This document shows positions 1 to 64,000 of a stretch of DNA of 64,000 nucleotides, in pieces. The number at the start of each line of letters is the position of its first letter. Positions within the stretch are counted from its first letter, which is position 1. The translations under genes and the position numbers were made by a program. Under the pieces are notes generated by a model. The model was not told the origin of the DNA, did not search any database, and saw only the letters and a program-made list of their open reading frames with translations. The stretch comes from Thermaurantimonas aggregans (GTDB lineage Bacteria > Bacteroidota > Bacteroidia > Flavobacteriales > Schleiferiaceae), in assembly GCF_003851885.1 (NCBI RefSeq), contig NZ_BHZE01000006.1, positions 1 through 64,000 of the forward strand, read 5' to 3'.

Positions 1-93
1 CTTCAAAAATCAATTTTTTGAAATATCACTACCAAAAACCTGCTTTAAGTCTAATTCATTTTTTGTAACATTAAATACCATTTAAAAACTGAT

Positions 94-124
94 AAAAAAA
101 AGCTGCCCTCTTTTAGGACAGCTT
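94..124 (-). terminator. Intrinsic terminator of the polysaccharide locus
   Basis: On the minus strand a 9-bp stem (100-108 paired with 116-124, one G-U wobble) with a 7-base loop is followed by a run of seven T residues. It starts 25 bases beyond the stop codon of the tyrosine-kinase gene, so it should end the long leftward transcript. Positions 1-93 beyond it show no gene; they hold only AT-rich sequence with a weak A/T palindrome near 5-22. Confidence 0.88.
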
Positions 125-148
125 CATATTATTATTGGTGATTGAATA

Positions 149-2656
149 CTATTTCTTTTTTCTTCTTTTTCTATTTTTAGGTATCATATCCTCTCCATCC
201 TCCTCATCAGTGTAGCCATAACCATAACCGTAACCATAGCCATAGCCATAGCCATAGCCATAACCATAGCCATAACCATAGCCATAACCATAACCGTAAC
301 CGTATCCATAGCCATAACCAGAATTTTCTGGAGAGACGTCGTTGAGTACCAAAGCTACGTTAGTCAATGAACCCGTACTCGCTCTTTCACGAATTAGAAA
401 TAAAACCTCCTTTGGAGTATATCCTTGTCTGGTCACATAAAGATTTAAATCAGCATATTTAGCAATCTCAAAAGCATCACTTACCAAAAGAATTGGTGGC
501 GTATCGATTATAATGTAATCATACTTCTTTTTAAGCTCAGTGACTAATTTTTTAAATTCTTCTCTTATAATTAATTCTGAAGGATTAGGAGGAATCGTTC
601 CAGCAGAAATTATATCCAAATTATCATATTTTGTTGACTGAATAATTTCATTTATTTCGCTGGCGCCAGCTAAATAAGTACTCAACCCTGGTTCATTCGA
701 AAGTCCAAAATCCATGAAAATTTTCGGCTTTCTGAGGTCAGCACCTATAATAATTGTTTTCTTGCCGCCCATCGCAAGAACACTTCCAAAATTAATGGAA
801 ACATAGGTTTTACCCTCACCAGGAATGAAAGAAGTTACCGAAATAACTTGAATAGGAGTGTCTTTTGTGGGTTTAAAAAATTCCAGATTTGCCCTGATAC
901 CTCTGAAGTTTTCAGATACTACAGATTTTGGGTAGTTTAAAACTGTTAGATTACTGTCTTTTTTGTTATGACCAATTAATCCAATTAATGGCACTTGTGT
1001 AATTTTCTCTAAATCTTGAGGACTTCTAACTTTTGAATCAAAATAGGTTATCAAAAAAAGATAACCAATTGGTATAATTCCTCCCAATAATGAACCAATG
1101 AGAAAATTTTGACCATACTTAGGAGAAAGAGGTGTATTATTCACCGACGCATCTTCCACGATTTGAACATCCGTTTGTGTACTTGCAGCCGTTATTCCAA
1201 TTTCAGCTTTCTTTTGAAGCAAGAAAGTAAAAAGTGTTTGATTTATTTCGAATTTTCTCTTGATTCGGAGCAAATCCTGTTCAGTTTTAGGAACTTTACT
1301 AAGTTGTGATTCTAATAATTTTTGTCTTCTCTGCAAACTTACTAAATCCATATTTAGTAAGTTTTTTATGTTTACTACATTTTCTTTTATTGCCTCTTGA
1401 GTCGAGTGAATTTGTTGAAGAATTTCTTTAAGATATGGATTATCCACTTTTAAATTACCAAGTCGAGCTTTTTGGTTAATTAAATCATTTAATTTTTGAA
1501 CTAAATTTAAAATTACAGGGTCACTTATTCCACTTACAGCAGGTCGGGCTACTTCGTTCTCTGGATCTTTATTTTGAAGTTGTTTTTCCAGGTACGAAAA
1601 ATAATCCAATTTTAATTTAATCTGTGCTATTTCTTTATCTACTTCTGAAAGTCTATTGAACAATTCAGTTGCTTCAGAAGAAATATCTATTATCAGATTA
1701 GATGATCTGAAATTTTGTAAAATATTTTCAGTAAAAACCAAACTGTCTTCTATTCCTGTAAGCTGTTCATTGATAAATTTTAATGTGGACAAACTAGCTG
1801 CTTTTTTAAGTTCCAAGCCAAACTCGATGTAGGCTCTCATATATGCATTTATGTAATCTTTAATCTTTTCTTTTACAGTACCTTGTAATGTAATACTTAT
1901 ACCTGACGAACTTTTAGCAGCTGGTTCAACTTTGATATCTTTTGCATATTGATTTGCAAGTGCTTTTATGTTATTAAACTGTATTATAAATGATCGGCCA
2001 GCAAGGGATTTGTCTTTTTTACTCAATTTAAACTTATAACAATTTGAAATTATCCACTCATCAAATTTGTATACTTCCTCAGTTATATCATAATCACAAG
2101 GGAAAATCGAATCCGTTGAATATTGTACAACTCGAACTTTAGCATCTTTATCTAATTTTGTTAATTTAAAGGAATTTTCATCTATAACATTTATGTTTAA
2201 TGATGTGAGGGGTTGAACGTGATTTTTATCAAATTCTAAAATAAAAGGCATGGAGGAGCCGTAATGCTCCACCTTTCTAAATCTACCCTCTTCAATTACC
2301 GTATAGTAAAAATTCAGACTTTTTAATGTTTTTTCTGCAAGTTTTGAACTTTGTAGAATCAATACTTCATTTTCAAACTTTAATCTGGGATTGTAATATC
2401 CCATGGACATAAGTAACATGTCCATGTTTGGACCTGTCTTCTCTCCTTCCTGAAGTAGAATTAAACTCTTACCTTGATAAACAGGAACTTTATATCTATT
2501 AACTATAAAAGCTGATAATAAACCTATAGCAATTCCCCCAATTACTATTGGCCAATAAGACAATATTTTGTAGAAAAAAGCTTTAAAATCAAACGACTCA
2601 GAATCTTGAAATGGATTTTGATTTAATATCGTATTTTTTTGAGTAGTGTAATTCAT
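149..2656 (-). CDS. Wzc-like polysaccharide co-polymerase / BY-kinase with Gly-Tyr repeat tail
   Basis: Inner-membrane tyrosine autokinase that controls polysaccharide chain length and export together with the Wza-like lipoprotein just upstream. An N-terminal Wzz-type membrane segment lies near residues 31-55, a long periplasmic coiled-coil region follows, and a second membrane segment lies near 515-538. The cytoplasmic kinase has Walker A (PGEGKT, about residue 613), Walker A' (ADLRKP, about 639) and Walker B (IIIDTPP, about 718). The length of 835 residues is normal for Bacteroidota. The tail is unusual: 18 consecutive Gly-Tyr pairs followed by an acidic stretch and a very basic end (NRKRRKKK). 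BY-kinases normally carry a loose cluster of C-terminal tyrosines that are autophosphorylated; here the cluster is a perfect dipeptide repeat. It is the last gene before the terminator. Confidence 0.95.
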   Translation of the reverse strand: MNYTTQKNTILNQNPFQDSESFDFKAFFYKILSYWPIVIGGIAIGLLSAFIVNRYKVPVYQGKSLILLQEGEKTGPNMDMLLMSMGYYNPRLKFENEVLILQSSKLAEKTLKSLNFYYTVIEEGRFRKVEHYGSSMPFILEFDKNHVQPLTSLNINVIDENSFKLTKLDKDAKVRVVQYSTDSIFPCDYDITEEVYKFDEWIISNCYKFKLSKKDKSLAGRSFIIQFNNIKALANQYAKDIKVEPAAKSSSGISITLQGTVKEKIKDYINAYMRAYIEFGLELKKAASLSTLKFINEQLTGIEDSLVFTENILQNFRSSNLIIDISSEATELFNRLSEVDKEIAQIKLKLDYFSYLEKQLQNKDPENEVARPAVSGISDPVILNLVQKLNDLINQKARLGNLKVDNPYLKEILQQIHSTQEAIKENVVNIKNLLNMDLVSLQRRQKLLESQLSKVPKTEQDLLRIKRKFEINQTLFTFLLQKKAEIGITAASTQTDVQIVEDASVNNTPLSPKYGQNFLIGSLLGGIIPIGYLFLITYFDSKVRSPQDLEKITQVPLIGLIGHNKKDSNLTVLNYPKSVVSENFRGIRANLEFFKPTKDTPIQVISVTSFIPGEGKTYVSINFGSVLAMGGKKTIIIGADLRKPKIFMDFGLSNEPGLSTYLAGASEINEIIQSTKYDNLDIISAGTIPPNPSELIIREEFKKLVTELKKKYDYIIIDTPPILLVSDAFEIAKYADLNLYVTRQGYTPKEVLFLIRERASTGSLTNVALVLNDVSPENSGYGYGYGYGYGYGYGYGYGYGYGYGYGYGYGYGYGYTDEEDGEDMIPKNRKRRKKK
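212..319 (-). repeat. Hexanucleotide tandem repeat encoding 18 Gly-Tyr units
   Basis: Eighteen in-frame copies of a 6-bp unit, GG(T/C/A)TA(T/C) on the coding strand, make up codons for (Gly-Tyr)x18 near the kinase C-terminus. Unit sequences differ only at third positions. Gain or loss of a unit keeps the frame, so repeat number could vary between strains without breaking the gene and would change the number of phosphorylatable tyrosines. Confidence 0.95.
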
Positions 2657-2672
2657 CTTTGAAATTCTAAGT

Positions 2673-3491
2673 TTAATTATTCAAACTTCTTGTTACAATA
2701 ATTAGCGTTAAAAGTGTACTGACAACGCTCAAAACACCAGTAAATGTTTGAAAACCGGTTGTACCAATTCCCCAGCTTTTAGCAGGTAGAGGTTTTACGT
2801 TTATTATATCGTTTGGTTCCAGAAAAATATCAGCACTTGCTAACACTTTTCTATCTGTAAGATCCAGCGTTTTGAAAACATATCCATTTGCTGTCATTCG
2901 TATTATTTCTACCTCTTTTCGATTGCCTACAAAATCAATATCTCCTGCCTCTACTAAAGCATCAATAATTGTCACATAATTGCGCATAAAAACATAACGT
3001 CCGGGCTTCCGAACATCACCAATTACTTTAACATTTATGCCTGGAAAACTTACTTTTGCTTTTACTGTTCCAGGTTCGAAAAATTTATGTAATTCTTTTT
3101 CAATTATTTCTTGGGCTTCCATCAGGTTTTTTCCTGCTAGTTTAACAGTCCCGATAATCGGTAATTTAACTTCGCCATCTAAATCAATTGTAAATCCGTT
3201 TAAATAAAACAAAGGATCTAATCCATTACCAATACCTCCCATCATACCAAAATTCATCATGTTGGATGAGGCCATATTGAACAGTTCATTAACTTCTTTA
3301 TTCGTAGAGATTACTTCTACTTTGATCATATCGCCTATTTGAAGTCGATATTTTATCATTAGTCTTTGCTGAAATTCTGCAGAATCAACAGCAATTGAAA
3401 CTCCTGAATCTCGGAAATAGGTAAGCTGCTTTCTCGTTACGCAAGACGACAAAATCACTATCAATAAAAGAATAAATGAAACTCGATTCAT
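2673..3491 (-). CDS. Wza-like polysaccharide export lipoprotein
   Basis: Outer-membrane polysaccharide export protein of 272 residues. A lipoprotein signal peptide is visible (hydrophobic stretch, then LSSC with the lipidated Cys at residue 17). It is followed by a Poly_export domain (about residues 45-140) and a SLBB-like domain (about 150-230; 'VKVIGDVRKPGRYVF'). The C-terminus ends in a hydrophobic segment (about 245-267) like the membrane helix of other Bacteroidota homologues. It lies 16 bases upstream of the BY-kinase gene, the usual partner pair. A -7 promoter box lies 18 bases upstream of the ATG, so this pair may also be transcribed separately. Confidence 0.93.
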   Translation of the reverse strand: MNRVSFILLLIVILSSCVTRKQLTYFRDSGVSIAVDSAEFQQRLMIKYRLQIGDMIKVEVISTNKEVNELFNMASSNMMNFGMMGGIGNGLDPLFYLNGFTIDLDGEVKLPIIGTVKLAGKNLMEAQEIIEKELHKFFEPGTVKAKVSFPGINVKVIGDVRKPGRYVFMRNYVTIIDALVEAGDIDFVGNRKEVEIIRMTANGYVFKTLDLTDRKVLASADIFLEPNDIINVKPLPAKSWGIGTTGFQTFTGVLSVVSTLLTLIIVTRSLNN

Positions 3492-3508
3492 TAAAGTCTA
3501 AATTTGGC

Positions 3509-3516
3509 CAAAGATA
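3509..3516 (-). promoter_or_regulatory. Candidate -7 promoter box upstream of wza-like gene
   Basis: On the minus strand the sequence is TATCTTTG, an exact match to the Bacteroidota -7 consensus TAnnTTTG, ending 18 bases before the start codon. No convincing -33 TTTG lies at the usual distance. It sits in one of the larger gaps of the locus (3492-3562). Confidence 0.4.
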
Positions 3517-3562
3517 TATTTCGGTTAAAGTGAAGTATTTCTTTTTTTTTATTAACAATCCA

Positions 3563-4534
3563 TTATTTTAAGGAAAAAGGATGTTTTGATAAGGGAAGTG
3601 CTGCCAATGGATGATAATCTCCTTTTAGTCCTATCGGATCAGAAATCCGTATTTCATGAACAATTTCAATAGATGGTCGTGCATCTTCCAGTCCAAACCC
3701 CTTTCCGTCGAGAATGGCTTTGTAGGTTTCGGTATGAAGATCTGTAAATCCATCACTAAACTCAAACTCCTCTCCTTCAATTTTTAAACTTCTATAGGTA
3801 CGCTTGCCCTTAGTACGAATTTCGATCGGTAAACATTCTTCATTGATGCTTAAAAACCATCTTACTCTTGCGCGTTCAAGATCCATGAATCCTGATGCCC
3901 TATCATGAGTATTGATATGTACCACTTGGTATTTGCATTTTCCAAATATCCATGTGAGCATATCAAAGAAATGAACGCCAATATTAGTGGCAATTCCCCC
4001 TGATTTACTCACATCTCCTTTCCAACTGGTGTAATACCATTTTCCACGGCTTGTAATGTAAGTAAGATCAATATCAAATATTTTTTTTGGATCAGACTGT
4101 AAAATTTTTTCTCTTAATTCGAGAATGGATTTATGAATGCGAAGTTGCAAAACATTATACACTTTTCCACCGGTTTCTTTTTCTACCTCCTTCAAGGCAT
4201 CTATATTCCAAGGGTTCAGCACAATGGGCTTTTCACATATCACATCTGCACCTATCCGAAGTCCAAAGCGGATATGGCTATCGTGCAAATGATTGGGTGA
4301 GCAAATACTTACAAAATCAATTTTAGATCCAGTTCTTCTAAGTTTATCCACATGTCGATCAAATCGTTCAAATTCAACAAAAAAGGAAGCGTTGGGAAAA
4401 TATGAATCCATTATACCGACACCATCATACGGATCATAAGCTGCTAATAGTTCATTTTCAGTATCCTTTATCGCTTTCATATGTCGGGGAGCTATGTACC
4501 CGGCTGCACCTATTAATGTAAAATTTTTAGACAT
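3563..4534 (-). CDS. Gfo/Idh/MocA oxidoreductase, WlbA/WbpB-like (UDP-GlcNAc uronate 3-dehydrogenase)
   Basis: Predicted NAD(H)-dependent 3-dehydrogenase acting on UDP-GlcNAc uronic acid, the step before C3 amination in UDP-2,3-diacetamido uronic acid synthesis. An N-terminal Rossmann segment ([12 protein letters not shown]), the family EKP motif (VICEKPIV, about residue 98) and a C-terminal catalytic histidine region (NIGVHFFDM) are present. I chose the ATG at 4534 over the in-frame TTG at 4540. The start overlaps the end of the WlbB-like gene by 8 bases, as these two genes do in characterised wlb/wbp clusters. A matching UDP-sugar 6-dehydrogenase is at 46 kb and aminotransferases lie elsewhere in the locus. 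Confidence 0.88.
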
Positions 4535-5108
4535 GTCCAATTTTTATTACTTTGTTATTTTTCAATTCGTACCATTCTGCAGATTCAGGACATTGAGCCA
4601 AACCCTTTTCGTCAAAAATAAGTCTGTGTCCATATTCACTCATCCAACCTATTTGACGGGCAGGATTACCAACGACCAAAGCATACGGAGGAACTTCCTT
4701 TGTCACAACTGCTCCAGCTCCAATAAAAGCAAATTCTCCAATGTTATGGCCGCAAACTATTGTAGCATTCGCCCCAATCGTGGCACCCTTTCCTACATGG
4801 GTTTTTAAATACTGATTTCTACGATTCACAGCAGAGCGCGGATTAATAACATTCGTAAAAACCATACTTGGACCCAAAAAAACATCATCATCGCAAGTTA
4901 CTCCAGTGTAGATGCTGACGTTATTTTGAACTTTTACATTGTTCCCAAGTACTACTTCAGGACTAACCACCACATTCTGGCCAAGATTGCAATTTTTACC
5001 AATTTTACAACCAGTCATAATATGGCTAAAATGCCATATTTTGGTTCCTTCACCGATTTCACAACCTTCATCGATTACAGCTGTGGGGTGGGCATAGTAT
5101 AAAGTCAT
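4527..5108 (-). CDS. WlbB/WbpD-like N-acetyltransferase (left-handed beta-helix)
   Basis: Acetyl-CoA-dependent enzyme expected to N-acetylate the 3-amino group of UDP-2-acetamido-3-amino uronic acid. The 193 residues show hexapeptide repeats through most of the chain ([29 protein letters not shown]) and the family's C-terminal signature ([16 protein letters not shown]). Length and motifs match WbpD/WlbB. It overlaps the WlbA-like gene, consistent with sequential pathway steps. Confidence 0.9.
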
Positions 5109-5157
5109 ATATATGTATAATTTTAATTTATTCAGAGGCTTTACAGGTTCTCCTGTT

Positions 5158-5796
5158 TTATTTATTCAAAGGCCTTGCAGGTACTCCCACTGCAGTACAA
5201 TTAGCTGGAATATTTTTCGACACTACAGCTCCAGCTCCGATTATAGAATTTTCTCCTATTTCAACATTATTGATAATTTTTGCACCTGTACCAATAAATA
5301 CCGCACTGTTTATTTTTACATTGCCTGAAACATTAACTCCTGGCATCAATGAGGCAAAACTTTCTATAGCAGCATCATGCCCCACTGTACATTGAAGATT
5401 AATCAGTACAAAATCCCCAATATGAATGTTACAAGTGAGAATTGTACCTTCACAAATAACAACTCCTTTTCCAATAAAATTATATTTTATGTTTACAGTA
5501 GCTCTTGGATGAATTAATGATGGATAAGTAATATTTTTATTTAATATTTCAGAATAAATTCTCTTTCTAGTTAATGAATTACCGACAGCTAAAACCAAAG
5601 CGAGATCATCACTCCAGGCATTTAATTCTTTTATGCCTCCTAAAATAGGATATCCATTAAACAAGGTTCCAGGTTGAAATTTATCATCAAAATATCCAAT
5701 TAAATTATATGAAGAAACAGAATGTGCATTTATATCATTAATTAATAGTTCAACTTCTCTACCAAATCCACCTGCACCAAAGATGGCAATATCCAT
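5158..5796 (-). CDS. NeuD/PglD-family sugar O/N-acyltransferase
   Basis: Acetyltransferase of 212 residues with the two-part layout of the NeuD/PglD family. The N-terminal small nucleotide-sugar-binding Rossmann part ([11 protein letters not shown]) is followed from about residue 95 by a left-handed beta-helix with hexapeptide repeats, ending in VGVPARPLN. The active-site His region VGHDAAIE is present. PglD-type members acetylate the 4-amino group of UDP-4-amino-4,6-dideoxy sugars. That fits the DegT aminotransferases and the PglC-like transferase in this block, but the substrate is inferred. Confidence 0.85.
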
Positions 5797-5802
5797 ATTT
5801 GT

Positions 5803-7017
5803 TTAGTTTAAAATATTAATAATCTTGTTGTAAGTGATAGAAATATGAAATTCATTTTCAAGTACTTGTCTTGCCCTGTTTCCCATAGTTTCTATCAGTT
5901 TAGGATTATTCGTAAATTTTAAAATATTACTTTGATAAGATTTATAATCCTTTGTGTAATTATAAAATCCTATTTTTTTCTTTTCTAAAAAAATTCCAAC
6001 ATCAGTATAATAATCTACAGATGCAATCACAGGCATGTAATATTCCATATAACTTAATAAACGAGAAGGGAAATTAGGGATGGTAAAATTAGGATTTAAA
6101 AAAATTAATCCGATATCACAAGCTGGCAGAAATTCATCAAATTCACTTTTTGGAAGCCTACTTTTAATCAAAACATTCTCTGGATTATTTAAATCTTTCC
6201 ATCTTAGAATTTTGTTAAGTTCAGTTCCGGATCCTATAATAACATAATAAATATTTTTTAGGTGTAAGGTATATTCGATTGATTGAATTAGATAATTTAT
6301 ACCTTGCGGCTTACCCAGATTTCCTGCATACAGCAATATAAACTTATCAAAAGGCAAATTATATTTATTTCTTAATTCGTATTTTATTGTACTGGTTTTT
6401 TTAAAAGATTTTGGAAATATAGTATTTGGGTTTACTTCTACTTTATTTTTGTCTAAAAAGGAATTTTTTTCCAAAATATAATTTTTATTTTTTTCTGACA
6501 TACAACCAATCATATCTGAAATTGAATATAATTTTTTTTCAATTCTTCTGAAAAAATAATACAGAGGATTTAATTTTGAAACAATTTTTAAATCTATTGC
6601 ATTTTGAGGAAAAATATCCTTTAATAATAAATATATTTTTACATTTTTAACAAATTTTATCTTCTTTAATAAATAAAAAAAAGTAATCGGAGGTGTAAAA
6701 CATATTATTAAATCGATTCTATTTATATCGAATTGATTTTTTAAAAGCCTTATCAATAAAGTATTTATGTTAAATAATGTGATCAGCTTCCTGAAACTAC
6801 TTGATTTCTGATATCCTTTTGAAGGCACAAAAAAGATTGTATAATAATCATTTTCTTTCTTTTTAAATATCTGTTTAATATTATCATCTGTGCAAGTAAC
6901 GAAAATTTGATGTTTATTTAAAATAAAGTAATTAATTAAATCAGTGTAAATATTTCTCTCACTTAAATCTTGTTTTGTTAATATTGTAGGAAAAAAAATG
7001 TTATAACTTTCTTTCAA
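5803..7017 (-). CDS. Glycosyltransferase family 4, WbuB-like
   Basis: Cytoplasmic GT-B glycosyltransferase of 404 residues. The C-terminal half has the nucleotide-binding region (LLYAGNLGKPQGINYLI, about residue 230) and a weak E-x7-E-like segment (FPSRLLSYMEYYMPVIAS, about 322-340). It lies directly beside the UDP-L-FucNAc synthesis genes, as wbuB does in fnl-containing O-antigen clusters, so transfer of FucNAc is a reasonable guess. The start is a TTG; no ATG precedes the region of homology. The gene is very AT-rich and lysine/isoleucine-rich compared with genes beyond 41 kb. Confidence 0.82.
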   Translation of the reverse strand: MKESYNIFFPTILTKQDLSERNIYTDLINYFILNKHQIFVTCTDDNIKQIFKKKENDYYTIFFVPSKGYQKSSSFRKLITLFNINTLLIRLLKNQFDINRIDLIICFTPPITFFYLLKKIKFVKNVKIYLLLKDIFPQNAIDLKIVSKLNPLYYFFRRIEKKLYSISDMIGCMSEKNKNYILEKNSFLDKNKVEVNPNTIFPKSFKKTSTIKYELRNKYNLPFDKFILLYAGNLGKPQGINYLIQSIEYTLHLKNIYYVIIGSGTELNKILRWKDLNNPENVLIKSRLPKSEFDEFLPACDIGLIFLNPNFTIPNFPSRLLSYMEYYMPVIASVDYYTDVGIFLEKKKIGFYNYTKDYKSYQSNILKFTNNPKLIETMGNRARQVLENEFHISITYNKIINILN

Positions 7018-7084
7018 AATAGAAAATTTATTAATTCAATATAAACATTTTGTACTTATCAATAGTCATAAATTTCAAACATTA

Positions 7085-8224
7085 TCAATCACAATTTTGA
7101 AACCAAACTTTCTGTTTTACATAATCAGTATAACTTAAAATAATTCTAACTACTTTATCGCTTACATTTGGCATAGAATAATCATCAACCAAACGAAAAT
7201 TTCTATCAATTATATCCTGATTTTTAAGTTCAATTAATCCTTGTAAAATTCTATCCTTATTTAAACCTACCATCATTACACTAGCTTCCTCCATTGCTTC
7301 TGGTCTTTCATGAGCTTCCCTGATATTTAACGCTCTAAAATTCAAAATAGATGATTCTTCACTAATAGTTCCACTATCTGATAATACTGCAAAGGAGTTA
7401 ATTTGTAATGCATTGTAATCAAAAAAACCCAAAGGTTTTAACCATTGTATTTTGGGATTTACTTCTATAAATTTCTCCTCCAACATTTTTCTAGTTCGGG
7501 GATGCGTACTAACAATAATTGGATATTTAAATATTTGTGCAAGACTATTAAGTGTATCGATTAAATTTAAAAAATTTTTTTCATTATTGATGTTTTCTTC
7601 CCTATGAGATGATACTAAAAAATATTTATTTTTTTCTAAATTAAGACGTTTCAAAATATCACTGCTTCTAATTTTTTTCTCATAATAAGTCAATACTTCA
7701 AACATTGGCGATCCTGTTTTTATAACCCTATCCGGTGAAATTCCTTCTCTAAGTAAATAGTCACGTGATATTGAACTATAAGTTAAATTTATATCAGAAA
7801 TATGGTCTACAATTTTTCGATTTATTTCTTCTGGTACTCTTTGATCAAAACAGCGATTACCTGCTTCCATATGGAAAATTGGAATTTTTCTTTTTTTTGC
7901 AGGTATAGCACATAAACAGGAGTTGGTATCACCTAATACTAAAAATGCGTCAGGTTTTTCTTTTTCCAGTATTGGATCAATGTTAATTAATATTTGACCA
8001 ATTGTAACAGAAGGAGAACCGCCAGCTGCATTTAGGAAATAATCTGGTTTTCTAATTTCTAAATCATCATAAAAAATTTGATTAAGCTCATAATCGAAGT
8101 TTTGTCCGGTATGAACAGTCACATGGTCTATGGCTTCAGAGGCATCTAGTTTCGCCATTACTCTAGACAATCGAATTATTTCAGGTCGAGTTCCTACTAC
8201 TGTTATTACTTTTAATTTCTTCAT
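7085..8224 (-). CDS. fnlC: UDP-N-acetylglucosamine 2-epimerase family (FnlC-type)
   Basis: Non-hydrolysing WecB-type 2-epimerase, 379 residues. Visible signatures are VVGTRPEIIRLSRVM at the N-terminus, HTGQNFDYELN (about 39-49), the LGDTNS segment (about 96) and MEAGNRCFDQRVPEEINRK (about 119-137). With fnlA and fnlB in the same operon it should perform the final C2 epimerisation giving UDP-N-acetyl-L-fucosamine. It starts 3 bases after the fnlB stop. Confidence 0.88.
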   Translation of the reverse strand: MKKLKVITVVGTRPEIIRLSRVMAKLDASEAIDHVTVHTGQNFDYELNQIFYDDLEIRKPDYFLNAAGGSPSVTIGQILINIDPILEKEKPDAFLVLGDTNSCLCAIPAKKRKIPIFHMEAGNRCFDQRVPEEINRKIVDHISDINLTYSSISRDYLLREGISPDRVIKTGSPMFEVLTYYEKKIRSSDILKRLNLEKNKYFLVSSHREENINNEKNFLNLIDTLNSLAQIFKYPIIVSTHPRTRKMLEEKFIEVNPKIQWLKPLGFFDYNALQINSFAVLSDSGTISEESSILNFRALNIREAHERPEAMEEASVMMVGLNKDRILQGLIELKNQDIIDRNFRLVDDYSMPNVSDKVVRIILSYTDYVKQKVWFQNCD

Positions 8225-8227
8225 AAT

Positions 8228-9346
8228 TTAAACATTCTCTGACCAGGTATCAGGATTATCAGGATTGTAAGGTTCATTTATCCAAAAAATAGTATATAAA
8301 ATGTCTTTTCCAATATTTTTAATATTATGCGTATACCATATGGGCATATCTACAAATGATGGTTCATCTCCATCCAAATAAAAATTTAAAACTTTATCAG
8401 TACCAACCTTCCTGAGTTGAATTAATGCCTTTCCTTTTATAACAGCAAATCTTTCAATTTTTCGGGTATGAAAATGATTTCCACGGGTTACTTCCGGTAA
8501 GGTTGTTGAATATGATGTTTGACCACCTATATTATTTCTAATAATTTCAATAAACGCTCCCCTATTATCAATATTTTGTTTATATTTTTTAGGAAAATAT
8601 GAGGTAAAATCAATATAACTTCTGTAAGTATTAAATAAATTAAACTCGAAATTTGACTTTAAATTAGGAATTTCCCCATTAATGTAATAAGTAGTATGAT
8701 ACTTTTCAATGAGTGATAATATTTCAGAAACATTTGCAACCGTAGTGTGATTTACTATATATTTATGTGAATTATCTTCATTTAATATTAACTCAATAAG
8801 TTTTTGTACAAGATCCCCAACATAAATCAAATTTAATTTTTTATCGACATCAATTCTAGGTGTTAAATTTCTAGAAATTTGATAGCAAAAAGTTGCCACT
8901 ACAGAATTATAAAATGGCAAACTGAATGGACCAAATACATTCGGTATTATCATGCCAGTTAATCTACCACCACTCTGTTCAGCCCATTTTGATAAAATTT
9001 CTCTACTTATTTTTTTAGATTTTCCGTACTCACTATCATTATCTTCTTGTGTTGATGATGAAATAATTATATGAGGCTTTTTTAAGGTTCTGTTTAAGGA
9101 ATCAATTAATTTTTGAACAAGGGCAATATTAGTTTCAAACAGAAATAAAGCATTCTCGTGCCGGTTCATTCCAGCTAAATGGACTATTACATCACAATTG
9201 GAAACAAATTGATCTAATTTTGACTCATCATTAAAGAACTCTCTTTTAAATTCAACCAACTGAAATTTATCTGGAAAAAGTTTCAATGTATGGTACAAAT
9301 GATAACCGATAAAACCATTTTTTCCTGTAATACCTATTCTTTTCAT
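8228..9346 (-). CDS. fnlB: FnlB/CapF-type bifunctional epimerase-reductase with C-terminal cupin
   Basis: Second enzyme of UDP-L-FucNAc synthesis (C3 epimerisation and C4 reduction). The N-terminal SDR domain has GITGKNGFIGYHL and an STQEDNDSEYGKSKK region; the C-terminal cupin (from about residue 255) has the metal-binding segment RGNHFHTRKIERF. Length (372) matches CapF/FnlB. I chose the ATG at 9346 rather than the TTG two codons earlier; its ATG overlaps the stop codon of the upstream cupin gene. Substrate assignment follows from the complete fnlA-B-C set. Confidence 0.9.
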   Translation of the reverse strand: MKRIGITGKNGFIGYHLYHTLKLFPDKFQLVEFKREFFNDESKLDQFVSNCDVIVHLAGMNRHENALFLFETNIALVQKLIDSLNRTLKKPHIIISSSTQEDNDSEYGKSKKISREILSKWAEQSGGRLTGMIIPNVFGPFSLPFYNSVVATFCYQISRNLTPRIDVDKKLNLIYVGDLVQKLIELILNEDNSHKYIVNHTTVANVSEILSLIEKYHTTYYINGEIPNLKSNFEFNLFNTYRSYIDFTSYFPKKYKQNIDNRGAFIEIIRNNIGGQTSYSTTLPEVTRGNHFHTRKIERFAVIKGKALIQLRKVGTDKVLNFYLDGDEPSFVDMPIWYTHNIKNIGKDILYTIFWINEPYNPDNPDTWSENV

Positions 9347-9732
9347 TACCAAGGCAATTGCTCTATTGATATTCTATAATCGTCTGATTTGGATTGTTCT
9401 ATAGTTAAGTCAGAAAAAACAATAAGAATACTACCTTTTTCAAGAGCTTTAAAACCATTATAATTTCCTGGCATAATATGAAGAACTTCACTCTTTTTTT
9501 CACTTAGTAAATACTCATTTTTTTTACTTGAATCCATCTGAATAGTTTTAATTAGAAAACTCCCTTTTGATACAAAAAACCACTTATTTTCTAACTTGTG
9601 TCCTTGCCATGCACGTATCACATCAAAATTTGGCTTAATACAATACATTCTGACAACTGAACTCATGTTAAACTCGTTAATAAATCTGATTGTACCGCGA
9701 TGATCTTTATATATATCTCCAGAAATAATCAT
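9346..9732 (-). CDS. Small cupin protein (WxcM/3,4-ketoisomerase-like or sugar-epimerase-like)
   Basis: A 128-residue single-domain cupin with features of the dTDP-sugar isomerase/epimerase group (DHRGTIRFINEFNM near the start, WQGHKLENKWFFVSKG about residues 43-58, HIMPGNYNGF about 85-94). It is inserted between fnlA and fnlB, with 5 bases to fnlA and a stop/start overlap with fnlB, so it is made with the FucNAc enzymes. That pathway does not need it as described in E. coli or S. aureus. Its reaction is unknown; it may modify a related sugar or assist FnlB. Confidence 0.78.
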   Translation of the reverse strand: MIISGDIYKDHRGTIRFINEFNMSSVVRMYCIKPNFDVIRAWQGHKLENKWFFVSKGSFLIKTIQMDSSKKNEYLLSEKKSEVLHIMPGNYNGFKALEKGSILIVFSDLTIEQSKSDDYRISIEQLPW

Positions 9733-9737
9733 AATAT

Positions 9738-10769
9738 TTAAACATAAAATTCTTTAATTTCATGCCCTAATAACTCTTTACGTATAATTGGCAACTTAAT
9801 AAGTAACTTTTTGATACCTTCTACATCAAGTCTTTCAGCATTATGTGAATGATAATCGGATATTTTTGACAAATTTTGTTCACCTTTATAAAAATAAATT
9901 GCATAATTTAAATCACGATTATCTGCAGGAATTCTGTAAAATTTACCCATATCCTCTGATTTTGCCATTTCTTCCCTTGTGCATAAAGTTTCATATAGTT
10001 TTTCTCCATGTCTTGTTCCTATTATTTGGATAGGTACCTCCTTCCCAGCTAATTCAATTATTGCCTTTGCAAGATCCGAAATTGTAGCAGAAGGTGCTTT
10101 ATGAACAAAAAGATCTCCAGGGTTTGCATTTTCAAAAGCGAATAATACCAAATCAACTGCATCATTAAGGCTCATTAAAAATCTTGTCATATTCGGATCG
10201 GTCACAGTGAGTGGTAGATTTTTTTTAATTTGACTAATAAAAAGGGGAATTACAGAGCCTCTTGAGGCCATAACATTTCCATATCTTGTAAGACAAACAA
10301 CGGTATTTGATAAATTTCTAGATTCTGCAATGGCAACTTTTTCCATCATGGCTTTTGAAATGCCCATTGCATTAATTGGATATGCCGCTTTGTCTGTACT
10401 TAGACAAATAACTTTTTTTACTCCATTTATTCCAGCAGCTTTTATTACATTAAAAGTTCCTTCTACATTGGTTTTTACTGCCTCCATTGGAAAAAATTCA
10501 CAGGAAGGAACCTGCTTAAGTGCAGCAGCATGAAAAATATAATCAACTCCCCTGGTGACTGGTTCAATGGAGTTGAAATCGCGTACATCACCTATATAAT
10601 ATCGAATTTTTTGATTCTTCAGAGCATTTCGCATTTCATCTTGTTTTTTTTCATCTCTTGAAAAAATTCGTATTTCCGAAAAGTGCTCTGTAGAAAGAAA
10701 ACGCTCCAAAACAGCACTGCCAAACGATCCTGTTCCTCCAGTGATTAATAATACTTTATTACTAAACAT
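9738..10769 (-). CDS. fnlA: UDP-GlcNAc C5-inverting 4,6-dehydratase (FnlA/CapE)
   Basis: First enzyme of UDP-L-FucNAc synthesis, an extended SDR of 343 residues. The NAD motif GGTGSFGSAV is at residues 11-20. The catalytic set is of the 'SMK' type known for this group: Ser in CLSTDKAA and Met-x-x-x-Lys in MGISKAMME, in place of the usual Tyr-x-x-x-Lys. There are no N-terminal membrane helices, so this is the soluble short form rather than WbpM/PglF. It lies 2 bases after the stop of the aminotransferase gene. Confidence 0.92.
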   Translation of the reverse strand: MFSNKVLLITGGTGSFGSAVLERFLSTEHFSEIRIFSRDEKKQDEMRNALKNQKIRYYIGDVRDFNSIEPVTRGVDYIFHAAALKQVPSCEFFPMEAVKTNVEGTFNVIKAAGINGVKKVICLSTDKAAYPINAMGISKAMMEKVAIAESRNLSNTVVCLTRYGNVMASRGSVIPLFISQIKKNLPLTVTDPNMTRFLMSLNDAVDLVLFAFENANPGDLFVHKAPSATISDLAKAIIELAGKEVPIQIIGTRHGEKLYETLCTREEMAKSEDMGKFYRIPADNRDLNYAIYFYKGEQNLSKISDYHSHNAERLDVEGIKKLLIKLPIIRKELLGHEIKEFYV

Positions 10770-10771
10770 TT

Positions 10772-11911
10772 TTATTTAAATATACTGTCCAAAACATCAA
10801 AAATTCTCTCCCAATCTTCTTCAGTCATGTTTGTTCCTGATGGAAGACATAAACCATGATTAAAAATACTTTCAGCGACTGTTTCACCAAAATAAAGAGC
10901 ATCTTTAAATACCGGCTGCATGTGCATAGGCTTCCAAACTGGCCTTGATTCAATATTTTTTTCCTCAAATGCTAACCAGAGTTTTTCCCTACTTATACCA
11001 TTATTTTTTTTTGGTTCAATCAATATCGTGGTCAACCATCTATTTGAAAAAAAACCCTTCTTTTCATCTAACCACTTTATGCAATAACCAAGTTTATTTT
11101 TTGCATCAAAATAAGCTTTATAACGATCAAAATTAGCTCTTCGACTCTGGATTCTGTCTTCTAACAATTTTAACTGTCCTCGCCCTATGGCAGCTATCAC
11201 ATTACTCATTCGATAATTAAAACCTATCTGAGAATGTTCATAGTGAGGAGCAGGATCTCTTGCCTGAGTTGCCAGAAATTTAGCCCTATTTATAACAGAA
11301 ATATCGCTGGAAATTAATGCACCACCACCGCTAGTTGTTATTATTTTATTTCCATTAAAAGAAAGAATTCCATAATCGCCAATAGAACCACATTTTTTAT
11401 CAAAATATTTTGAACCTAATGCTTCAGCAGCATCTTCAATTATTGGTATAGAATAAAGTTTAGAAATTTCAATGATTTTTGACATTGATGCTGGCATACC
11501 ATACAAATGTACTGGTATAATTGCTTTGGGCTTTTTCCCCTTCTTTAATCTGTTCTTAATAGCTATTTCTAAATATTCAGGATCAATATTCCAAGTATTA
11601 TCTTCAGAATCAATGAATATGGGATGTGCACCTGTATAAGTGATTGGATATGCCGAACCAGAAAAAGTAAGGCTTTGACAAATTACTTCATCACCAGGCT
11701 TTGTACCACATAAAATTAAAGCCAAATGGATTGCAGCAGTTCCAGAACTTAACACAGCAACATAGGATCCATCAAACAATTCTTGTAAATCTTGTTCAAA
11801 ACCATCTACTTCAGGACCTAATGGAGCAATCCAATTTGATTTAAAAACTTCATTTACTTTATGTATCTCTTGTTCGCCAAGATGAGGAGGAGATAAGTAA
11901 ATACGTTTCAA
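10772..11911 (-). CDS. DegT/DnrJ/EryC1/StrS-family sugar aminotransferase (PglE-like)
   Basis: PLP-dependent nucleotide-sugar aminotransferase, 379 residues. The PLP lysine is in LSFNGNKIITTSGGGA (about residue 190) and the upstream EDAAEALGS segment contains the cofactor Asp. The N-terminus (KRIYLSPPH..NWIAPLGPEVDGFE) is typical of the group that aminates UDP-4-keto-6-deoxy-GlcNAc. The start codon is TTG, placed one base after a run of 20 A on the coding strand; family alignment supports this start because no ATG precedes the conserved N-terminus. A dedicated retaining 4,6-dehydratase for it is not in the window. Confidence 0.88.
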   Translation of the reverse strand: MKRIYLSPPHLGEQEIHKVNEVFKSNWIAPLGPEVDGFEQDLQELFDGSYVAVLSSGTAAIHLALILCGTKPGDEVICQSLTFSGSAYPITYTGAHPIFIDSEDNTWNIDPEYLEIAIKNRLKKGKKPKAIIPVHLYGMPASMSKIIEISKLYSIPIIEDAAEALGSKYFDKKCGSIGDYGILSFNGNKIITTSGGGALISSDISVINRAKFLATQARDPAPHYEHSQIGFNYRMSNVIAAIGRGQLKLLEDRIQSRRANFDRYKAYFDAKNKLGYCIKWLDEKKGFFSNRWLTTILIEPKKNNGISREKLWLAFEEKNIESRPVWKPMHMQPVFKDALYFGETVAESIFNHGLCLPSGTNMTEEDWERIFDVLDSIFK

Positions 11912-12025
11912 GTTTTTTTTTTTTTTTTTTTTATTTTTTTATCGCTATTAAATTGTTCTTTAATAGGACCAAATTAAATATATTTTAACACAACATCAAA
12001 AAAAATAATAGTTGACTAAAGAAAA
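11912..12025. other. Gap with 20-base homopolymer
   Basis: Between the aminotransferase and the HisF-like gene. It contains an uninterrupted T20 (plus strand 11913-11932), one A, then T7. On the coding strand this is A7-T-A20 ending right before the TTG start of the aminotransferase. No gene or hairpin terminator is seen. Confidence 0.85.
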
Positions 12026-12805
12026 TTAAGAATAAAATTTTGAAATAAAATTAGAGAAAATTTCCTTTTTTGTTTCGATGTTGGGGTATGACAAAAGAAC
12101 AGCACGATATTTACCTTTAAATACAAAAAAACTGCCAGCAGCTAATCCTAATAGGTCAAAATTATCAACTGCATCTTTAAAATGACTATATGACCCTACA
12201 CCACCTAACACAGTCAAAGGCACATTAATTACTTCTGCAAACTCTTTAATTAAATTTAAATCATAACCTGTCATTAAACCATCTTTATCAATGGAATTTA
12301 ATACAATTTCACCTACACCATATTCTTGAATTTTTATTAAATATTCTTTTATATCTATATCCATTCGCTTTGTACCATTATTAATATATATATAATATTT
12401 ATCATCTTTCTTTATATCCAAAATTACAACAACACTTTGTACACCAACTTCTTTTCCAACATCTTTTATAAATTCCGGGTTTAAAATAGCAGCAGATGAA
12501 AGAGCTATTTTTTCAACTCCTAATTTAAATATTTTTTTTGCTTGATTGATATTTTTTATACCCCCACCATAACAAATTGGCATTCGAGCTTCAGCTGCAA
12601 GCCTTTCAATTAAAAAATAATTAGGTTCTAAATTTTTTGAAGTACAATCAATATCTAAAATTATTAATTCATCTACATTAAATTCATTAAATATTCGAAC
12701 TGTATTAATAGGATCTCCAATATACTTATATTCCTTGAAATTAACACTTTTATAAAGCTGATTTTTGTGTATAAGAAGACAAGGTATTAAACGTGGTAAG
12801 AGCAT
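12026..12805 (-). CDS. HisF-like cyclase-fold subunit for sugar amidation (WbuZ-like)
   Basis: A (beta/alpha)8 protein of 259 residues related to imidazole glycerol phosphate synthase HisF. It lies beside a HisH-like glutaminase and a WbpG/WbuX-like amidotransferase rather than histidine genes. HisF normally has CLDVK with the first catalytic Asp; here the segment reads CLLIHK, so that Asp is missing, while the second Asp (LDIKKDDK) and the GGVGS phosphate-binding segment remain. This fits a role as ammonia-channel partner of the glutaminase in making a uronamide, as proposed for the P. aeruginosa wbpG/hisH/hisF set, not histidine synthesis. Confidence 0.85.
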   Translation of the reverse strand: MLLPRLIPCLLIHKNQLYKSVNFKEYKYIGDPINTVRIFNEFNVDELIILDIDCTSKNLEPNYFLIERLAAEARMPICYGGGIKNINQAKKIFKLGVEKIALSSAAILNPEFIKDVGKEVGVQSVVVILDIKKDDKYYIYINNGTKRMDIDIKEYLIKIQEYGVGEIVLNSIDKDGLMTGYDLNLIKEFAEVINVPLTVLGGVGSYSHFKDAVDNFDLLGLAAGSFFVFKGKYRAVLLSYPNIETKKEIFSNFISKFYS

Positions 12806-12811
12806 AAGATA

Positions 12812-13429
12812 TTATACATTTAAATCAATAAAATTTTTTATCAATAAAAGACCATTCTTATTACTTTTTTCAGGATGAAATTGTACACCAAAGATATTTT
12901 CTTTATTAATAGCAGAAATAAAATGAATACCATAATATGATTCAGCAATCTTATAAGTATCATCACAATCTACATAATAAGAATGTAAAAAGTAAAAAAA
13001 TGATGGATTTGGATGATTTAAAAATATGGGGGAATTGTTTATCGGATTTACATGATTCCAACCCATATGTGGTGTTTTTGTTTTAAAGGGAATTTTTGAT
13101 GTATCGAATTTTTTAACAAAACCATCCACCCATCCTAAACCATTTAAAGAACCTTCTTCACTGAAATTAAATAAAATTTGCATACCAACACAAACACCAA
13201 GAAATAGTTTTTTTTTAATGATTATCTCATGTTCAAGTGTATCACGCAAACCAGATTTATTTAACAAATCCATTGCTGTATCAAAAGCACCTACACCAGG
13301 AAGTATTATTTTTTCAGCTAATTTTAAATTTTCAGGTGTGTTAGCTACAATGTATTTAATATTTAATCTTTCAAAAATATTTACAAATGCTTTTATATTA
13401 CCAAGACCATAATCAACTACAGCAATCAT
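12812..13429 (-). CDS. HisH-like glutamine amidotransferase subunit (WbuY-like)
   Basis: Class I glutaminase delivering ammonia to the sugar amidation reaction. The catalytic Cys lies in GVCVGMQ (about residue 77) and His/Glu in GVQFHPEKS near the end, so the triad is intact. I chose the ATG at 13429 (MIAVVDYGLGNIK, the conserved N-terminus). The longer in-frame start at 13459 would overlap the amidotransferase gene and add a basic tail without homology. It lies 6 bases upstream of the HisF-like gene. Confidence 0.88.
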   Translation of the reverse strand: MIAVVDYGLGNIKAFVNIFERLNIKYIVANTPENLKLAEKIILPGVGAFDTAMDLLNKSGLRDTLEHEIIIKKKLFLGVCVGMQILFNFSEEGSLNGLGWVDGFVKKFDTSKIPFKTKTPHMGWNHVNPINNSPIFLNHPNPSFFYFLHSYYVDCDDTYKIAESYYGIHFISAINKENIFGVQFHPEKSNKNGLLLIKNFIDLNV

Positions 13430-13430
13430 A

Positions 13431-14579
13431 TTAAAATTTTCTTTTTTTTGTTTTTTCAATACCTAATAAATTTAATACAGACGCTCCAAATTTAAAAACG
13501 CTACTTTGATTTTTATAATCCCAATAATATTTTTTAGGGATAGAGAAGTAATGAGTTAATTCTTGTATAGATATTCCTAATTTGGAGGCAATAAAATAAA
13601 TTTCTTCATTAATTTGTTCTTCAGATAAAGGGGGTTTATTTAATATTTCAAGAGCTTCGTTTCTTTGAAGTTGCCCAGTTAAAATAAGACTTGACAATTG
13701 AACTCTTCTAGGATCAAAACCAAATCTCATAGGCAACCAATAACCTTCAAAAAAGCGTGTAAATCTTGACTCAAAATGTTTTTGTTGATATGGTTTATAA
13801 TTATATTGATCAATTAATACTTTTATCGCATTATTTTTGAAATAAGGGATTAAATTTAACAATTTAACCACTGTAATACCTTTTATATATTTTAAATATA
13901 ATTTATGTCTAAATATTGAACTAAAGGGATAAGATTCAAAAGAAATATTTGAATGTTTTTTTATTATATCATTTAAAAATATCATATCTGTTCCATAATA
14001 ATAATACTTTAAGGGATATTGAACACATTCTGTTGAAAAGTTTCCTCCATTAAAAATGTATTTAATATTATACTTTTCCGCGTATTTATAGAGTGCGGCA
14101 ATAAATGCATGATCTTGTGGAATATCTAAATATGGTACACCAGCTTTGAAGAAAGCTAGTTGAAATTCTCGCATTTCATCCCAATTTATTACTTCAGTAT
14201 ATAAGTCGAGACCTAGTTTATCAACTATGGAATAAATGTTATTTACTGCAATTTCAGAATTCCAGCCACCATCTACGTGAAAAACCAATGGTCGTAAATT
14301 AAACTTAGTAACAGCAACATGCAACATGTAAGAGCTATCAATGCCTCCACTCAAACCAATAATACAATCATATTCTTTATTTTTTCCATCTTTTTTTATT
14401 TTTTGAATTATTTTGTTAACATCATTTTCATCATTAATACTTTTCTCCCAATGTCTTTTAACATGATTTGTAAAATCATGACAGTGATCACAAACTCCAT
14501 CTGAATCAAATTGAATCATAGGATCAGAAGTGTCCATTACGCAATTAGTACACTGTCTATATTCTGTGGAAATATTCAT
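13431..14579 (-). CDS. N-acetyl sugar amidotransferase (WbpG/WbuX/PseA-like)
   Basis: ATP-pyrophosphatase-type amidotransferase, 382 residues. An N-terminal Cys cluster (CTNCVMDTS...CDHCHDF) probably binds zinc, and the PP-loop GLSGGIDSSYM lies near residue 75. In characterised clusters WbpG uses ammonia from the HisH/HisF pair to convert a carboxyl of a (di)amino uronic acid into an amide. Here all three genes are adjacent and the locus encodes WlbA/WlbB and a UDP-sugar 6-dehydrogenase, so an amidated 2,3-diacetamido uronic acid is the likely product. Confidence 0.9.
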   Translation of the reverse strand: MNISTEYRQCTNCVMDTSDPMIQFDSDGVCDHCHDFTNHVKRHWEKSINDENDVNKIIQKIKKDGKNKEYDCIIGLSGGIDSSYMLHVAVTKFNLRPLVFHVDGGWNSEIAVNNIYSIVDKLGLDLYTEVINWDEMREFQLAFFKAGVPYLDIPQDHAFIAALYKYAEKYNIKYIFNGGNFSTECVQYPLKYYYYGTDMIFLNDIIKKHSNISFESYPFSSIFRHKLYLKYIKGITVVKLLNLIPYFKNNAIKVLIDQYNYKPYQQKHFESRFTRFFEGYWLPMRFGFDPRRVQLSSLILTGQLQRNEALEILNKPPLSEEQINEEIYFIASKLGISIQELTHYFSIPKKYYWDYKNQSSVFKFGASVLNLLGIEKTKKRKF

Positions 14580-15697
14580 TTTTTAAAAGAATTATAAATT
14601 TTTAACCATATATTGTTTTCAGAGGTATTAATGTTATAAAATTTATTATATAAATACAATGCATTTGAACACATTTCAAGGTAACTATTTTCATCTAATA
14701 AAAGAGCTTTATCGATGATCTCTGATAATTTATCAGGATCATTATTAACCCACCATCCAGCCTTATATATATTTAATATTTCCCAGGGAGCGCCTTTAGA
14801 AACAATGACTGGGGTAGATTGCGACAAGGCTTCAATGATTACATTTCCAAAATTTTCTCTATCAGAAGATAGAATTAAAAAATAAGCGTTATAAAGTAAA
14901 TTATATTTATTCTGATTATATATTTCACCGATAAATTTAATTTTATTTTCAAGATTATATTTTTTGGTTAAATCATGAAGATAATTTAAATATAAATAAT
15001 CAATTTTTCTTAGAGGTTTACCGGCTATAATAAAGTTAGAAATTGAATTTACAAAATATTTTGATTTATACAAAGCAATTATCGTATTTTCTATTTTTTT
15101 TATATCATAAATAATACCTAAATACACAAAATCTTTTGAAAATACTTGTTTTTTTTCTCTCGGTAATTCATTTATAAAATTGGGTTGTGTAAAAATATTT
15201 GGATTTTTAAATAATTTAGTTATTGCATTTACTTCCTCATTTGATGTTGCATGAAAAACAATCTTATTCTTGATAAGTATATAAAATTTAATTATTATTT
15301 TTTTTACAAATTTATCAATCGCCTCTTCAAAAAATTCTCCTCTAGGTGATAAGATAACAGTTTTTTTTAAAAGTATGGAATAAATAATAGTGAAAAGGGT
15401 TAATAAACTATACGCACTTGAGTAATGAACAATGTCGCATTTTGGTATAGTTTTATAGGTTATATATACTGCATATATGGGAAACTTTGGATTTTTACTT
15501 TTTGTATAATAAACAAATCCACAGTCTAAATTAATCCATGTATTTGTATTATAATTATTTGGAACTTTAAAATTAGTTGTAACAATATAACAATTAATTC
15601 CATTTTTTTTTAAATACTTAGATAACCAATAAACAGAACTACTAGGACCTCCAATGGTAGTTGGATAAAAAATAGCAATGGGAAATAGAATTTTCAT
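14576..15697 (-). CDS. Glycosyltransferase family 4
   Basis: GT-B glycosyltransferase of 373 residues. N-terminal acceptor-side sequence IFYPTTIGGPSSSVYWLSKYL is followed by a C-terminal donor-binding half with the E-x7-E motif (SSDRENFGNVIIEALSQSTPVI, about 280-301) preceded by KIKFIGEIYNQNKYN. It overlaps the amidotransferase gene by 4 bases (ATGA). Donor and linkage cannot be read from sequence. Confidence 0.88.
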   Translation of the reverse strand: MKILFPIAIFYPTTIGGPSSSVYWLSKYLKKNGINCYIVTTNFKVPNNYNTNTWINLDCGFVYYTKSKNPKFPIYAVYITYKTIPKCDIVHYSSAYSLLTLFTIIYSILLKKTVILSPRGEFFEEAIDKFVKKIIIKFYILIKNKIVFHATSNEEVNAITKLFKNPNIFTQPNFINELPREKKQVFSKDFVYLGIIYDIKKIENTIIALYKSKYFVNSISNFIIAGKPLRKIDYLYLNYLHDLTKKYNLENKIKFIGEIYNQNKYNLLYNAYFLILSSDRENFGNVIIEALSQSTPVIVSKGAPWEILNIYKAGWWVNNDPDKLSEIIDKALLLDENSYLEMCSNALYLYNKFYNINTSENNIWLKIYNSFKK

Positions 15698-15704
15698 TCC
15701 CTAG

Positions 15705-16538
15705 TTATTTTATCAATTTTGACCCTAAAGAGTCAAATAGTTTTTTAAGTCGCCAATAGTTTAAAACTAATGGTCTTATTTTTTTTCCAATTTTAAAAGA
15801 AAAAAATTTTGAGATGTATAAATTATAATATGAATTTTGAAAAACCTGATAATATTCTTTTTTTACAATTTCATCCCAATTTGAATAATTTAAAGCTGCC
15901 TTTGTTATATTTTGCTTCCTGTGATTGGCTAAATATTTGTTAATATATTTGACTTTTGATTTATAAAATAGCCTGGAATAAAATTCATTATCAATCCCAC
16001 ATTTAAAATTAATATTAAAAGCATCTCTATCAGATAACAAATGTTTCTTCCAAAAGACTGCGTTAGATGATGTAGTATTTGAAAATCCAACAAATACGCT
16101 TATAAAGTAAGAAAATTTCGTGTGTTTAATGAAACCTATAATTTTGTCATTGTAATCTATTATATATATATTACCAAAAACTATTTCCAGACTAGAATCT
16201 GTACTAAAAGTGTTTATAACAGAACTAAAAGCATCTCTACAAAAAGTATCATCGGAATTTATCCAACAAATAATATCACCAGTAACATACTTTATAGCAT
16301 GGTTTAAAGCAGATGCCTGACCTGAATTTTCTTGACGAAAAATTTTTATTTTATCAGGATATTTATTTTTGTATTCACATAAAATATTCCATGAATTGTC
16401 AGTTGATCCATCGTCTACGACAATAATTTCATAAAACTTGTAATCTTGTTCTATAATACTATCAATTGTTTTTGAAATATATTTATCATAATTATAATTT
16501 GGAATAAGAACAGAAATTTTGAAACAAGTGTTTGACAT
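15705..16538 (-). CDS. Glycosyltransferase family 2
   Basis: GT-A inverting-type glycosyltransferase, 277 residues. N-terminal SVLIPNYNYDKYI, VVDDGSTDNSW (about residue 41) and the DxD-like metal site WINSDDTF (about 93) are visible, together with an Asp-His region (CGIDNEFYSRL). There are no membrane helices. It is part of the Wzx/Wzy-type repeat-unit assembly block. Confidence 0.88.
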   Translation of the reverse strand: MSNTCFKISVLIPNYNYDKYISKTIDSIIEQDYKFYEIIVVDDGSTDNSWNILCEYKNKYPDKIKIFRQENSGQASALNHAIKYVTGDIICWINSDDTFCRDAFSSVINTFSTDSSLEIVFGNIYIIDYNDKIIGFIKHTKFSYFISVFVGFSNTTSSNAVFWKKHLLSDRDAFNINFKCGIDNEFYSRLFYKSKVKYINKYLANHRKQNITKAALNYSNWDEIVKKEYYQVFQNSYYNLYISKFFSFKIGKKIRPLVLNYWRLKKLFDSLGSKLIK

Positions 16539-16543
16539 AAGAA

Positions 16544-17854
16544 TTATTTTCTAGAATGTAAACCAATAAAAATAGCAGAAAATAAAATAAATGTAATATT
16601 AATAAAAACAAAATTGAAAAGTAAGGAAGATAAATATATTTTACTGATATTTAACGGTAGATTTTTAAATGATAATTTAATAATGTTATAAATAAATAAA
16701 AAATACAATGTAAGACCGATTAAACCAGATCGAGCTGTAATGTTTATTGGAAATACATTTGGTACTGAATCCACCCTACCCCAAACGTGAAAAATAGTAT
16801 TAGAAGGAATATATTTGCTCATAGGTAAGCTAATCAAATTTGGACCAGTTCCTGTAACTAAATAAATTGGATTATTCCATAAATAGATAAGTGCTAATCT
16901 ATCAAAAATATCAAACCTTTTAAACAATTTAGGTTCATTTTTAATCCAATCCTCATCTAAAGCAATAAGCGCTTTAGTAATTTTACGGTGTGTGCCTGGA
17001 TGCAATAAATTATTTTCTAATAGAATAAAATAAGATGTGATCAATAAAAAAGCAATTAGAATAAAACTTAAAATACTTTTAAAATTAAATTTTAAAAAAA
17101 TCAAAACATTTAACAGTAAGAATAATATGTAAGATGAAGCAGAGGAACTTAGTAAAACACCCAAAATACATGTAAAAATAGAAAATAAATAAAATTTAGT
17201 ATATTTTTTAAATTGAATACAAAAAAGTAAAATTATTGAATATGCAAAAGCACTTGAACGACCTAAAGCTTTAGGCTCTCCATTTAAACCTAAAAATCTA
17301 TTTTTTTCAAAGTATTCTAAGTCAAATAAAGTGGCTTTTATTTGATATGATATAAAATAATCAAACAAACCTATCCAAAAAGATAAAATGGCTGAAATAG
17401 CAAATGCTTTTATTATAAATTCTAAAGTAATTCTTCTATATTTTATTGAAAATATTACATAAAAAATAACAATAAATTCAAGAAATATTCGAATTATTTG
17501 AACAATAGTCCTTCCATGTGCTTTTTGGCTCCATGATCTATCTCCACTCATGTCTTCCCAAGGAAAAATAAATCCAAAAATTACCCCTAATATTATCAAA
17601 TAAATAAATTCATATTTAATATATCGAATTAAATTTTCTATAATTATATTTTTTTTAAAAAGATGATTTATTACGAAGGGTATATTTATAATAGCTATAA
17701 AATAAATTAAAAGTATATTAACATTAAATAATTTAAAATATAAGGTATCAGAAACTATGGAAAAAATGGATAGAAAGAAATTTAATTTATGTTTATTTAA
17801 AAAATGAAGAATTGAAATTAATACTATGAAAAAAATTGAGAGTATTAAACCCAC
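16544..17854 (-). CDS. O-antigen/polysaccharide polymerase (Wzy-like)
   Basis: Integral membrane protein of 436 residues with about ten or more hydrophobic segments and a large periplasmic-type loop in the C-terminal third (LVTGTGPNLISLP..ARSGLIG), the general layout of Wzy polymerases and the O-antigen ligase superfamily. Its place between glycosyltransferases and the flippase gene supports Wzy. The start is GTG at 17854. Wzy proteins share little sequence, so the call rests on topology and context. Confidence 0.78.
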   Translation of the reverse strand: MGLILSIFFIVLISILHFLNKHKLNFFLSIFSIVSDTLYFKLFNVNILLIYFIAIINIPFVINHLFKKNIIIENLIRYIKYEFIYLIILGVIFGFIFPWEDMSGDRSWSQKAHGRTIVQIIRIFLEFIVIFYVIFSIKYRRITLEFIIKAFAISAILSFWIGLFDYFISYQIKATLFDLEYFEKNRFLGLNGEPKALGRSSAFAYSIILLFCIQFKKYTKFYLFSIFTCILGVLLSSSASSYILFLLLNVLIFLKFNFKSILSFILIAFLLITSYFILLENNLLHPGTHRKITKALIALDEDWIKNEPKLFKRFDIFDRLALIYLWNNPIYLVTGTGPNLISLPMSKYIPSNTIFHVWGRVDSVPNVFPINITARSGLIGLTLYFLFIYNIIKLSFKNLPLNISKIYLSSLLFNFVFINITFILFSAIFIGLHSRK

Positions 17855-17860
17855 GAATCT

Positions 17861-18943
17861 TTAATTATTTGTATTCTTTTCAAGAACTGATAATAAAGAC
17901 TTAGAAGAGAGCTCAGTATTTATTCTTTTTCCTAAATAAACACTTCTTTTTGAGAATATTTCAATTTCTTCATTTGAAAGATTTACAATTTTTTGCATAC
18001 AACTTAGCAATGAAGTTACTGAATTAAAATTAAACATATATCCATTGTATCCATCTATTAAAAATTCTGTAGCAGCACCAACTTTATCACTTAAAATTAA
18101 AGGATAACCACTCAAACTCATTTCATGCACAACTACTCCCCATGGTTCAAAATTACTTGGCAGACAAAAAACTCCACCCTTGTCTATTTCATTTTTTAAT
18201 TCAGTTAGTTGTAGGAAGGGTAATATTACAACATTCTCATCTTTAAATTTTAAAATCTCTTCATATAGAGGACCATCACCTATTAAATATAAGGGCCAAC
18301 TATTTCTTATATTTTTATCAAGCGATTTATAAGCATTTAAAAGTGTAAATATACCTTTTTCTTTAACAAATCTGCCAACAAAAAGGAAACGTTTTTTAAA
18401 ATTACCAGAATATGTAAAAATCGAATCATCAGCAGAATATAAATTATATATAATATTTTTTGAAGAGTAACCAAAGTGTTGGGCATAAGAAAATTGGGGC
18501 TTTCCAGCTATCCACATGTAGTCAAATATACTTTTATAAAATACTTTATAATAAAAAACACCTAATCTTTGTCTTATCGTACCAAACCATTGATCATCGA
18601 TACCAACAACAGAAACAGTCTTGTTTTTATAAATTTTTTTATATTTTTTTAAAGCATAAATATATTCATCATCAACCCAACCCGAAATATAAATAATATG
18701 TGGCTTTTGATTAAGTAATAATTCTAATAAAGATTTTTTATTAAGTTTAGATCTTTTTATAATTTTAATTCGATTAAATTCTTCAACAATATATTGTGTT
18801 CTTTCAATATTTTTTTTATCATAGTAAATTAATGTTATATTGATATTATCATTTATTTCCACTAACTTTTTTAAAACACCAATTACATAATGTACAACAT
18901 ATGTATAAAAAAAAACTATGGTTAAATTATTAGTTTTCTGCAT
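17861..18943 (-). CDS. Glycosyltransferase family 4
   Basis: GT-B glycosyltransferase, 360 residues. The donor-binding half includes KRFLFVGRFVKEKGIFTLL (about 184-202), YLIGDGPLYEEI and the E-x7-E motif (PSNFEPWGVVVHEMSLSGYP, about 256-275). It lies 6 bases upstream of the polymerase gene and 8 bases after the flippase gene. Confidence 0.9.
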   Translation of the reverse strand: MQKTNNLTIVFFYTYVVHYVIGVLKKLVEINDNINITLIYYDKKNIERTQYIVEEFNRIKIIKRSKLNKKSLLELLLNQKPHIIYISGWVDDEYIYALKKYKKIYKNKTVSVVGIDDQWFGTIRQRLGVFYYKVFYKSIFDYMWIAGKPQFSYAQHFGYSSKNIIYNLYSADDSIFTYSGNFKKRFLFVGRFVKEKGIFTLLNAYKSLDKNIRNSWPLYLIGDGPLYEEILKFKDENVVILPFLQLTELKNEIDKGGVFCLPSNFEPWGVVVHEMSLSGYPLILSDKVGAATEFLIDGYNGYMFNFNSVTSLLSCMQKIVNLSNEEIEIFSKRSVYLGKRINTELSSKSLLSVLEKNTNN

Positions 18944-18951
18944 TAAGTAAT

Positions 18952-20397
18952 TTATTGGGATACTTTAAATATATTTATAAATTTAGATACTGAAACTGCA
19001 ATTGAGGCAATTAAGGGGATTAATGCTAAATTGAAGTTATGAAATTTAAAATTTATCATAATTGCAGTTGAACAACATAATATAAATAATAAAAATGCAA
19101 TTAAATAAATACTTTTATCAATGTTGATTTTAATATGTTTTTCAATTAAATAATTAACCTGTATTAAATAAAACAAATTTGATACTAAATAAGATATACC
19201 AAGACCTAACAGACTTAAATATTTAAAACCTATAATGCTTAAAAAAAGAAAATATAAATTGAATATTAATTCATTAAAAAAAAATAATCTATTGGTATTT
19301 TTTACTAAGAATAAAAAAGAAAGAATATAACTAATGGATTTAATAAACATTCCTAATAAAATCAAAATCATCATCGAACTAATAGATAGAAATTCATTAG
19401 AGTACAAAAGTGAAATTATATCATGATGAAAAAAAATAAAAATAGTAATCATAGGTGTCAAAATAAACAACACTATTTTTGTATAATTATGTATCAGATT
19501 TTTTACTTTAGTTACTTCATTAATACAAGAGCTTAGTTTTGGATAATAATCATTTAACATTGAAGATAATATTAAATTAATATAAGTTAATATAATTACA
19601 AAACCAGCTGTATATAAACCAACAATTTCTTCGCCAGAGGTATGATTGATAAATATTCGCAATAAATAAGATACTAATGTTGATAGAGCATTTGTAATAC
19701 TGATGATAAAACCAAGCTTGAGAATAATTTTACTTTTTTCGATAAATTCACCAAGGGATACTTGTACTTTTTTTAAATTTAAATTTAATATAAAATACTT
19801 TGAAATAAAATACGGAATTAAACTGTAGATAATTATTGACCAAATTATGCCATTTTTCTTAAAGTAATAATAAATTGGTGCAGATAAAAGAAATGAAACA
19901 GCAGCACTAATTACATTTGACTGAATCAATTTATTGACATTATTAATTCCACGAAGTAATGATTCATTTTGTATTGTTAATTGATAAAAAAGCAATGTAA
20001 TAGACAATAATAAAAAATCAGTAATATAGTCATAACTACCAAAAGTAACTTTACTTAAATAAGACGATAATAAAATACTTAAAATAAAACCAAAAAAACC
20101 TGTGAGAAGAATCAACCTTTTAAATATGGTATATGTTTTAAGGAAATCTTCATTACTACTTAAATATGCATTGTTTATTTCTTTAACGGAACTTACAGCC
20201 AAACCAAAATTTGTTACGGAAGTTAGAAAACTCAATGCCGATGTATATAAACCATGTAAACCTAAACCAACAGGACCTAACAAAACAGCTATAAGCTTAG
20301 ATCGTAATATATTAAATATTACGACAAATCCTTGTGAAATTCCAAGAAAAGTTATACCTTTAAAAATAGATTTATTAGAAAAATGGATACTTTTCAA
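18952..20397 (-). CDS. Lipid-linked repeat-unit flippase (Wzx-like, MOP superfamily)
   Basis: Polytopic membrane protein of 481 residues with about 12-14 hydrophobic helices. The N-terminus (SIFKGITFLGISQGFVVIFNILRSKLIAVLLGPVG, in two halves) is typical of the O-antigen translocase/PST family. It should flip undecaprenyl-PP-linked repeat units to the periplasm for the Wzy-like polymerase. The start appears to be TTG at 20397; no ATG lies upstream in frame. Codon use is extremely AT-rich, as for the adjoining wzy. Confidence 0.88.
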   Translation of the reverse strand: MKSIHFSNKSIFKGITFLGISQGFVVIFNILRSKLIAVLLGPVGLGLHGLYTSALSFLTSVTNFGLAVSSVKEINNAYLSSNEDFLKTYTIFKRLILLTGFFGFILSILLSSYLSKVTFGSYDYITDFLLLSITLLFYQLTIQNESLLRGINNVNKLIQSNVISAAVSFLLSAPIYYYFKKNGIIWSIIIYSLIPYFISKYFILNLNLKKVQVSLGEFIEKSKIILKLGFIISITNALSTLVSYLLRIFINHTSGEEIVGLYTAGFVIILTYINLILSSMLNDYYPKLSSCINEVTKVKNLIHNYTKIVLFILTPMITIFIFFHHDIISLLYSNEFLSISSMMILILLGMFIKSISYILSFLFLVKNTNRLFFFNELIFNLYFLFLSIIGFKYLSLLGLGISYLVSNLFYLIQVNYLIEKHIKINIDKSIYLIAFLLFILCCSTAIMINFKFHNFNLALIPLIASIAVSVSKFINIFKVSQ

Positions 20398-20452
20398 AAG
20401 AAAACTAGAGATTTTTATATCATTTATTCATAAAATCAATATTGATGAAGAA

Positions 20453-21622
20453 TTAAAAATAACCAAAAATTTCATGGATTACATCTGAAATATATTCTAA
20501 TTCATCTTCTGTCATAAATGGATAAATAGGTAATGAAACGTTTCCCCTCCAAGTTTTTTCAGCATTTGGAAATTGATCTGGTTTTAAATTGTATTTTTCT
20601 TTGTAGTAGGTCATTTGATGAAGTGGCTTGTAATGAACTGATGTACCTATTCCATTATCTGACATAAGTTCAATAAATTTATTTCTACTGATAGGTGCGT
20701 TTTCGTTTAATATTATTGGAAACAAATGCCAAGCATGATCTTCAAATGATCCATAAGTTATTGGTAAATCAATACAATCAATGTCACTTAAATTTTTATA
20801 ATAAAACTCTGCGATTTTTTGACGTTCCTTTCTAAATAATTCGGCATTTTCCAACTGTCCTAATCCTATGGCTGCAGCCAAGTCAGTTAAATTATATTTG
20901 AATCCTGCATCGACCACGTCGTATTCCCAACTAGGTTTGTCAGAAGTAAAACGATCCCATATATCTCTATTTATTCCATGCAAGCGCATTATTTTAGATC
21001 GATTGTAAATGGATTCATCATCAGTTACTAACATTCCACCTTCTCCAGTAGTAATAGTTTTATTTGCATAAAAACTGAAGCAAGTTATTAATCCAAATTG
21101 ACCAATGTAACGACCATTATGTTTTGTTGGAAAAGCATGAGCTGCATCTTCAATAATTTTGATATTGTTTTTATTACAAATGTCAATTATATTAGTTAAA
21201 TCTGCAGCTTGACCACCATAATGAACTATTATCAAAAATCGCACATCAGGATATTTTTTAACAGCATCTTCCAAAATCTCAGGTGTTATAAGATTTGTGC
21301 GATATTCTGTGTCAAGAAAAACAGGATCAGCGCCTACATAACGCACTACTTCTGCTGTGGATGTGAAGGTCATAGAGGGTATAAAAACTTTATCACCTGG
21401 ACGGATGCCAAGTGCATCTACCGCCAAATGCAAAGCAGCTGTACAGGAATTGACAGCACAAGCGTATTTCGCTCCAATGTAATCTGCAAATTTTTCTTCA
21501 AATTGAAGCGTTTTTTTGGCAGTTGTTAGCCATCCACTATCCAATACATCATTAATATGCTTTCGCTCCCTTTCACCTATGAAAACTTTAGCGTATTGTA
21601 TTTTTAGTTTACTGTTTTTCAT
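20453..21622 (-). CDS. DegT/DnrJ/EryC1/StrS-family sugar aminotransferase
   Basis: PLP-dependent nucleotide-sugar aminotransferase of 389 residues. The cofactor lysine is in CFSFYANKTITTGEGGM (about residue 187) and the EDAAHAFPT segment gives the PLP Asp/His. It overlaps the PglC-like transferase gene by 4 bases. Aminotransferase plus PglC-type transferase plus the NeuD/PglD-type acetyltransferase at 5.2 kb recalls the diacetamido-bacillosamine pathway, but no membrane-type PglF dehydratase is in the window. It could instead be the WbpE-type C3 aminotransferase needed by the WlbA/WlbB pair. Confidence 0.88.
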   Translation of the reverse strand: MKNSKLKIQYAKVFIGERERKHINDVLDSGWLTTAKKTLQFEEKFADYIGAKYACAVNSCTAALHLAVDALGIRPGDKVFIPSMTFTSTAEVVRYVGADPVFLDTEYRTNLITPEILEDAVKKYPDVRFLIIVHYGGQAADLTNIIDICNKNNIKIIEDAAHAFPTKHNGRYIGQFGLITCFSFYANKTITTGEGGMLVTDDESIYNRSKIMRLHGINRDIWDRFTSDKPSWEYDVVDAGFKYNLTDLAAAIGLGQLENAELFRKERQKIAEFYYKNLSDIDCIDLPITYGSFEDHAWHLFPIILNENAPISRNKFIELMSDNGIGTSVHYKPLHQMTYYKEKYNLKPDQFPNAEKTWRGNVSLPIYPFMTEDELEYISDVIHEIFGYF

Positions 21623-22218
21623 TTGAAGATTTTAAATATTGTCAATAATAAAATTTTGATATCTGTTACAACATTTCCTTCATTTACATAAGCTAAATTT
21701 AATTGCAATTTTTCAGGAAGAATTTCATCTTTATAAGTTTTTTCTCGTTCTTTAGAATTTTTAAGAATTTCTTCTTCATTTCTGAATTTTATTGAAGCAT
21801 AATCTGTAATTCCAGGTTTAACTTGTAATATTTTTTTCCAAAGATCTGGATATGCATTTGTCCATTTTTCCACCTCGGGTCTAGGCCCTACCAGCGACAT
21901 TTCTCCTTTTAATACATTAAATAGCTGGGGAAGTTCATCAAGTTTGTATTTTCTAAGAAATTTTCCAATTCTGGTGACTCGCTTCGTATTTCCGGGTTCA
22001 AATAGTCCAGAACTCGCCTTTTGGCTATCTACCATTGTTCGGAATTTGTATAGTTTAAATTTTTTAAAATTCCTGCCTATCCTATCTTGTACAAAAAATA
22101 CACTGCCTTTTGAATCCAGTTTGATTAGAATTCCAATGATAAACATCGGAATTAATAGTACACATAGTGCAATAAGTGAAAAGATTATATCAAAGAATCG
22201 TTTTACAATTACATTCAT
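21619..22218 (-). CDS. Phosphoglycosyl transferase, PglC-like initiating sugar transferase
   Basis: Small monotopic phosphoglycosyl transferase (199 residues) that moves a sugar-1-phosphate onto undecaprenyl phosphate. An N-terminal re-entrant hydrophobic segment (about 10-32), the KFRTMVDS motif, the catalytic Asp-Glu in KLDELPQLFNV, SLVGPRPE and KPGITDYASIKFRNEE are all visible. It lacks the extra helices of WcaJ/WbaP. The TDYAS ending, rather than TGWAQ, resembles the bacillosamine/FucNAc4N type. It is the first of two such enzymes in the locus. Confidence 0.92.
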   Translation of the reverse strand: MNVIVKRFFDIIFSLIALCVLLIPMFIIGILIKLDSKGSVFFVQDRIGRNFKKFKLYKFRTMVDSQKASSGLFEPGNTKRVTRIGKFLRKYKLDELPQLFNVLKGEMSLVGPRPEVEKWTNAYPDLWKKILQVKPGITDYASIKFRNEEEILKNSKEREKTYKDEILPEKLQLNLAYVNEGNVVTDIKILLLTIFKIFK

Positions 22219-22868
22219 TCTAAAATCTTAATCATTGACACAGATTTACCGTTTTGTTTGTCAAATTTCCAACCATTTCGCTCATAGGCTTTTATTGCTT
22301 TGTGGTTTGATGCCAATACCGACAGTTGCAATTTTTTAATACCATAAATTTCTACAGCCCTGCGTTCAAACTCTTTAAGTAGCAATGAACCATATCCCTT
22401 GCCCTGGTACCTTGGATCGACACCTATCACTACGAGGCCAACTTGTGGATCTTGTGCCATTTTCTTCTTTTGATCCTGGTTAAAATGAACTTTGGGAGCT
22501 AATCCTATTTTCATTTTTATATTTTTCCACAAAAGAGGCCACTTAGCTCGAATCTCAGGATGAAAGAGTACCCACGGATGGGTTAAAAAAGCAGTGATTG
22601 CTGCTTTAAATGTGTACTGAGCCATACCGCTAGCTGAACCTGTTGCCAAAGTTCCATCGCTTACTATCCCACCACAATAACCTGCACAATTGCCCTGTTC
22701 ATCCTCTATGTGAAAAAGAAAGGTTTTATCAGATGATAAATACCAGGAAAGCATATGGCTGACATACTTTTTTCCCAAAGCTGATGACAAAGCTTTGGGA
22801 AAAGAACTAATATGACATTTGGCAATATTTTTTAAATCTTTTTTAGTTGAATCTACTATTTTTTCCAT
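22215..22868 (-). CDS. GNAT-family N-acetyltransferase
   Basis: Acetyl-CoA-dependent acetyltransferase of 217 residues. The acyl-CoA-binding motif is VGVDPRYQGKGYGSLLLKEF (about 151-170), followed by LSVLASNHKAIKAYERNGWK. It overlaps the PglC-like gene by 4 bases, so it probably acetylates a sugar amino group such as the 4-amino of the initiating sugar; a GNAT in this position is known in some FucNAc4N/QuiNAc4N clusters. The specific substrate is inferred. Confidence 0.82.
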   Translation of the reverse strand: MEKIVDSTKKDLKNIAKCHISSFPKALSSALGKKYVSHMLSWYLSSDKTFLFHIEDEQGNCAGYCGGIVSDGTLATGSASGMAQYTFKAAITAFLTHPWVLFHPEIRAKWPLLWKNIKMKIGLAPKVHFNQDQKKKMAQDPQVGLVVIGVDPRYQGKGYGSLLLKEFERRAVEIYGIKKLQLSVLASNHKAIKAYERNGWKFDKQNGKSVSMIKILE

Positions 22869-23803
22869 ATTTTTTTTAATCCTATTATAAATCCCAAACC
22901 ATAACTAATGTGAATAGTTGGAAAAACCAAAAGTAATAATAATTTTATAGGCAAAGATTTTTTGCTTTTAAAACTATATAATAACGTTAACATTGAATAT
23001 AAGGCAAATGGAAATATCCAAATAGGATAAATAAAACATAAAGGCGTAGAAATTAAATAAATAACAAATAATGATGGAATAAAATGGCGAATTTTCCACT
23101 CAGATGGAACTTTTTTTAAAACTAATGGTTTATATAGCCCGTATTCGAAATATTGCTTAAATAAACCTTTCAAACTTTTTCTAGGATAATAATATGAAAC
23201 TATTTTTGGACTTAAATAAATTTTTTTTCCATAACTTTTTGCCCTGTAGTGAAATTCATCATCTTGATTACGTTTTAAATTTTCATCAAAAAAACCAATA
23301 TAATCAAATAATGATTTTTTCCATGCACCTAAATAGACACTATCCGTATATCCTTCATATGTAAGATTATGAAATTTACTATCGCCAATGCCAAAGATAG
23401 ATGATGTAGCATATGCGATAGCCTTTTGTAAATAAGTTTCTCCAACAGGACGCATTGGTCCACCAACAATATCAGCATCGACTTTTTCAAATACTTCAAT
23501 AATTTTTTCATAATAATCTTCTGCATATTCAGTATGAGCATCAATACGAACAATATAATTACCTTTACAGAGAGGTATTGCTTTATTTAGTGCAAATGGA
23601 ACAAACTTATGATGGTTATTAAGTAAAAAAATATTTGAATATCTTAAAGTCCATTTTTTTACAATTTCAATTGTCAAATCTGTTGATCCTCCATCTACAA
23701 TAAATAATTCTTTTTCATAGGGCAAACTTTTAACGAAATGAGAAAGAATATTCTCTATATACTTTTCTTCATTTAAACACGGACAAATAACTGAAATTTT
23801 CAT
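22856..23803 (-). CDS. Glycosyltransferase family 2 with C-terminal membrane helices (ExoA-like)
   Basis: Processive-type GT2 of 315 residues. SVICPCLNEEKYI, VDGGSTDLT (about 36) and the DxH-type site VRIDAHTEY (about 89) form the catalytic domain. Two to three hydrophobic segments follow after about residue 240. It is similar in layout to ExoA of succinoglycan synthesis. It overlaps the adjoining genes by 13 and 4 bases. Confidence 0.87.
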   Translation of the reverse strand: MKISVICPCLNEEKYIENILSHFVKSLPYEKELFIVDGGSTDLTIEIVKKWTLRYSNIFLLNNHHKFVPFALNKAIPLCKGNYIVRIDAHTEYAEDYYEKIIEVFEKVDADIVGGPMRPVGETYLQKAIAYATSSIFGIGDSKFHNLTYEGYTDSVYLGAWKKSLFDYIGFFDENLKRNQDDEFHYRAKSYGKKIYLSPKIVSYYYPRKSLKGLFKQYFEYGLYKPLVLKKVPSEWKIRHFIPSLFVIYLISTPLCFIYPIWIFPFALYSMLTLLYSFKSKKSLPIKLLLLLVFPTIHISYGLGFIIGLKKIWKK

Positions 23804-25119
23804 TTATTTAATTTTGAAATTATTATCTGTGGTTTTCCAGATGGGGTAGGTGGAATAAAAGAAACTTCTTCAAACTGGATTTTAAAGGTAGATTCTTGGA
23901 GATTTTGCTGAATCTTTTTCTCAATAAGATAAAGGATGTCAGAATTAAAATTCTTATTAGGTATGTATTGTATTTTTATGCTATTTAAATTTTCCTGAAT
24001 GACGCAAAATTGTTTAATTTCTGGTATATGCTCAAATATTCCGGTAAAGGAATGAACCACCATGTATTTTCCAGAAGCAGTTTTCACCAAATCAGTGTCT
24101 CTGCCTATTACTTTTTGAAGTAATGGTAGAGATAATTCACGCTTTTGAGGATATTTTTCTTTAGGTAGCTTGATTGCGAGATCACCAATTTTATATCTAA
24201 TCAGAGGCATAGCCTTCGCTACCAGACTAGTAACAACTACATGTCCCATTTCACCGTCTTTGACCTCATTTCCATTGTCATCTAAAATTTCCAAATAAAC
24301 ATTTGGCGTCATTATGTACATATAAGGTAAATCTTTTTGAGCTGCTATCATCAAACCTTCAGCACTACCATAAGTCTCAAAAACTTTTGTCTTAAAAACA
24401 GTTTCAATTTCAGCTTTGTAATGATTAAAAAGCTTATCTCCCCAACTTACTGCACTAGCAAATTGTACTTGTATGTTTTGTTCTTTAGCATAATTGGCTA
24501 AAACATAAAGCGAAGAGGCATAGCCACCTAAAAAAGGATTAGACTTTTTCTGTGCCCATTTCAATGCCCTATCTAAATCTGATGGATCATGAGTAAATGC
24601 TTGGAGATAATAAGTCGAAAGAAGGATATCTTTTAATCCTTTTATGATACCGCGATTAGGAGTAATCCCAGTTTGTAAAATCGGTTGGCCTAGGTGATAT
24701 CCGGCCCATTCCCACCAAAGAATCTGTGTAGCTCGATGGACACTTATTTCATCCTTGTTTGAATATACTACACTTCGTAATCCACTTGATCCGCTACTGG
24801 ATAGTTTGATTAGATTTTTAGATTTCGTTGTTATGAGGTTATCTCGTTCATTTTGCAATATTTCTTTATCAATAATTGGAAAATTTTTTAACCATTTAAT
24901 ACAATCATTATTTTCATATTTTAATAAGTTCTTATAATATTTTGAATTTAAAGTGGCAAGCTTCAATATATCAAATAATCTGTTTTTTTGAAGAATATTT
25001 ATTTCATCATGAGTCAAATTAACCTCTTTACGAAGCCTAAGTAAATGTTTAATAAACGAAGTACCAAGGATAAGATCACCAATTGGAAAAATACCTTTTT
25101 CAAGAAAAATACTATTCAT
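23800..25119 (-). CDS. Phenylacetate-CoA-ligase-like adenylate-forming protein (PaaK/CapK family)
   Basis: ANL-superfamily protein of 439 residues. The phosphate-binding loop is SSSGSSGLRS (about 107), with FETYGSAEG (about 237), RYKIGDLA (about 290) and a C-terminal lid region. PaaK/CapK-like proteins are common in surface polysaccharide loci, but their reaction there is mostly unproven; adenylation and transfer of an organic acid to a sugar or amino group is the usual proposal. No carrier protein lies next to it. It is the most upstream gene of the AT-rich block, bordering the decayed insertion sequence. Confidence 0.85.
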   Translation of the reverse strand: MNSIFLEKGIFPIGDLILGTSFIKHLLRLRKEVNLTHDEINILQKNRLFDILKLATLNSKYYKNLLKYENNDCIKWLKNFPIIDKEILQNERDNLITTKSKNLIKLSSSGSSGLRSVVYSNKDEISVHRATQILWWEWAGYHLGQPILQTGITPNRGIIKGLKDILLSTYYLQAFTHDPSDLDRALKWAQKKSNPFLGGYASSLYVLANYAKEQNIQVQFASAVSWGDKLFNHYKAEIETVFKTKVFETYGSAEGLMIAAQKDLPYMYIMTPNVYLEILDDNGNEVKDGEMGHVVVTSLVAKAMPLIRYKIGDLAIKLPKEKYPQKRELSLPLLQKVIGRDTDLVKTASGKYMVVHSFTGIFEHIPEIKQFCVIQENLNSIKIQYIPNKNFNSDILYLIEKKIQQNLQESTFKIQFEEVSFIPPTPSGKPQIIISKLNK

Positions 25120-25343
25120 AGAACATAAAAATAAAACTTGTAGTTTAAGGAGTTGTATTTTAAAATAAAACTATTAATTAAAAATTAAATTATACTAATT
25201 TGTAAGCATATAAGATTTACAATTAAATAGTCCTTAGATGAATCACCCTTCAAAAATCTTGGACATTTTCATAAATATTTATTGATTTAAAAATGTATCA
25301 GTTATTATAGGCGATAAATGCATGGTTAATAGATGTTTTTTTA
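25120..25343. other. Gene-free AT-rich flank of the insertion remnant
   Basis: A stretch of 224 bases between the start of the adenylate-forming gene and the left inverted repeat of the IS1380-like remnant. I see no coding sequence and no convincing promoter match for the gene to its left. Confidence 0.6.
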
Positions 25344-26750
25344 AACCTAATTAATTCATTAGAAGATTCACAGCTTTCAACAAGGATTTTTTACTTTTAA
25401 GTTGAAGAATCAAATTCTAAAAATTAAAGATGCCTGGAATCGAAAACCGAATTCACTGATAAAAATATTTCTCCATGGGGGAGAGCTCAGATTCGTTGAA
25501 GAATTATGTCGCAAGACAAGTTTAAGAGGGTTTTTGGAAGAGATATAGACAGAACTTCCCAAGCCTCAATCAAAGAGAGGTTATATTCCCATAAACTCAA
25601 TGGAATGTTATATAGATAGGGTCATTTGAGGGGCTAACTGCCTGGTCCATGCCAAAGCACACAGAAATGACCAGGTAATTAGGCGCATTTTCAGGAATAA
25701 TAAAGTGATGGATAAATAGAGCACTTTTGACTGGAATTCCAAAAAATCTTACGGTGAATGCATCTATTAAGTATTCACCCAGATCAATCAGGATTGGTTA
25801 ACAAGATTAAAAATCAACCAGACTACTCTGGATTTTAATAGTAACGTTGTAACACGTTATGAAAACCAGGATGGTGTAGCCAAGGGTTACAATCGCACTA
25901 TAAGAGGAAGAGTTTCTCATTATCCACTGTAAGTCTTCATGGTAGAGACCAAAAATGATAGCCAATGCATGGATGCGAACGGGAGATAGTACTATTAGCA
26001 CGGATTTATTAGATTTTATGAAGAGACTAAACAGATTATTAAACCGGAAAGAATTGGATTAGTGAGAGCAGATAAGCGTTTTTGTTCAGAAAAATGGCAC
26101 AATGGAAGAAGGATAAATTGTCATGTATTATGCCTGTGGTGATGACTTCATCTATTGTTCGACGGACATTCGACCAAGATGCATAGATGCCCTATGATAA
26201 GGCCAACTGGTCAGGCCAGTTCATTACGAGGTTATGGAATGGAGCAAAAGTAAAAGGATTGTAGTAATGTGAAAAGAACGAGAGAAAGACCGACATACTA
26301 GTGGCAAATTGTACTTTCCGAATATAGAAGAGTTTGAGAAGCCCACTTATGCAGCGTTTGTACCAATATAGACTTTTCGGATGAATTGGCATGGCTTCTA
26401 TACAATATGAGGGCAGATTATTAAAAACGAACTATAGAGCTCAATAATGAACATGCAGTAGAAGGCTTTTGCACGGAAAAACTTTATGCAGCTTAGAAAG
26501 TTATTCGATTGGCATTAATAGCCCATCACAAAACACTAAATAGATTTCAAATACTCACAAACGGACGTTTAACAACCCAGTAGTATATGATTTCAAACGC
26601 TTAAATTTTAAGCTAATCCGATGGCAAAGACCTTAAAAAAAAGCTCAAATTATCGTCGAAAGTAGAACGAAAAGATTTTTTAGAACAATTATTTTAAAAG
26701 ATAATCTAAATAGCTAATTTTTTTGAACTTTTTAATGCATAAATTAGGTT
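25344..26750 (+). mobile_element. Decayed IS1380-family insertion sequence
   Basis: A 1407-bp element. The left end (25344-25361, AACCTAATTAATTCATTA) matches the reverse complement of the right end (26733-26750) at 16 of 18 positions, and partial similarity continues inward for about nine more. Possible degenerate target duplications are TTAAA (25341-25345) and TTGAA (26749-26753) if the repeat begins at CCTAATT. Between the ends lies a heavily mutated plus-strand transposase. Size, layout and transposase motifs fit family IS1380. The ends were found by eye. Confidence 0.72.
25441..26697 (+). pseudogene. IS1380-family DDE transposase, degenerate
   Basis: Reading the plus strand across many stops recovers family motifs in order: LHGGELRFVEELCRKT (about 25474), ELPKPQSKRGYIP (about 25555), AHRNDQVIRRIF (about 25660), TTLDFNSNVVTRYENQDG (25822), KGYNRTIRGRVSHYPL (about 25886), LVRADKRFCSEK (26058), LLYNMRADY then a stop, IELNNEHAVEGFC (about 26440), and a C-terminal KLKLSSKVERKDFLEQLF ending at 26697. 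There are more than ten in-frame stops and at least one frameshift near 26041. The position of the family's conserved Glu after YNxRA appears to be a TAA stop. It cannot be functional. Minus-strand ORFs across it are shadows. Confidence 0.85.
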
Positions 26751-27165
26751 GAAGAGTTTTGATTTAAAAGAAATTATTTAGTGTTTTGTATTTGCTCAAA
26801 AATACGAAAGGCACTTAGGTTTTATAATCATTCTAGTTTAGAGCGGTCAGTTTAAACGTTAAACAGCACGGAAAGTAAACATGTTTCTCGAGATACTTAT
26901 TAAGTAAAAAGTAATTACAGCTATTATTCCACGGTCTGCCAAATTTAAAGCTTTACTACTATTTTAAGTACCTCCCGGCTTATTTTCTACGCCAGAGTTA
27001 AGCTGATTAATATGACTTTCAATGGCAATACACATTCCGCTTATGTCGAAAGTGTTAGCCCCAATACCATCATACCCGTCACGGATAATAAAAGGAACAC
27101 CTTCGCTATTAATGACACGATTTTAAGGATTCGTATTAAGAATGTTATGGGACGCTCCATGACAA
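26751..27165. other. Gap with a short orphan coding fragment
   Basis: Right flank of the insertion remnant up to the next glycosyltransferase stop. Positions 26751-26963 show nothing recognisable apart from a near-palindrome GTTTAAACGTTAAAC around 26849. Positions 26964-27160 hold the fragment listed separately. Confidence 0.6.
26964..27160 (-). pseudogene. Orphan C-terminal coding fragment, family not identified
   Basis: On the minus strand 52 sense codons run open from about 27122 to a TAA at 26964 and read as plausible protein (NRVINSEGVPFIIRDGYDG, then IGANTFDISGMCIAIESHI). Coding-like sequence continues upstream across one stop (GASHNILNTNP). Base composition is less AT-rich than the flanks. 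It looks like the 3' end of a gene lost during rearrangement. I do not recognise the family. Confidence 0.4.
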
Positions 27166-28182
27166 TTAACAAATTTTTGAATATACATTGAGCCAATCAT
27201 TAAGGATAATAATTAAATCAAATTTTTCAGCTTTTTTTCGTGCATTAATCGAAATCTGATTTGCTAATTTGCAATTTTTAAACAAAATATCAATTTTTGA
27301 ACTAATTACATCCTGATCATAACTTTCGGCAAGAAGTAAATTCTTTCCATCCTCCCAAAGAAAAGGAATCTCACCAACACTAACGGATACAACAGGAATA
27401 CCACAAGCAGCAGCTTCCAGCACAGCCACACCGAAACTTTCGTAAGAAGTAGTATTCAAAAATACGGCATGAGTTTGATAATACCTGTAAAGCTCCGTAT
27501 TGGGTACCGGCCCTATTATTTCCACAGCCTGGTCAAGATTTAATTCCTTTATCAGTTCTTTAGTCTTATTGAGCATACCTTTATCGGGGCCAATCATCGT
27601 CAGCGTGGCTTCTGGGAAGGACTCCTTTATTTTTGCTAATGTATGTATGGCAAGTAAAGGATTGTATATTGGGTGGAAGGCTCTGACCCATAGCAAGGAA
27701 TAGGGGCGTACCGAATCCCTTTTGTATGGAAAATGTTTTAATTCAATTGGGTTTGGTATGTACCGCACTTCGAAACCTTTTTCCTCAAAAAAACGCTGAA
27801 GCATTCGTGAAGGAGTCGTTATTATTTCAGCTCGTTTGAAAGCCCGATTTATTCTTTTAGCGTTTTTAGAGTAAAAGTCAGGAAGTGCACCTCCGTGTAA
27901 CGTAAATATCAATTTTCTTTTTAAAATTTTTCCAATAAATGCGGTAATTTCAGTAATAATGAAAGCTTGGCCACTAAAAACATCAACATGTATAACTTTA
28001 GGCCCATATAAAAATAGTTCTGTGATAATATCAATTAGTCTTGCCAATTTATTTCTCTTATGAGAAACTGTTTTACATTTAAAGCCAAATTCTTTGAATT
28101 TATTAGCAATATTTTCAGACACACTTGCAGTACCCGTATAAGCAGAAAGAAAAGTACCAACAAATAAAATTTTATTCTTCAT
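27166..28182 (-). CDS. Glycosyltransferase family 4
   Basis: GT-B glycosyltransferase of 338 residues. N-terminal FVGTFLSAYTGTASVSENIA is the acceptor-side loop; SLLWVRAFHPIYNP, TMIGPDKGMLNKT and the E-x7-E motif (TTSYESFGVAVLEAAACG, about 245-262) form the donor side. It overlaps the acyltransferase gene by 11 bases. It is the 3'-most intact gene of the 27-48 kb module before the insertion remnant. Confidence 0.9.
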   Translation of the reverse strand: MKNKILFVGTFLSAYTGTASVSENIANKFKEFGFKCKTVSHKRNKLARLIDIITELFLYGPKVIHVDVFSGQAFIITEITAFIGKILKRKLIFTLHGGALPDFYSKNAKRINRAFKRAEIITTPSRMLQRFFEEKGFEVRYIPNPIELKHFPYKRDSVRPYSLLWVRAFHPIYNPLLAIHTLAKIKESFPEATLTMIGPDKGMLNKTKELIKELNLDQAVEIIGPVPNTELYRYYQTHAVFLNTTSYESFGVAVLEAAACGIPVVSVSVGEIPFLWEDGKNLLLAESYDQDVISSKIDILFKNCKLANQISINARKKAEKFDLIIILNDWLNVYSKIC

Positions 28183-28696
28183 ATTGCTTTTTTATACTAC
28201 CCATTACTCCTGCAAACAAACTATTCGCTTTGACCTCCCCAGCTACTACTGTGTTTGCTCCAATTACGCTTCCGCTTCTAATTATACTACCAGCCAAAAT
28301 AGTACAATGCGAACCGATCCAAGCTCCTTTTTCCACAGTAATTTCCTTTTCAACTGGCATACCAAATCTCCAAGAGCCCTCTTTCCTGGTGTGGTTAGAA
28401 GTAGTAATTACCACATACGGACCAAATAAAACTTGATCGCCAATTTTTAAATTTCCACTTCCTTGAAACCAACAGCCATAAGCTATGTAAACATAATCTC
28501 CTATTTCTATTGATGATGGTTGATAAAAGGTAACATGTCGACCAATACCCAAATTCTTTCCACATTTTTTAAAAAATGGAGAAGCTATTCTTCCCCTTAA
28601 CCTGATAAATACAACATTATCAGGAAGCCAATTAGTGAGTAGTAAAACAAAGTGAAGTGGCCAATCGTAACGCAAAAGGCGAAATAATTTTTTCAT
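28172..28696 (-). CDS. Left-handed beta-helix acyltransferase (WcaF/CysE-like)
   Basis: Hexapeptide-repeat O-acetyltransferase of 174 residues, predicted to acetylate a sugar of the polymer. Repeats run from about residue 50 (IGRHVTFYQPSSIEIGDYVYIAYG) to 165. The catalytic His lies in VVITTSNHTRKEGSW, and WIGSHCTILAGSIIRSGSVIG forms the acetyl-CoA-side coils. It lies between two glycosyltransferases and overlaps both genes. Confidence 0.85.
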   Translation of the reverse strand: MKKLFRLLRYDWPLHFVLLLTNWLPDNVVFIRLRGRIASPFFKKCGKNLGIGRHVTFYQPSSIEIGDYVYIAYGCWFQGSGNLKIGDQVLFGPYVVITTSNHTRKEGSWRFGMPVEKEITVEKGAWIGSHCTILAGSIIRSGSVIGANTVVAGEVKANSLFAGVMGSIKKQYEE

Positions 28697-29865
28697 GGAA
28701 ATTGTTGCTTAATAATTTGTACTAATTTTTTCGTCTGTATTTCCAATGTAGTACTTTTTGCAAGTTCAAAGCCATTATATATAAGCTTTTTTCTTAGGCC
28801 TTTGTCGTTTATAATTCTTTTAATGGCTTCGACTAATGCTTCTACATTTTTCGGAGGTATGAGCAGTGCATGTGTTTCGTGCTCTAAATACTCGGGTATT
28901 CCTCCTACACTAGTGGCAATTACCGGCAAGCTATTTGCCATAGCTTCCCAGATGGTACGAGGAAAGCCCTCATGATAAGATGGTAAAACATAAATGTCGC
29001 ATGACCTGTACATAGCGTTAAGATCTGTTCCAACCTTTTTTCTTCCATGAAAAATTACTCTATCAGTAATTTTTAATTTTTCTGCTAACTCTCTCAACTT
29101 GTTCTCAACAGGTTTATTTACATCATCCTCCCAACCCGCTAGATGTAAATAAAAATCTTTTTCCTTAATTAAAATCAATTTGTTTAATGCTTCAAAAAGT
29201 TCTACCAGACCTTTATTATAAGCAAATCTTCCAGTGAATAAAATATTAGTTCGATTGTTTTGACAGGTATCTTCACGATAATACAAGTCAATTTCATTAA
29301 GTGTTGTGCTTTTTATGAGGTGTATTCTTTTCGCCACAGGCGTATATTTTTTCAACAAGGCCGGAGAATTGACTAAAACGTTTGTAAAAGGAATGCGTTT
29401 CTGAAAAAAGTAATTATTGACCTTTAAGTAGAAATAAATTAATTTATTTCTTAAACCTGACTTTAAGTAATGCTCTGTGCCTTCAAGATAGTCACCGACT
29501 ATCAAAAACCAAAGTTCGGGATGTTTCACATATTTGTGAAAATAGGCTGCGAGTGGGGTAGGCGATCTAATGATGATGGCATCGCATATTTCGGCTTGTC
29601 GAAGAGCAGTTTTCAAAATCTTTTTATGAAAAAATTCCCTATGCCAGGCAGGAGTTTTATAACCCAGATTGATGACCGTAATGTTTTTTGATATGAGCTC
29701 GTAATCACAAAACTGTTCATAATGCTTATCCGCCTGATGTAAAATTAAAACCAATGAATCGACCTCTTTTGCCAGAGCACTAATGAAAACACCCAAAAAA
29801 CCGGGTAGTTTTATTTGATTTTCCGTTATTACAGCTGGAATGTGATAATAAAAACCCAATTTCAT
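28693..29865 (-). CDS. Glycosyltransferase family 4
   Basis: GT-B glycosyltransferase of 390 residues. Donor-side motifs NILFTGRFAYNKGLVELFEAL (in two parts, about 210-230), VIFHGRKKVGTDLNAMYR and the E-x7-E motif (PSYHEGFPRTIWEAMANSLP, about 297-316) followed by VIATSVGGIPEYL are clear. It overlaps the ligase-like gene by 4 bases. Confidence 0.92.
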   Translation of the reverse strand: MKLGFYYHIPAVITENQIKLPGFLGVFISALAKEVDSLVLILHQADKHYEQFCDYELISKNITVINLGYKTPAWHREFFHKKILKTALRQAEICDAIIIRSPTPLAAYFHKYVKHPELWFLIVGDYLEGTEHYLKSGLRNKLIYFYLKVNNYFFQKRIPFTNVLVNSPALLKKYTPVAKRIHLIKSTTLNEIDLYYREDTCQNNRTNILFTGRFAYNKGLVELFEALNKLILIKEKDFYLHLAGWEDDVNKPVENKLRELAEKLKITDRVIFHGRKKVGTDLNAMYRSCDIYVLPSYHEGFPRTIWEAMANSLPVIATSVGGIPEYLEHETHALLIPPKNVEALVEAIKRIINDKGLRKKLIYNGFELAKSTTLEIQTKKLVQIIKQQFP

Positions 29866-31106
29866 TTTCTATACACTAAAGCTGAAGCCAGAGCAATCAA
29901 AAACCAAGTAAAAACGTTAACAATGGACATGATAAAGTAAAGATGAACAGCCATCATTACATGCCCATAAAATACAGGCTTTTGAACAACAGGTATTGAA
30001 TTGAAATTTCTGATCAAATGATAGATTGGAATAAGAAGAATAAGCACAAAAGGCAAGAACAATAGAAGCCCACCTTCGGCAAGCACTCCAATGTAGGAGT
30101 TGTGAGCGCTCTTTTGTTGTATATTTTTTCTTGTTACTACATACTTTGCCCCCTCAAATGATTCATCAAAAGCTATACTATAATTTGTGAAGTTATTAAG
30201 TCCAATGCCCGTTAAAGGATGTTTTTCAAATATAGCCAGTGCTTTTTTGACCATTGCCACCCTTACAAGGTAGGATCTATCCTCCGTGCGCACTTTTTCG
30301 GTTTCATAGATCATTTCATGGATGCGATCGCTCGATTGCAGGATGAAAGCTTCTACAGGAGGCGAGTAAAGCGCTGCAATAAAAACCGGTACTGCTATTG
30401 CTGCCACTAATAAACGCTTCCAATTTATGTAGTCAGCATATAAAACGGACATGCCTCCTAAGAAAACTAAAACCATCCCGGCTCGTCTACCTTCTTTTAG
30501 CAATATAAAAACCAACAGCATTAAAAAAGCCAAAGCCCATATACGGTTTTTTTGCTCTTTAAGGTAGTGAATAGCGATAGGAGTATAACTGATTAAGATA
30601 AAAGAAAAGTTATTGGGAGTTTGTCTGTTGAAAATGGGAATCGCCCTTAATGATTGTTGCAAAAATAGATAGTAAATAACTGTACAAACCACACCCCAGA
30701 ATACGGCTTTGTATATTACCTCCAGACGTAGTAGCCTGCGTTGTTGTATCAAAATAATAATCAACAGGCTCCAATATAGGTAATTGGGTAGGACGGACAA
30801 GGCACGGTTAAATGCATCGGAAGAGGCATCGGAGGGGATATTCGCAACGGACAAAATGGCACCTATTCCAAAAAGAGCGGCCAGCCTTTGCAAAGGATTG
30901 GTGAAGCCAATTAACGAAATACGGCTGTTTTGCACAATGAACCATACCATCGCCAAAAAAATCAACAGTGAGGCATTTTGGTTGAACAGCAGTAATGATG
31001 GAAAGGCCATCATAAAACTGTACCAAAACAACAGCTTTTCCCAGCGCTTTTGTTTCCTGGCAAGTTTCCAGGTTTGGATGCTATAGACGGATGCCGGAGC
31101 GTTCAA
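29862..31106 (-). CDS. O-antigen ligase / polymerase-like membrane protein (WaaL/Wzy superfamily)
   Basis: Polytopic membrane protein of 414 residues with about ten helices and the Wzy_C/WaaL signature loop: HPLTGIGLNNFTNYS, then KSAHNSYIGVLAEGGLLLFL (about 325-345), whose His is conserved in ligases. With an ABC exporter nearby, ligation of finished polymer to lipid A core is one role; polymerisation is the alternative. The start is TTG at 31106, overlapping the upstream gene by 26 bases; the first ATG (codon 32) would remove part of the first helix. Confidence 0.82.
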   Translation of the reverse strand: MNAPASVYSIQTWKLARKQKRWEKLLFWYSFMMAFPSLLLFNQNASLLIFLAMVWFIVQNSRISLIGFTNPLQRLAALFGIGAILSVANIPSDASSDAFNRALSVLPNYLYWSLLIIILIQQRRLLRLEVIYKAVFWGVVCTVIYYLFLQQSLRAIPIFNRQTPNNFSFILISYTPIAIHYLKEQKNRIWALAFLMLLVFILLKEGRRAGMVLVFLGGMSVLYADYINWKRLLVAAIAVPVFIAALYSPPVEAFILQSSDRIHEMIYETEKVRTEDRSYLVRVAMVKKALAIFEKHPLTGIGLNNFTNYSIAFDESFEGAKYVVTRKNIQQKSAHNSYIGVLAEGGLLLFLPFVLILLIPIYHLIRNFNSIPVVQKPVFYGHVMMAVHLYFIMSIVNVFTWFLIALASALVYRK

Positions 31107-32085
31107 GGTCTTTTTGAATTTCTGTTGGCCAATGTAACCCAGGGGTAAGTTTTTCAGCCTTTAGAGGTAAAGTAAAAGCAAGGCGCCAGCCCTCAAGAAT
31201 ACCTATGAACTTCTGCTTTCGTGTCTTTGATGGACGAAAAAGCCAGGAAAAGCCAGCAATCGTTAATCGCCAGAAAGTAAACCATTGAAAAATCAATATT
31301 TCCTGCCAAAAAGGCTTATCGAAAACTTCAGCGTATATTTTACTCAAGTAGAGTCTTGAGTAGGTCACTTTGATGTTAAAAAGACGCTCGTTTTGAAAAT
31401 AAGTGCTTTTATTCTTAGGATGCTCCAAACCTATTTCAGGGTTAAAATACAGCTTTCCTTCTTTTACAGCTTTCATGCTGATCACTTTATCCTCTCCCAT
31501 TGACAATTTACGTTCAGTGAGGGATAAAAGGTCATCAGGAATAATATTTACAAACAAAGAACGATAAAAGGCCATATTCGCCCCATTAAATGTTTCAGAA
31601 AATCCAGGTTGTTTGGGTTTGCATCCCACCACGCCCAAGCGAGAAACTTCCCCTTCTGCTGGAAAGGGCACGCCCGTAAACTGCCAGAACCATTTCAGTA
31701 GTTTATTCCTTGGTAATGCTAACGACATTTCATTATCATCTTCATATCGAAAAGCAACTGCTGAACCGACTACGCCTTTCAGTTGAAAAGGCTCTAGGAT
31801 AAGCTGAAAGATTTCTTTTCTCAGAATCTTCAGGTCATCATCCAATAAAACAACTATATCAGAATTAGCCGCCGTTGCACCAAGCAAACGTTGGTAGGGC
31901 TGGTTCTTATGAGAGGAGTGGATATAGCACACTCCTTTCATTTCTGACAATTCACGATGAACTTCATCCGAAGAATCTACCACGATTACCTCATCTGGAA
32001 TGGGTTGGCATTCTATAGCTTGTTTTACTAAGCTTAGAACCTCTAAGGGGCGATTGTAGGTGGTGATGACGAGGGAAAAGGTCAT
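31081..32085 (-). CDS. Glycosyltransferase family 2
   Basis: GT-A glycosyltransferase, 334 residues. FSLVITTYNRPLEVL at the start, VIVVDSSDE (about 34) and the metal site VVLLDDDLKI (about 80) are visible, with a GANMAFYRSLF segment in the middle. One possible membrane-associated hydrophobic segment lies near residue 265. It lies one base after the stop of the preceding glycosyltransferase gene. Confidence 0.88.
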   Translation of the reverse strand: MTFSLVITTYNRPLEVLSLVKQAIECQPIPDEVIVVDSSDEVHRELSEMKGVCYIHSSHKNQPYQRLLGATAANSDIVVLLDDDLKILRKEIFQLILEPFQLKGVVGSAVAFRYEDDNEMSLALPRNKLLKWFWQFTGVPFPAEGEVSRLGVVGCKPKQPGFSETFNGANMAFYRSLFVNIIPDDLLSLTERKLSMGEDKVISMKAVKEGKLYFNPEIGLEHPKNKSTYFQNERLFNIKVTYSRLYLSKIYAEVFDKPFWQEILIFQWFTFWRLTIAGFSWLFRPSKTRKQKFIGILEGWRLAFTLPLKAEKLTPGLHWPTEIQKDLERSGIRL

Positions 32086-32086
32086 G

Positions 32087-33151
32087 CTACAATAAAATAC
32101 TTTTCCAAATGTTCATAGCGTAATCAACAGAATATTTAGATTCTATCTTAATTCTTGCATTTTTACCCATATCTATTAAAAGGTCCGGATTTAGTATTAG
32201 GGTTTCGATGTATTTTATCCAGTCAGCTTCATTGTAACAATGAAAACCATCTACTCCGTGTGTAACAATTTCGGCATTTACACCAACAGGAGAGACTAAT
32301 GCGGGTTTTCCAAGTGCCATATATTGAATAGCCTTTAAACCACATTTGCCTCTTTCAAAAGGGCTATCATTTAAAGGCATCAAACCAATATCCAAATGTT
32401 GAAGGTTTGTAATCTCAGTTTCTGGTCGCCAAAGTAAAAATTTTGATTGGACTCCAATCCAATTTATTTTTGGGTCTTTATCAGAAATAATGATGAACTC
32501 AAAGTCGTGCTTAAAAGAAAGTGTTTCGATTACATTTTTTAAAATAGGCAAGCAATAAATATTAGTACTTGAGGAACCAGACCAACCAATTCGAAGTTTC
32601 CCAGGTTTCCTAAAAGATATTGGTTTGTATTTTTCAGTATTGACTACAGTTGGGATAATTTTCACGTTGTTGTTAAGTTTTTGTGCATATTCAGCTAAAT
32701 ATGCATTTCCAGGAGTTATGTAATAACAAGCTGGTAAAAATTCTGATAATTTTTTTTCCCTTGCTCCCAGGTGAATAGCATCATCAAAATCGAATATAAA
32801 TTTTACGCCACTTAAAATTACTATTTTTTCTAAAAATTTAATTTTTACATCAGGTACTATATCGCGATTAGCAATTACGTAATCAAACCTTCTTAAATCA
32901 CGAAGCATCCACATTGAAGATATTAATCGGATTATACTTTTAATTTTTATAGGAATTTTTTCCCATTTATTACTAAACAATTTCCTACCTTTATAGTTAC
33001 GATCAGGTATAGGCACCCTAGTAACGACTTCATAACCAGAAGCTTTCAACGGTTCAACAAATTGCCATATTCTAAAACGAGCGGACGGACTGTGAAAAGC
33101 CCCAGGTAGAAGTAATATTTTTAATTTTTTATTTTTTTTTAGTTTGACCAT
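32087..33151 (-). CDS. Glycosyltransferase family 4-like (group 1)
   Basis: GT-B glycosyltransferase of 354 residues. The N-terminal half includes LLPGAFHSPSARFRIWQFVEP and DFDDAIHLGAREKK (about 118-131), the C-terminal half LRIGWSGSSSTNIYCLPIL (about 184) and FERGKCGLKAIQYMALGKPA (about 263-282) in place of a strict E-x7-E motif. This pattern is that of a recurrent Bacteroidota/Proteobacteria group-1 subfamily with sparse characterisation. It overlaps the epimerase gene by 13 bases. Confidence 0.85.
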   Translation of the reverse strand: MVKLKKNKKLKILLLPGAFHSPSARFRIWQFVEPLKASGYEVVTRVPIPDRNYKGRKLFSNKWEKIPIKIKSIIRLISSMWMLRDLRRFDYVIANRDIVPDVKIKFLEKIVILSGVKFIFDFDDAIHLGAREKKLSEFLPACYYITPGNAYLAEYAQKLNNNVKIIPTVVNTEKYKPISFRKPGKLRIGWSGSSSTNIYCLPILKNVIETLSFKHDFEFIIISDKDPKINWIGVQSKFLLWRPETEITNLQHLDIGLMPLNDSPFERGKCGLKAIQYMALGKPALVSPVGVNAEIVTHGVDGFHCYNEADWIKYIETLILNPDLLIDMGKNARIKIESKYSVDYAMNIWKSILL

Positions 33152-34131
33152 CCTTCTGGTAGATTTTTTTCTATCTCAAGATTATTAAATTTTTGACTTT
33201 GCCTAGCACCTACTTTTCTTGCCCACGTAGCCATTTTATGAATTCCCTCATCTAAAGGTACATGAATATTTGTACCGAAAATTTTTCGAGCCTTAGAATG
33301 ATCACTGTGAGCATGAACAACCTCTTTTCTAGCGGGCAGATGAATTACTTTTGGCGTAATACCAAATTCTGCAGCGATAACATCTACGAGTTCATTTATT
33401 GTATACGGTTTATCAGCACCAATATTGAATATTTCGTTATAGGCCTTAGGAAAATTAACAGAATGGGCGATAATTGGCGCAATATCATCTATATAGCTAA
33501 AAGCACGTGTTTGCTCTCCGTCACCAAATATGGTTAAAGGTTTATTTTGCATGATCTGATTCATAAATATGCCGATTACATTTCGATATTTGTCGCCAAT
33601 ATTTTGATTTTCTCCATAAACATTATGAGGACGAAAGATTATATAGTTTAATCCGAAAAGGTGACGAGCTGCTTTTAAATCTAATTCAACAGCATACTTA
33701 GCTATGCCATATGGGTCTTCGGGTTGGGGGATCATTTCCTCACTCATGGGAACCTGTCCGGCGCCATAAACAGCAATTGATGAAGTAAATACAAAGCATT
33801 TTACCTCATACAGAACTGATAAGTTAATTAAATTTACAGACCCAATTAGATTGTTGTTGTAGTTAAATTTTCGTATAAAATGAGACAAGCCTTCTGCAGC
33901 ATATGCTGCCAAGTGATAAACATAATCGAAATTGTACTTTTCAAATAATTCCTTTAAGAGTACCTCGTCAGAAATTGAACCATTAATGAATATCGCATCA
34001 GTTGGTACATGGTCAATAAACCCTCCACTAAGGTCATCAAGAACAACAACTCTATGACCAAGAGAGATGCAGTGCTTTGCCACATGTGAGCCAATAAAGC
34101 CGGCTCCACCTGTAATGAGTGATGTAATCAT
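33139..34131 (-). CDS. NAD-dependent nucleotide-sugar epimerase/dehydratase (GalE-like SDR)
   Basis: Extended SDR of 330 residues. The NAD motif TGGAGFIGSHV is at residues 7-17, the catalytic Ser lies in FTSSIAVYG and YGIAK gives Tyr-x-x-x-Lys. FRPHNVYGENQN and RAFSYIDDIAP are typical of the UDP-glucose 4-epimerase-like family. The exact substrate is uncertain; a UDP-hexose 4-epimerase is most likely. It overlaps the next gene by 4 bases. Confidence 0.85.
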   Translation of the reverse strand: MITSLITGGAGFIGSHVAKHCISLGHRVVVLDDLSGGFIDHVPTDAIFINGSISDEVLLKELFEKYNFDYVYHLAAYAAEGLSHFIRKFNYNNNLIGSVNLINLSVLYEVKCFVFTSSIAVYGAGQVPMSEEMIPQPEDPYGIAKYAVELDLKAARHLFGLNYIIFRPHNVYGENQNIGDKYRNVIGIFMNQIMQNKPLTIFGDGEQTRAFSYIDDIAPIIAHSVNFPKAYNEIFNIGADKPYTINELVDVIAAEFGITPKVIHLPARKEVVHAHSDHSKARKIFGTNIHVPLDEGIHKMATWARKVGARQSQKFNNLEIEKNLPEGWSN

Positions 34132-35318
34132 GCTTTTAGTTTATTATAAAGTTTATAAATTATATTAATAAAACGTTTTTGCGCATTTTCCTTTTTTAAT
34201 TTATAATTTTCCCACTCGAGCCTGACTAATTTAGCTTTAAGCCAATTGATATCGTCAAACATAAGAGATTCCCTTCTGTCACTTAACGTCATATTAACTT
34301 TATTCATATTTATAATAGGTATTCCGACTAAATTGCTGGGAAAATCAATGCTTGAATTTTTTTTATTAAAATCTATCATTTTTAAAATTAATTCACTAAC
34401 TCTTTCAGACGCGTTTCCAAGATTTGAAATAACCTGCATTTTAAAAATTTCCTGCAGATACAGTTGTTGAGGTTTAGGATTAAGTAATGATCTTATTGTA
34501 TCATCAATTTGTGAGGGATTTGTAATATTCCAAACTGTGGGAAATAAGCAAGGAGTATTGAAATAATCGATTCTTGCCAAAGGTTTACCTTTTAATAAAA
34601 CTTCTATCATAGATGTACTAATTGTTGAAATAACAGCGTCACATTTTTCTATTTGAGCTGCAATTTCTGATGTTTCCTTATTTTGAAAGGCCGTTGTTAC
34701 ATTGATCTCCTTTTCCAATGCTTTTGTGATTCGCCACACAACTTCAATGTTCTTTTGTTTATCAAAATAATCTTTTAGGTCTGTTAGCATCGACAAAACA
34801 ATTTTTTTCTGATTATCTTCAAACCAAGGCTTTGCAGCTGTGATAACCATTATTTTCTTTTTATCCCCCCTAATAACGCTACAATGTGCAGCTTGTACAT
34901 CGATTGTGTCCATTTTTGGCATACCTGTAACCTCAACTTTATTTGCATTACCCATAGCAGATATCAATGATGCCCACCATGTGCCGATACAAGCGTATTT
35001 ATTTGCCAAAATAGGCCTGTGAAGAGGTATCCCTAACTTATCACCGTCAAACATGGGATTTTCAAACATATACCTCCACTCAAGTACTCCATCTTGAATG
35101 GTGAGTGTTGGTATATTCATTTTATTAGCTACCTCGTAACATTTAGCAATTTCTAAATGATGTTCATTTATTCCAATTACAATATCAGGTTTTAACCTTG
35201 AAATATTATCAGCTTTCCATTCACTATCGTAAATAAAATTTATTTTACCCCTACTAACCTCTTCGACGGGTTTTATATGCATGAATTGATCTCTAAATAA
35301 ACAGAGAGCTTTATACAT
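34128..35318 (-). CDS. Predicted GT-B fold surface-carbohydrate protein, family uncertain
   Basis: A 396-residue protein of unknown function. I chose the ATG at 35318 over the GTG at 35348, which lies inside kpsF. Visible segments are DIVIGINEHHLEIAKCYEV and PTLTIQDGVLEW in the first third, MVITAAKPWFEDNQKK (about 165) and a donor-site-like STISTSMIEVLLKGKPLAR (about 240-258), which recalls the S/T..E..GKP region of CDP-glycerol and Kdo-type GT-B transferases. A C-terminal coiled-coil-like tail is rich in Lys/Glu. It is coupled to kpsF (8-base overlap) and lies next to kdsA, so a role in transferring Kdo is possible but unproven. Confidence 0.7.
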   Translation of the reverse strand: MYKALCLFRDQFMHIKPVEEVSRGKINFIYDSEWKADNISRLKPDIVIGINEHHLEIAKCYEVANKMNIPTLTIQDGVLEWRYMFENPMFDGDKLGIPLHRPILANKYACIGTWWASLISAMGNANKVEVTGMPKMDTIDVQAAHCSVIRGDKKKIMVITAAKPWFEDNQKKIVLSMLTDLKDYFDKQKNIEVVWRITKALEKEINVTTAFQNKETSEIAAQIEKCDAVISTISTSMIEVLLKGKPLARIDYFNTPCLFPTVWNITNPSQIDDTIRSLLNPKPQQLYLQEIFKMQVISNLGNASERVSELILKMIDFNKKNSSIDFPSNLVGIPIINMNKVNMTLSDRRESLMFDDINWLKAKLVRLEWENYKLKKENAQKRFINIIYKLYNKLKA

Positions 35319-36261
35319 AATTAACCAAACTAAACATCTGAAATACACCTACCACTTTTGAATTTCTACTTACCAACAGAGTGGTTATTTTCCGGCTTAA
35401 CATCAGTTCCTCTGCTTGATAGATAGGAGTATTTTCATCGACTACAATAGGTGAATAATTAACAATCTGATGAATTCTCAAGTCATCAAGACGGTCGATA
35501 TTTGCCAATGAGCGACGAAAGTCTCCGTCGGTAATTATTCCCACCCTCCCATCATGATTTTGAATCATAACGAGGCCTAATCGACCTTCAGCCAGGCGGT
35601 AAATGACTTCCCGTACATTAACATCAGGTTCGACGAATGGTAAATTGTCATACCTTGCAAAATCCTTTACTTTAGCCAAAAGCCTCCTGCCTAGCGAGCC
35701 ACCAGGATGATAGCGGGCAAAGTCTTCAGGTTTGAAGCCCCTTGCCTCCATTAAGGCGATGGCTAGTGCATCGCCTATGACCAAAGTAGCCGTGGTAGAA
35801 GAAGTAGGTGCCAAGCTCAGTGGACACGCTTCTTGCCTTACTGACACATTGATATTAAAATGTGCATTACGGGCAAGAGTGGATTCCGGGCGGCCAGTAA
35901 AAGAAATGATAGTATTGCCAAGGTTTTTTAAAAAAGGCAAGAGCCGAAGTACTTCTTCAGTTTCACCTGAGTAAGAAATAAGCAGTAATATATCATCTTT
36001 ACCAATCATTCCTAAGTCGCCATGAAAAGCTTCTGAAGGATGTATAAAGAAGCTAGGAGTACCTGTACTGGCCAAAGTAGCAGCAATTTTTTTTCCTATA
36101 TGACCAGATTTACCTATTCCGCTGACGATAACTTTACCCGTCGTGTTTAGAATTGCCTTTGCAGCGTTAGAAAAGCTCTCCGTAATAGATTCTCTTAGTT
36201 CTAAGATCGAACGCGCCTCTATTTCTATGGTGCGAACGGCAGCTTGTATAAAATCATTCAT
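35311..36261 (-). CDS. kpsF: Arabinose-5-phosphate isomerase, KpsF/KdsD family
   Basis: Converts D-ribulose-5-phosphate to D-arabinose-5-phosphate, the precursor for Kdo. The 316 residues comprise an SIS domain (about 35-170; GIGKSGHIGKKIAATLASTG, HPSEAFHGDLG, SYSGETEEVL) and two CBS domains (about 200-316). Length and architecture are standard. It lies 19 bases from kdsA, so the two consecutive Kdo steps are co-expressed inside the polysaccharide locus. Confidence 0.93.
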   Translation of the reverse strand: MNDFIQAAVRTIEIEARSILELRESITESFSNAAKAILNTTGKVIVSGIGKSGHIGKKIAATLASTGTPSFFIHPSEAFHGDLGMIGKDDILLLISYSGETEEVLRLLPFLKNLGNTIISFTGRPESTLARNAHFNINVSVRQEACPLSLAPTSSTTATLVIGDALAIALMEARGFKPEDFARYHPGGSLGRRLLAKVKDFARYDNLPFVEPDVNVREVIYRLAEGRLGLVMIQNHDGRVGIITDGDFRRSLANIDRLDDLRIHQIVNYSPIVVDENTPIYQAEELMLSRKITTLLVSRNSKVVGVFQMFSLVNYV

Positions 36262-36280
36262 ACATCAACGGAAAATCAAA

Positions 36281-37060
36281 TCAAGAAAGTATTTGGCGAA
36301 TGAGACCCTCAAGATCGCTCAATAATAACATGTTGGGGCCATCACTCAGCGCATTGTCTGGGTCAGGATGCACTTCCATAAAATATCCATTGGCACCAAA
36401 AGCTTTTGCAGCCAATGCCATATATGGAACGAATTCTCTGTTTCCTCCTGTTTTACCACCTGCAGCACCAGGCTTTTGTACAGAGTGCGTGCAATCCATT
36501 ACAACAGGATAGCCTAAGGCCTTCATTTCAGGAATATTTCGAAAATCGACTACAAGATTGTTGTAACCAAACATGGTTCCTCTTTCTGTTAATAAGATCT
36601 GCTCATTTCCTGCCTCCCGTACCTTTTGGGCCGGATAAAACATATCAGCTGCAGATAGAAACTGAGCTTTTTTAATATTTACAATCTTGCCGGTTTTAGC
36701 AGCGGCTATTAATAGATCCGTTTGCCTGCATAAAAACGCAGGAATCTGTATTATGTCTACGACCTCCTTAACCTCATAAGCCTGCCAAGGCTCATGAATA
36801 TCTGTAGTTACAGGAATATTGTATTTGCTTTTTATATCTGAAAGCCATTGTATACCCTTTTCAATACCAGGCCCACGGAAGCTTCCTATTGATGTACGAT
36901 TGGCTTTATCAAAGGATGATTTAAATACAATGGAAATTTGATAAATATTCTTGAGCCTTATTAATTCAACAGCAATCTCGTCGAGCAAATCGAAGGATTC
37001 CATGACACAAGGGCCAGCGATGAGGAAAGGGGAGGATTGTAGATTATTATATTTTAACAT
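36281..37060 (-). CDS. kdsA: 3-deoxy-8-phosphooctulonate synthase
   Basis: Condenses phosphoenolpyruvate with arabinose-5-phosphate to Kdo-8-phosphate. The 259 residues include IAGPCVMES, FKSSFDKANR, FRGPG, DCTHSVQKPG and EVHPDPDNALSDGPN. Cys18 in the GPC segment is the metal ligand that marks the metal-dependent class; the metal-independent E. coli type has Asn here. Whether this is the cell's only kdsA or an extra locus-borne copy cannot be told from the window. Confidence 0.95.
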   Translation of the reverse strand: MLKYNNLQSSPFLIAGPCVMESFDLLDEIAVELIRLKNIYQISIVFKSSFDKANRTSIGSFRGPGIEKGIQWLSDIKSKYNIPVTTDIHEPWQAYEVKEVVDIIQIPAFLCRQTDLLIAAAKTGKIVNIKKAQFLSAADMFYPAQKVREAGNEQILLTERGTMFGYNNLVVDFRNIPEMKALGYPVVMDCTHSVQKPGAAGGKTGGNREFVPYMALAAKAFGANGYFMEVHPDPDNALSDGPNMLLLSDLEGLIRQILS

Positions 37061-37085
37061 GATTTAGATAAATGCTTAGCTAGAT

Positions 37086-38072
37086 TTACTTCTTTATCGT
37101 ATTTTTTATACTAGAAAAAGATGGAAGAAATGGAAAGAAAACTTGCTTCGTCTTTGAAGCCAATACAATTAAATAAGTAGATAATATGCGTTTTTGATTG
37201 GTTTGCCCAGTCAAATTGTTTTGCAGTGCTTTTTTAAGAAAGGATATAGATTTTATTATACTTCCTGCTTTTACTAATTCTATGGCATATTTATGATAAG
37301 CAGCCTTGAGTTTGGCATCAATGACTTGCCTAATTTCAGACGTGTCAAAAAGTTGGTATAGATAAGTGTAAAATTTAATATCCTGCTCAGTAGTGTATAG
37401 CCTCGTTTTGGATGACCATACTCCTCCCTCATGAATTCTATATAAAGACATTGGCTCAGGGAAATATTTGAATTTGCCATACCGAGCCAATAGCACTACC
37501 AAAAGATAATCTCCTTGTGAAATTTGATCGGCATTTTGAGGCCAGAAATCTTTTGAGAAACAATTTTTAAATAATAATGATGCAGTAGGAGAATTTTTTT
37601 GTCTGATTATAGAAGCCATATCCGCTTCCTCATCTATGTGCGTAAGACCGATGCGCAGACGCTGGCTTCCATCTGCCTGATTGAGAATAATACAATCATG
37701 GAATGCACCAACGAAATCGGGATGAGCTTCGAGGAAATCCACCTGCTTTTGCAGTTTGAGGGGGTCAGTCCAGTAGTCGTCGCCTTCGCAGAGGGCGATG
37801 TATTTGCCTTGGCAGGCTTCGAGGGTTTGCAAAAAATTGGGCATCATCCCGATGTTCTTTTCACGCAGCAGTAGCCGAATCACATCTGGATTTTTGCGCT
37901 GATACTCCAGGCAAATTTCGCGCGTGCGGTCGGTGGAGCAATCTTCGCCGATTATAAGCTCGAAATCAAAATTGGTTATCTGTTTTAAAACCCCCTCAAT
38001 TGCTTCACGTATGTAAGGTTCATGGTTGTATGTAATCATACAGATTGATACTAGGGGCTTATCGTATTCCAT
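37086..38072 (-). CDS. Glycosyltransferase family 2
   Basis: GT-A glycosyltransferase of 328 residues. SICMITYNHEPYIREAIEGV, GEDCSTDRTRE (about 41) and the metal site LCEGDDYWTDP (about 93) are characteristic of a common Bacteroidota GT2 group. The C-terminal 90 residues are helical and without recognisable domain. The segment around the DxD site (37670-37970) is visibly less AT-rich than the rest. Confidence 0.9.
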   Translation of the reverse strand: MEYDKPLVSICMITYNHEPYIREAIEGVLKQITNFDFELIIGEDCSTDRTREICLEYQRKNPDVIRLLLREKNIGMMPNFLQTLEACQGKYIALCEGDDYWTDPLKLQKQVDFLEAHPDFVGAFHDCIILNQADGSQRLRIGLTHIDEEADMASIIRQKNSPTASLLFKNCFSKDFWPQNADQISQGDYLLVVLLARYGKFKYFPEPMSLYRIHEGGVWSSKTRLYTTEQDIKFYTYLYQLFDTSEIRQVIDAKLKAAYHKYAIELVKAGSIIKSISFLKKALQNNLTGQTNQKRILSTYLIVLASKTKQVFFPFLPSFSSIKNTIKK

Positions 38073-38083
38073 TTATTAAGAAT

Positions 38084-38806
38084 TTAGATAGTCCCGTTGT
38101 CTACAAAAATATTTTGTCCGGTGATCGATTTTGCTTCCTCTGAAAGTAAAAAAGCTATCGTTGATGCCACACTTCTGACGTCCGTTGCTTCTCTCAATGA
38201 GGTCCTTTTATAAATTCTTTCTTTTTGTTCTTCACTGAGCGTACTGCTCATATCTGTATCCATAAACCCAGCTACCAAAGCGTTTGATCTGATACCTCTC
38301 TCACCCCATTCCCTTGCCGTTGTTTTTGAAAATGCTTCTAAGGCTGCCTTGGTCGAAGCATACATCGCTAAACCTTTGTAACCTGTGTGTGCACTTATCG
38401 AAGAAATATGCACAATACTTCCTTTTACATTGTGTAATAACATTTGTCTAATAACATATTTAGTAATTAACATCGGCGTGAATACATTTACATGAAACAT
38501 CTTCTCAAGATGATCTAAATCTAAATTTGTAATTAAATCATCATAAGCTGTAGCTGCATTATTCACAAAACCATGTATAGGATTTTTAAATGTAATGAAA
38601 TGCTTAAATATTTTTTCCCTTACATCTTTACTATTTTCTAAATCGTATTGCATCCATAGAAATGTTTCTGAATATTTTCTTTTAAGCTCATCAATTTGTT
38701 CTGTCTTTGATCTACTTATGCCATAGACTCTCCATCCTTTTTCTAAAATAATCTTAGCAATTTCTAAGCCTAATCCTCTCGAAACTCCAGTCAATAATAT
38801 GTTCAT
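38084..38806 (-). CDS. Short-chain dehydrogenase, FabG-like 3-oxoacyl reductase
   Basis: Classical SDR of 240 residues. GVSRGLGLEIAK (about 6-17) binds NAD(P)H, NNAAT (about 86) is conserved, and the catalytic Ser (HISSISAHTG), Tyr and Lys (MYASTKAALE) are present; the C-terminus GQNIFVDNGTI is typical of FabG-like enzymes. Its position next to an acyl-AMP ligase and an acyl carrier protein suggests it reduces a 3-oxoacyl thioester to a 3-hydroxyacyl group destined for a sugar. A sugar reductase role is the alternative. Confidence 0.85.
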   Translation of the reverse strand: MNILLTGVSRGLGLEIAKIILEKGWRVYGISRSKTEQIDELKRKYSETFLWMQYDLENSKDVREKIFKHFITFKNPIHGFVNNAATAYDDLITNLDLDHLEKMFHVNVFTPMLITKYVIRQMLLHNVKGSIVHISSISAHTGYKGLAMYASTKAALEAFSKTTAREWGERGIRSNALVAGFMDTDMSSTLSEEQKERIYKRTSLREATDVRSVASTIAFLLSEEAKSITGQNIFVDNGTI

Positions 38807-38809
38807 CTT

Positions 38810-40060
38810 TTATGTTTTAGTCCTGTTGATTTTTATTGTTCTTGTCAAATCTGTCTTGTCAACTCTGTCAATTATTTTAATAATTCTAGGAATTTTATAT
38901 TCTTGAAAAAATTTTGACAATTGCCTTCTAATCTCAGCTTCATTCTCTTGCTTTCCTTTGAAGTTAATATCACAACAAAGTATGTTTCCTATCACGGAAT
39001 TTTGCTTGGCATATACTTTTACAAAATTTACATCAAATACTTCCCGAATTTTTTCTTCTATTTCTGTGACGTTTACCTTCATACCACCAACATTTACGAT
39101 CTCACTCCTTCTTCCAATAATTTTAACAGTTAACGGCTCTTCTTTTATGGTTTCTACAAAATCTCCAGTTTTATACCAATCTCCGTCTAGTTGATGAGTC
39201 TCAAATTCCCCTAGTAAACTTCTATGTACCAACAATTCGCCATCTTTAATTTTTACTAACTCTCTCTTTTCACTTTTTATTTCAAAACCATCTGAACTGG
39301 ATTTAAATAAAGTTCCAAACTCTGTTGTTGCATAGATGTTTCGAAATTTTGCATGCGGAAATTTTTTCGTCAATCGCTCTATCAACATTTCATCCATTTT
39401 TTCACCTCCGGATGTAATACGTCTTACCATTGTTATCTGTTTACCGGTGCTTAGAAATAGTCTCAAAAATGTTGGCGTTGCTGAAATGTTTGTTACCTCA
39501 TACTTTGTTACAGCCTCTTCTATTTCCGAAGAACTCAATCCAAATAATCGAACTATTGTGTTCCCATTATAAATAGCTTGTAGTAACACCTGTATACCCG
39601 CTATATGTGTTGGATGATATGCAAAACCCCATACATCACCTTGCATCTCTTCTTTAATAACCACTCCTCTACTGAGATTCGCTATGCTGTGTTTAACTGG
39701 TTTAGGCTTCCCAGTGGTCCCAGATGTAAATAAAACTATACTTCCACTTTTTGATTTTTTTATCTTTTCAATCAAATCTTTTTTATCTTTAATATCACTA
39801 TATTTTCTTTTTTCTATTTGACTTATCTGTTCTAATGCCTCTTCGCCAATTAAAGTCTTAACTTCTGGAATAGTCAATTCTCCATCAATCAAAGTCAGTT
39901 CACTTTCGTTAAGAATTGACGCTATAATAATCTTAAAAATTTCATAAAAATCTCTCTGATAACAATACCTTTCTACCTCTTGTTTTTCGTTTAAATCATA
40001 TATCAATTCTTCCCATGTTTTATGAATTTCTCCGGAAAAATCAATATAAAAGTACTTCAT
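38810..40060 (-). CDS. Acyl-activating enzyme (AMP-binding, ANL superfamily)
   Basis: Adenylate-forming ligase of 416 residues, shorter than typical acyl-CoA synthetases. Core motifs are VLFTSGTTGKPKPVKHS (A3, about 140), YATTEFGTLF (A5), DGDWYKTGDFVE (A7) and GRRSEIVNVGGMKVNVTEIE (A8, about 340). The usual A10 'GK' near the end is replaced by a divergent LTRTIKINR. It overlaps the acyl carrier protein gene by 4 bases, so the likely reaction is activation of a carboxylic acid and loading onto that carrier. Confidence 0.87.
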   Translation of the reverse strand: MKYFYIDFSGEIHKTWEELIYDLNEKQEVERYCYQRDFYEIFKIIIASILNESELTLIDGELTIPEVKTLIGEEALEQISQIEKRKYSDIKDKKDLIEKIKKSKSGSIVLFTSGTTGKPKPVKHSIANLSRGVVIKEEMQGDVWGFAYHPTHIAGIQVLLQAIYNGNTIVRLFGLSSSEIEEAVTKYEVTNISATPTFLRLFLSTGKQITMVRRITSGGEKMDEMLIERLTKKFPHAKFRNIYATTEFGTLFKSSSDGFEIKSEKRELVKIKDGELLVHRSLLGEFETHQLDGDWYKTGDFVETIKEEPLTVKIIGRRSEIVNVGGMKVNVTEIEEKIREVFDVNFVKVYAKQNSVIGNILCCDINFKGKQENEAEIRRQLSKFFQEYKIPRIIKIIDRVDKTDLTRTIKINRTKT

Positions 40061-40278
40061 GATAGTTTCTTTTCTATCTCTCCTACGGTAGATACTATTC
40101 CATCAGCAAAAACATCCACATCATATTCAGCTTCTATTCGCACTGTCAATTCTGCTAAATCTAATGAATCCATCCCTAAATCATCCCGTAAATGACTCTC
40201 CGAATGAATTGGTATGTCTGACCTCTTTCCTCGGTTTTCTAGGACGATTCTTATTAATTCTTCAACTTTCTTATTCAT
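40057..40278 (-). CDS. Acyl carrier protein
   Basis: A 73-residue acidic four-helix carrier protein. The phosphopantetheine attachment serine is in GMDSLDLAEL (Ser38). It overlaps the ligase gene by 4 bases and the acyltransferase gene by 8 bases, so it is a dedicated carrier in a four-gene acyl module rather than the housekeeping ACP, which is normally beside fabF. Confidence 0.9.
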   Translation of the reverse strand: MNKKVEELIRIVLENRGKRSDIPIHSESHLRDDLGMDSLDLAELTVRIEAEYDVDVFADGIVSTVGEIEKKLS

Positions 40279-40852
40279 TTGAATTCATATTTTTTTTTAA
40301 AAATTCGCTTTCTAAATTTATAAAATTTCTACTTCTTTTAAGAAATTTAGTTGCGGGGTTACCTTTATAAATATAAAAATCTTCACAATCTGAATTTACT
40401 ACACTGAGAGCTCCAACCGCAGCTCCCAATTTAATTCTTACACCCGGCAAAATAATACTCCCACTACCAATAATAACGTGTTTCTCAATAATCACATCTT
40501 TAGATACTACACCTCTAAATTCTTTCGGTACAGTAGGATTGGTTAGAAAAAAACCTAAATAATCATCATTAGATGAATAAATAGATACTCTACTAGATAT
40601 CCCAGAAAAATCTTGTATGGTTACTTTTCCATCACCTTGAATTGATGAAAAAATTCCAATATGAACATAATTTCCTATTTCGATTCCTCCAATACCAGCA
40701 GAAAGTATACAAAAATCATCTATTCTTACATTATTTCCAATTTTAATATTTGATGGATTATAAAATCTAGCGTACTTGCTTATGTAGACATCTCTACCGA
40801 TACTATTAAAACCGATTTTTTCTAGTTCGTGTCTAGTCAAAAATGATGACAT
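40271..40852 (-). CDS. Left-handed beta-helix acyltransferase
   Basis: Hexapeptide-repeat acyltransferase of 193 residues. Coils run through NIKIGNNVRIDDFCILSAG, GIEIGNYVHIGIFSSIQG and HVIIGSGSIILPGVRIKLGA, ending with YKGNPATKFLKR. Family members transfer acyl groups to hydroxyl or amino groups of (nucleotide) sugars. Because it shares 8 bases with the carrier protein gene, the acyl donor here may be acyl-ACP rather than acetyl-CoA; that is inference. Confidence 0.85.
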   Translation of the reverse strand: MSSFLTRHELEKIGFNSIGRDVYISKYARFYNPSNIKIGNNVRIDDFCILSAGIGGIEIGNYVHIGIFSSIQGDGKVTIQDFSGISSRVSIYSSNDDYLGFFLTNPTVPKEFRGVVSKDVIIEKHVIIGSGSIILPGVRIKLGAAVGALSVVNSDCEDFYIYKGNPATKFLKRSRNFINLESEFLKKNMNSNE

Positions 40853-40855
40853 TTT

Positions 40856-41935
40856 TTAATTATTTAAAACTCTTAAAATAATTCTACAAACAAAATCTAC
40901 CTCCTCAAATTTTAGTTGAGTATATAATGGAAGACATAATATTCTTTTACTTACATCATCACTGACTTTACATTCACTACCATTAAAGATGCTAAAAGAA
41001 CTAAGTGATGGATAAAAATACCTTCTTGTATAAACCCAGTTAAGCTCTAAGGCTTTAATGACTTTCAAAAGAGTATTCTCGTCTTTAAATATAATTGGAA
41101 AATACGCATAATTTGGTGATGAAAATTTATTAAATTGAGGAGTCTGCAAATCATTCTTTGAAAGCCATTTGAAGTATCTCTCTGTCAGGGCTTTTCGCTT
41201 TGCAAATATTTTCTCAATGTAATTCAAATTTATTAGCCCCATTGCTGCATGAAACTCGCTGTTTTTGCCATTGATGCCAATTTCAGCGAAATCATCCGGT
41301 CCATTGTGCCCAAAATTCCGCATAAATGCCATTTTTTTCAGCAGCTCCGGATCTTGTGTAAATACAGCTCCGCCTTCCACAGTATGAAACAGCTTAGTGG
41401 CATGAAAACTCGTGGTAGTTACATCGCCATAATTAAATACAGATTTTCCCTTATACTTAGTACCAAAACAATGAGCTGCATCGTAAATTACCTTTAGGTT
41501 GTGCTTTTTTGCAATGGTATCAATGGCATCAATATCACAAGGGTTACCATAAACGTGGGTAGCCAAAATACCGGTTGTTCGCTCAGTAATAGCCCCCTCG
41601 ATTTTGGTAGGATCAATATTTAAAGTATCAGGATCAATATCAACAAACACCGGTGTACAACCTTCCCAAATTAGGCTACTCACAGTTGCTACATAAGTAA
41701 AAGGTGTCGTAATAACTTCTCCTTTTAATCCCAGTGCTTTGATGGCAATTTGCAGGGCAATTGTACCATTAGTGAGATACAAAATATGTGGAACCCCGAG
41801 GTATTCTTTAAGCTTTAGCTCAAGTTCATTCACCAGCGGGCCATTATTGGTAAGCCAATTTCGCTCCCATACGCCTTCGAGGTATTTAAAATATTCCTCT
41901 TTAGGAGGTAAGAAAGGTTTAGTTACTGGGATCAT
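40856..41935 (-). CDS. DegT/DnrJ/EryC1/StrS-family sugar aminotransferase (VioA/FdtB-like)
   Basis: PLP-dependent aminotransferase of 359 residues. The cofactor lysine is in TTSFHATKLFHTVEGGA (about residue 180), with YDAAHCFGT upstream. The N-terminus IPVTKPFLPPKEEYFKYLEG resembles enzymes that aminate 4-keto-6-deoxy hexoses. Together with the acyltransferase, ACP, ligase and reductase downstream it could make an N-acylated amino sugar. No RmlA/RmlB-type genes for a dTDP-4-keto precursor are in the window. It overlaps wzt by 17 bases. Confidence 0.88.
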   Translation of the reverse strand: MIPVTKPFLPPKEEYFKYLEGVWERNWLTNNGPLVNELELKLKEYLGVPHILYLTNGTIALQIAIKALGLKGEVITTPFTYVATVSSLIWEGCTPVFVDIDPDTLNIDPTKIEGAITERTTGILATHVYGNPCDIDAIDTIAKKHNLKVIYDAAHCFGTKYKGKSVFNYGDVTTTSFHATKLFHTVEGGAVFTQDPELLKKMAFMRNFGHNGPDDFAEIGINGKNSEFHAAMGLINLNYIEKIFAKRKALTERYFKWLSKNDLQTPQFNKFSSPNYAYFPIIFKDENTLLKVIKALELNWVYTRRYFYPSLSSFSIFNGSECKVSDDVSKRILCLPLYTQLKFEEVDFVCRIILRVLNN

Positions 41936-43202
41936 AGTGCAATTTCCAATTAAGTTTTGGTTTGACGATGCCTTCTTTTTTGCCCATCCAGCCCCATGCT
42001 TCTTGGTTAGAGGGTACTAATTCAAAAGAAATCGGGTTATTGACGCCAAAAACGATTGTTCCACGATTACGTACCAGCAGCAGCTTGCTAATAGTAAAAG
42101 TACCATGGTGCATTAGAAATGGTGGAATATCACATACTGCTTTAATAATGCCGGCATTAAAGTATTGGGGCTCTATTTCCCTGCCAGTACTGCCTACAAA
42201 GACTAGGTTTCCATATTCATCCATCAAATGAAAGGTGATATCGAGATTAGAATCGTCATCGCCGGTGTAGAGAAATTCAAATTCCAACCGTAATCCATGA
42301 CCTTCTTCCAATGGCCACTTATTACCAGGTAGCGGCATTACTTCGGCTCTTAAAAACCGTGCTTCGTTGTTACCAGGGGCTTCTTGTATATCGTAGCGTA
42401 AGCATTTCTGTACATCAGAGTATTCTTTCAAATAAAAGTCAATAGCTTCATCTACCGAACCATAAAAGCTAAGTATCCCATGCTTCAAAACTAATCCACT
42501 CTGGCAGAGATTGCGCACCGCCATCATATTATGGCTCACAAACAATACCGTTCTACCCTGCGTCGCCACATCCTCCATCTTTCCCAAACACTTCTTCTGA
42601 AACTCTGCATCGCCTACTGCCAGAACTTCGTCGATCACCAAAATTTCAGGTTCTAAATGTGCAGCCACTGCAAAGCCCAGACGCACTTTCATCCCGGAGG
42701 AATAAAATTTTACAGGAGTGTCGATGAACTTTTCAATGCCTGCAAAGTCTATGATTTCATCAAGTTTTCGGTCTATTTCTTTTCTGGTCATACCCAGAAT
42801 GGTACCGTTCATGTAAATGTTCTCACGTCCGGTAAGCTCGGGGTGAAACCCTGTTCCTACTTCAAGCAAGGCGCCGATGCGGCCGCGAATGCGGATGTGA
42901 CCTGAGGTAGGCTCAGTGACGCGGGACAAAATTTTCAGCAATGTACTCTTTCCAGCGCCGTTGTGGCCAATAATGCCAAGTACCTCGCCTTCGTTTACGG
43001 TAAAATTGATGTCTCTCAACGCCCAATGTACAGTTGGGTCGTCTTGATCATTAAACTTCGTAAGTGACCTTAAATTTTTTAAATTCCGTACAGGTGCTGA
43101 AAGGATATCAGCAAGTTGTCCAAACAAGGTATCGTGTGATTGTTCCCTCTGCCCTACTCTGTAGGCTTTGGAGAGGTTTTCTACCCGGATAATTTCTTTC
43201 AT
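41919..43202 (-). CDS. wzt: ABC transporter ATPase for polysaccharide export, Wzt with C-terminal carbohydrate-binding domain
   Basis: Nucleotide-binding subunit of an ABC-2 polysaccharide exporter, 427 residues. Walker A GHNGAGKSTLL (about 79), the signature region YSSGMKVRLGFA (about 168) and Walker B EILVIDEVLAVGD (about 190-202) are present. From about residue 270 a separate beta-rich domain follows (FEFLYTGDDDSNLDITFHL, VCDIPPFLMHHGTFTISKL), which corresponds to the Wzt C-terminal module that recognises the capped non-reducing end of O-polysaccharides. It overlaps wzm by one base. Confidence 0.93.
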   Translation of the reverse strand: MKEIIRVENLSKAYRVGQREQSHDTLFGQLADILSAPVRNLKNLRSLTKFNDQDDPTVHWALRDINFTVNEGEVLGIIGHNGAGKSTLLKILSRVTEPTSGHIRIRGRIGALLEVGTGFHPELTGRENIYMNGTILGMTRKEIDRKLDEIIDFAGIEKFIDTPVKFYSSGMKVRLGFAVAAHLEPEILVIDEVLAVGDAEFQKKCLGKMEDVATQGRTVLFVSHNMMAVRNLCQSGLVLKHGILSFYGSVDEAIDFYLKEYSDVQKCLRYDIQEAPGNNEARFLRAEVMPLPGNKWPLEEGHGLRLEFEFLYTGDDDSNLDITFHLMDEYGNLVFVGSTGREIEPQYFNAGIIKAVCDIPPFLMHHGTFTISKLLLVRNRGTIVFGVNNPISFELVPSNQEAWGWMGKKEGIVKPKLNWKLHYDPSN

Positions 43203-44029
43203 CAGGCTACGTCGGCAAATTTGCGTTCAAACTTGTTGAAATAGGCAGTGCCTCCTACGAATACAGCCATTGATACCAAGGCACCTATGCCAAACTGCAT
43301 GTACGGAAAAGCTAACGTAGGGATAAAAGCTGCTCTAAATCCCTCAATAACCCCTACCATCGGATTGAGCGCGTAAAGCAACTGATACTGTTCGGGTATT
43401 ACCGATGATGGATACACAACCGGACAAGCATACATTAGTATCTGTACCACAAATGAAAGTGCGTGTTTTACGTCCCGGTATTGTACCGCGAGAGCAGATA
43501 AAAACGATCCGATGCCTAAGGAAAAGAGCAGCATAACCAGAACAACCACTGGTAGCCAGAGCACGTTAAGAGATGGAACTACCTGAAAATATAAGAGAAA
43601 TCCAATTAATACGGCTAGCCCTATGACAAAGTCAAGCAGTTTAGAAAAGGCAGCAGAAAGTGGAAGTATGATTCTGGGGAAGTACACCTTGGTAATCATG
43701 GAGGCGTTCTGAACCACACTATTACTGGCTTCAGTAAGGGTGTTTGAGAAATAATTCCAGATGACCATACCGGAGAAACTAAACAATATATAGGGCATGC
43801 CATCTGAGCTCACTTTTACAAGGTTCCCAAAAATGATGGTAAATACGACTGTAGTAAACAGAGGCTGAATGATGGCCCAGCTGACGCCCAGAACCGACTG
43901 TGCATACTTTGCTTTTATTCCTCTGATGACCATAAAGTAGAGCAGGTCTTTATAGCGTATTAATTCCCGAACTGATTCAGCAAACCAGTTTTTGCCGGGC
44001 TCGATGACGATTTCTTCTTTAAAATTCAT
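43202..44029 (-). CDS. wzm: ABC-2 type polysaccharide export permease, Wzm
   Basis: Integral membrane subunit of the exporter, 275 residues with six predicted helices. LGVSWAIIQPLFTTVVFTII (about 47-66) and PIVYP/CPVVYPSSVIPEQ (about 205) are typical of Wzm/KpsM/TagG-type permeases. It pairs with the adjoining Wzt to export completed polymer across the inner membrane. It overlaps the epimerase gene by 4 bases. Confidence 0.93.
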   Translation of the reverse strand: MNFKEEIVIEPGKNWFAESVRELIRYKDLLYFMVIRGIKAKYAQSVLGVSWAIIQPLFTTVVFTIIFGNLVKVSSDGMPYILFSFSGMVIWNYFSNTLTEASNSVVQNASMITKVYFPRIILPLSAAFSKLLDFVIGLAVLIGFLLYFQVVPSLNVLWLPVVVLVMLLFSLGIGSFLSALAVQYRDVKHALSFVVQILMYACPVVYPSSVIPEQYQLLYALNPMVGVIEGFRAAFIPTLAFPYMQFGIGALVSMAVFVGGTAYFNKFERKFADVA

Positions 44030-45063
44030 GCAGTTACTTTATAAAATTCCACATACCACTCCACAAAATTCTTCAATCCCTGTTCGATAGAAGTGTTAGG
44101 GCGAAAGTCCACATATTCTGCCAAATCGTCTACATCAGCATAGGTGGTAAGGACGTCGCCGGGCTGAAGGGGCATAAGTTCAATCTGTGCTTTTTTACCA
44201 ATGACTTTTTCAAGTGTGTGTACGAAATCCAGCAAATTGACTGGAGAATGATTGCCGATGTTAAAGACCCGATAAGGAGCTTTTGATACTGCCGGACTTA
44301 TAGGTCGGGATTCATCGCGATAGAAAGGCTTTGTAGCAAGTCGAGCAATGGATTCAACAATATCATCTATATATGTAAAATCCCGCTGCATCTTGCCAAA
44401 ATTATATACTGATATTGGCTTGCCTTCTAGAATGGCTTTTGTGAATTTAAATGTCGCCATATCAGGTCGTCCCCATGGTCCGTAAACAGTGAAAAAGCGC
44501 AAACCTGTAGTTGGAAGATCGTACAAATGGCTGTATGTATGAGCTATCAGTTCGTTTGACTTTTTCGTAGCTGCATATAGTGAAATAGGATGATCAACAT
44601 TGTCGGAGGTAGAATATGGAACTTTTTCATTAAGCCCATATACGCTGCTGCTTGAAGCATAGATGAAGTGCGAAACCTTCTGCTGTTTTGCTTTTTCGAT
44701 TATGTTGTAAAATCCAACGATATTTGATTGAATGTATGCTTCAGGGTTTTCAAGGGAATATCGAACACCTACCTGAGCTGCTAGATGAATTACGAGATCG
44801 AAAGTGTAAGAGGAAAAAACAGATTCTAATTCCTTTGAATTTGAGATATCACCTACAACGAAATCAAAATTAGAAGTCTTGTAGAATTTGGTATTGTTGT
44901 CAAACTGAATTCCTAATTCCCTTAATCGAAACTTTTTGAGGGTCGGATCGTAATACGTGTTTAAATTATCAATTCCAACAATTTTGTATGCGTTTTTGAT
45001 CAGCTTTTTAATTAAGTGAAAGCCAATAAAACCTGCAGCTCCAGTTACCAGGACAGTTTTCAA
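44026..45063 (-). CDS. UDP-glucuronate 4-epimerase-like SDR
   Basis: Extended SDR of 345 residues. TGAAGFIGFHLIKKL (residues 7-21) binds NAD; the insert NLNTYYDPTLKKFRLREL is characteristic of the UDP-glucuronate epimerase (Gae/Cap1J) family. SSSSVYG and YAATKKSNE supply Ser, Tyr and Lys; TVYGPWGRPDMA is also typical. The start is TTG at 45063. The best-supported reaction is UDP-GlcA to UDP-GalA, though a UDP-hexosamine uronate is possible in this context. Confidence 0.87.
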   Translation of the reverse strand: MKTVLVTGAAGFIGFHLIKKLIKNAYKIVGIDNLNTYYDPTLKKFRLRELGIQFDNNTKFYKTSNFDFVVGDISNSKELESVFSSYTFDLVIHLAAQVGVRYSLENPEAYIQSNIVGFYNIIEKAKQQKVSHFIYASSSSVYGLNEKVPYSTSDNVDHPISLYAATKKSNELIAHTYSHLYDLPTTGLRFFTVYGPWGRPDMATFKFTKAILEGKPISVYNFGKMQRDFTYIDDIVESIARLATKPFYRDESRPISPAVSKAPYRVFNIGNHSPVNLLDFVHTLEKVIGKKAQIELMPLQPGDVLTTYADVDDLAEYVDFRPNTSIEQGLKNFVEWYVEFYKVTA

Positions 45064-46031
45064 TTATTTATTTGTTGGATTATTGATAAATTTGAATAAA
45101 AAACAACTGTATTTCTCAACCCCATCATCAAATCGTCATCCGGTTCGTACGACCCTTCTTTCTTTGCTCGTGAAATATCGGCCAAGGAAAACAGAATGTC
45201 CCCCTTCCGCATGGGACCGTGGATGGCATCTGCCTTAGTACCGGTGATTTCTTTGATCATTTTCCAAAGGGTGTTTAGGTCGGTAGTCTTGCCGCAAGCG
45301 ACATTCCACACGTAGTGACGGCCTATTTCAAGTTTTCCCAAAAGTGCATTTGTATTGATCTGTACAACGTTGCTGACGGGTGTAAAATCTCTTGTGATGG
45401 TTCCGTCGCCATTGATGATAGGGGGAGTATTGGTCAAAGCAGCTTTAATAAAAAGAGGAATTACGGCAGCATACGGGCCATTGGGATCTTGTTTCGGACC
45501 AAAGACGTTAAAATAGCGCAACCCTATGAAGGTCATGTCGTAATTTCGAGCATAGGCTTCTGCATAGAGTTCATTGGTCATTTTTGTGGCAGCGTAGGGA
45601 GAAAGTACCCGGCCAACGCGCTCTTCTACTTTAGGAGATTCTTCCAGATCGCCATATACAGACGAGGAGGAAGCATACACCACGCGTTTAATGCCATGCC
45701 TGCGCGCTGCTTCAATGATGTTGATAAACCCATTGACGTTTACGTCGTGGGAAGTTACCGGATCTTCAATACTGCGGGGGACGCTGCCCAGCGCTGCTTG
45801 ATGGCAAATGGCATCAACACCTTCTGCGGCCTTGATACAAATTTCCGGATCGCGTATATCGCCTTCAATGAACCGAAATTTGGGATTGGATAAAAATTCT
45901 TCAATATTCCTCAAATGCCCTGTTGACAGATTGTCTAGTCCTACTATTCTTTCAACCTTAGGATGATTGATCCAGGATTCGAGGATATTCGAACCGATAA
46001 AGCCTGCAACGCCCGTTAGTAAGATCTTCAA
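45060..46031 (-). CDS. UDP-N-acetylhexosamine (uronate) 4-epimerase, WbpP/TviC-like
   Basis: Extended SDR of 323 residues. TGVAGFIGSNILESW at the start, ASSSSVYGD and YAATKMTNE in the middle, FGPKQDPNGPYAAVIPLF and GDGTITRDFTPVSNV as in WbpP/TviC-type enzymes that act on UDP-GlcNAc or its uronate. The neighbour upstream is a TviB/WbpO-type dehydrogenase, the same pairing that makes UDP-GalNAc uronic acid in Vi antigen synthesis. The start is TTG at 46031. It overlaps the downstream epimerase gene by 4 bases. Confidence 0.88.
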   Translation of the reverse strand: MKILLTGVAGFIGSNILESWINHPKVERIVGLDNLSTGHLRNIEEFLSNPKFRFIEGDIRDPEICIKAAEGVDAICHQAALGSVPRSIEDPVTSHDVNVNGFINIIEAARRHGIKRVVYASSSSVYGDLEESPKVEERVGRVLSPYAATKMTNELYAEAYARNYDMTFIGLRYFNVFGPKQDPNGPYAAVIPLFIKAALTNTPPIINGDGTITRDFTPVSNVVQINTNALLGKLEIGRHYVWNVACGKTTDLNTLWKMIKEITGTKADAIHGPMRKGDILFSLADISRAKKEGSYEPDDDLMMGLRNTVVFYSNLSIIQQINN

Positions 46032-46089
46032 GCAAAAACTGTTTTTTGAATATAATTACTATAAAATAAAGATATTTGAATTGCGCTGA

Positions 46090-47409
46090 TCACAGTCTCG
46101 CATCTACACACTCCTTAGGCAGAATGGACTTTACGTCGAAGATGACCTGATTGGCCGATTTACAAAGATTCAGCGATTTAAATTCGTTATGGGCTACGGC
46201 GAGGATGATGGCTTGATACTGATGTAGCTCGGGCATGTTGCCTTGACCTGTGATAATGTCAATGCCGTATTCATGCTTCACTTCATCGGCATTGGCCCAT
46301 GGATCATAAATATCTACATTGATATCAAAGCTCAGCAGTTCTTTGTAGATGTCAATCACACGGGTATTGCGGGTATCGGGACAGTTTTCCTTAAAGGTAA
46401 ATCCAAGGATGAGCACTTTAGAATCAATCACGCGCAGGTCTTTGCGCATCATCAGCTTGATGGTTTCAGTGGCTACGTGCTTGCCCATAGAGTCGTTGAG
46501 CCTGCGACCTGCGAGAATGATCTCGGGATGATAGCCGACCTCTTGTGCCTTCTGAGCCAGATAGTAGGGGTCAACGCCGATACAATGGCCCCCTACGAGT
46601 CCGGGTTTAAATTTGAGAAAATTCCATTTTGTGCCTGCTGCCTCGAGCACTTCAGTAGTATCGATGCCGAGCAGATTAAAGATTTTGGAAAGTTCGTTTA
46701 CAAAAGCAATGTTGATATCGCGTTGGCTGTTTTCAATCACCTTAGCCGCTTCGGCTACTTTGATAGATGAAGCCTTGAAGGTACCGGCAGTGATAACCGA
46801 GCGATAAAGCTGATCGACGTATTCAGCTACTTCGGGAGTAGAGCCAGAAGTTACTTTGAGGATCTTAGTAACGGTGTGCTCTTTGTCGCCCGGATTGATG
46901 CGCTCAGGTGAGTAGCCGCAGTAGAAGTCCTCGTTGAACTTGAGTTTTGAACCTTTTTCGAGGATGGGTACCATCTCCTCCTCAGTAACACCGGGATAAA
47001 CAGTAGATTCGTAAATGACTACATCTCCTCTTTTTAAAACTTTTGCCACTGTTTCAGATGCTTTAATCATCGGCGTTAGATCCGGGCGATTGTGTTTATC
47101 AGTAGGTGTTGGCACCGTAACGATGTAAATATTGCACGACGACAGGTCGCCTATAGCCATTGAAGGATAGAGGCCTACACGACCGTTGTAGAGTTCCATT
47201 GGATTTTTGACCAATACGCGTTGAAGGTCTTCATCAGAGACCTCAAGCGTATGATCGCGACCCTTTAGAAGTTCGTCAATGCGGGCAGCATTTATATCGA
47301 AGCCTACCACTTTGTATTTAGAAGCAAGTGCCACAGCAAGTGGAAGGCCTACATATCCGAGACCAATGACTCCAATCTTGGATTCACTAAGAGGTTTGAG
47401 TTCTGCCAT
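46090..47409 (-). CDS. Nucleotide-sugar 6-dehydrogenase (TviB/WbpA/WbpO family)
   Basis: NAD-dependent four-electron dehydrogenase oxidising C6 of a UDP-N-acetylhexosamine to a uronic acid, 439 residues from the ATG at 47409 (MAELKPLSE). The earlier TTG at 47439 would overlap the upstream gene more. [16 protein letters not shown] binds [13 protein letters not shown] and [13 protein letters not shown] are conserved, and the catalytic Cys is in [13 protein letters not shown] (about residue 270). It supplies uronates for both the TviC-like epimerase next door and the WlbA/WlbB pair at the far end of the locus. Confidence 0.93.
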
Positions 47410-47941
47410 TTTGTTCTTCGTTTTTGTAAATGAGCACAATAGAATCGCCGTGTACGGACTTTAGCGATTCAATGTCCGAAAATACGGATGTGTAAATTTG
47501 GCGATTTATGATATTTGTTGCTTTCTGGGTGAGAAACTCCAAATAATCGACGTCAATATTCTGGCCAATAAGAGCTATATCGAGCCGATCAGCATCTACA
47601 CCTCTAGCAAAAGAGCCTGTGAGATATACTTCAGAAACATTACCCAAACGTTCGATCACCCGTTCAATAACTGTATCAATACCCACATAGGTGCGAATCA
47701 ATTGATATACTGGTTGGAAGAGCGGATGATTTTTATTGACGGAATACAGCTTTTTGTTGCCTTGGGTTTCCGATACGAGCATTCCAGCCTCTTCCAGCTT
47801 ATTTAGCTCCAGTCGGATAGCGTTGCTGCTTTCTCCGAATTCAGCTTCCAATCCCCTTAAATACCCTTTTACCTCGGTATTTAAAAAGAATTTTAGAAGC
47901 AATTTGATGCGCGTTTTTGATGAAATAAGTGTTTCAAGCAT
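47387..47941 (-). CDS. Winged-helix protein with nucleotidyltransferase-like domain
   Basis: A 184-residue two-domain protein. Residues 1-75 form a winged helix ([34 protein letters not shown], then the wing [16 protein letters not shown]). Residues 95-175 resemble an MNT/KNTase-type nucleotidyltransferase ([22 protein letters not shown]), which has the GS motif but lacks a clear second Asp of the metal site in the usual spacing. Its place at the start of the locus suggests a transcriptional regulator of polysaccharide synthesis. It overlaps the dehydrogenase by 23 bases and starts directly at the stop of the sugar transferase gene. Confidence 0.78.
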
Positions 47942-48553
47942 TTAATTGGTGCCGTCGAAGGGTGGCATAGGATGGGTTTGTGAATTTTGTATGCCTTCAG
48001 CTTTTAAAACTTTTAAGAAGGTTAGATACAAAATCTTTAAGTCGAACCAGAAACTGCACTTTTCAACATATTCGGCATCTAGTCTAAACTTTTGTGCCCA
48101 AGTCAGCGAATTTCGGCCATTGACCTGTGCCCAGCCAGTTATGCCAGGCCGCACCTCATATCTTATTAATTGCCAAGGTTGGTGAAGCGGAATATATCTA
48201 AACAATAAAGGTCGCGGCCCCACCAAACTCATATGGCCGAGCAATACGTTGAATAGTTGAGGCAACTCGTCGAGTGAAGAAGCACGCAAAAAGCGACCAA
48301 AGGGAGTGATGCGCTTGTAGTCTGGCAGCAACTTTCCAGTGCTGTCGCGCTCGTCGGTCATGGTTTTGAATTTGAATACCTTAAAAGCGCGTTGATCCTT
48401 ACCAGGCCTTTCTTGTAAGAAGAATACGTTTCCCTTATTCTGGAAAAATAATACGATTGCAATGAGTAAAATTAAAGGCCAGAGAATCAAGAGTGCTGAA
48501 AGGGAGATTAGAATATCAAAAAGTCTTTTAAGAAAATCCCTGTAAAATCTCAT
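47942..48553 (-). CDS. Initiating sugar transferase (WcaJ/PglC-type phosphoglycosyl transferase)
   Basis: Phosphoglycosyl transferase of 203 residues from the ATG at 48553, which overlaps the stop of the upstream gene in an ATGA arrangement; a TTG six codons earlier is less likely. An N-terminal re-entrant hydrophobic segment (about 11-35), KVFKFKTMTDERD, catalytic Asp-Glu in SLDELPQLFNV, SLVGPRPLL and RPGITGWAQVNGRN are visible. The TGWAQ ending, unlike the PglC-like enzyme at 21.6 kb, is typical for hexose/galactose-type donors. It probably primes the second glycan of the locus. Confidence 0.92.
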   Translation of the reverse strand: MRFYRDFLKRLFDILISLSALLILWPLILLIAIVLFFQNKGNVFFLQERPGKDQRAFKVFKFKTMTDERDSTGKLLPDYKRITPFGRFLRASSLDELPQLFNVLLGHMSLVGPRPLLFRYIPLHQPWQLIRYEVRPGITGWAQVNGRNSLTWAQKFRLDAEYVEKCSFWFDLKILYLTFLKVLKAEGIQNSQTHPMPPFDGTN

Positions 48554-48846
48554 CAAATTCGCACTGAGCAATCGTAGGCAATGCGCAATAAGCCAGAATT
48601 GATTTCTTTAACGACGTAAGTCTTAATATATCTGCCTTTAAATTCTTTGCGGAGGTAGTAATCGATCATAAACCAGACGTCGCGAGTAATTTTTTCGCTG
48701 ATGATGAGCAGATACATTTCCCTACTGATGTCGATGTCTTCAGGGTCAATACAAAAGACTCGGATCTCTGCATCAAAGTCACAAGGAAGAATGATTCTCT
48801 TGATGCGTTCAAAATCATCTTCAAAGAAGCTGGGATGAGGAGCCAA
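48553..48846 (-). CDS. Small conserved-looking protein of unknown function, first gene of the locus
   Basis: A 97-residue protein with no family I recognise. It is rich in Ile, Asp and Arg, has no membrane segment, and looks globular with alternating strands and helices (RVFCIDPEDIDISREMYLLI, then RDVWFMIDYYLRKEFKG). The only early start is TTG at 48846; the next ATG is about codon 44. Its stop overlaps the ATG of the sugar transferase (ATGA), which supports real translation and coupling. Its TTG lies in the right arm of a leader hairpin. A regulatory role is possible but unproven. Confidence 0.62.
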   Translation of the reverse strand: MAPHPSFFEDDFERIKRIILPCDFDAEIRVFCIDPEDIDISREMYLLIISEKITRDVWFMIDYYLRKEFKGRYIKTYVVKEINSGLLRIAYDCSVRI

Positions 48847-48900
48847 CGTAAATCTTTTTAAGGCTCCGCCACGTCAGTCCCATACTCGGGTCTGACATGG
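48839..48900 (-). promoter_or_regulatory. Structured 5' leader of the polysaccharide locus
   Basis: Two hairpins lie between the candidate promoter and the first gene. The first pairs 48869-48881 with 48888-48900 (13-bp arms with two mismatches, core GTCAG.CCC/GGG.CTGAC, 6-base loop). The second pairs GGCTCC (48862-48867) with GGAGCC (48839-48844); in the transcript its 3' arm covers the first codons from the TTG start. The arrangement could limit translation or act in attenuation. Confidence 0.5.
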
Positions 48901-48944
48901 CTACTAAGAGATTGAGCAAAATATTTGCTCATCTAATTGCGCAA

Positions 48945-48975
48945 CAAAGCTACTCAAACGGCGATTACTTGCAAA
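48945..48975 (-). promoter_or_regulatory. Candidate primary promoter of the polysaccharide locus
   Basis: On the minus strand TTTG (48975-48972) and TAGCTTTG (48952-48945) are separated by exactly 19 bases, matching the Bacteroidota -33/-7 consensus TTTG...TAnnTTTG. Transcription would begin near 48938, about 90 bases before the first gene. The -33 element lies inside a perfect 14-bp palindrome (48971-48984, GCAAATTAATTTGC) and a second inverted repeat GAGCAAA-ATA-TTTGCTC (48914-48930) lies just downstream; both could be operator sites. Confidence 0.6.
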
Positions 48976-49183
48976 TTAATTTGCGCTTAAGTTAGTAAAA
49001 TCGGGGATTTTTATTACCAAATGCTCTTTTTGTTGAGTAAATCATAATAATTGAGTAGTTATACTACTCCAAAAGGATGTTAAAGGAATGTGATGTATTG
49101 TAAAAATTTTGTCGGGAGGAATTTTCCCGAAGATCTCGCTGAAAAGAGCAGAAAAAGATTTGGTTATTCACTCACTCCCTTAT

Positions 49184-49222
49184 CCCCCTCTCTACATCTG
49201 ACATGCAGATTTAAAGAGGGGG
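49184..49222. repeat. Strong imperfect-loop hairpin, REP-like
   Basis: CCCCCTCT (49184-49191) pairs perfectly with AGAGGGGG (49215-49222), and inside it ATCTG (49196-49200) pairs with CAGAT (49206-49210). It lies in the 497-base gap between the locus and icmF. Such G/C-armed palindromes are often dispersed repeats in Bacteroidota genomes; only one copy is in this window. Confidence 0.5.
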
Positions 49223-49272
49223 AGCTCAGAAATATTCATTGAAAAGCGCTATAAAAAGTTTTTAGTTTTAGT

Positions 49273-49318
49273 TAAAGTTAAAGTCATTATTGTTTAGGCA
49301 CCGACAACTTTAACTTTA
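49273..49318 (-). terminator. Candidate terminator after icmF
   Basis: A perfect 12-bp inverted repeat (TAAAGTTAAAGT at 49273-49284 with ACTTTAACTTTA at 49307-49318) with a 22-base loop lies 25 bases beyond the icmF stop. On the minus strand a moderately T-containing stretch follows. The stem is AT-rich, so termination is plausible but not certain. The rest of the gap 48985-49183 shows no gene. Confidence 0.4.
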
Positions 49319-49343
49319 TACCATTTACCCTTAATACTTTTCA

Positions 49344-52300
49344 TCACATGTTCCTCCTGTATTGTCCGCCTACTTGAAAGAGTGCTTCGGTCATTTGGCC
49401 GAGGGAGCAGTATTTGCTGGCTTCCATGAGTACTTCGAAGACGTTTTTGTTCTGAATGGCGGCTTCTTGGATGGATCGCAGCATTTGTCGAGACTTCTCG
49501 GGGTTAAAGGCATGGAGCCTGCTTACGGTTTCAATTTGAGCTTGTTTTTCTTCTTCAGTAGCTCGAATTACCTCGGCTGGTATAATGGTAGGCGACCCCT
49601 TTGAACTCAAGAAGGTGTTTACTCCAATGATGGGAAGTTCGCCTGTATGCTTTAAAGTTTCGTAATAGAGGGATTCTTCCTGAATCTTCGAGCGCTGATA
49701 CATGGTCTCCATTGCACCGAGAACGCCACCGCGCTCGGTGATGCGGTCAAACTCCATCATCACGGCTTCTTCAACCAGGTCGGTCAATTCCTCAATGATG
49801 AAACTGCCCTGGAGGGGATTTTCGTTTTTGGCGAGTCCGAGCTCTTTGTTGATGATCAATTGAATAGCCACAGCACGACGTACTGATTCTTCTGTTGGAG
49901 TCGTAATTGCCTCATCGTAAGCGTTGGTATGCAGCGAGTTGCAATTGTCGTAGATGGCGTAGAGCGCTTGTAAGGTTGTACGAATGTCGTTGAAATCAAT
50001 TTCTTGAGCGTGGAGCGAACGACCGGAAGTCTGAATGTGATATTTGAGCATCTGAGCACGAGGATTCGCTCCGTACTTGTATTTCATTGCTTTAGCCCAA
50101 ATTCGACGAGCGGCACGACCAATTACGGCATATTCGGGATCAATGCCGTTAGAGAAGAAAAAGCTGAGGTTTGGACCGAAATCGTTAATGTCCATTCCAC
50201 GGCTGAGATAGTACTCTACGTAGGTAAATCCATTAGCCAACGTGAAAGCTAGCTGTGTAATCGGATTGGCACCAGCTTCGGCAATATGGTAACCCGAAAT
50301 GGATACTGAGTAAAAGTTTCTTACTTTGTGGTCGATAAAGTACTGCTGAACGTCGCCCATTAGGCGAAGGGCAAATTCTGTAGAGAAGATACACGTATTT
50401 TGGGCCTGGTCTTCTTTAAGAATGTCAGCCTGAACAGTTCCGCGTACGGTACTAAGGGTCTGCGCTTTGATACGCTCGTAGGTTTCGCGATCGAGGATTT
50501 GATCGCCGGTAACCCCAAGAAGAAGTAGGCCTAAGCCATCGTTGCCCTCGGGCAGAGGTGCATTGTAACGAGGTCTGGGCAGATTTCGGTCGTCGTAGAG
50601 TTCTTTCAGCTTGGCCTCCACCAAGTGCTCCAAACCGTTTTGGCGGATGTAAAGCTCACACTGCTGGTCGATGGCCGTATTCATAAAGAAAGCCAGAATC
50701 ATGGGTGCAGGCCCGTTAATGGTCATCGATACCGATGTGGTAGGATCAGCCAGGTTGAAGCCTGAGTACAGCTTTTTGGCATCGTCGAGGCAGCAAACCG
50801 AAACACCAGAGTTCCCGATTTTTCCGTAAATATCTGGACGGAGGTCTGGATTGCGTCCGTACAAGGTTACGGAGTCAAAGGCGGTAGAAAGACGGGCAGC
50901 AGGCATACCCAGGCTGAGGTAATGAAAGCGCTTATTCGTACGCTCCGGTGCTCCTTCGCCGGCAAACATACGGGTAGGGTCTTCGCCGGTGCGCTTAAAG
51001 GGGTAAATACCCGCCGTATAGGGGAATTCTCCCGGAAAATTTTCTTGCAACTGCCAGCGCAGCAAATCGCCCCAGGCGCGATAGCGCGGGGTAGCGATTT
51101 TCGGAATTTTCAGGTGTGATAGCGATTCCGTGTAGGTTTTTACACGTACTTCCTTATCGCGTACTTTGAAGATGTATTCCTCGTTGTGGTACTGCTGGGC
51201 TTTTTCATCAAATTTTTCGATCAATTGCCAGTTGTGCGGATCGAGGTCGAGTTTTACGTTTTCAAATTCTTCGCGCAACTTTTTGAAGAGTCGATCTTTA
51301 TCTTCAATATCAGTGGAGGAAAGGTGTTCAATGGTTTGATGAATGTTGTAAAGCTTTTGGGCGATGTCGGCTTGTTTTTTAACCCACTGATCGTATTTGC
51401 GGTTATTTTCAGTGATTTCAGAAAGGTAGCGCGTGCGATGTGGGGGAATGATATACACCTTTTCCGACATCTCATCGGTGGCGTGGAAGTTTGATCGCAG
51501 GTCAGCACCTGTTTTTTCCACGATTTTGTCCATTACTGCTTTGTAGAGTCGGTTCATTCCTGGGTCGTTGAACTGGCTTGCGATGGTGCCAAATACGGGC
51601 ATCTCATCGGCTGGTCGATCCCAGAGCTGATGGTTGCGCTGGTACTGCTTTTTGACATCGCGAAGAGCGTCGAGGGCGCCACGTTTGTCGAACTTGTTGA
51701 GGGCGATTAGGTCAGCAAAGTCGAGCATGTCGATCTTCTCGAGCTGAGTGGCAGCTCCGTATTCGGGCGTCATTACGTAGAGCGACACATCGGAGTAATC
51801 GAGTATTTCGGTGTCGCTTTGGCCAATGCCAGAAGTCTCAAGTATAATCAGATCGTAACCGGCAGCTTTCAGTACGGCAATGGCATCACCTACGTAACGG
51901 CTCAAAGCCAAATTGCTTTGGCGAGTTGCCAGTGATCGCATGTACACGCGCGGATTGTTGATGGCATTCATGCGAATGCGATCGCCGAGCAGAGCTCCAC
52001 CGGTTTTGCGTTTCGAAGGGTCTACAGAAATGATTCCAATGGTTTTATCGGGAAAGTCGAGCAAATAGCGACGCACCAATTCATCGACCAACGAGCTTTT
52101 ACCGGCACCGCCTGTACCGGTAATTCCGAGCACAGGTGTTTTTGATTTTTCTGCGATTTTTTTTACAGCCTCAAGCTCAGCACGACTTTCCTCCGGGAAG
52201 TTTTCAGCCGCTGAAATCAACCGAGCAATGGCGCCCCAATTTTCAGGAGCAGTTCCAAGCTTTTTGACTTGACCGTTGAGTGGATATCCCACAGGAAAGT

Positions 52301-52733
52301 CAGCCTTCATCACTACATCGTTGATCATGCCCTGCAGGCCCATTGCACGGCCATCGTCAGGGTGGTAAATGCGGGTGATGCCGTACTGATGAAGCTCTTC
52401 AATTTCGGTAGGCAGTATGGTACCTCCACCTCCTCCAAAGATTTTGATGTGTCCGGCGCCTTTCTGCTTTAGCAAGTCGTACATGTACTTAAAAAATTCC
52501 ATATGTCCCCCTTGATAGGAGGTGATGGCTATCGCCTGAGCATCCTCTTGTATGGCGCAGTTAACAATTTCTTCTACCGAACGGTCGTGTCCGAGGTGAA
52601 TTACCTCACAGCCGGTAGCTTGCATGATTCGGCGCATGATGTTGATGGCTGCATCGTGCCCATCGAAAAGAGAGGCAGCTGTGACAATGCGAACTTTGTT
52701 TTTTGGGATATATGGAGTGGTGGTCATTGACAT
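49344..52733 (-). CDS. icmF: Fused isobutyryl-CoA mutase (IcmF)
   Basis: Adenosylcobalamin-dependent acyl-CoA mutase with its G-protein chaperone in one chain, 1129 residues. The N-terminal B12-binding domain has DGHDAAI with the lower axial ligand His26, TSYQGG (about 72) and a GGGGG run (about 100). The MeaI-like GTPase follows with P-loop GTGGAGKSS (206-214) and [12 protein letters not shown] (about 335). The C-terminal mutase domain begins near residue 560 ([35 protein letters not shown]). The order B12-GTPase-mutase and the length identify IcmF rather than methylmalonyl-CoA mutase. It interconverts isobutyryl- and n-butyryl-CoA. It is divergent from oxyR. Confidence 0.95.
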
Positions 52734-52762
52734 AATTTACACCTGTTAACATTATCTTGCTG

Positions 52763-52770
52763 CAAATGTA
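52763..52770 (-). promoter_or_regulatory. Candidate -7 box for icmF
   Basis: Minus-strand TACATTTG matches TAnnTTTG and lies 30 bases upstream of the icmF ATG. No -33 TTTG is found at the usual distance, so support is partial. It is in the 174-base divergent intergenic region with oxyR. Confidence 0.4.
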
Positions 52771-52881
52771 CTTGTCAATCCAGGTATTTACCACTGCTGC
52801 GGTTTTGCCTTCACATACGCTCTCCACGATTCTTTTATTTGCATAACTATCTATTAAAAATATTTTTCAATAGTAAATTAC

Positions 52882-52889
52882 TATCTTTG
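52882..52889 (+). promoter_or_regulatory. Candidate -7 box for oxyR
   Basis: TATCTTTG matches the Bacteroidota -7 consensus and lies 18 bases before the ATG at 52908. Because it sits inside the longer open frame that begins at 52839, it argues that translation starts at 52908 rather than upstream. Confidence 0.5.
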
Positions 52890-52907
52890 CAAAAAACTTT
52901 TCGCTTT

Positions 52908-53840
52908 ATGACCATCACTCAACTGGAATATGCCATAGCTGTAGATGACCACAGACATTTTGGAAAGGCAGCCGAAGCCTGTAATGTGACACAGCCTACC
53001 CTGAGCATGCAACTTCAAAAATTAGAGGAAGATCTCGGAGTGGTGCTCTTTGATCGATCAAAAAAGCCAATCATACCAACCGAAATCGGCAAGCTGGTGC
53101 TTGCGCAAGCCCGAAATGTGCTTCGCGAAGCCCATAAAATACAAACCATCATAGCCGATGCCCGCAATCAGCACGATGGTGAGTTCCGTCTGGGAATTAT
53201 TCCCACCTTAGCACCTTACTTATTGCATCGCTTTATCGGTTCCTTCCGAAAGGCATTCCCTCAGGTGACTCTGGTCGTCGAAGAGCTTCAGACTGATGCA
53301 ATCGTCGAAAAGCTCAATCGCGACCATCTTGATGCAGCCATACTGGCTACACCTCTCGATTTGCCCAATATCACGGAAGTTCCGCTGTTTTACGAACCAT
53401 TCATGGCATATGTATCGCCCAGCGATCCCCTGTGGAAGGAAGATTTCATCGTTTCGAGTGAGTTAAACAGCACCAACCTCTTACTTTTGAGCGAAGGGCA
53501 CTGTTTTAGAAACAGTGTGCTGAAAATCTGTAGTGATTCAGATGCACTGGTGCAAAATCGCCTGATGGTGGAAATTGGAAATTTCGAAACCATCGTCAGA
53601 CTGGTAGATGAAGGCATGGGCAATACCCTGATCCCGTATCTGATGGCCTTAGAAATGAAAGGCGATGCGCAGAAAAACATAAAGCTGATAGCCGAACCTA
53701 GACCCGTACGTGAGATTAGTTTGATTTATTCCAGAAATCAGCTGAAAAACAAAATGATTCAAAAACTGGAAGAAATCGTTAAGTCATCCGTTCCAAAAAA
53801 ATTACTACAAAAATCAGGAACCGTCATTCCACCGAAATAA
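52908..53840 (+). CDS. oxyR: Hydrogen-peroxide-sensing LysR-family regulator OxyR
   Basis: LysR-type transcription factor of 310 residues from the ATG at 52908 (MTITQLEYAIAVDDHRHFGKAA). The N-terminal winged helix includes CNVTQPTLSMQLQKLEEDLG. In the effector domain the segment LLLSEGHCFRNSVLKIC carries two cysteines with the same spacing as Cys199 and Cys208 of E. coli OxyR, the redox-sensing disulfide pair, so peroxide sensing should be intact. A 23-residue N-terminal extension possible from 52839 is rejected because a promoter box lies within it. Confidence 0.92.
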   Translation: MTITQLEYAIAVDDHRHFGKAAEACNVTQPTLSMQLQKLEEDLGVVLFDRSKKPIIPTEIGKLVLAQARNVLREAHKIQTIIADARNQHDGEFRLGIIPTLAPYLLHRFIGSFRKAFPQVTLVVEELQTDAIVEKLNRDHLDAAILATPLDLPNITEVPLFYEPFMAYVSPSDPLWKEDFIVSSELNSTNLLLLSEGHCFRNSVLKICSDSDALVQNRLMVEIGNFETIVRLVDEGMGNTLIPYLMALEMKGDAQKNIKLIAEPRPVREISLIYSRNQLKNKMIQKLEEIVKSSVPKKLLQKSGTVIPPK

Positions 53841-53856
53841 TGTATTGGTATCAGTA

Positions 53857-53864
53857 TACCTTTG
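53857..53864 (+). promoter_or_regulatory. Candidate -7 box for the DUF7935-like gene
   Basis: TACCTTTG matches TAnnTTTG. It lies 24 bases before the ATG at 53889 and overlaps the in-frame TTG at 53862, which therefore is unlikely to be the start. Confidence 0.42.
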
Positions 53865-53888
53865 TCTTCGACATTTGAACTGCTTTTT

Positions 53889-54419
53889 ATGCAATACACC
53901 GAACTGATCAACGAGCTCCTAAAATACGTACTTCCCTCAGCTTTTATGCTGATTCTCACATACATGCTACTGTCAAACTTCATGGAAAGCGAAGACAGAC
54001 GCAGGCGTTACTCTCTGCGCAAGGAAAATGCTAAAATTGCCTTGCCTTTGCGCTTTCAGGCCTATGAGCGTTTGGCTCTCTTTTTGGAGCGTATCTCACC
54101 CAATCAACTGGTTACCCGCATACCGAGTAAAAATCTTACTGCCCGCCAATACAGACATTTACTGATTAAATCCATTCAATCAGAATACGAATTCAATCTA
54201 AGCCAGCAGATGTATATCAGCGAGCAAGCATGGCAATATGTGGTAACTGCAAAATCTGCTATGGTGGGCATAATCAATAAACTGGCTGCTGAAACCTCTG
54301 AAGACACTGATGCTCTTGAATTCAGCAAGAAAATCATCAATTACTTTATGGAAATGGAAGCACTTCCTACCAAAAAAGCAATAGCCTATCTCAAACAGGA
54401 AATGCAGCAAGAATTTTAA
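53889..54419 (+). CDS. Single-pass membrane protein, DUF7935-like
   Basis: A 176-residue protein from the ATG at 53889. One hydrophobic helix (VLPSAFMLILTYMLLSNF, about 12-30) is followed by a basic stretch (DRRRRYSLRKENAK) and a mainly helical cytoplasmic domain (PLRFQAYERLALFLERISP; LIKSIQSEYEFNLSQQMYIS). It resembles a protein conserved without known function in Bacteroidota, often placed next to Smr-domain genes. It lies 6 bases before the Smr gene. Confidence 0.75.
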   Translation: MQYTELINELLKYVLPSAFMLILTYMLLSNFMESEDRRRRYSLRKENAKIALPLRFQAYERLALFLERISPNQLVTRIPSKNLTARQYRHLLIKSIQSEYEFNLSQQMYISEQAWQYVVTAKSAMVGIINKLAAETSEDTDALEFSKKIINYFMEMEALPTKKAIAYLKQEMQQEF

Positions 54420-54425
54420 AAGTTT

Positions 54426-54956
54426 ATGACGCTTAAACCCGGAGATGAAGTCAGCTTTCTGGACGAAACCGGTAAAGCCATCGTGGTAAGCATCACCGGA
54501 AACACAGCTATTGTGTGCACCGAAGAAGGTTTTGAAATTGAATATCCAATTGATAAACTCGTAGTAAGGCCTGCAAACATTGCCAAAGAAATATTCCGAA
54601 AACCCGTTGTACAAAAAGATGCCCAAGTGCGCACTACAGGCGATAGGCAACTACTTAAATCTGATGTGCTCGAAGTGGATTTGCACTTGCACGAAATCGC
54701 TGAACACTACGGAGGCTTTACGCGACACGATATGGTTACTTACCAGTTAAACCACGCTCGAAATCAATTTTTTAAAGCCCGAAAAGCAGGCATCAAAAAA
54801 ATCATTTTCATACACGGTGTAGGCGAAGGCGTGTTAAAACAAGAGCTTCGAAAAATGCTCTCGGCCTTCGATGGCATTACTGTTTACGATGCCGACTACA
54901 GCAAATATGGGCTAGGAGCTACAGCTGTTGAGATCTGGAAACGAAGTGAGGATTAA
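54426..54956 (+). CDS. Smr-domain protein (DUF2027/Smr-type)
   Basis: A 176-residue protein. An N-terminal beta-barrel-like segment (LKPGDEVSFLDETGKAIVVS; EGFEIEYPIDKLV) is followed by a C-terminal Smr domain with EVDLHLHEI (about 92-100, the LDxH-type motif) and IFIHGVGEGVLKQELRKML (about 137-155, the HGxGxG motif). Smr domains bind or cleave branched DNA or RNA. At about half the length of many Bacteroidota DUF2027-Smr proteins it is a compact version. Confidence 0.85.
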   Translation: MTLKPGDEVSFLDETGKAIVVSITGNTAIVCTEEGFEIEYPIDKLVVRPANIAKEIFRKPVVQKDAQVRTTGDRQLLKSDVLEVDLHLHEIAEHYGGFTRHDMVTYQLNHARNQFFKARKAGIKKIIFIHGVGEGVLKQELRKMLSAFDGITVYDADYSKYGLGATAVEIWKRSED

Positions 54957-55102
54957 TAGCCTGACTGACCACCTCCTTTCCCATTGTCCGGCGTTGAATA
55001 CTCTACAGAGCGCTTCTGAACGCCTGAACGAATTTTCTATCGCTGGTAAGACCTTTATAATTTTGTTTAAAATAAAAATAATATCGGCAAATAAAAATCG
55101 AA

Positions 55103-55110
55103 TATCTTTG
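55103..55110 (+). promoter_or_regulatory. Candidate -7 box for the antiporter gene
   Basis: TATCTTTG, an exact TAnnTTTG match, lies 37 bases before the ATG of the cation/proton antiporter. The gap 54957-55147 otherwise holds nothing recognisable. Confidence 0.45.
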
Positions 55111-55147
55111 TGAACGAAGCACATAATTAATGCTATAATTCTTACAA

Positions 55148-57175
55148 ATGGAATTGGACATCTTTCGGGAGTTTGTCGTTGTTTTAGGTGTATCTACATT
55201 ATTGATTTTGCTTTTTCAGCGCATAAAAATGCCTTCCATTATCGGTTTTTTAGTAGCTGGTATGCTCATGGGGCCCACGGGCTTCCGACTGATCAGTGAA
55301 ATTGAACAAATCGAAATTCTCTCTGAAATTGGTCTTGTATTACTGCTCTTTTTAATAGGAATTGAATTTAACCTCAAAACCCTTTCAGCCATAAAATCTA
55401 CTGTGTTTATCGGTGGAGGGCTTCAGGTACTTTTATCAGTTTTACTTGGTGGATTACTTTCATACATCTACGGTTTCAGTGTCAATGTTTCGCTGCTGAT
55501 AGGTTTCATGATTTCACTCAGCAGTACTGCAGTTGTCATTAAACTTTTTCAGGCACAGGGACGAATTAATAACCCCGAAGGTCGCAATTCGCTGGCTGTT
55601 TTGATTTTTCAGGATTTAGTTGCTGTGCCTATGATGTTGCTCATTCCGGTAATGGCAGGTAGCAGTGGTGGAAATACTATAAAAATACTGGCACTTTTGG
55701 TCGTTAAAACCCTTGTGGTACTGGTAATGGTATATCTGGCAGCTCGTTATATTTTTCCTGCCATCATGTATCAGGTAGCCACCACAAAGAGCAAAGAGCT
55801 GTTTATCATCGTTATTCTGCTTACCTGTTTTGCGATTGCTTGGCTTACCAATGAAGCAGGTCTATCACTGGCGTTGGGTGCCTTTTTGGCCGGACTGGTC
55901 ATTTCCGAAAGCGAATACAGCCATCAGGCGGTCGCTAATGTGCTGCCTTTCAGAGAGGTTTTTATGAGCTTTTTCTTCATATCTATTGGTCTTTTAGTCG
56001 ATTTAAAATTCTTGTTTCAGAACCTCCACTGGATCGTTGTTTTGGCGTTAGCAGTTATCTTTATAAAATTTCTCACGGGTGCCTCTGCCCTGATCATCCA
56101 TGGAAAATCAACCCGGCTTGCCATTATTACTGGCTTAGCGCTGGCACAAATCGGAGAGTTCTCCTTTGTTTTGGCAAAAACAGCGATTGATCACAAGCTT
56201 ATTACGGCCGGAATGAATCAGTATTTCTTGGCAGTTTCCATCGTCACAATGCTCATTGCACCCTTTATCATTGGCCGAATTGACACCATTTGTGATCTGT
56301 TGGGGCAAACGAATGTGCCTGTAATTCTTTCAAAATTTAACACCATAATCCGTCCGGGTCAGAACGAGGACATAGAAAGTGCCTCTGTAAATGCACTAGA
56401 AGATCACCTCGTCATTATCGGCTATGGCATCAACGGAAAAAACGTAAGCCGTGCTGCACGCTATTCGGGCATTCCGCATGTAGTAATAGAGATGGACGGA
56501 CGCCTTGTGCGCGAGGCCAAAGAAGAAGGCGTACCGGTGCTCTTCGGCGATGCCATTCACCCGGAAATTCTAAACAGCGCCCACGTAGAAAAAGCCCGTG
56601 TAGCCGTAATCGCTATCTCTGATCTGGCAGCTACTAAACGAATTATCTCGGCCATCCGCCTGTTAAGTCAATCGATTTACCTGATCGTGCGCACGCGCTA
56701 TGTGCGCGAAATCGAGGAACTCATTGCTCTGGGAGCAGATGAGGTCATTCCGGAAGAGTTTGAAACGTCCATCGAAATCTTCAGCCGTGTGCTGCACAAA
56801 TACCTTGTACCGATGCATCAAATTTCAGATGTCATCACCCGAATCCGCAGTACGCATTACGAACTCTTCCGCCCCATCGAAGCGCGTAGTTCGAGCTCAG
56901 TGGACCTCAATATACCAGACCTTTCCGTTGCAGCCGTCCAAGTCAGTAAGCTTTCCTCGGGCCTAACTGGCAAGAAGGTTTCTGAAAGCAGACTTCGCCA
57001 AGATTACAACCTTAACCTTATTGCCATTCGTCGAGGTACAGAATTCATTCAAGAAATCAAACCTGACGAAAAAATTCAAAAAGACGACGTGCTCTACGTG
57101 GTAGGCACGTACGACAACATTGCAGCACTCTATCGTCGCGTGAGCGATACCGGCCCTTGGGGAGTAGATGAATAG
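55148..57175 (+). CDS. Monovalent cation:proton antiporter, CPA2 family (KefB-like)
   Basis: Membrane transporter of 675 residues. About twelve helices occupy residues 1-385 (IGLVLLLFLIGIEFNLKTL; ALGAFLAGLVISESEYSHQ; LALAQIGEFSFVLAKTA). A TrkA-N/RCK domain follows (IIGYGINGKNVSRAARYSG, about 420-440; VLFGDAIHPEIL), then a TrkA-C domain (about 585-670). The layout is that of KefB/KefC-type K+ efflux and related Na+/H+ antiporters regulated by nucleotide binding to RCK. The transported ion cannot be read from sequence. Confidence 0.92.
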   Translation: MELDIFREFVVVLGVSTLLILLFQRIKMPSIIGFLVAGMLMGPTGFRLISEIEQIEILSEIGLVLLLFLIGIEFNLKTLSAIKSTVFIGGGLQVLLSVLLGGLLSYIYGFSVNVSLLIGFMISLSSTAVVIKLFQAQGRINNPEGRNSLAVLIFQDLVAVPMMLLIPVMAGSSGGNTIKILALLVVKTLVVLVMVYLAARYIFPAIMYQVATTKSKELFIIVILLTCFAIAWLTNEAGLSLALGAFLAGLVISESEYSHQAVANVLPFREVFMSFFFISIGLLVDLKFLFQNLHWIVVLALAVIFIKFLTGASALIIHGKSTRLAIITGLALAQIGEFSFVLAKTAIDHKLITAGMNQYFLAVSIVTMLIAPFIIGRIDTICDLLGQTNVPVILSKFNTIIRPGQNEDIESASVNALEDHLVIIGYGINGKNVSRAARYSGIPHVVIEMDGRLVREAKEEGVPVLFGDAIHPEILNSAHVEKARVAVIAISDLAATKRIISAIRLLSQSIYLIVRTRYVREIEELIALGADEVIPEEFETSIEIFSRVLHKYLVPMHQISDVITRIRSTHYELFRPIEARSSSSVDLNIPDLSVAAVQVSKLSSGLTGKKVSESRLRQDYNLNLIAIRRGTEFIQEIKPDEKIQKDDVLYVVGTYDNIAALYRRVSDTGPWGVDE

Positions 57176-57230
57176 CCACGCGGCTTCAAATGTTCTACAT
57201 TTGCTGCTCCTAATGCTTTTAAACTTATAT

Positions 57231-57734
57231 ATGTCCTCAAACAACGCCGACTTTTTAAAAATCGTCCGTGAAAAGTCCGTATCACTCAACGACCAAGAAT
57301 ACCTCGACACCATAAACTATTTAGTAGATGAACAACCTGTATTGGCCTCACTGCTCTTCGACCTTGACGACGAAATCTCCGAAGAGATGCAAGAGTACCT
57401 CTATCAGGTCGTTGTAATGCTGGTCAATGGCTTTAAGGAAACGGGCATTCACGTAAAACTCATCTCCGAAGAATCAGTCAAAAACATCATCGCTGAAAAA
57501 GACGATCTATACAAATCAGCTGTGGACGATGAAAATCCACAATTCGACAAAGAAAAAATGCTCGCCCTCAGCCACAATCCGGCTGTGCTCGAACTGTTGT
57601 ATGACAACTTCTTCGACCGTGTGACTGAAAATCCGGAAGATCACAACGTTTACGACCGACTCAACCTGCTCTTTATGCTAGACGTACTCATCTCAGCCAT
57701 CGAAGAAAACACAGATCTGCAGCAAGAAATATGA
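57231..57734 (+). CDS. Acidic protein of unknown function
   Basis: A 167-residue protein starting at the ATG at 57231 (MSSNNADFLKIVREKSV); a longer frame from 57168 adds a hydrophobic Leu-rich tail inside the end of the antiporter gene and looks spurious. It is strongly acidic and helical (QPVLASLLFDLDDEISEEMQ; LNLLFMLDVLISAIEENTD). I recognise no domain. It overlaps the thioesterase gene by 4 bases (ATGA), so they are translated together. Confidence 0.75.
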   Translation: MSSNNADFLKIVREKSVSLNDQEYLDTINYLVDEQPVLASLLFDLDDEISEEMQEYLYQVVVMLVNGFKETGIHVKLISEESVKNIIAEKDDLYKSAVDDENPQFDKEKMLALSHNPAVLELLYDNFFDRVTENPEDHNVYDRLNLLFMLDVLISAIEENTDLQQEI

Positions 57735-58168
57735 GGCCAGAGCCTTTGGCAATTGTGCAACACATGATGCGCCAGGATGCTTTCAGTCAATGGCTGGGTA
57801 TATCTGTGGACGAAGTACGACCGGGATATTGCAGACTGACCATGATAGTGCGTCGTGAAATGACCAATGGATTTGGCATCGCGCACGGCGGTATCGCTTA
57901 CTCCTTTGCCGACAGTGCCTTGGCCTTTGCAGCCAATGCCGCCGGCTACGTGGCTAAAACCGTTCACCTGAGCTGTGAGTACATTCGCCCGGCAAACGCA
58001 AACGACCTACTGCAAGCTGAAGCAGTGGAAAAAGAGCGCACACATCGCTTTAGTTACATGGAAATAATCATTACGCGTAATACTGAAAAGGTGGCTGTGC
58101 TACACGGTATGGCTTATCTGAGCGATAAGGTGTGGTCTATCCCACCCACTTCTTCAGAAGCTCAATAA
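57731..58168 (+). CDS. PaaI-type hotdog-fold thioesterase
   Basis: Acyl-CoA thioesterase of 145 residues with a single hotdog domain. The motif GFGIAHGGIAYSFADSALAF (about 55-74) contains the HGG and catalytic Asp typical of PaaI; VHLSCEYIRPANANDLL follows. PaaI enzymes hydrolyse (hydroxy)phenylacetyl-CoA and related thioesters; no phenylacetate genes are nearby, so the substrate is open. Its 3' end overlaps the convergent aat gene by 32 bases. Confidence 0.87.
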   Translation: MRPEPLAIVQHMMRQDAFSQWLGISVDEVRPGYCRLTMIVRREMTNGFGIAHGGIAYSFADSALAFAANAAGYVAKTVHLSCEYIRPANANDLLQAEAVEKERTHRFSYMEIIITRNTEKVAVLHGMAYLSDKVWSIPPTSSEAQ

Positions 58169-58793
58169 ATTCTGACCTCGAGATTTCCTCAGCGCCCATC
58201 GAACGCAGATGTGACGTACTCATTTGGCAATCGATTAACTGAATTTCGCCTGTAGACGCCCAGTGCCTGCATGCCGAAATCAAGGCAAATTTGGATGCAT
58301 TCGCCTCAAGGCTAAACATGGATTCGCCGAAAAACACCTGTCCGAGCCACACCCCGTAAAATCCACCTACCAACCTTCCATCGAGCCATGTTTCAAACGA
58401 ATGCGCTATACCCATGCGGTGCAGTCGTATATAGGCACGCATGATGTCGCGACCTATCCAAGTGCCCTCCTGTCCAGGTCTCTTCACCAGCGCACATTGT
58501 GAAATTACCTTCTCAAAAGCTTGATTCTGCGTACGTTGAAAATGACCCTTATGAAATACCGCTCTCATGCTATGACTCACATGCACCTTTTCGGGAAACA
58601 ACACCATCCTTGGGTCGGGCGACCACCATTGAATGGTCGTACCTGGCTCATACCAAGGGAAGTAGCCATGTCGATACGCATCAATTAAGACCACTGGTGA
58701 CAATTCGCCACCCACAAAAACCGGATAATCGCCCGGATGCTCTTGCTTAGGATACGGAAAGATGGATGTTGCTTCCGAATTTTGACCCGACAT
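58137..58793 (-). CDS. aat: Leucyl/phenylalanyl-tRNA--protein transferase
   Basis: Transfers Leu or Phe from tRNA to N-terminal Arg/Lys of proteins, marking them for ClpS/ClpAP (N-end rule). The 218 residues from the ATG at 58793 include GGELSPVVLIDAYRHGYFPW, QWWSPDPRMVLFPE, GGFYGVWLGQVFFGESMFS and IDCQMSTSHLRSMGAEEISR, all family hallmarks. A longer start at 58829 would add twelve non-homologous residues and overlap the divergent alkyltransferase-like gene, so it is rejected. Confidence 0.93.
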   Translation of the reverse strand: MSGQNSEATSIFPYPKQEHPGDYPVFVGGELSPVVLIDAYRHGYFPWYEPGTTIQWWSPDPRMVLFPEKVHVSHSMRAVFHKGHFQRTQNQAFEKVISQCALVKRPGQEGTWIGRDIMRAYIRLHRMGIAHSFETWLDGRLVGGFYGVWLGQVFFGESMFSLEANASKFALISACRHWASTGEIQLIDCQMSTSHLRSMGAEEISRSEFIELLKKWVG

Positions 58794-58806
58794 ACAAAAA
58801 CAATCT

Positions 58807-59157
58807 GTGAGAAGAGGCAAAATAAACATCCGCAGAAGCGACTTCTATGAAATGGTGTGGGACGTCGTGCGACTTATTCCCCCCGGCCGCGTTACGACCT
58901 ACGGCCACATTGCCGAGTATCTCGGCGCGAAAGGATCTGCCCGACTGGTAGGCTATGCCATGAATGCGTCGCACAGCCAGCCCGATGTTCCCGCCCACCG
59001 CGTGGTAAACCGCAAAGGATTGCTCACCGGCAAGCACCACTTCGGCCATCCCGAGCGCATGCAGCAACTCTTGGAAGCCGAAGGCCTCATCGTGCAAAAC
59101 GATCAAATTGTTGATTTTGAAAAGCACCTGTGGGTGCCTTCCAGAGAGTTGAGGTAG
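58807..59157 (+). CDS. Alkyltransferase-like protein (ATL, MGMT fold without acceptor Cys)
   Basis: DNA-binding protein of 116 residues related to O6-methylguanine-DNA methyltransferase. The helix-turn-helix part (IPPGRVTTYGHIAEYLG, about 22-38, with the nucleotide-flipping Tyr) and arginine-finger-like region (GSARLVGYAMNAS) are present. The active-site PCHR of MGMT is replaced by PAHRVVN, so it cannot accept alkyl groups. ATLs bind O6-alkylguanine and hand it to nucleotide excision repair. The start is GTG at 58807; a later ATG would remove part of the fold. It is divergent from aat with 13 bases between. Confidence 0.88.
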   Translation: MRRGKINIRRSDFYEMVWDVVRLIPPGRVTTYGHIAEYLGAKGSARLVGYAMNASHSQPDVPAHRVVNRKGLLTGKHHFGHPERMQQLLEAEGLIVQNDQIVDFEKHLWVPSRELR

Positions 59158-60197
59158 ATACTCATTTTTATTGGAAGTGAAATAAAAAAATTTGCATATT
59201 CAGATCAAATCTTTAAAGAGAAGTCAGAGAATTTTTTTGATTGCTAAAGCCAAAAATTAAGAGATGAAAAAATGATTTACGATAGCCTATCTTATATTCT
59301 CGCAAAAAGATTATAAAACACTTACTTTAAGAATTTCATTTCAATTGTCAGGTTGAACTATTTAAGAGATGACAGACAGTTTTTTCCAATTCGTCAGATT
59401 TGACCTTTTTTCAATACTTTTTTTTAAATTTTTGGATACTTTATAATTTCTTCATAAGCATTGATTATTAACGACATTTTATATGGAAAGATGTATTTTT
59501 TTCAAAGAGTCTATAGTGTTACAGCCAAGGTAATTATGTGCAGTTCTAAATTACGTTTTACCGCTTGCCGCAGTGGGGGATTTTGTACCCGTCCAAACCG
59601 AAGAGTCTGGAGCACTTCACTGTCAACTTGCTGAAAAGTTTGATAGGAGCTCTCAGCTTCAATTTTGCACACCACCGCCACTTTTGCAAAACCCGTGTGC
59701 CTGATGCACAACATTAACTGTTTCAAACACACATAAAATTTTGAAGTGGAAAATAATTGATTTTAAGGCTGTAAACAATTGAATGTACTTATATTAAGTT
59801 GGTTGAATATGATGTTTTGCTTACTTTTATGGTGTGCAAGGAAGAAAAAATTTCACTCAAATAATGTTTTGCCAGGTTAGTCTGGCTGAGAACTGGTAAA
59901 ATAATGCTACGACCTCAAAAAGCTGATGAGATGGAATCGTAAAAGGGTGAAAGTTGCCGTAAAAGCCCTATCCAAAGACACACAAACAAGCCAAAATCTA
60001 CTACGCGTGAAAAATATCTTTTTTCAAAGCGTAAAAGAAGCCTTTAAAGCGTACTTTTTCAGAGCAATCATTTTAGCATAAGAAATGTGAACTACTCCTC
60101 AAAGGCCTAAAAATTGGTCACTTTTTAGTGAAGATTGAAGTGATTTGAAAAAATTAGGTAGTTGTTCAACGGTTACCGATGTTATGGGCTGGCATTT
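59158..60197. other. 1-kb gene-free accessory stretch
   Basis: No convincing gene. A 73-codon minus-strand frame (59511-59732) coincides with the palindromic element listed separately and lacks any domain, so I treat it as non-coding. The rest is AT-rich with stops in all frames. A motif CGGTTACCGATGTTATGGG around 60170 resembles the GTTACCGG sequence at 61285, in line with cassette-like borders. Confidence 0.6.
59553..59699. repeat. attC-like palindromic element, copy 1
   Basis: A 147-bp segment more GC-rich than its flanks. It begins ACGTTTTACCGCTTGCCG and ends GCAAAACCCGTGTG, with an internal CTTCAATT, the same landmarks in the same order and orientation as the element at 61163-61287. Terminal parts are roughly complementary (GTTTT with AAAAC). 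Confidence 0.45.
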
Positions 60198-61127
60198 TTA
60201 TTTTTTTAATTTGTCAACGGTCTGTTTGACAGCAGTTTTGTTGTCAGTAGGGTTATAGTTGAATTTTCTGATAAATTTGTTACTGTCAAAGTAATAATCG
60301 CGGTCATATTGGTAACGCATTTCGTACATTTCTTTCAATATTGGCACAAAAAGTCCCAGTGCTTTCATTCCCCAACCGGGTAAAACTTGGTATTGGTTGC
60401 TTTTATTCATTTCTTGTGCAAAGAGGTTTATCCATTGTTCACCGGTAATTTTTTGAGGGTCTGTAGGCAAGTTCCAAATTTGATTATAGGCATCAGGCGT
60501 GTTGCCAAGCATAGCCGTTCCTTTAGCTAAATCAGGGGCATATCCCGTTGTGTGAACAACCTTCGCATTGCAAAACCATTGAGCTTTTTTTCCTTTGGCT
60601 AGATTGTCATAAATTAGGTTCATCAAAAGACTTCTGTCTTTGAACTCGCTAAAAAAATCGGGGGCACGGGCGATAATTGCATTTATTTTATTTTTTTCAA
60701 TTGCTGAAAGAATAAGTTTGTCTACTTCGGCTCTTACTTCTCCTTTTTTACTTGTCGGACTGATGGGTGAATCTTCGGTAATATGATTTACATTGTCGCC
60801 ACCAATTGCATAAACATTGTCAAAGAAAACAAGTTTGCAATTGTGCTTTTGACATGCGTCAATGACATTTTTAACTAATGGAACCCATAATTTTTGCCAC
60901 AACTTTGTATTATAGTCAATTCCAACTGTAAGATACACTATTTCACTGCCTTCAATAGCTTTTTCTACCTGTTCTTTTACAGAAAGGTCGGCACTAAATA
61001 GTTCATCTGACGGATTAATCTTTTTCGGATTTCTACTTACAAGCCTGATTTCGTTGGTGTAAGCGGGTAATGATTTTGCCAGTTCAGTTCCGATGGCACC
61101 GCCCGCCCCTAAAATGGTCTGTTTCAT
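60198..61127 (-). CDS. NAD(P)-binding SDR-family protein (atypical, NmrA/epimerase-like)
   Basis: Atypical extended SDR of 309 residues. The nucleotide-binding motif is LGAGGAIGTELAKSL (about 6-20). The usual Tyr-x-x-x-Lys is not obvious; VFFDNVYAIGGDNVNH (about 105) lies where SSxxVYG is normally found. Related proteins are annotated as NAD-dependent epimerase/dehydratases without proven substrate. The gene stands alone between two attC-like elements and its 5' end is 35 bases from the second, a gene-cassette-like placement. Confidence 0.8.
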   Translation of the reverse strand: MKQTILGAGGAIGTELAKSLPAYTNEIRLVSRNPKKINPSDELFSADLSVKEQVEKAIEGSEIVYLTVGIDYNTKLWQKLWVPLVKNVIDACQKHNCKLVFFDNVYAIGGDNVNHITEDSPISPTSKKGEVRAEVDKLILSAIEKNKINAIIARAPDFFSEFKDRSLLMNLIYDNLAKGKKAQWFCNAKVVHTTGYAPDLAKGTAMLGNTPDAYNQIWNLPTDPQKITGEQWINLFAQEMNKSNQYQVLPGWGMKALGLFVPILKEMYEMRYQYDRDYYFDSNKFIRKFNYNPTDNKTAVKQTVDKLKK

Positions 61128-61162
61128 ATATTTTGTTTTTTAGTCTTTATGCTTGTACAATA

Positions 61163-61287
61163 ACGTTTTGCGGCTTGGCGTTAGGGCGGGCTTTTTAGCA
61201 CTACACTCGATACGAAGAACCGCACTTCAATTATACACAAAATTATAAATAGAAGCACGTCACCCCGCCTGACGCAAAACCTGTGTT
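61163..61287. repeat. attC-like palindromic element, copy 2
   Basis: A 125-bp element. The left arm GGCTTGGCGTTAGGGCGGG (61172-61190) is an imperfect complement of the right arm CCCGCCTGACGCAAAACC (about 61264-61281), with about 72 bases between. Outer borders read TAAC (61161-61164) and GTTA (61285-61288). Landmarks are shared with copy 1. The canonical integron core RYYYAAC/GTTRRRY is not matched exactly. Confidence 0.5.
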
Positions 61288-61522
61288 ACCGGTTCAAGCT
61301 TCTGTCGTCCGTGTTAAATTACCTCTGTCCAATTAAGGTCTGCAATAAACCGACTGATGCTTGTCCGACGTTGGTTATGCGTTAAAAAAAATAATAATGA
61401 AGGGCGGAAGAAAAATAATTTGAATTTTTTCTACGGTCGGGAAAAAAACACACTTTTTTGCAAGCTTTGGTCGGCGAGTAGGATTGTGCAGCTTTCAGAT
61501 GTGTGCTTTTGTGTGTCGGCTT
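61288..61522. other. Non-coding stretch between element and broken helicase gene
   Basis: No gene. The sequence ACGTTGGTTATGCGTTAAAA at 61363-61382 resembles a cassette border. The small plus-strand frame here has no domain and is treated as spurious. Confidence 0.5.
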
Positions 61523-62227
61523 TTAGATTTCATCACCTTGTTTTAAATAATAACCAAATTGATTCAAACTTTCTTTTTTCCGATAGTATTCTGCATCTTG
61601 AAGTTTTACTTGGTTCAATTTCTTTATCTTAATCATAAGGCTATTGTCCTTCTGTTTCATCACCTGAACGCCTTTTGTCGTTCTACTGTCAACTGGTTTA
61701 ATCATACTTGTATTGAATAACACTACTTTGTTAATGCTGCTTAGTGCTACTAAGTCAATATCGTTCTCTATATGCTCAATAAATACCAATTTTGATTCAT
61801 CATTATAAGCATTTTTAAGTTTCTTTCGATTGTGTTCGGTTTGAAAAGCTGTCATTGAAATTTTACCAGCCTTTCCATTTTGAAATGCTACAATCAAATG
61901 TCCTGAATAATTTTTTGTTCCAGTAAAGTATATTGGCTTTTCTCCTTCTTCAAATTCAATTTGTGAAATTACTTGCGGAAGACTTTTAAATCCTCTATTT
62001 GAAATCTTGTAAACACTATACTTCGTGATAAAAACTAAAATTTCAGGAAACGAAAACAAGTCGGACGCTGTTTTTATTTTAGCGGGTTGCACTACATCAT
62101 TCGTAAAAGACGATAAAGTTTGTGTTTCATCATCAAATAAATCTAGTTGTGTAACTTTATTTGGGAGAACAACCGTTTCCGTTTGTGTTACGGGTTCAAC
62201 TTTCTCAGTAATTTTAATAACTGTTTC
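61523..62227 (-). pseudogene. GyrA C-terminal-like segment continuing the helicase frame past a TAG
   Basis: An open frame of 234 codons that begins directly after the TAG ending the helicase-nuclease frame and is in the same frame. A charged linker (ETVIKITEKVEPVTQTETV, then LDLFDDETQ) leads to a repetitive beta-rich domain (FPEILVFITKYSVYKISNRG; HLIVAFQNGKAGKISM; VVLFNTSMIKPVDSRTTKGV) that resembles the DNA-wrapping beta-propeller of GyrA/ParC C-terminal domains. No ATG or TTG occurs near its beginning; the first GTG is codon 46 (62092). It therefore looks like the former C-terminus of the upstream protein, separated by one nonsense codon. Confidence 0.65.
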
Positions 62228-64000
62228 CTATTGTTCATTAAATTGATATTTTTTTCTTATTGAAGGTTCTTCATTTTGAAAATCATTTGCACCAAGAAGT
62301 TTCCAAAGTGGTTCTAATGCTTTCTTACGATTGGAATAATATTCTCCGCCTCTAACTCTGAAAAACTGCCAGCCGCATCTTTCCAAAACTCTCTGTCTCA
62401 TTAAATCATTTGTGAACTGCTCTGCACCATGATATTTATCTCCGTCACATTCTATTGCTATTTTTTTTCCGTTTGATAAGAGTACAACTAAATCAATCCT
62501 GTATCTTCCCTTTGCAACTTCATATTGAGGAATCACTCTGTAATTATTTGCAACAATATCGTTATAAACATCAACTTCAAACCAACTTTCAAATGGTTCG
62601 GGTTGCGTTCCCAATGTTCTTTTAATGATTTTTTGCGGTGGGATTGGTTGCGGCTTGTAATTAAGGAAATAGTCAAGCAACTTGTAACGTAAATCATTTG
62701 TATTGCTCAAATCTTCTAATAAAACTGAATGGAACAGCCAAACTTGTTCTTTTGCTCTGCTGACCGCAACATTAAATCTTCTTTCATCTTCGGGTTTTAT
62801 CAATACTGCCCTGTTGTGTTTATTTGCGGTTACTAAACTTAAAAACATGATGTCTCTTTCATCACCTTGAAAACTTGCAGAATTTCCGCAAACTATGCCA
62901 CGATTCTTAAATTCAACTTCCCCGATTTTCTTAATAATCAAATTTTCAATTATGGTTGCTTGTTTGTTGCCTTGTAAAACAATAACTCCAAAAGATTTTC
63001 TTTTATAGTTATCATCCTTAATGAGTTCAGCAATTTTATTTGCAATTGCCTCTGCTTCAACTTTGTTTGTTATATTCTGATATGTTCCTTCAACATAGCC
63101 ACCCTGACAATACACTGCTTTAAGTGGTTCTAATCTGTTTTCAGAATATTGTTTCATTGGATAAAGACTTATTCCTTCTGGTTCATAAAAATGTTTATTG
63201 CAGAACTCAATTATTTCAGGCATACATCTGAAATGCTCACGTAATACTATCATTCCATTACAAAACCTTTTAGCATGATCAAAGAAGCTAAATTCTGTTC
63301 CGTAGTAATTTGCAAAAGGAATATTTTGTAAGTGCCTTTTAATATGCGGTGTCATCGTATTTGCATCCACACCCACATATTCGGGAGAAGTTTGTTTGTC
63401 ATCTCCAACAATGATTATATTCTTTGAAATATAAAGAAGGAATATAGCATCTGCACCAAGTTGACTCGCCTCATCAATAATTACATAGTCATACATTCCC
63501 TGCTCAGGATTAATTGTTTCAGCAACTTTGTAAAGTGGCATAATCCAACATGGAACAGAATCTTTGCACTTCTCCATTTGATGCTGTGCCTCCTTCCGAA
63601 ATTTTAACGCCCTTTTTCCTGTTCCTGTTTTTCCAATTTTCTTTATTGCTTGCACCCAAGCTTGTAAATGCTGGCGTAAAAGGAAGTTCTTGTTAAGCCT
63701 GTCTAATACACTTAACCAAGCTTTCTTTGAAGCGATTGTTGAAATTAATTTTTCTTCCTCCCTCTCAAGGTTTAATAACTCTACAGATAGAATTGATTCA
63801 TAATCTTCATCTAACAATTTTTTAATTTCAGCATGAGCATGTTTAAAATAAATGGCATTTTCAAGTTGTCCGATATTTGCAAAATCAAATGAGTTTTCTA
63901 AAATCTCTCTTACAAGAATCGGAAAATGTCTGAATAGGTTTTTTTGAAGATTCTTATAGCTCATGTATTTTTCTTTCTCTAAGTTTAATGTATCAATTTG
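62228..64000 (-). CDS. SF1 helicase with C-terminal VSR/DUF559-like nuclease domain, partial at window edge
   Basis: The frame is open to the window edge, so the N-terminus, including Walker A, lies outside. From the ATG at 63964 it shows Walker B IIDEASQLGADA (about 160), motif III IIVGDDKQTSPE, motif V-like SFQGDERDIMFLSL and motif VI RRFNVAVSRAKEQVWLF, typical of DnaB-unrelated SF1 (Dna2/UPF1-like, AAA_12) helicases. The last 120 residues form a restriction-like nuclease (YRIDLVVLLSNGKKIAIECDG, then QRVLERCGWQFFRVRGGEY), as in DUF559/VSR modules. Such proteins occur in defence islands. The frame ends at a TAG (62228-62230) and continues in frame beyond. Confidence 0.85.
   Translation of the reverse strand, partial: QIDTLNLEKEKYMSYKNLQKNLFRHFPILVREILENSFDFANIGQLENAIYFKHAHAEIKKLLDEDYESILSVELLNLEREEEKLISTIASKKAWLSVLDRLNKNFLLRQHLQAWVQAIKKIGKTGTGKRALKFRKEAQHQMEKCKDSVPCWIMPLYKVAETINPEQGMYDYVIIDEASQLGADAIFLLYISKNIIIVGDDKQTSPEYVGVDANTMTPHIKRHLQNIPFANYYGTEFSFFDHAKRFCNGMIVLREHFRCMPEIIEFCNKHFYEPEGISLYPMKQYSENRLEPLKAVYCQGGYVEGTYQNITNKVEAEAIANKIAELIKDDNYKRKSFGVIVLQGNKQATIIENLIIKKIGEVEFKNRGIVCGNSASFQGDERDIMFLSLVTANKHNRAVLIKPEDERRFNVAVSRAKEQVWLFHSVLLEDLSNTNDLRYKLLDYFLNYKPQPIPPQKIIKRTLGTQPEPFESWFEVDVYNDIVANNYRVIPQYEVAKGRYRIDLVVLLSNGKKIAIECDGDKYHGAEQFTNDLMRQRVLERCGWQFFRVRGGEYYSNRKKALEPLWKLLGANDFQNEEPSIRKKYQFNEQ

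Follow-up and report, generated by a model that had tools for sequence, protein, structure and literature searches.

An uninterrupted (Gly-Tyr)18 tail on a Wzc-type BY-kinase of Thermaurantimonas aggregans as a putative stretched YxY phosphorylation track

The gene at 149..2656 (minus strand) of the window, by which the whole analysed stretch of 64,000 nucleotides is meant, encodes an 835-aa Wzc-like PCP-2a polysaccharide co-polymerase/BY-kinase that carries one unbroken (Gly-Tyr)18 array at aa 780-815, placed by script at 212..319 on the minus strand. With a probability of about 0.6, we take this array to be the tail at which a Wzc-type BY-kinase phosphorylates itself, lengthened to a YxY track of perfect periodicity, in which the number of units, n, would set the number of steps before disassembly of the octamer. 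The array consists of 18 hexamer units GGN-TAY, the codons of which vary only as GGT (9), GGC (8), and GGA (1), with no GGG, for glycine, and as TAT (14) and TAC (4) for tyrosine, and hence all differences between units are synonymous. The original prediction of a perfect (Gly-Tyr)x18 at 212-319, with units differing at synonymous positions only, matches these coordinates and codons exactly, and Tandem Repeats Finder independently reported the top array of the window at this place (216-320, period 6, 17.5 copies, score 133). The window starts at base 1 of the contig, and with 211 bp between the contig end and the array, the latter does not coincide with the assembly break. The array can hardly be put down to chance, since homologues carry it as well. 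A short linker (320..343, minus strand) leads from the conserved Asn at which the kinase core ends to the array, the first Tyr of which lies at +9 from this Asn, as does Tyr 705 in E. coli Wzc. The array is followed by an acidic patch, TDEEDGED, and then by a basic end, NRKRRKKK (together 152..211, minus strand, aa 816-835).

The assignment of the protein is based on Pfam, NCBIfam, and PDB matches. A GNVR domain spans aa 457-535 (Pfam GNVR, 1.2e-12) and the kinase domain approximately aa 565-775, with a further Pfam match to AAA_31 (8.6e-13); the NCBIfam model eps_fam (TIGR01007) scores 157 bits against a cut-off of 108. The best PDB match by sequence is E. coli Wzc (PDB 7nhr, 1.1e-56), the nearest solved relatives being E. 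coli Wzc, S. aureus CapAB, Etk, BceF, and VpsO. An AlphaFold2 model of the kinase domain, built as a monomer from 25 sequences, has a mean pLDDT of 70.5, with most of the core at 80-95 and an unstructured tail of low confidence; searched with Foldseek, it returned Wzc 7nhr as the top PDB match (8.2e-20), along with CapA1B1 (CapAB), Etk, and BceF. The Walker A lysine, the Walker B aspartate, and the second Walker motif with its D564-type aspartate were all found, and the equivalents of Wzc Lys 540, Asp 564, Arg 566, and Asp 642 are all present and invariant among 99 homologues. The ExxRxxR oligomerisation motif reads ENFRGIR at aa 582, its alignment positions E31, R34, and R37 being invariant. 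By sequence and model, the protein is a Wzc-type fused PCP-2a/BY-kinase, with predicted tyrosine autokinase activity. Its C-terminal tyrosine cluster comprises 18 Tyr, all of them in (GY)18; the earlier view of the array as a BY-kinase C-terminal tyrosine cluster is supported.

Directly upstream of the kinase gene lies a gene for a Wza-like outer-membrane polysaccharide export protein (2673..3491, minus strand; Poly_export 4.3e-13). Further along follow a Wzx-type flippase (18952..20397, minus strand; Polysacc_synt_3 1.4e-13), a Wzy/ligase-type membrane protein as candidate polymerase (29862..31106, minus strand; Wzy_C 5.4e-18), a second, weak Wzy candidate (16544-17854; Wzy_C 4.3e-5), and glycosyltransferase genes, so that the setting is that of a Wzx/Wzy polysaccharide locus. 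Inside this glycan locus with its Wzx and Wzy-like genes, a Wzt/Wzm-type polysaccharide ABC transporter, ATPase and permease, is encoded at 41919-44029. Elsewhere in the window were recorded a 1129-aa IcmF-like fusion of B12-binding, MeaB, and methylmalonyl-CoA mutase parts (49344-52733) and a helicase-like AAA_12 protein with an MTES_1575 restriction-endonuclease domain, possibly serving in defence (62228-63964). A Wzb-like low-molecular-weight protein tyrosine phosphatase (LMW-PTP, PF01451, 2.3e-37) is located at 75340-75771 of the same contig, outside the window and ≈ 73 kb from the kinase; it is a candidate cognate phosphatase, another LMW-PTP being present on one other contig of the genome. 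The genome search gave no CpsB_CapC match for a phosphatase of the CpsB/CapC type. A second kinase of the genome has a short tail only (YGLGSQAKGYGYIKE), which argues against a genome-wide bias towards long arrays.

For E. coli Wzc it has been described that a tail tyrosine occupies the active site of the neighbouring protomer while the tyrosine two positions before it is held in a 'tyrosine pocket'; with each phosphorylation the next tyrosine toward the N-terminus moves in, so that the order runs from C to N, and the octamer disassembles once sufficient phosphates are present, after the fourth conserved phosphorylation (PMC8285477, PMC11986026). The YxY pattern was named a ratchet, and filling its one gap (N711Y) ordered the Wzc tail (PMC11986026). 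In (GY)18 each Tyr except the first has a Tyr at i-2, and glycine, which has no side chain, is the sole spacer, so that every register would be equivalent and up to 17 successive equivalent ratchet steps may be available, as against ≈ 4. The length of the array would then determine the number of phosphorylations, and of ATP, spent before the octamer disassembles, and the step count in turn the time over which each Wzc/Wzy/Wza assembly goes on polymerising; a long array would be expected to make the assembly last longer or to grade the signal more finely. By analogy with E. coli Wzc we infer that the array tyrosines are phosphorylated, that they dock in the window kinase in the manner of a ratchet, and that n affects assembly lifetime or polymer length. 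The main weakness of the ratchet reading is the partial match in sequence to the tyrosine pocket (A534-P536, P645-L647, E675, S679). P645-L647 are aligned identically in the window protein, and P536 is likewise a Pro there, being Gly or Ser in most homologues; E675 aligns to a Glu in one alignment and to a Val in another, and S679 has no match.

Within the same GTDB family, the window protein was matched in 63 of 88 genomes, the weakest matches being short and centred on the nucleotide-binding part only. Of the full-length family homologues listed (≈ 34-58% identical), nearly all carry a terminal (GY)n, n being about 5-18, and the 18 units of the window kinase are the longest GY array seen in the analysis. 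A perfect (GGNTAY)6 was found in 31 of the 88 family genomes, and all 30 arrays retrieved sit at the ends of BY-kinase-like open reading frames; a strict Walker-B motif is absent in 13 of these 30 frames, all 13 keep the Walker A and ExxRxxR motifs, and where coordinates were compared, the arrays lie at the 3' ends of kinase matches. In Flavobacterium (loci L041-L115) the homologues usually carry ≈ 1-8 GY units, often with an interruption by Thr, Ala, or Ser; since many of these kinases manage with 1-6 units, function does not depend on a long array. The nearest named loci are mostly those of Flavobacteriaceae, which points to the order Flavobacteriales. A contig deposited as Candidatus Nitrotoga (L073) carries a kinase of the Flavobacterium type, likely a binning error. 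One relative, G003, possesses two kinases, both with a long GY array (G003:C15:18839-18916 and G003:C13:72980-73069), which differ in their dominant hexamer, one being rich in GGATAT and the other mixed.

Across the phylum, a search of both strands detected (GGNTAY)8 in 20 of 296 genomes, some of the array-bearing kinases being very unlike each other, and all arrays but one reside at intact BY-kinase C-termini. The single exception (L166, G284:C111:141-194) is a (GGTTAT)x9 in a 33-aa orphan at a contig edge, beside a transposase-like C-terminus (FHGEWNYKIEPNLD), and is probably what was left of the array when a mobile element cut a kinase gene. This distribution bears on the view that such repeats act as low-complexity stickers, which would cluster or condense the kinase at the membrane without involving its catalytic activity. 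In composition the Tyr/Gly repeats do resemble known sequences of aromatic stickers and glycine spacers; however, apart from the one orphan remnant, arrays outside BY-kinase tails are absent in the 296 genomes, and the period of two is already accounted for by a more specific kind of docking, that of the YxY ratchet. We hold a generic sticker function to be very unlikely.

The tails share a conserved plan. Among 75 homologous tails, the tyrosine zone starts at +8 from the core-ending Asn in 62 and at +9 in five, an acidic patch follows the array in 64, and a basic end is present in 57; with the start fixed relative to the core Asn, it is mainly the length of the array that is free. In a set of 99 homology-selected tails, the nearest Tyr-Tyr distance is exactly 2 in 69% of cases, compared to 18% (sd 1%) after shuffling within each tail, and the spacer at this distance is glycine in 542 of 565 instances. 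Conservation by codon position was assessed in 47 arrays with 457 units, picked by their position between the outer GY units so that interruptions were allowed. Departures from the array consensus amount to 0.7% at positions 1 and 2 of the Gly codon and to 2.0% and 1.5% at those of the Tyr codon, as against 47% (Gly) and 35% (Tyr) of units at the third positions. As third positions vary widely while the others depart by 0.7-2.0%, the GY pattern is, as judged from the codons, under strong selection at the level of the protein, and the arrays are old enough to have been scrambled synonymously, yet have kept exact alternation.

These figures also bear on two further explanations. According to the first, the tail would act as a buffer of phosphosites without any ratchet, extra tyrosines raising the concentration of substrate nearby and the total amount of charge that the tail can take up; a Y-rich tail of any kind with the same number of Tyr would then serve, and the period of two would reflect slippage of one hexamer rather than register. 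It gains from the observation that in E. coli Wzc it matters how extensively the tail is phosphorylated, not at which sites (PMC11986026), and from hexamer expansion evident in several arrays. We nevertheless consider it unlikely, as arrays that are old by their DNA, with heavy synonymous scrambling, keep exact alternation, and as the spacing of 2 prevails over the whole set of homology-selected tails, which includes many short, interrupted ones. The second explanation places selection on DNA or RNA, for instance on a structure that GGNTAY repeats adopt in the mRNA, and treats the peptide as a by-product. The Gly codons of the arrays are indeed unlike those of the gene bodies, GGA accounting for 13% compared to 37% (chi-square p 4e-56, from non-independent counts). 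But although both strands were searched, the arrays occur in the GY frame at kinase C-termini, and codon third positions vary freely with no change in the residues encoded; this explanation we regard as scarcely credible. In many arrays of the set formed by the window and L002-L145, the Gly codons shift from GGA toward GGC and GGT, which make up 80% in arrays; a founder hexamer, translation, or RNA effects are possible causes.

With regard to the way in which repeat number changes, several arrays contain runs of a single hexamer: GGTTAT x11 in L018 and x9 in G284, GGCTAT x9 in G189, and GGGTAT x9 in G300; the array of L140 is also a run of one hexamer, and G131 is rich in GGATAT. That the hexamer differs between lineages is a sign of separate expansions. 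In 28 arrays of at least 8 units, the identity between hexamers at lag 2 was 0.385 as compared to 0.264 in shuffled arrays, a value reached by none of 500 shuffles, and the identity of neighbouring hexamers (lag 1) in the same arrays showed no excess over the shuffles; this pattern suggests duplication in steps of 12 bp. Whole-unit differences were observed at ≈ 98-100% kinase-domain identity (L025 with n = 12 and L026 with n = 11; L059 with n = 6 and L082 with n = 5), the flanks being nearly unchanged in both pairs, and for the Flavobacterium gene body the match length is 2283 bp in nearly all loci.

A contingency-style dial, in which a hypermutable hexamer tract would let n shift within a population and capsule or exopolysaccharide vary from cell to cell, was the original prediction and would be compatible with the ratchet. 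The whole-unit changes between nearly identical kinases and the single-hexamer runs (L018, L140, G189, and G300) speak for such a dial. Against it, 33 of 49 pairs with 94-100% kinase identity do not differ in n, the synonymous divergence of the array resembles that of the gene body (mean identity 0.55 vs 0.58 over 153 close pairs, which are non-independent), and the window array mixes several hexamers, which should dampen slippage. We consequently judge it distinctly unlikely. Very fast turnover of the arrays is not supported overall, given that arrays and gene bodies diverge synonymously at similar rates; for the 18 closest pairs the synonymous identity is 0.61 for the array and 0.77 for the body, which is a hint only. 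On this sequence evidence, the arrays appear to be stable for long periods, with unit change real but slow. The comparison of repeat numbers was made between species, with one genome per species, and on this scale the predicted gain or loss of units in frame has occurred in evolution, by whole hexamers, n differing between species; the idea of a graded tuning dial is partly supported in this slow evolutionary form, rather than as a fast dial.

Returning to the stretched YxY track, one may go further and tentatively propose a timer coded in length, a possibility to which we give rather less than even odds: BY-kinases of the phylum would have repeatedly evolved GY arrays, n would set how many phosphorylation steps, all in one direction, are passed through before the export octamer comes apart, and polymer output or chain length would be written in a hexanucleotide number that evolves by slippage. 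Kinases with a nearly identical core and tails that differ almost solely in the number of YxY steps form a natural length series, which bears on how the cycling of Wzc phosphorylation governs polymerisation and chain length and can be used to test step number against octamer lifetime and glycan output. Furthermore, selection on the protein for an exact period of two residues provides an independent evolutionary argument for the ratchet that was proposed from the E. coli structures. In the part of the open-access literature covered, no description of such a GY array in a kinase was found, tandem repeats and Wzc together giving nothing relevant. The kinase family is known, and streptococcal kinases have repeat tails; it is the phylum-wide GY pattern, together with its agreement with a mechanism put forward only recently, that merits a direct test.

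Among known systems, the window kinase resembles Wzc from E. coli K30 and K-12 (PDB 7nhr, 9exo, 3la6) in architecture, kinase fold, catalytic residues, distance to the start of the tail, and YxY spacing. In E. coli Wzc, however, ≈ 5 tail tyrosines are phosphorylated and the YxY pattern is broken by Asn 711, whereas the window kinase has 18 uninterrupted GY units, the acidic patch, and the basic end. A tandem-repeat tyrosine tail on a BY-kinase is also known from CpsD (Wze) of Streptococcus pneumoniae, a PCP-2b system with a [YGX]n tail. There, a three-residue repeat in about four copies is located on a separate cytoplasmic kinase, in contrast to the two-residue repeat in 18 copies on a fused membrane kinase described here. 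In VpsO from Vibrio cholerae, phosphorylation of the tail controls oligomerisation and polysaccharide output (PMC7485978); its six tail tyrosines are irregularly spaced, whereas those of the window kinase are strictly periodic. The Wzc-like kinases of Flavobacterium share with the window kinase the order of GY array, acidic patch, and basic end, and differ from it by their short, often interrupted arrays.
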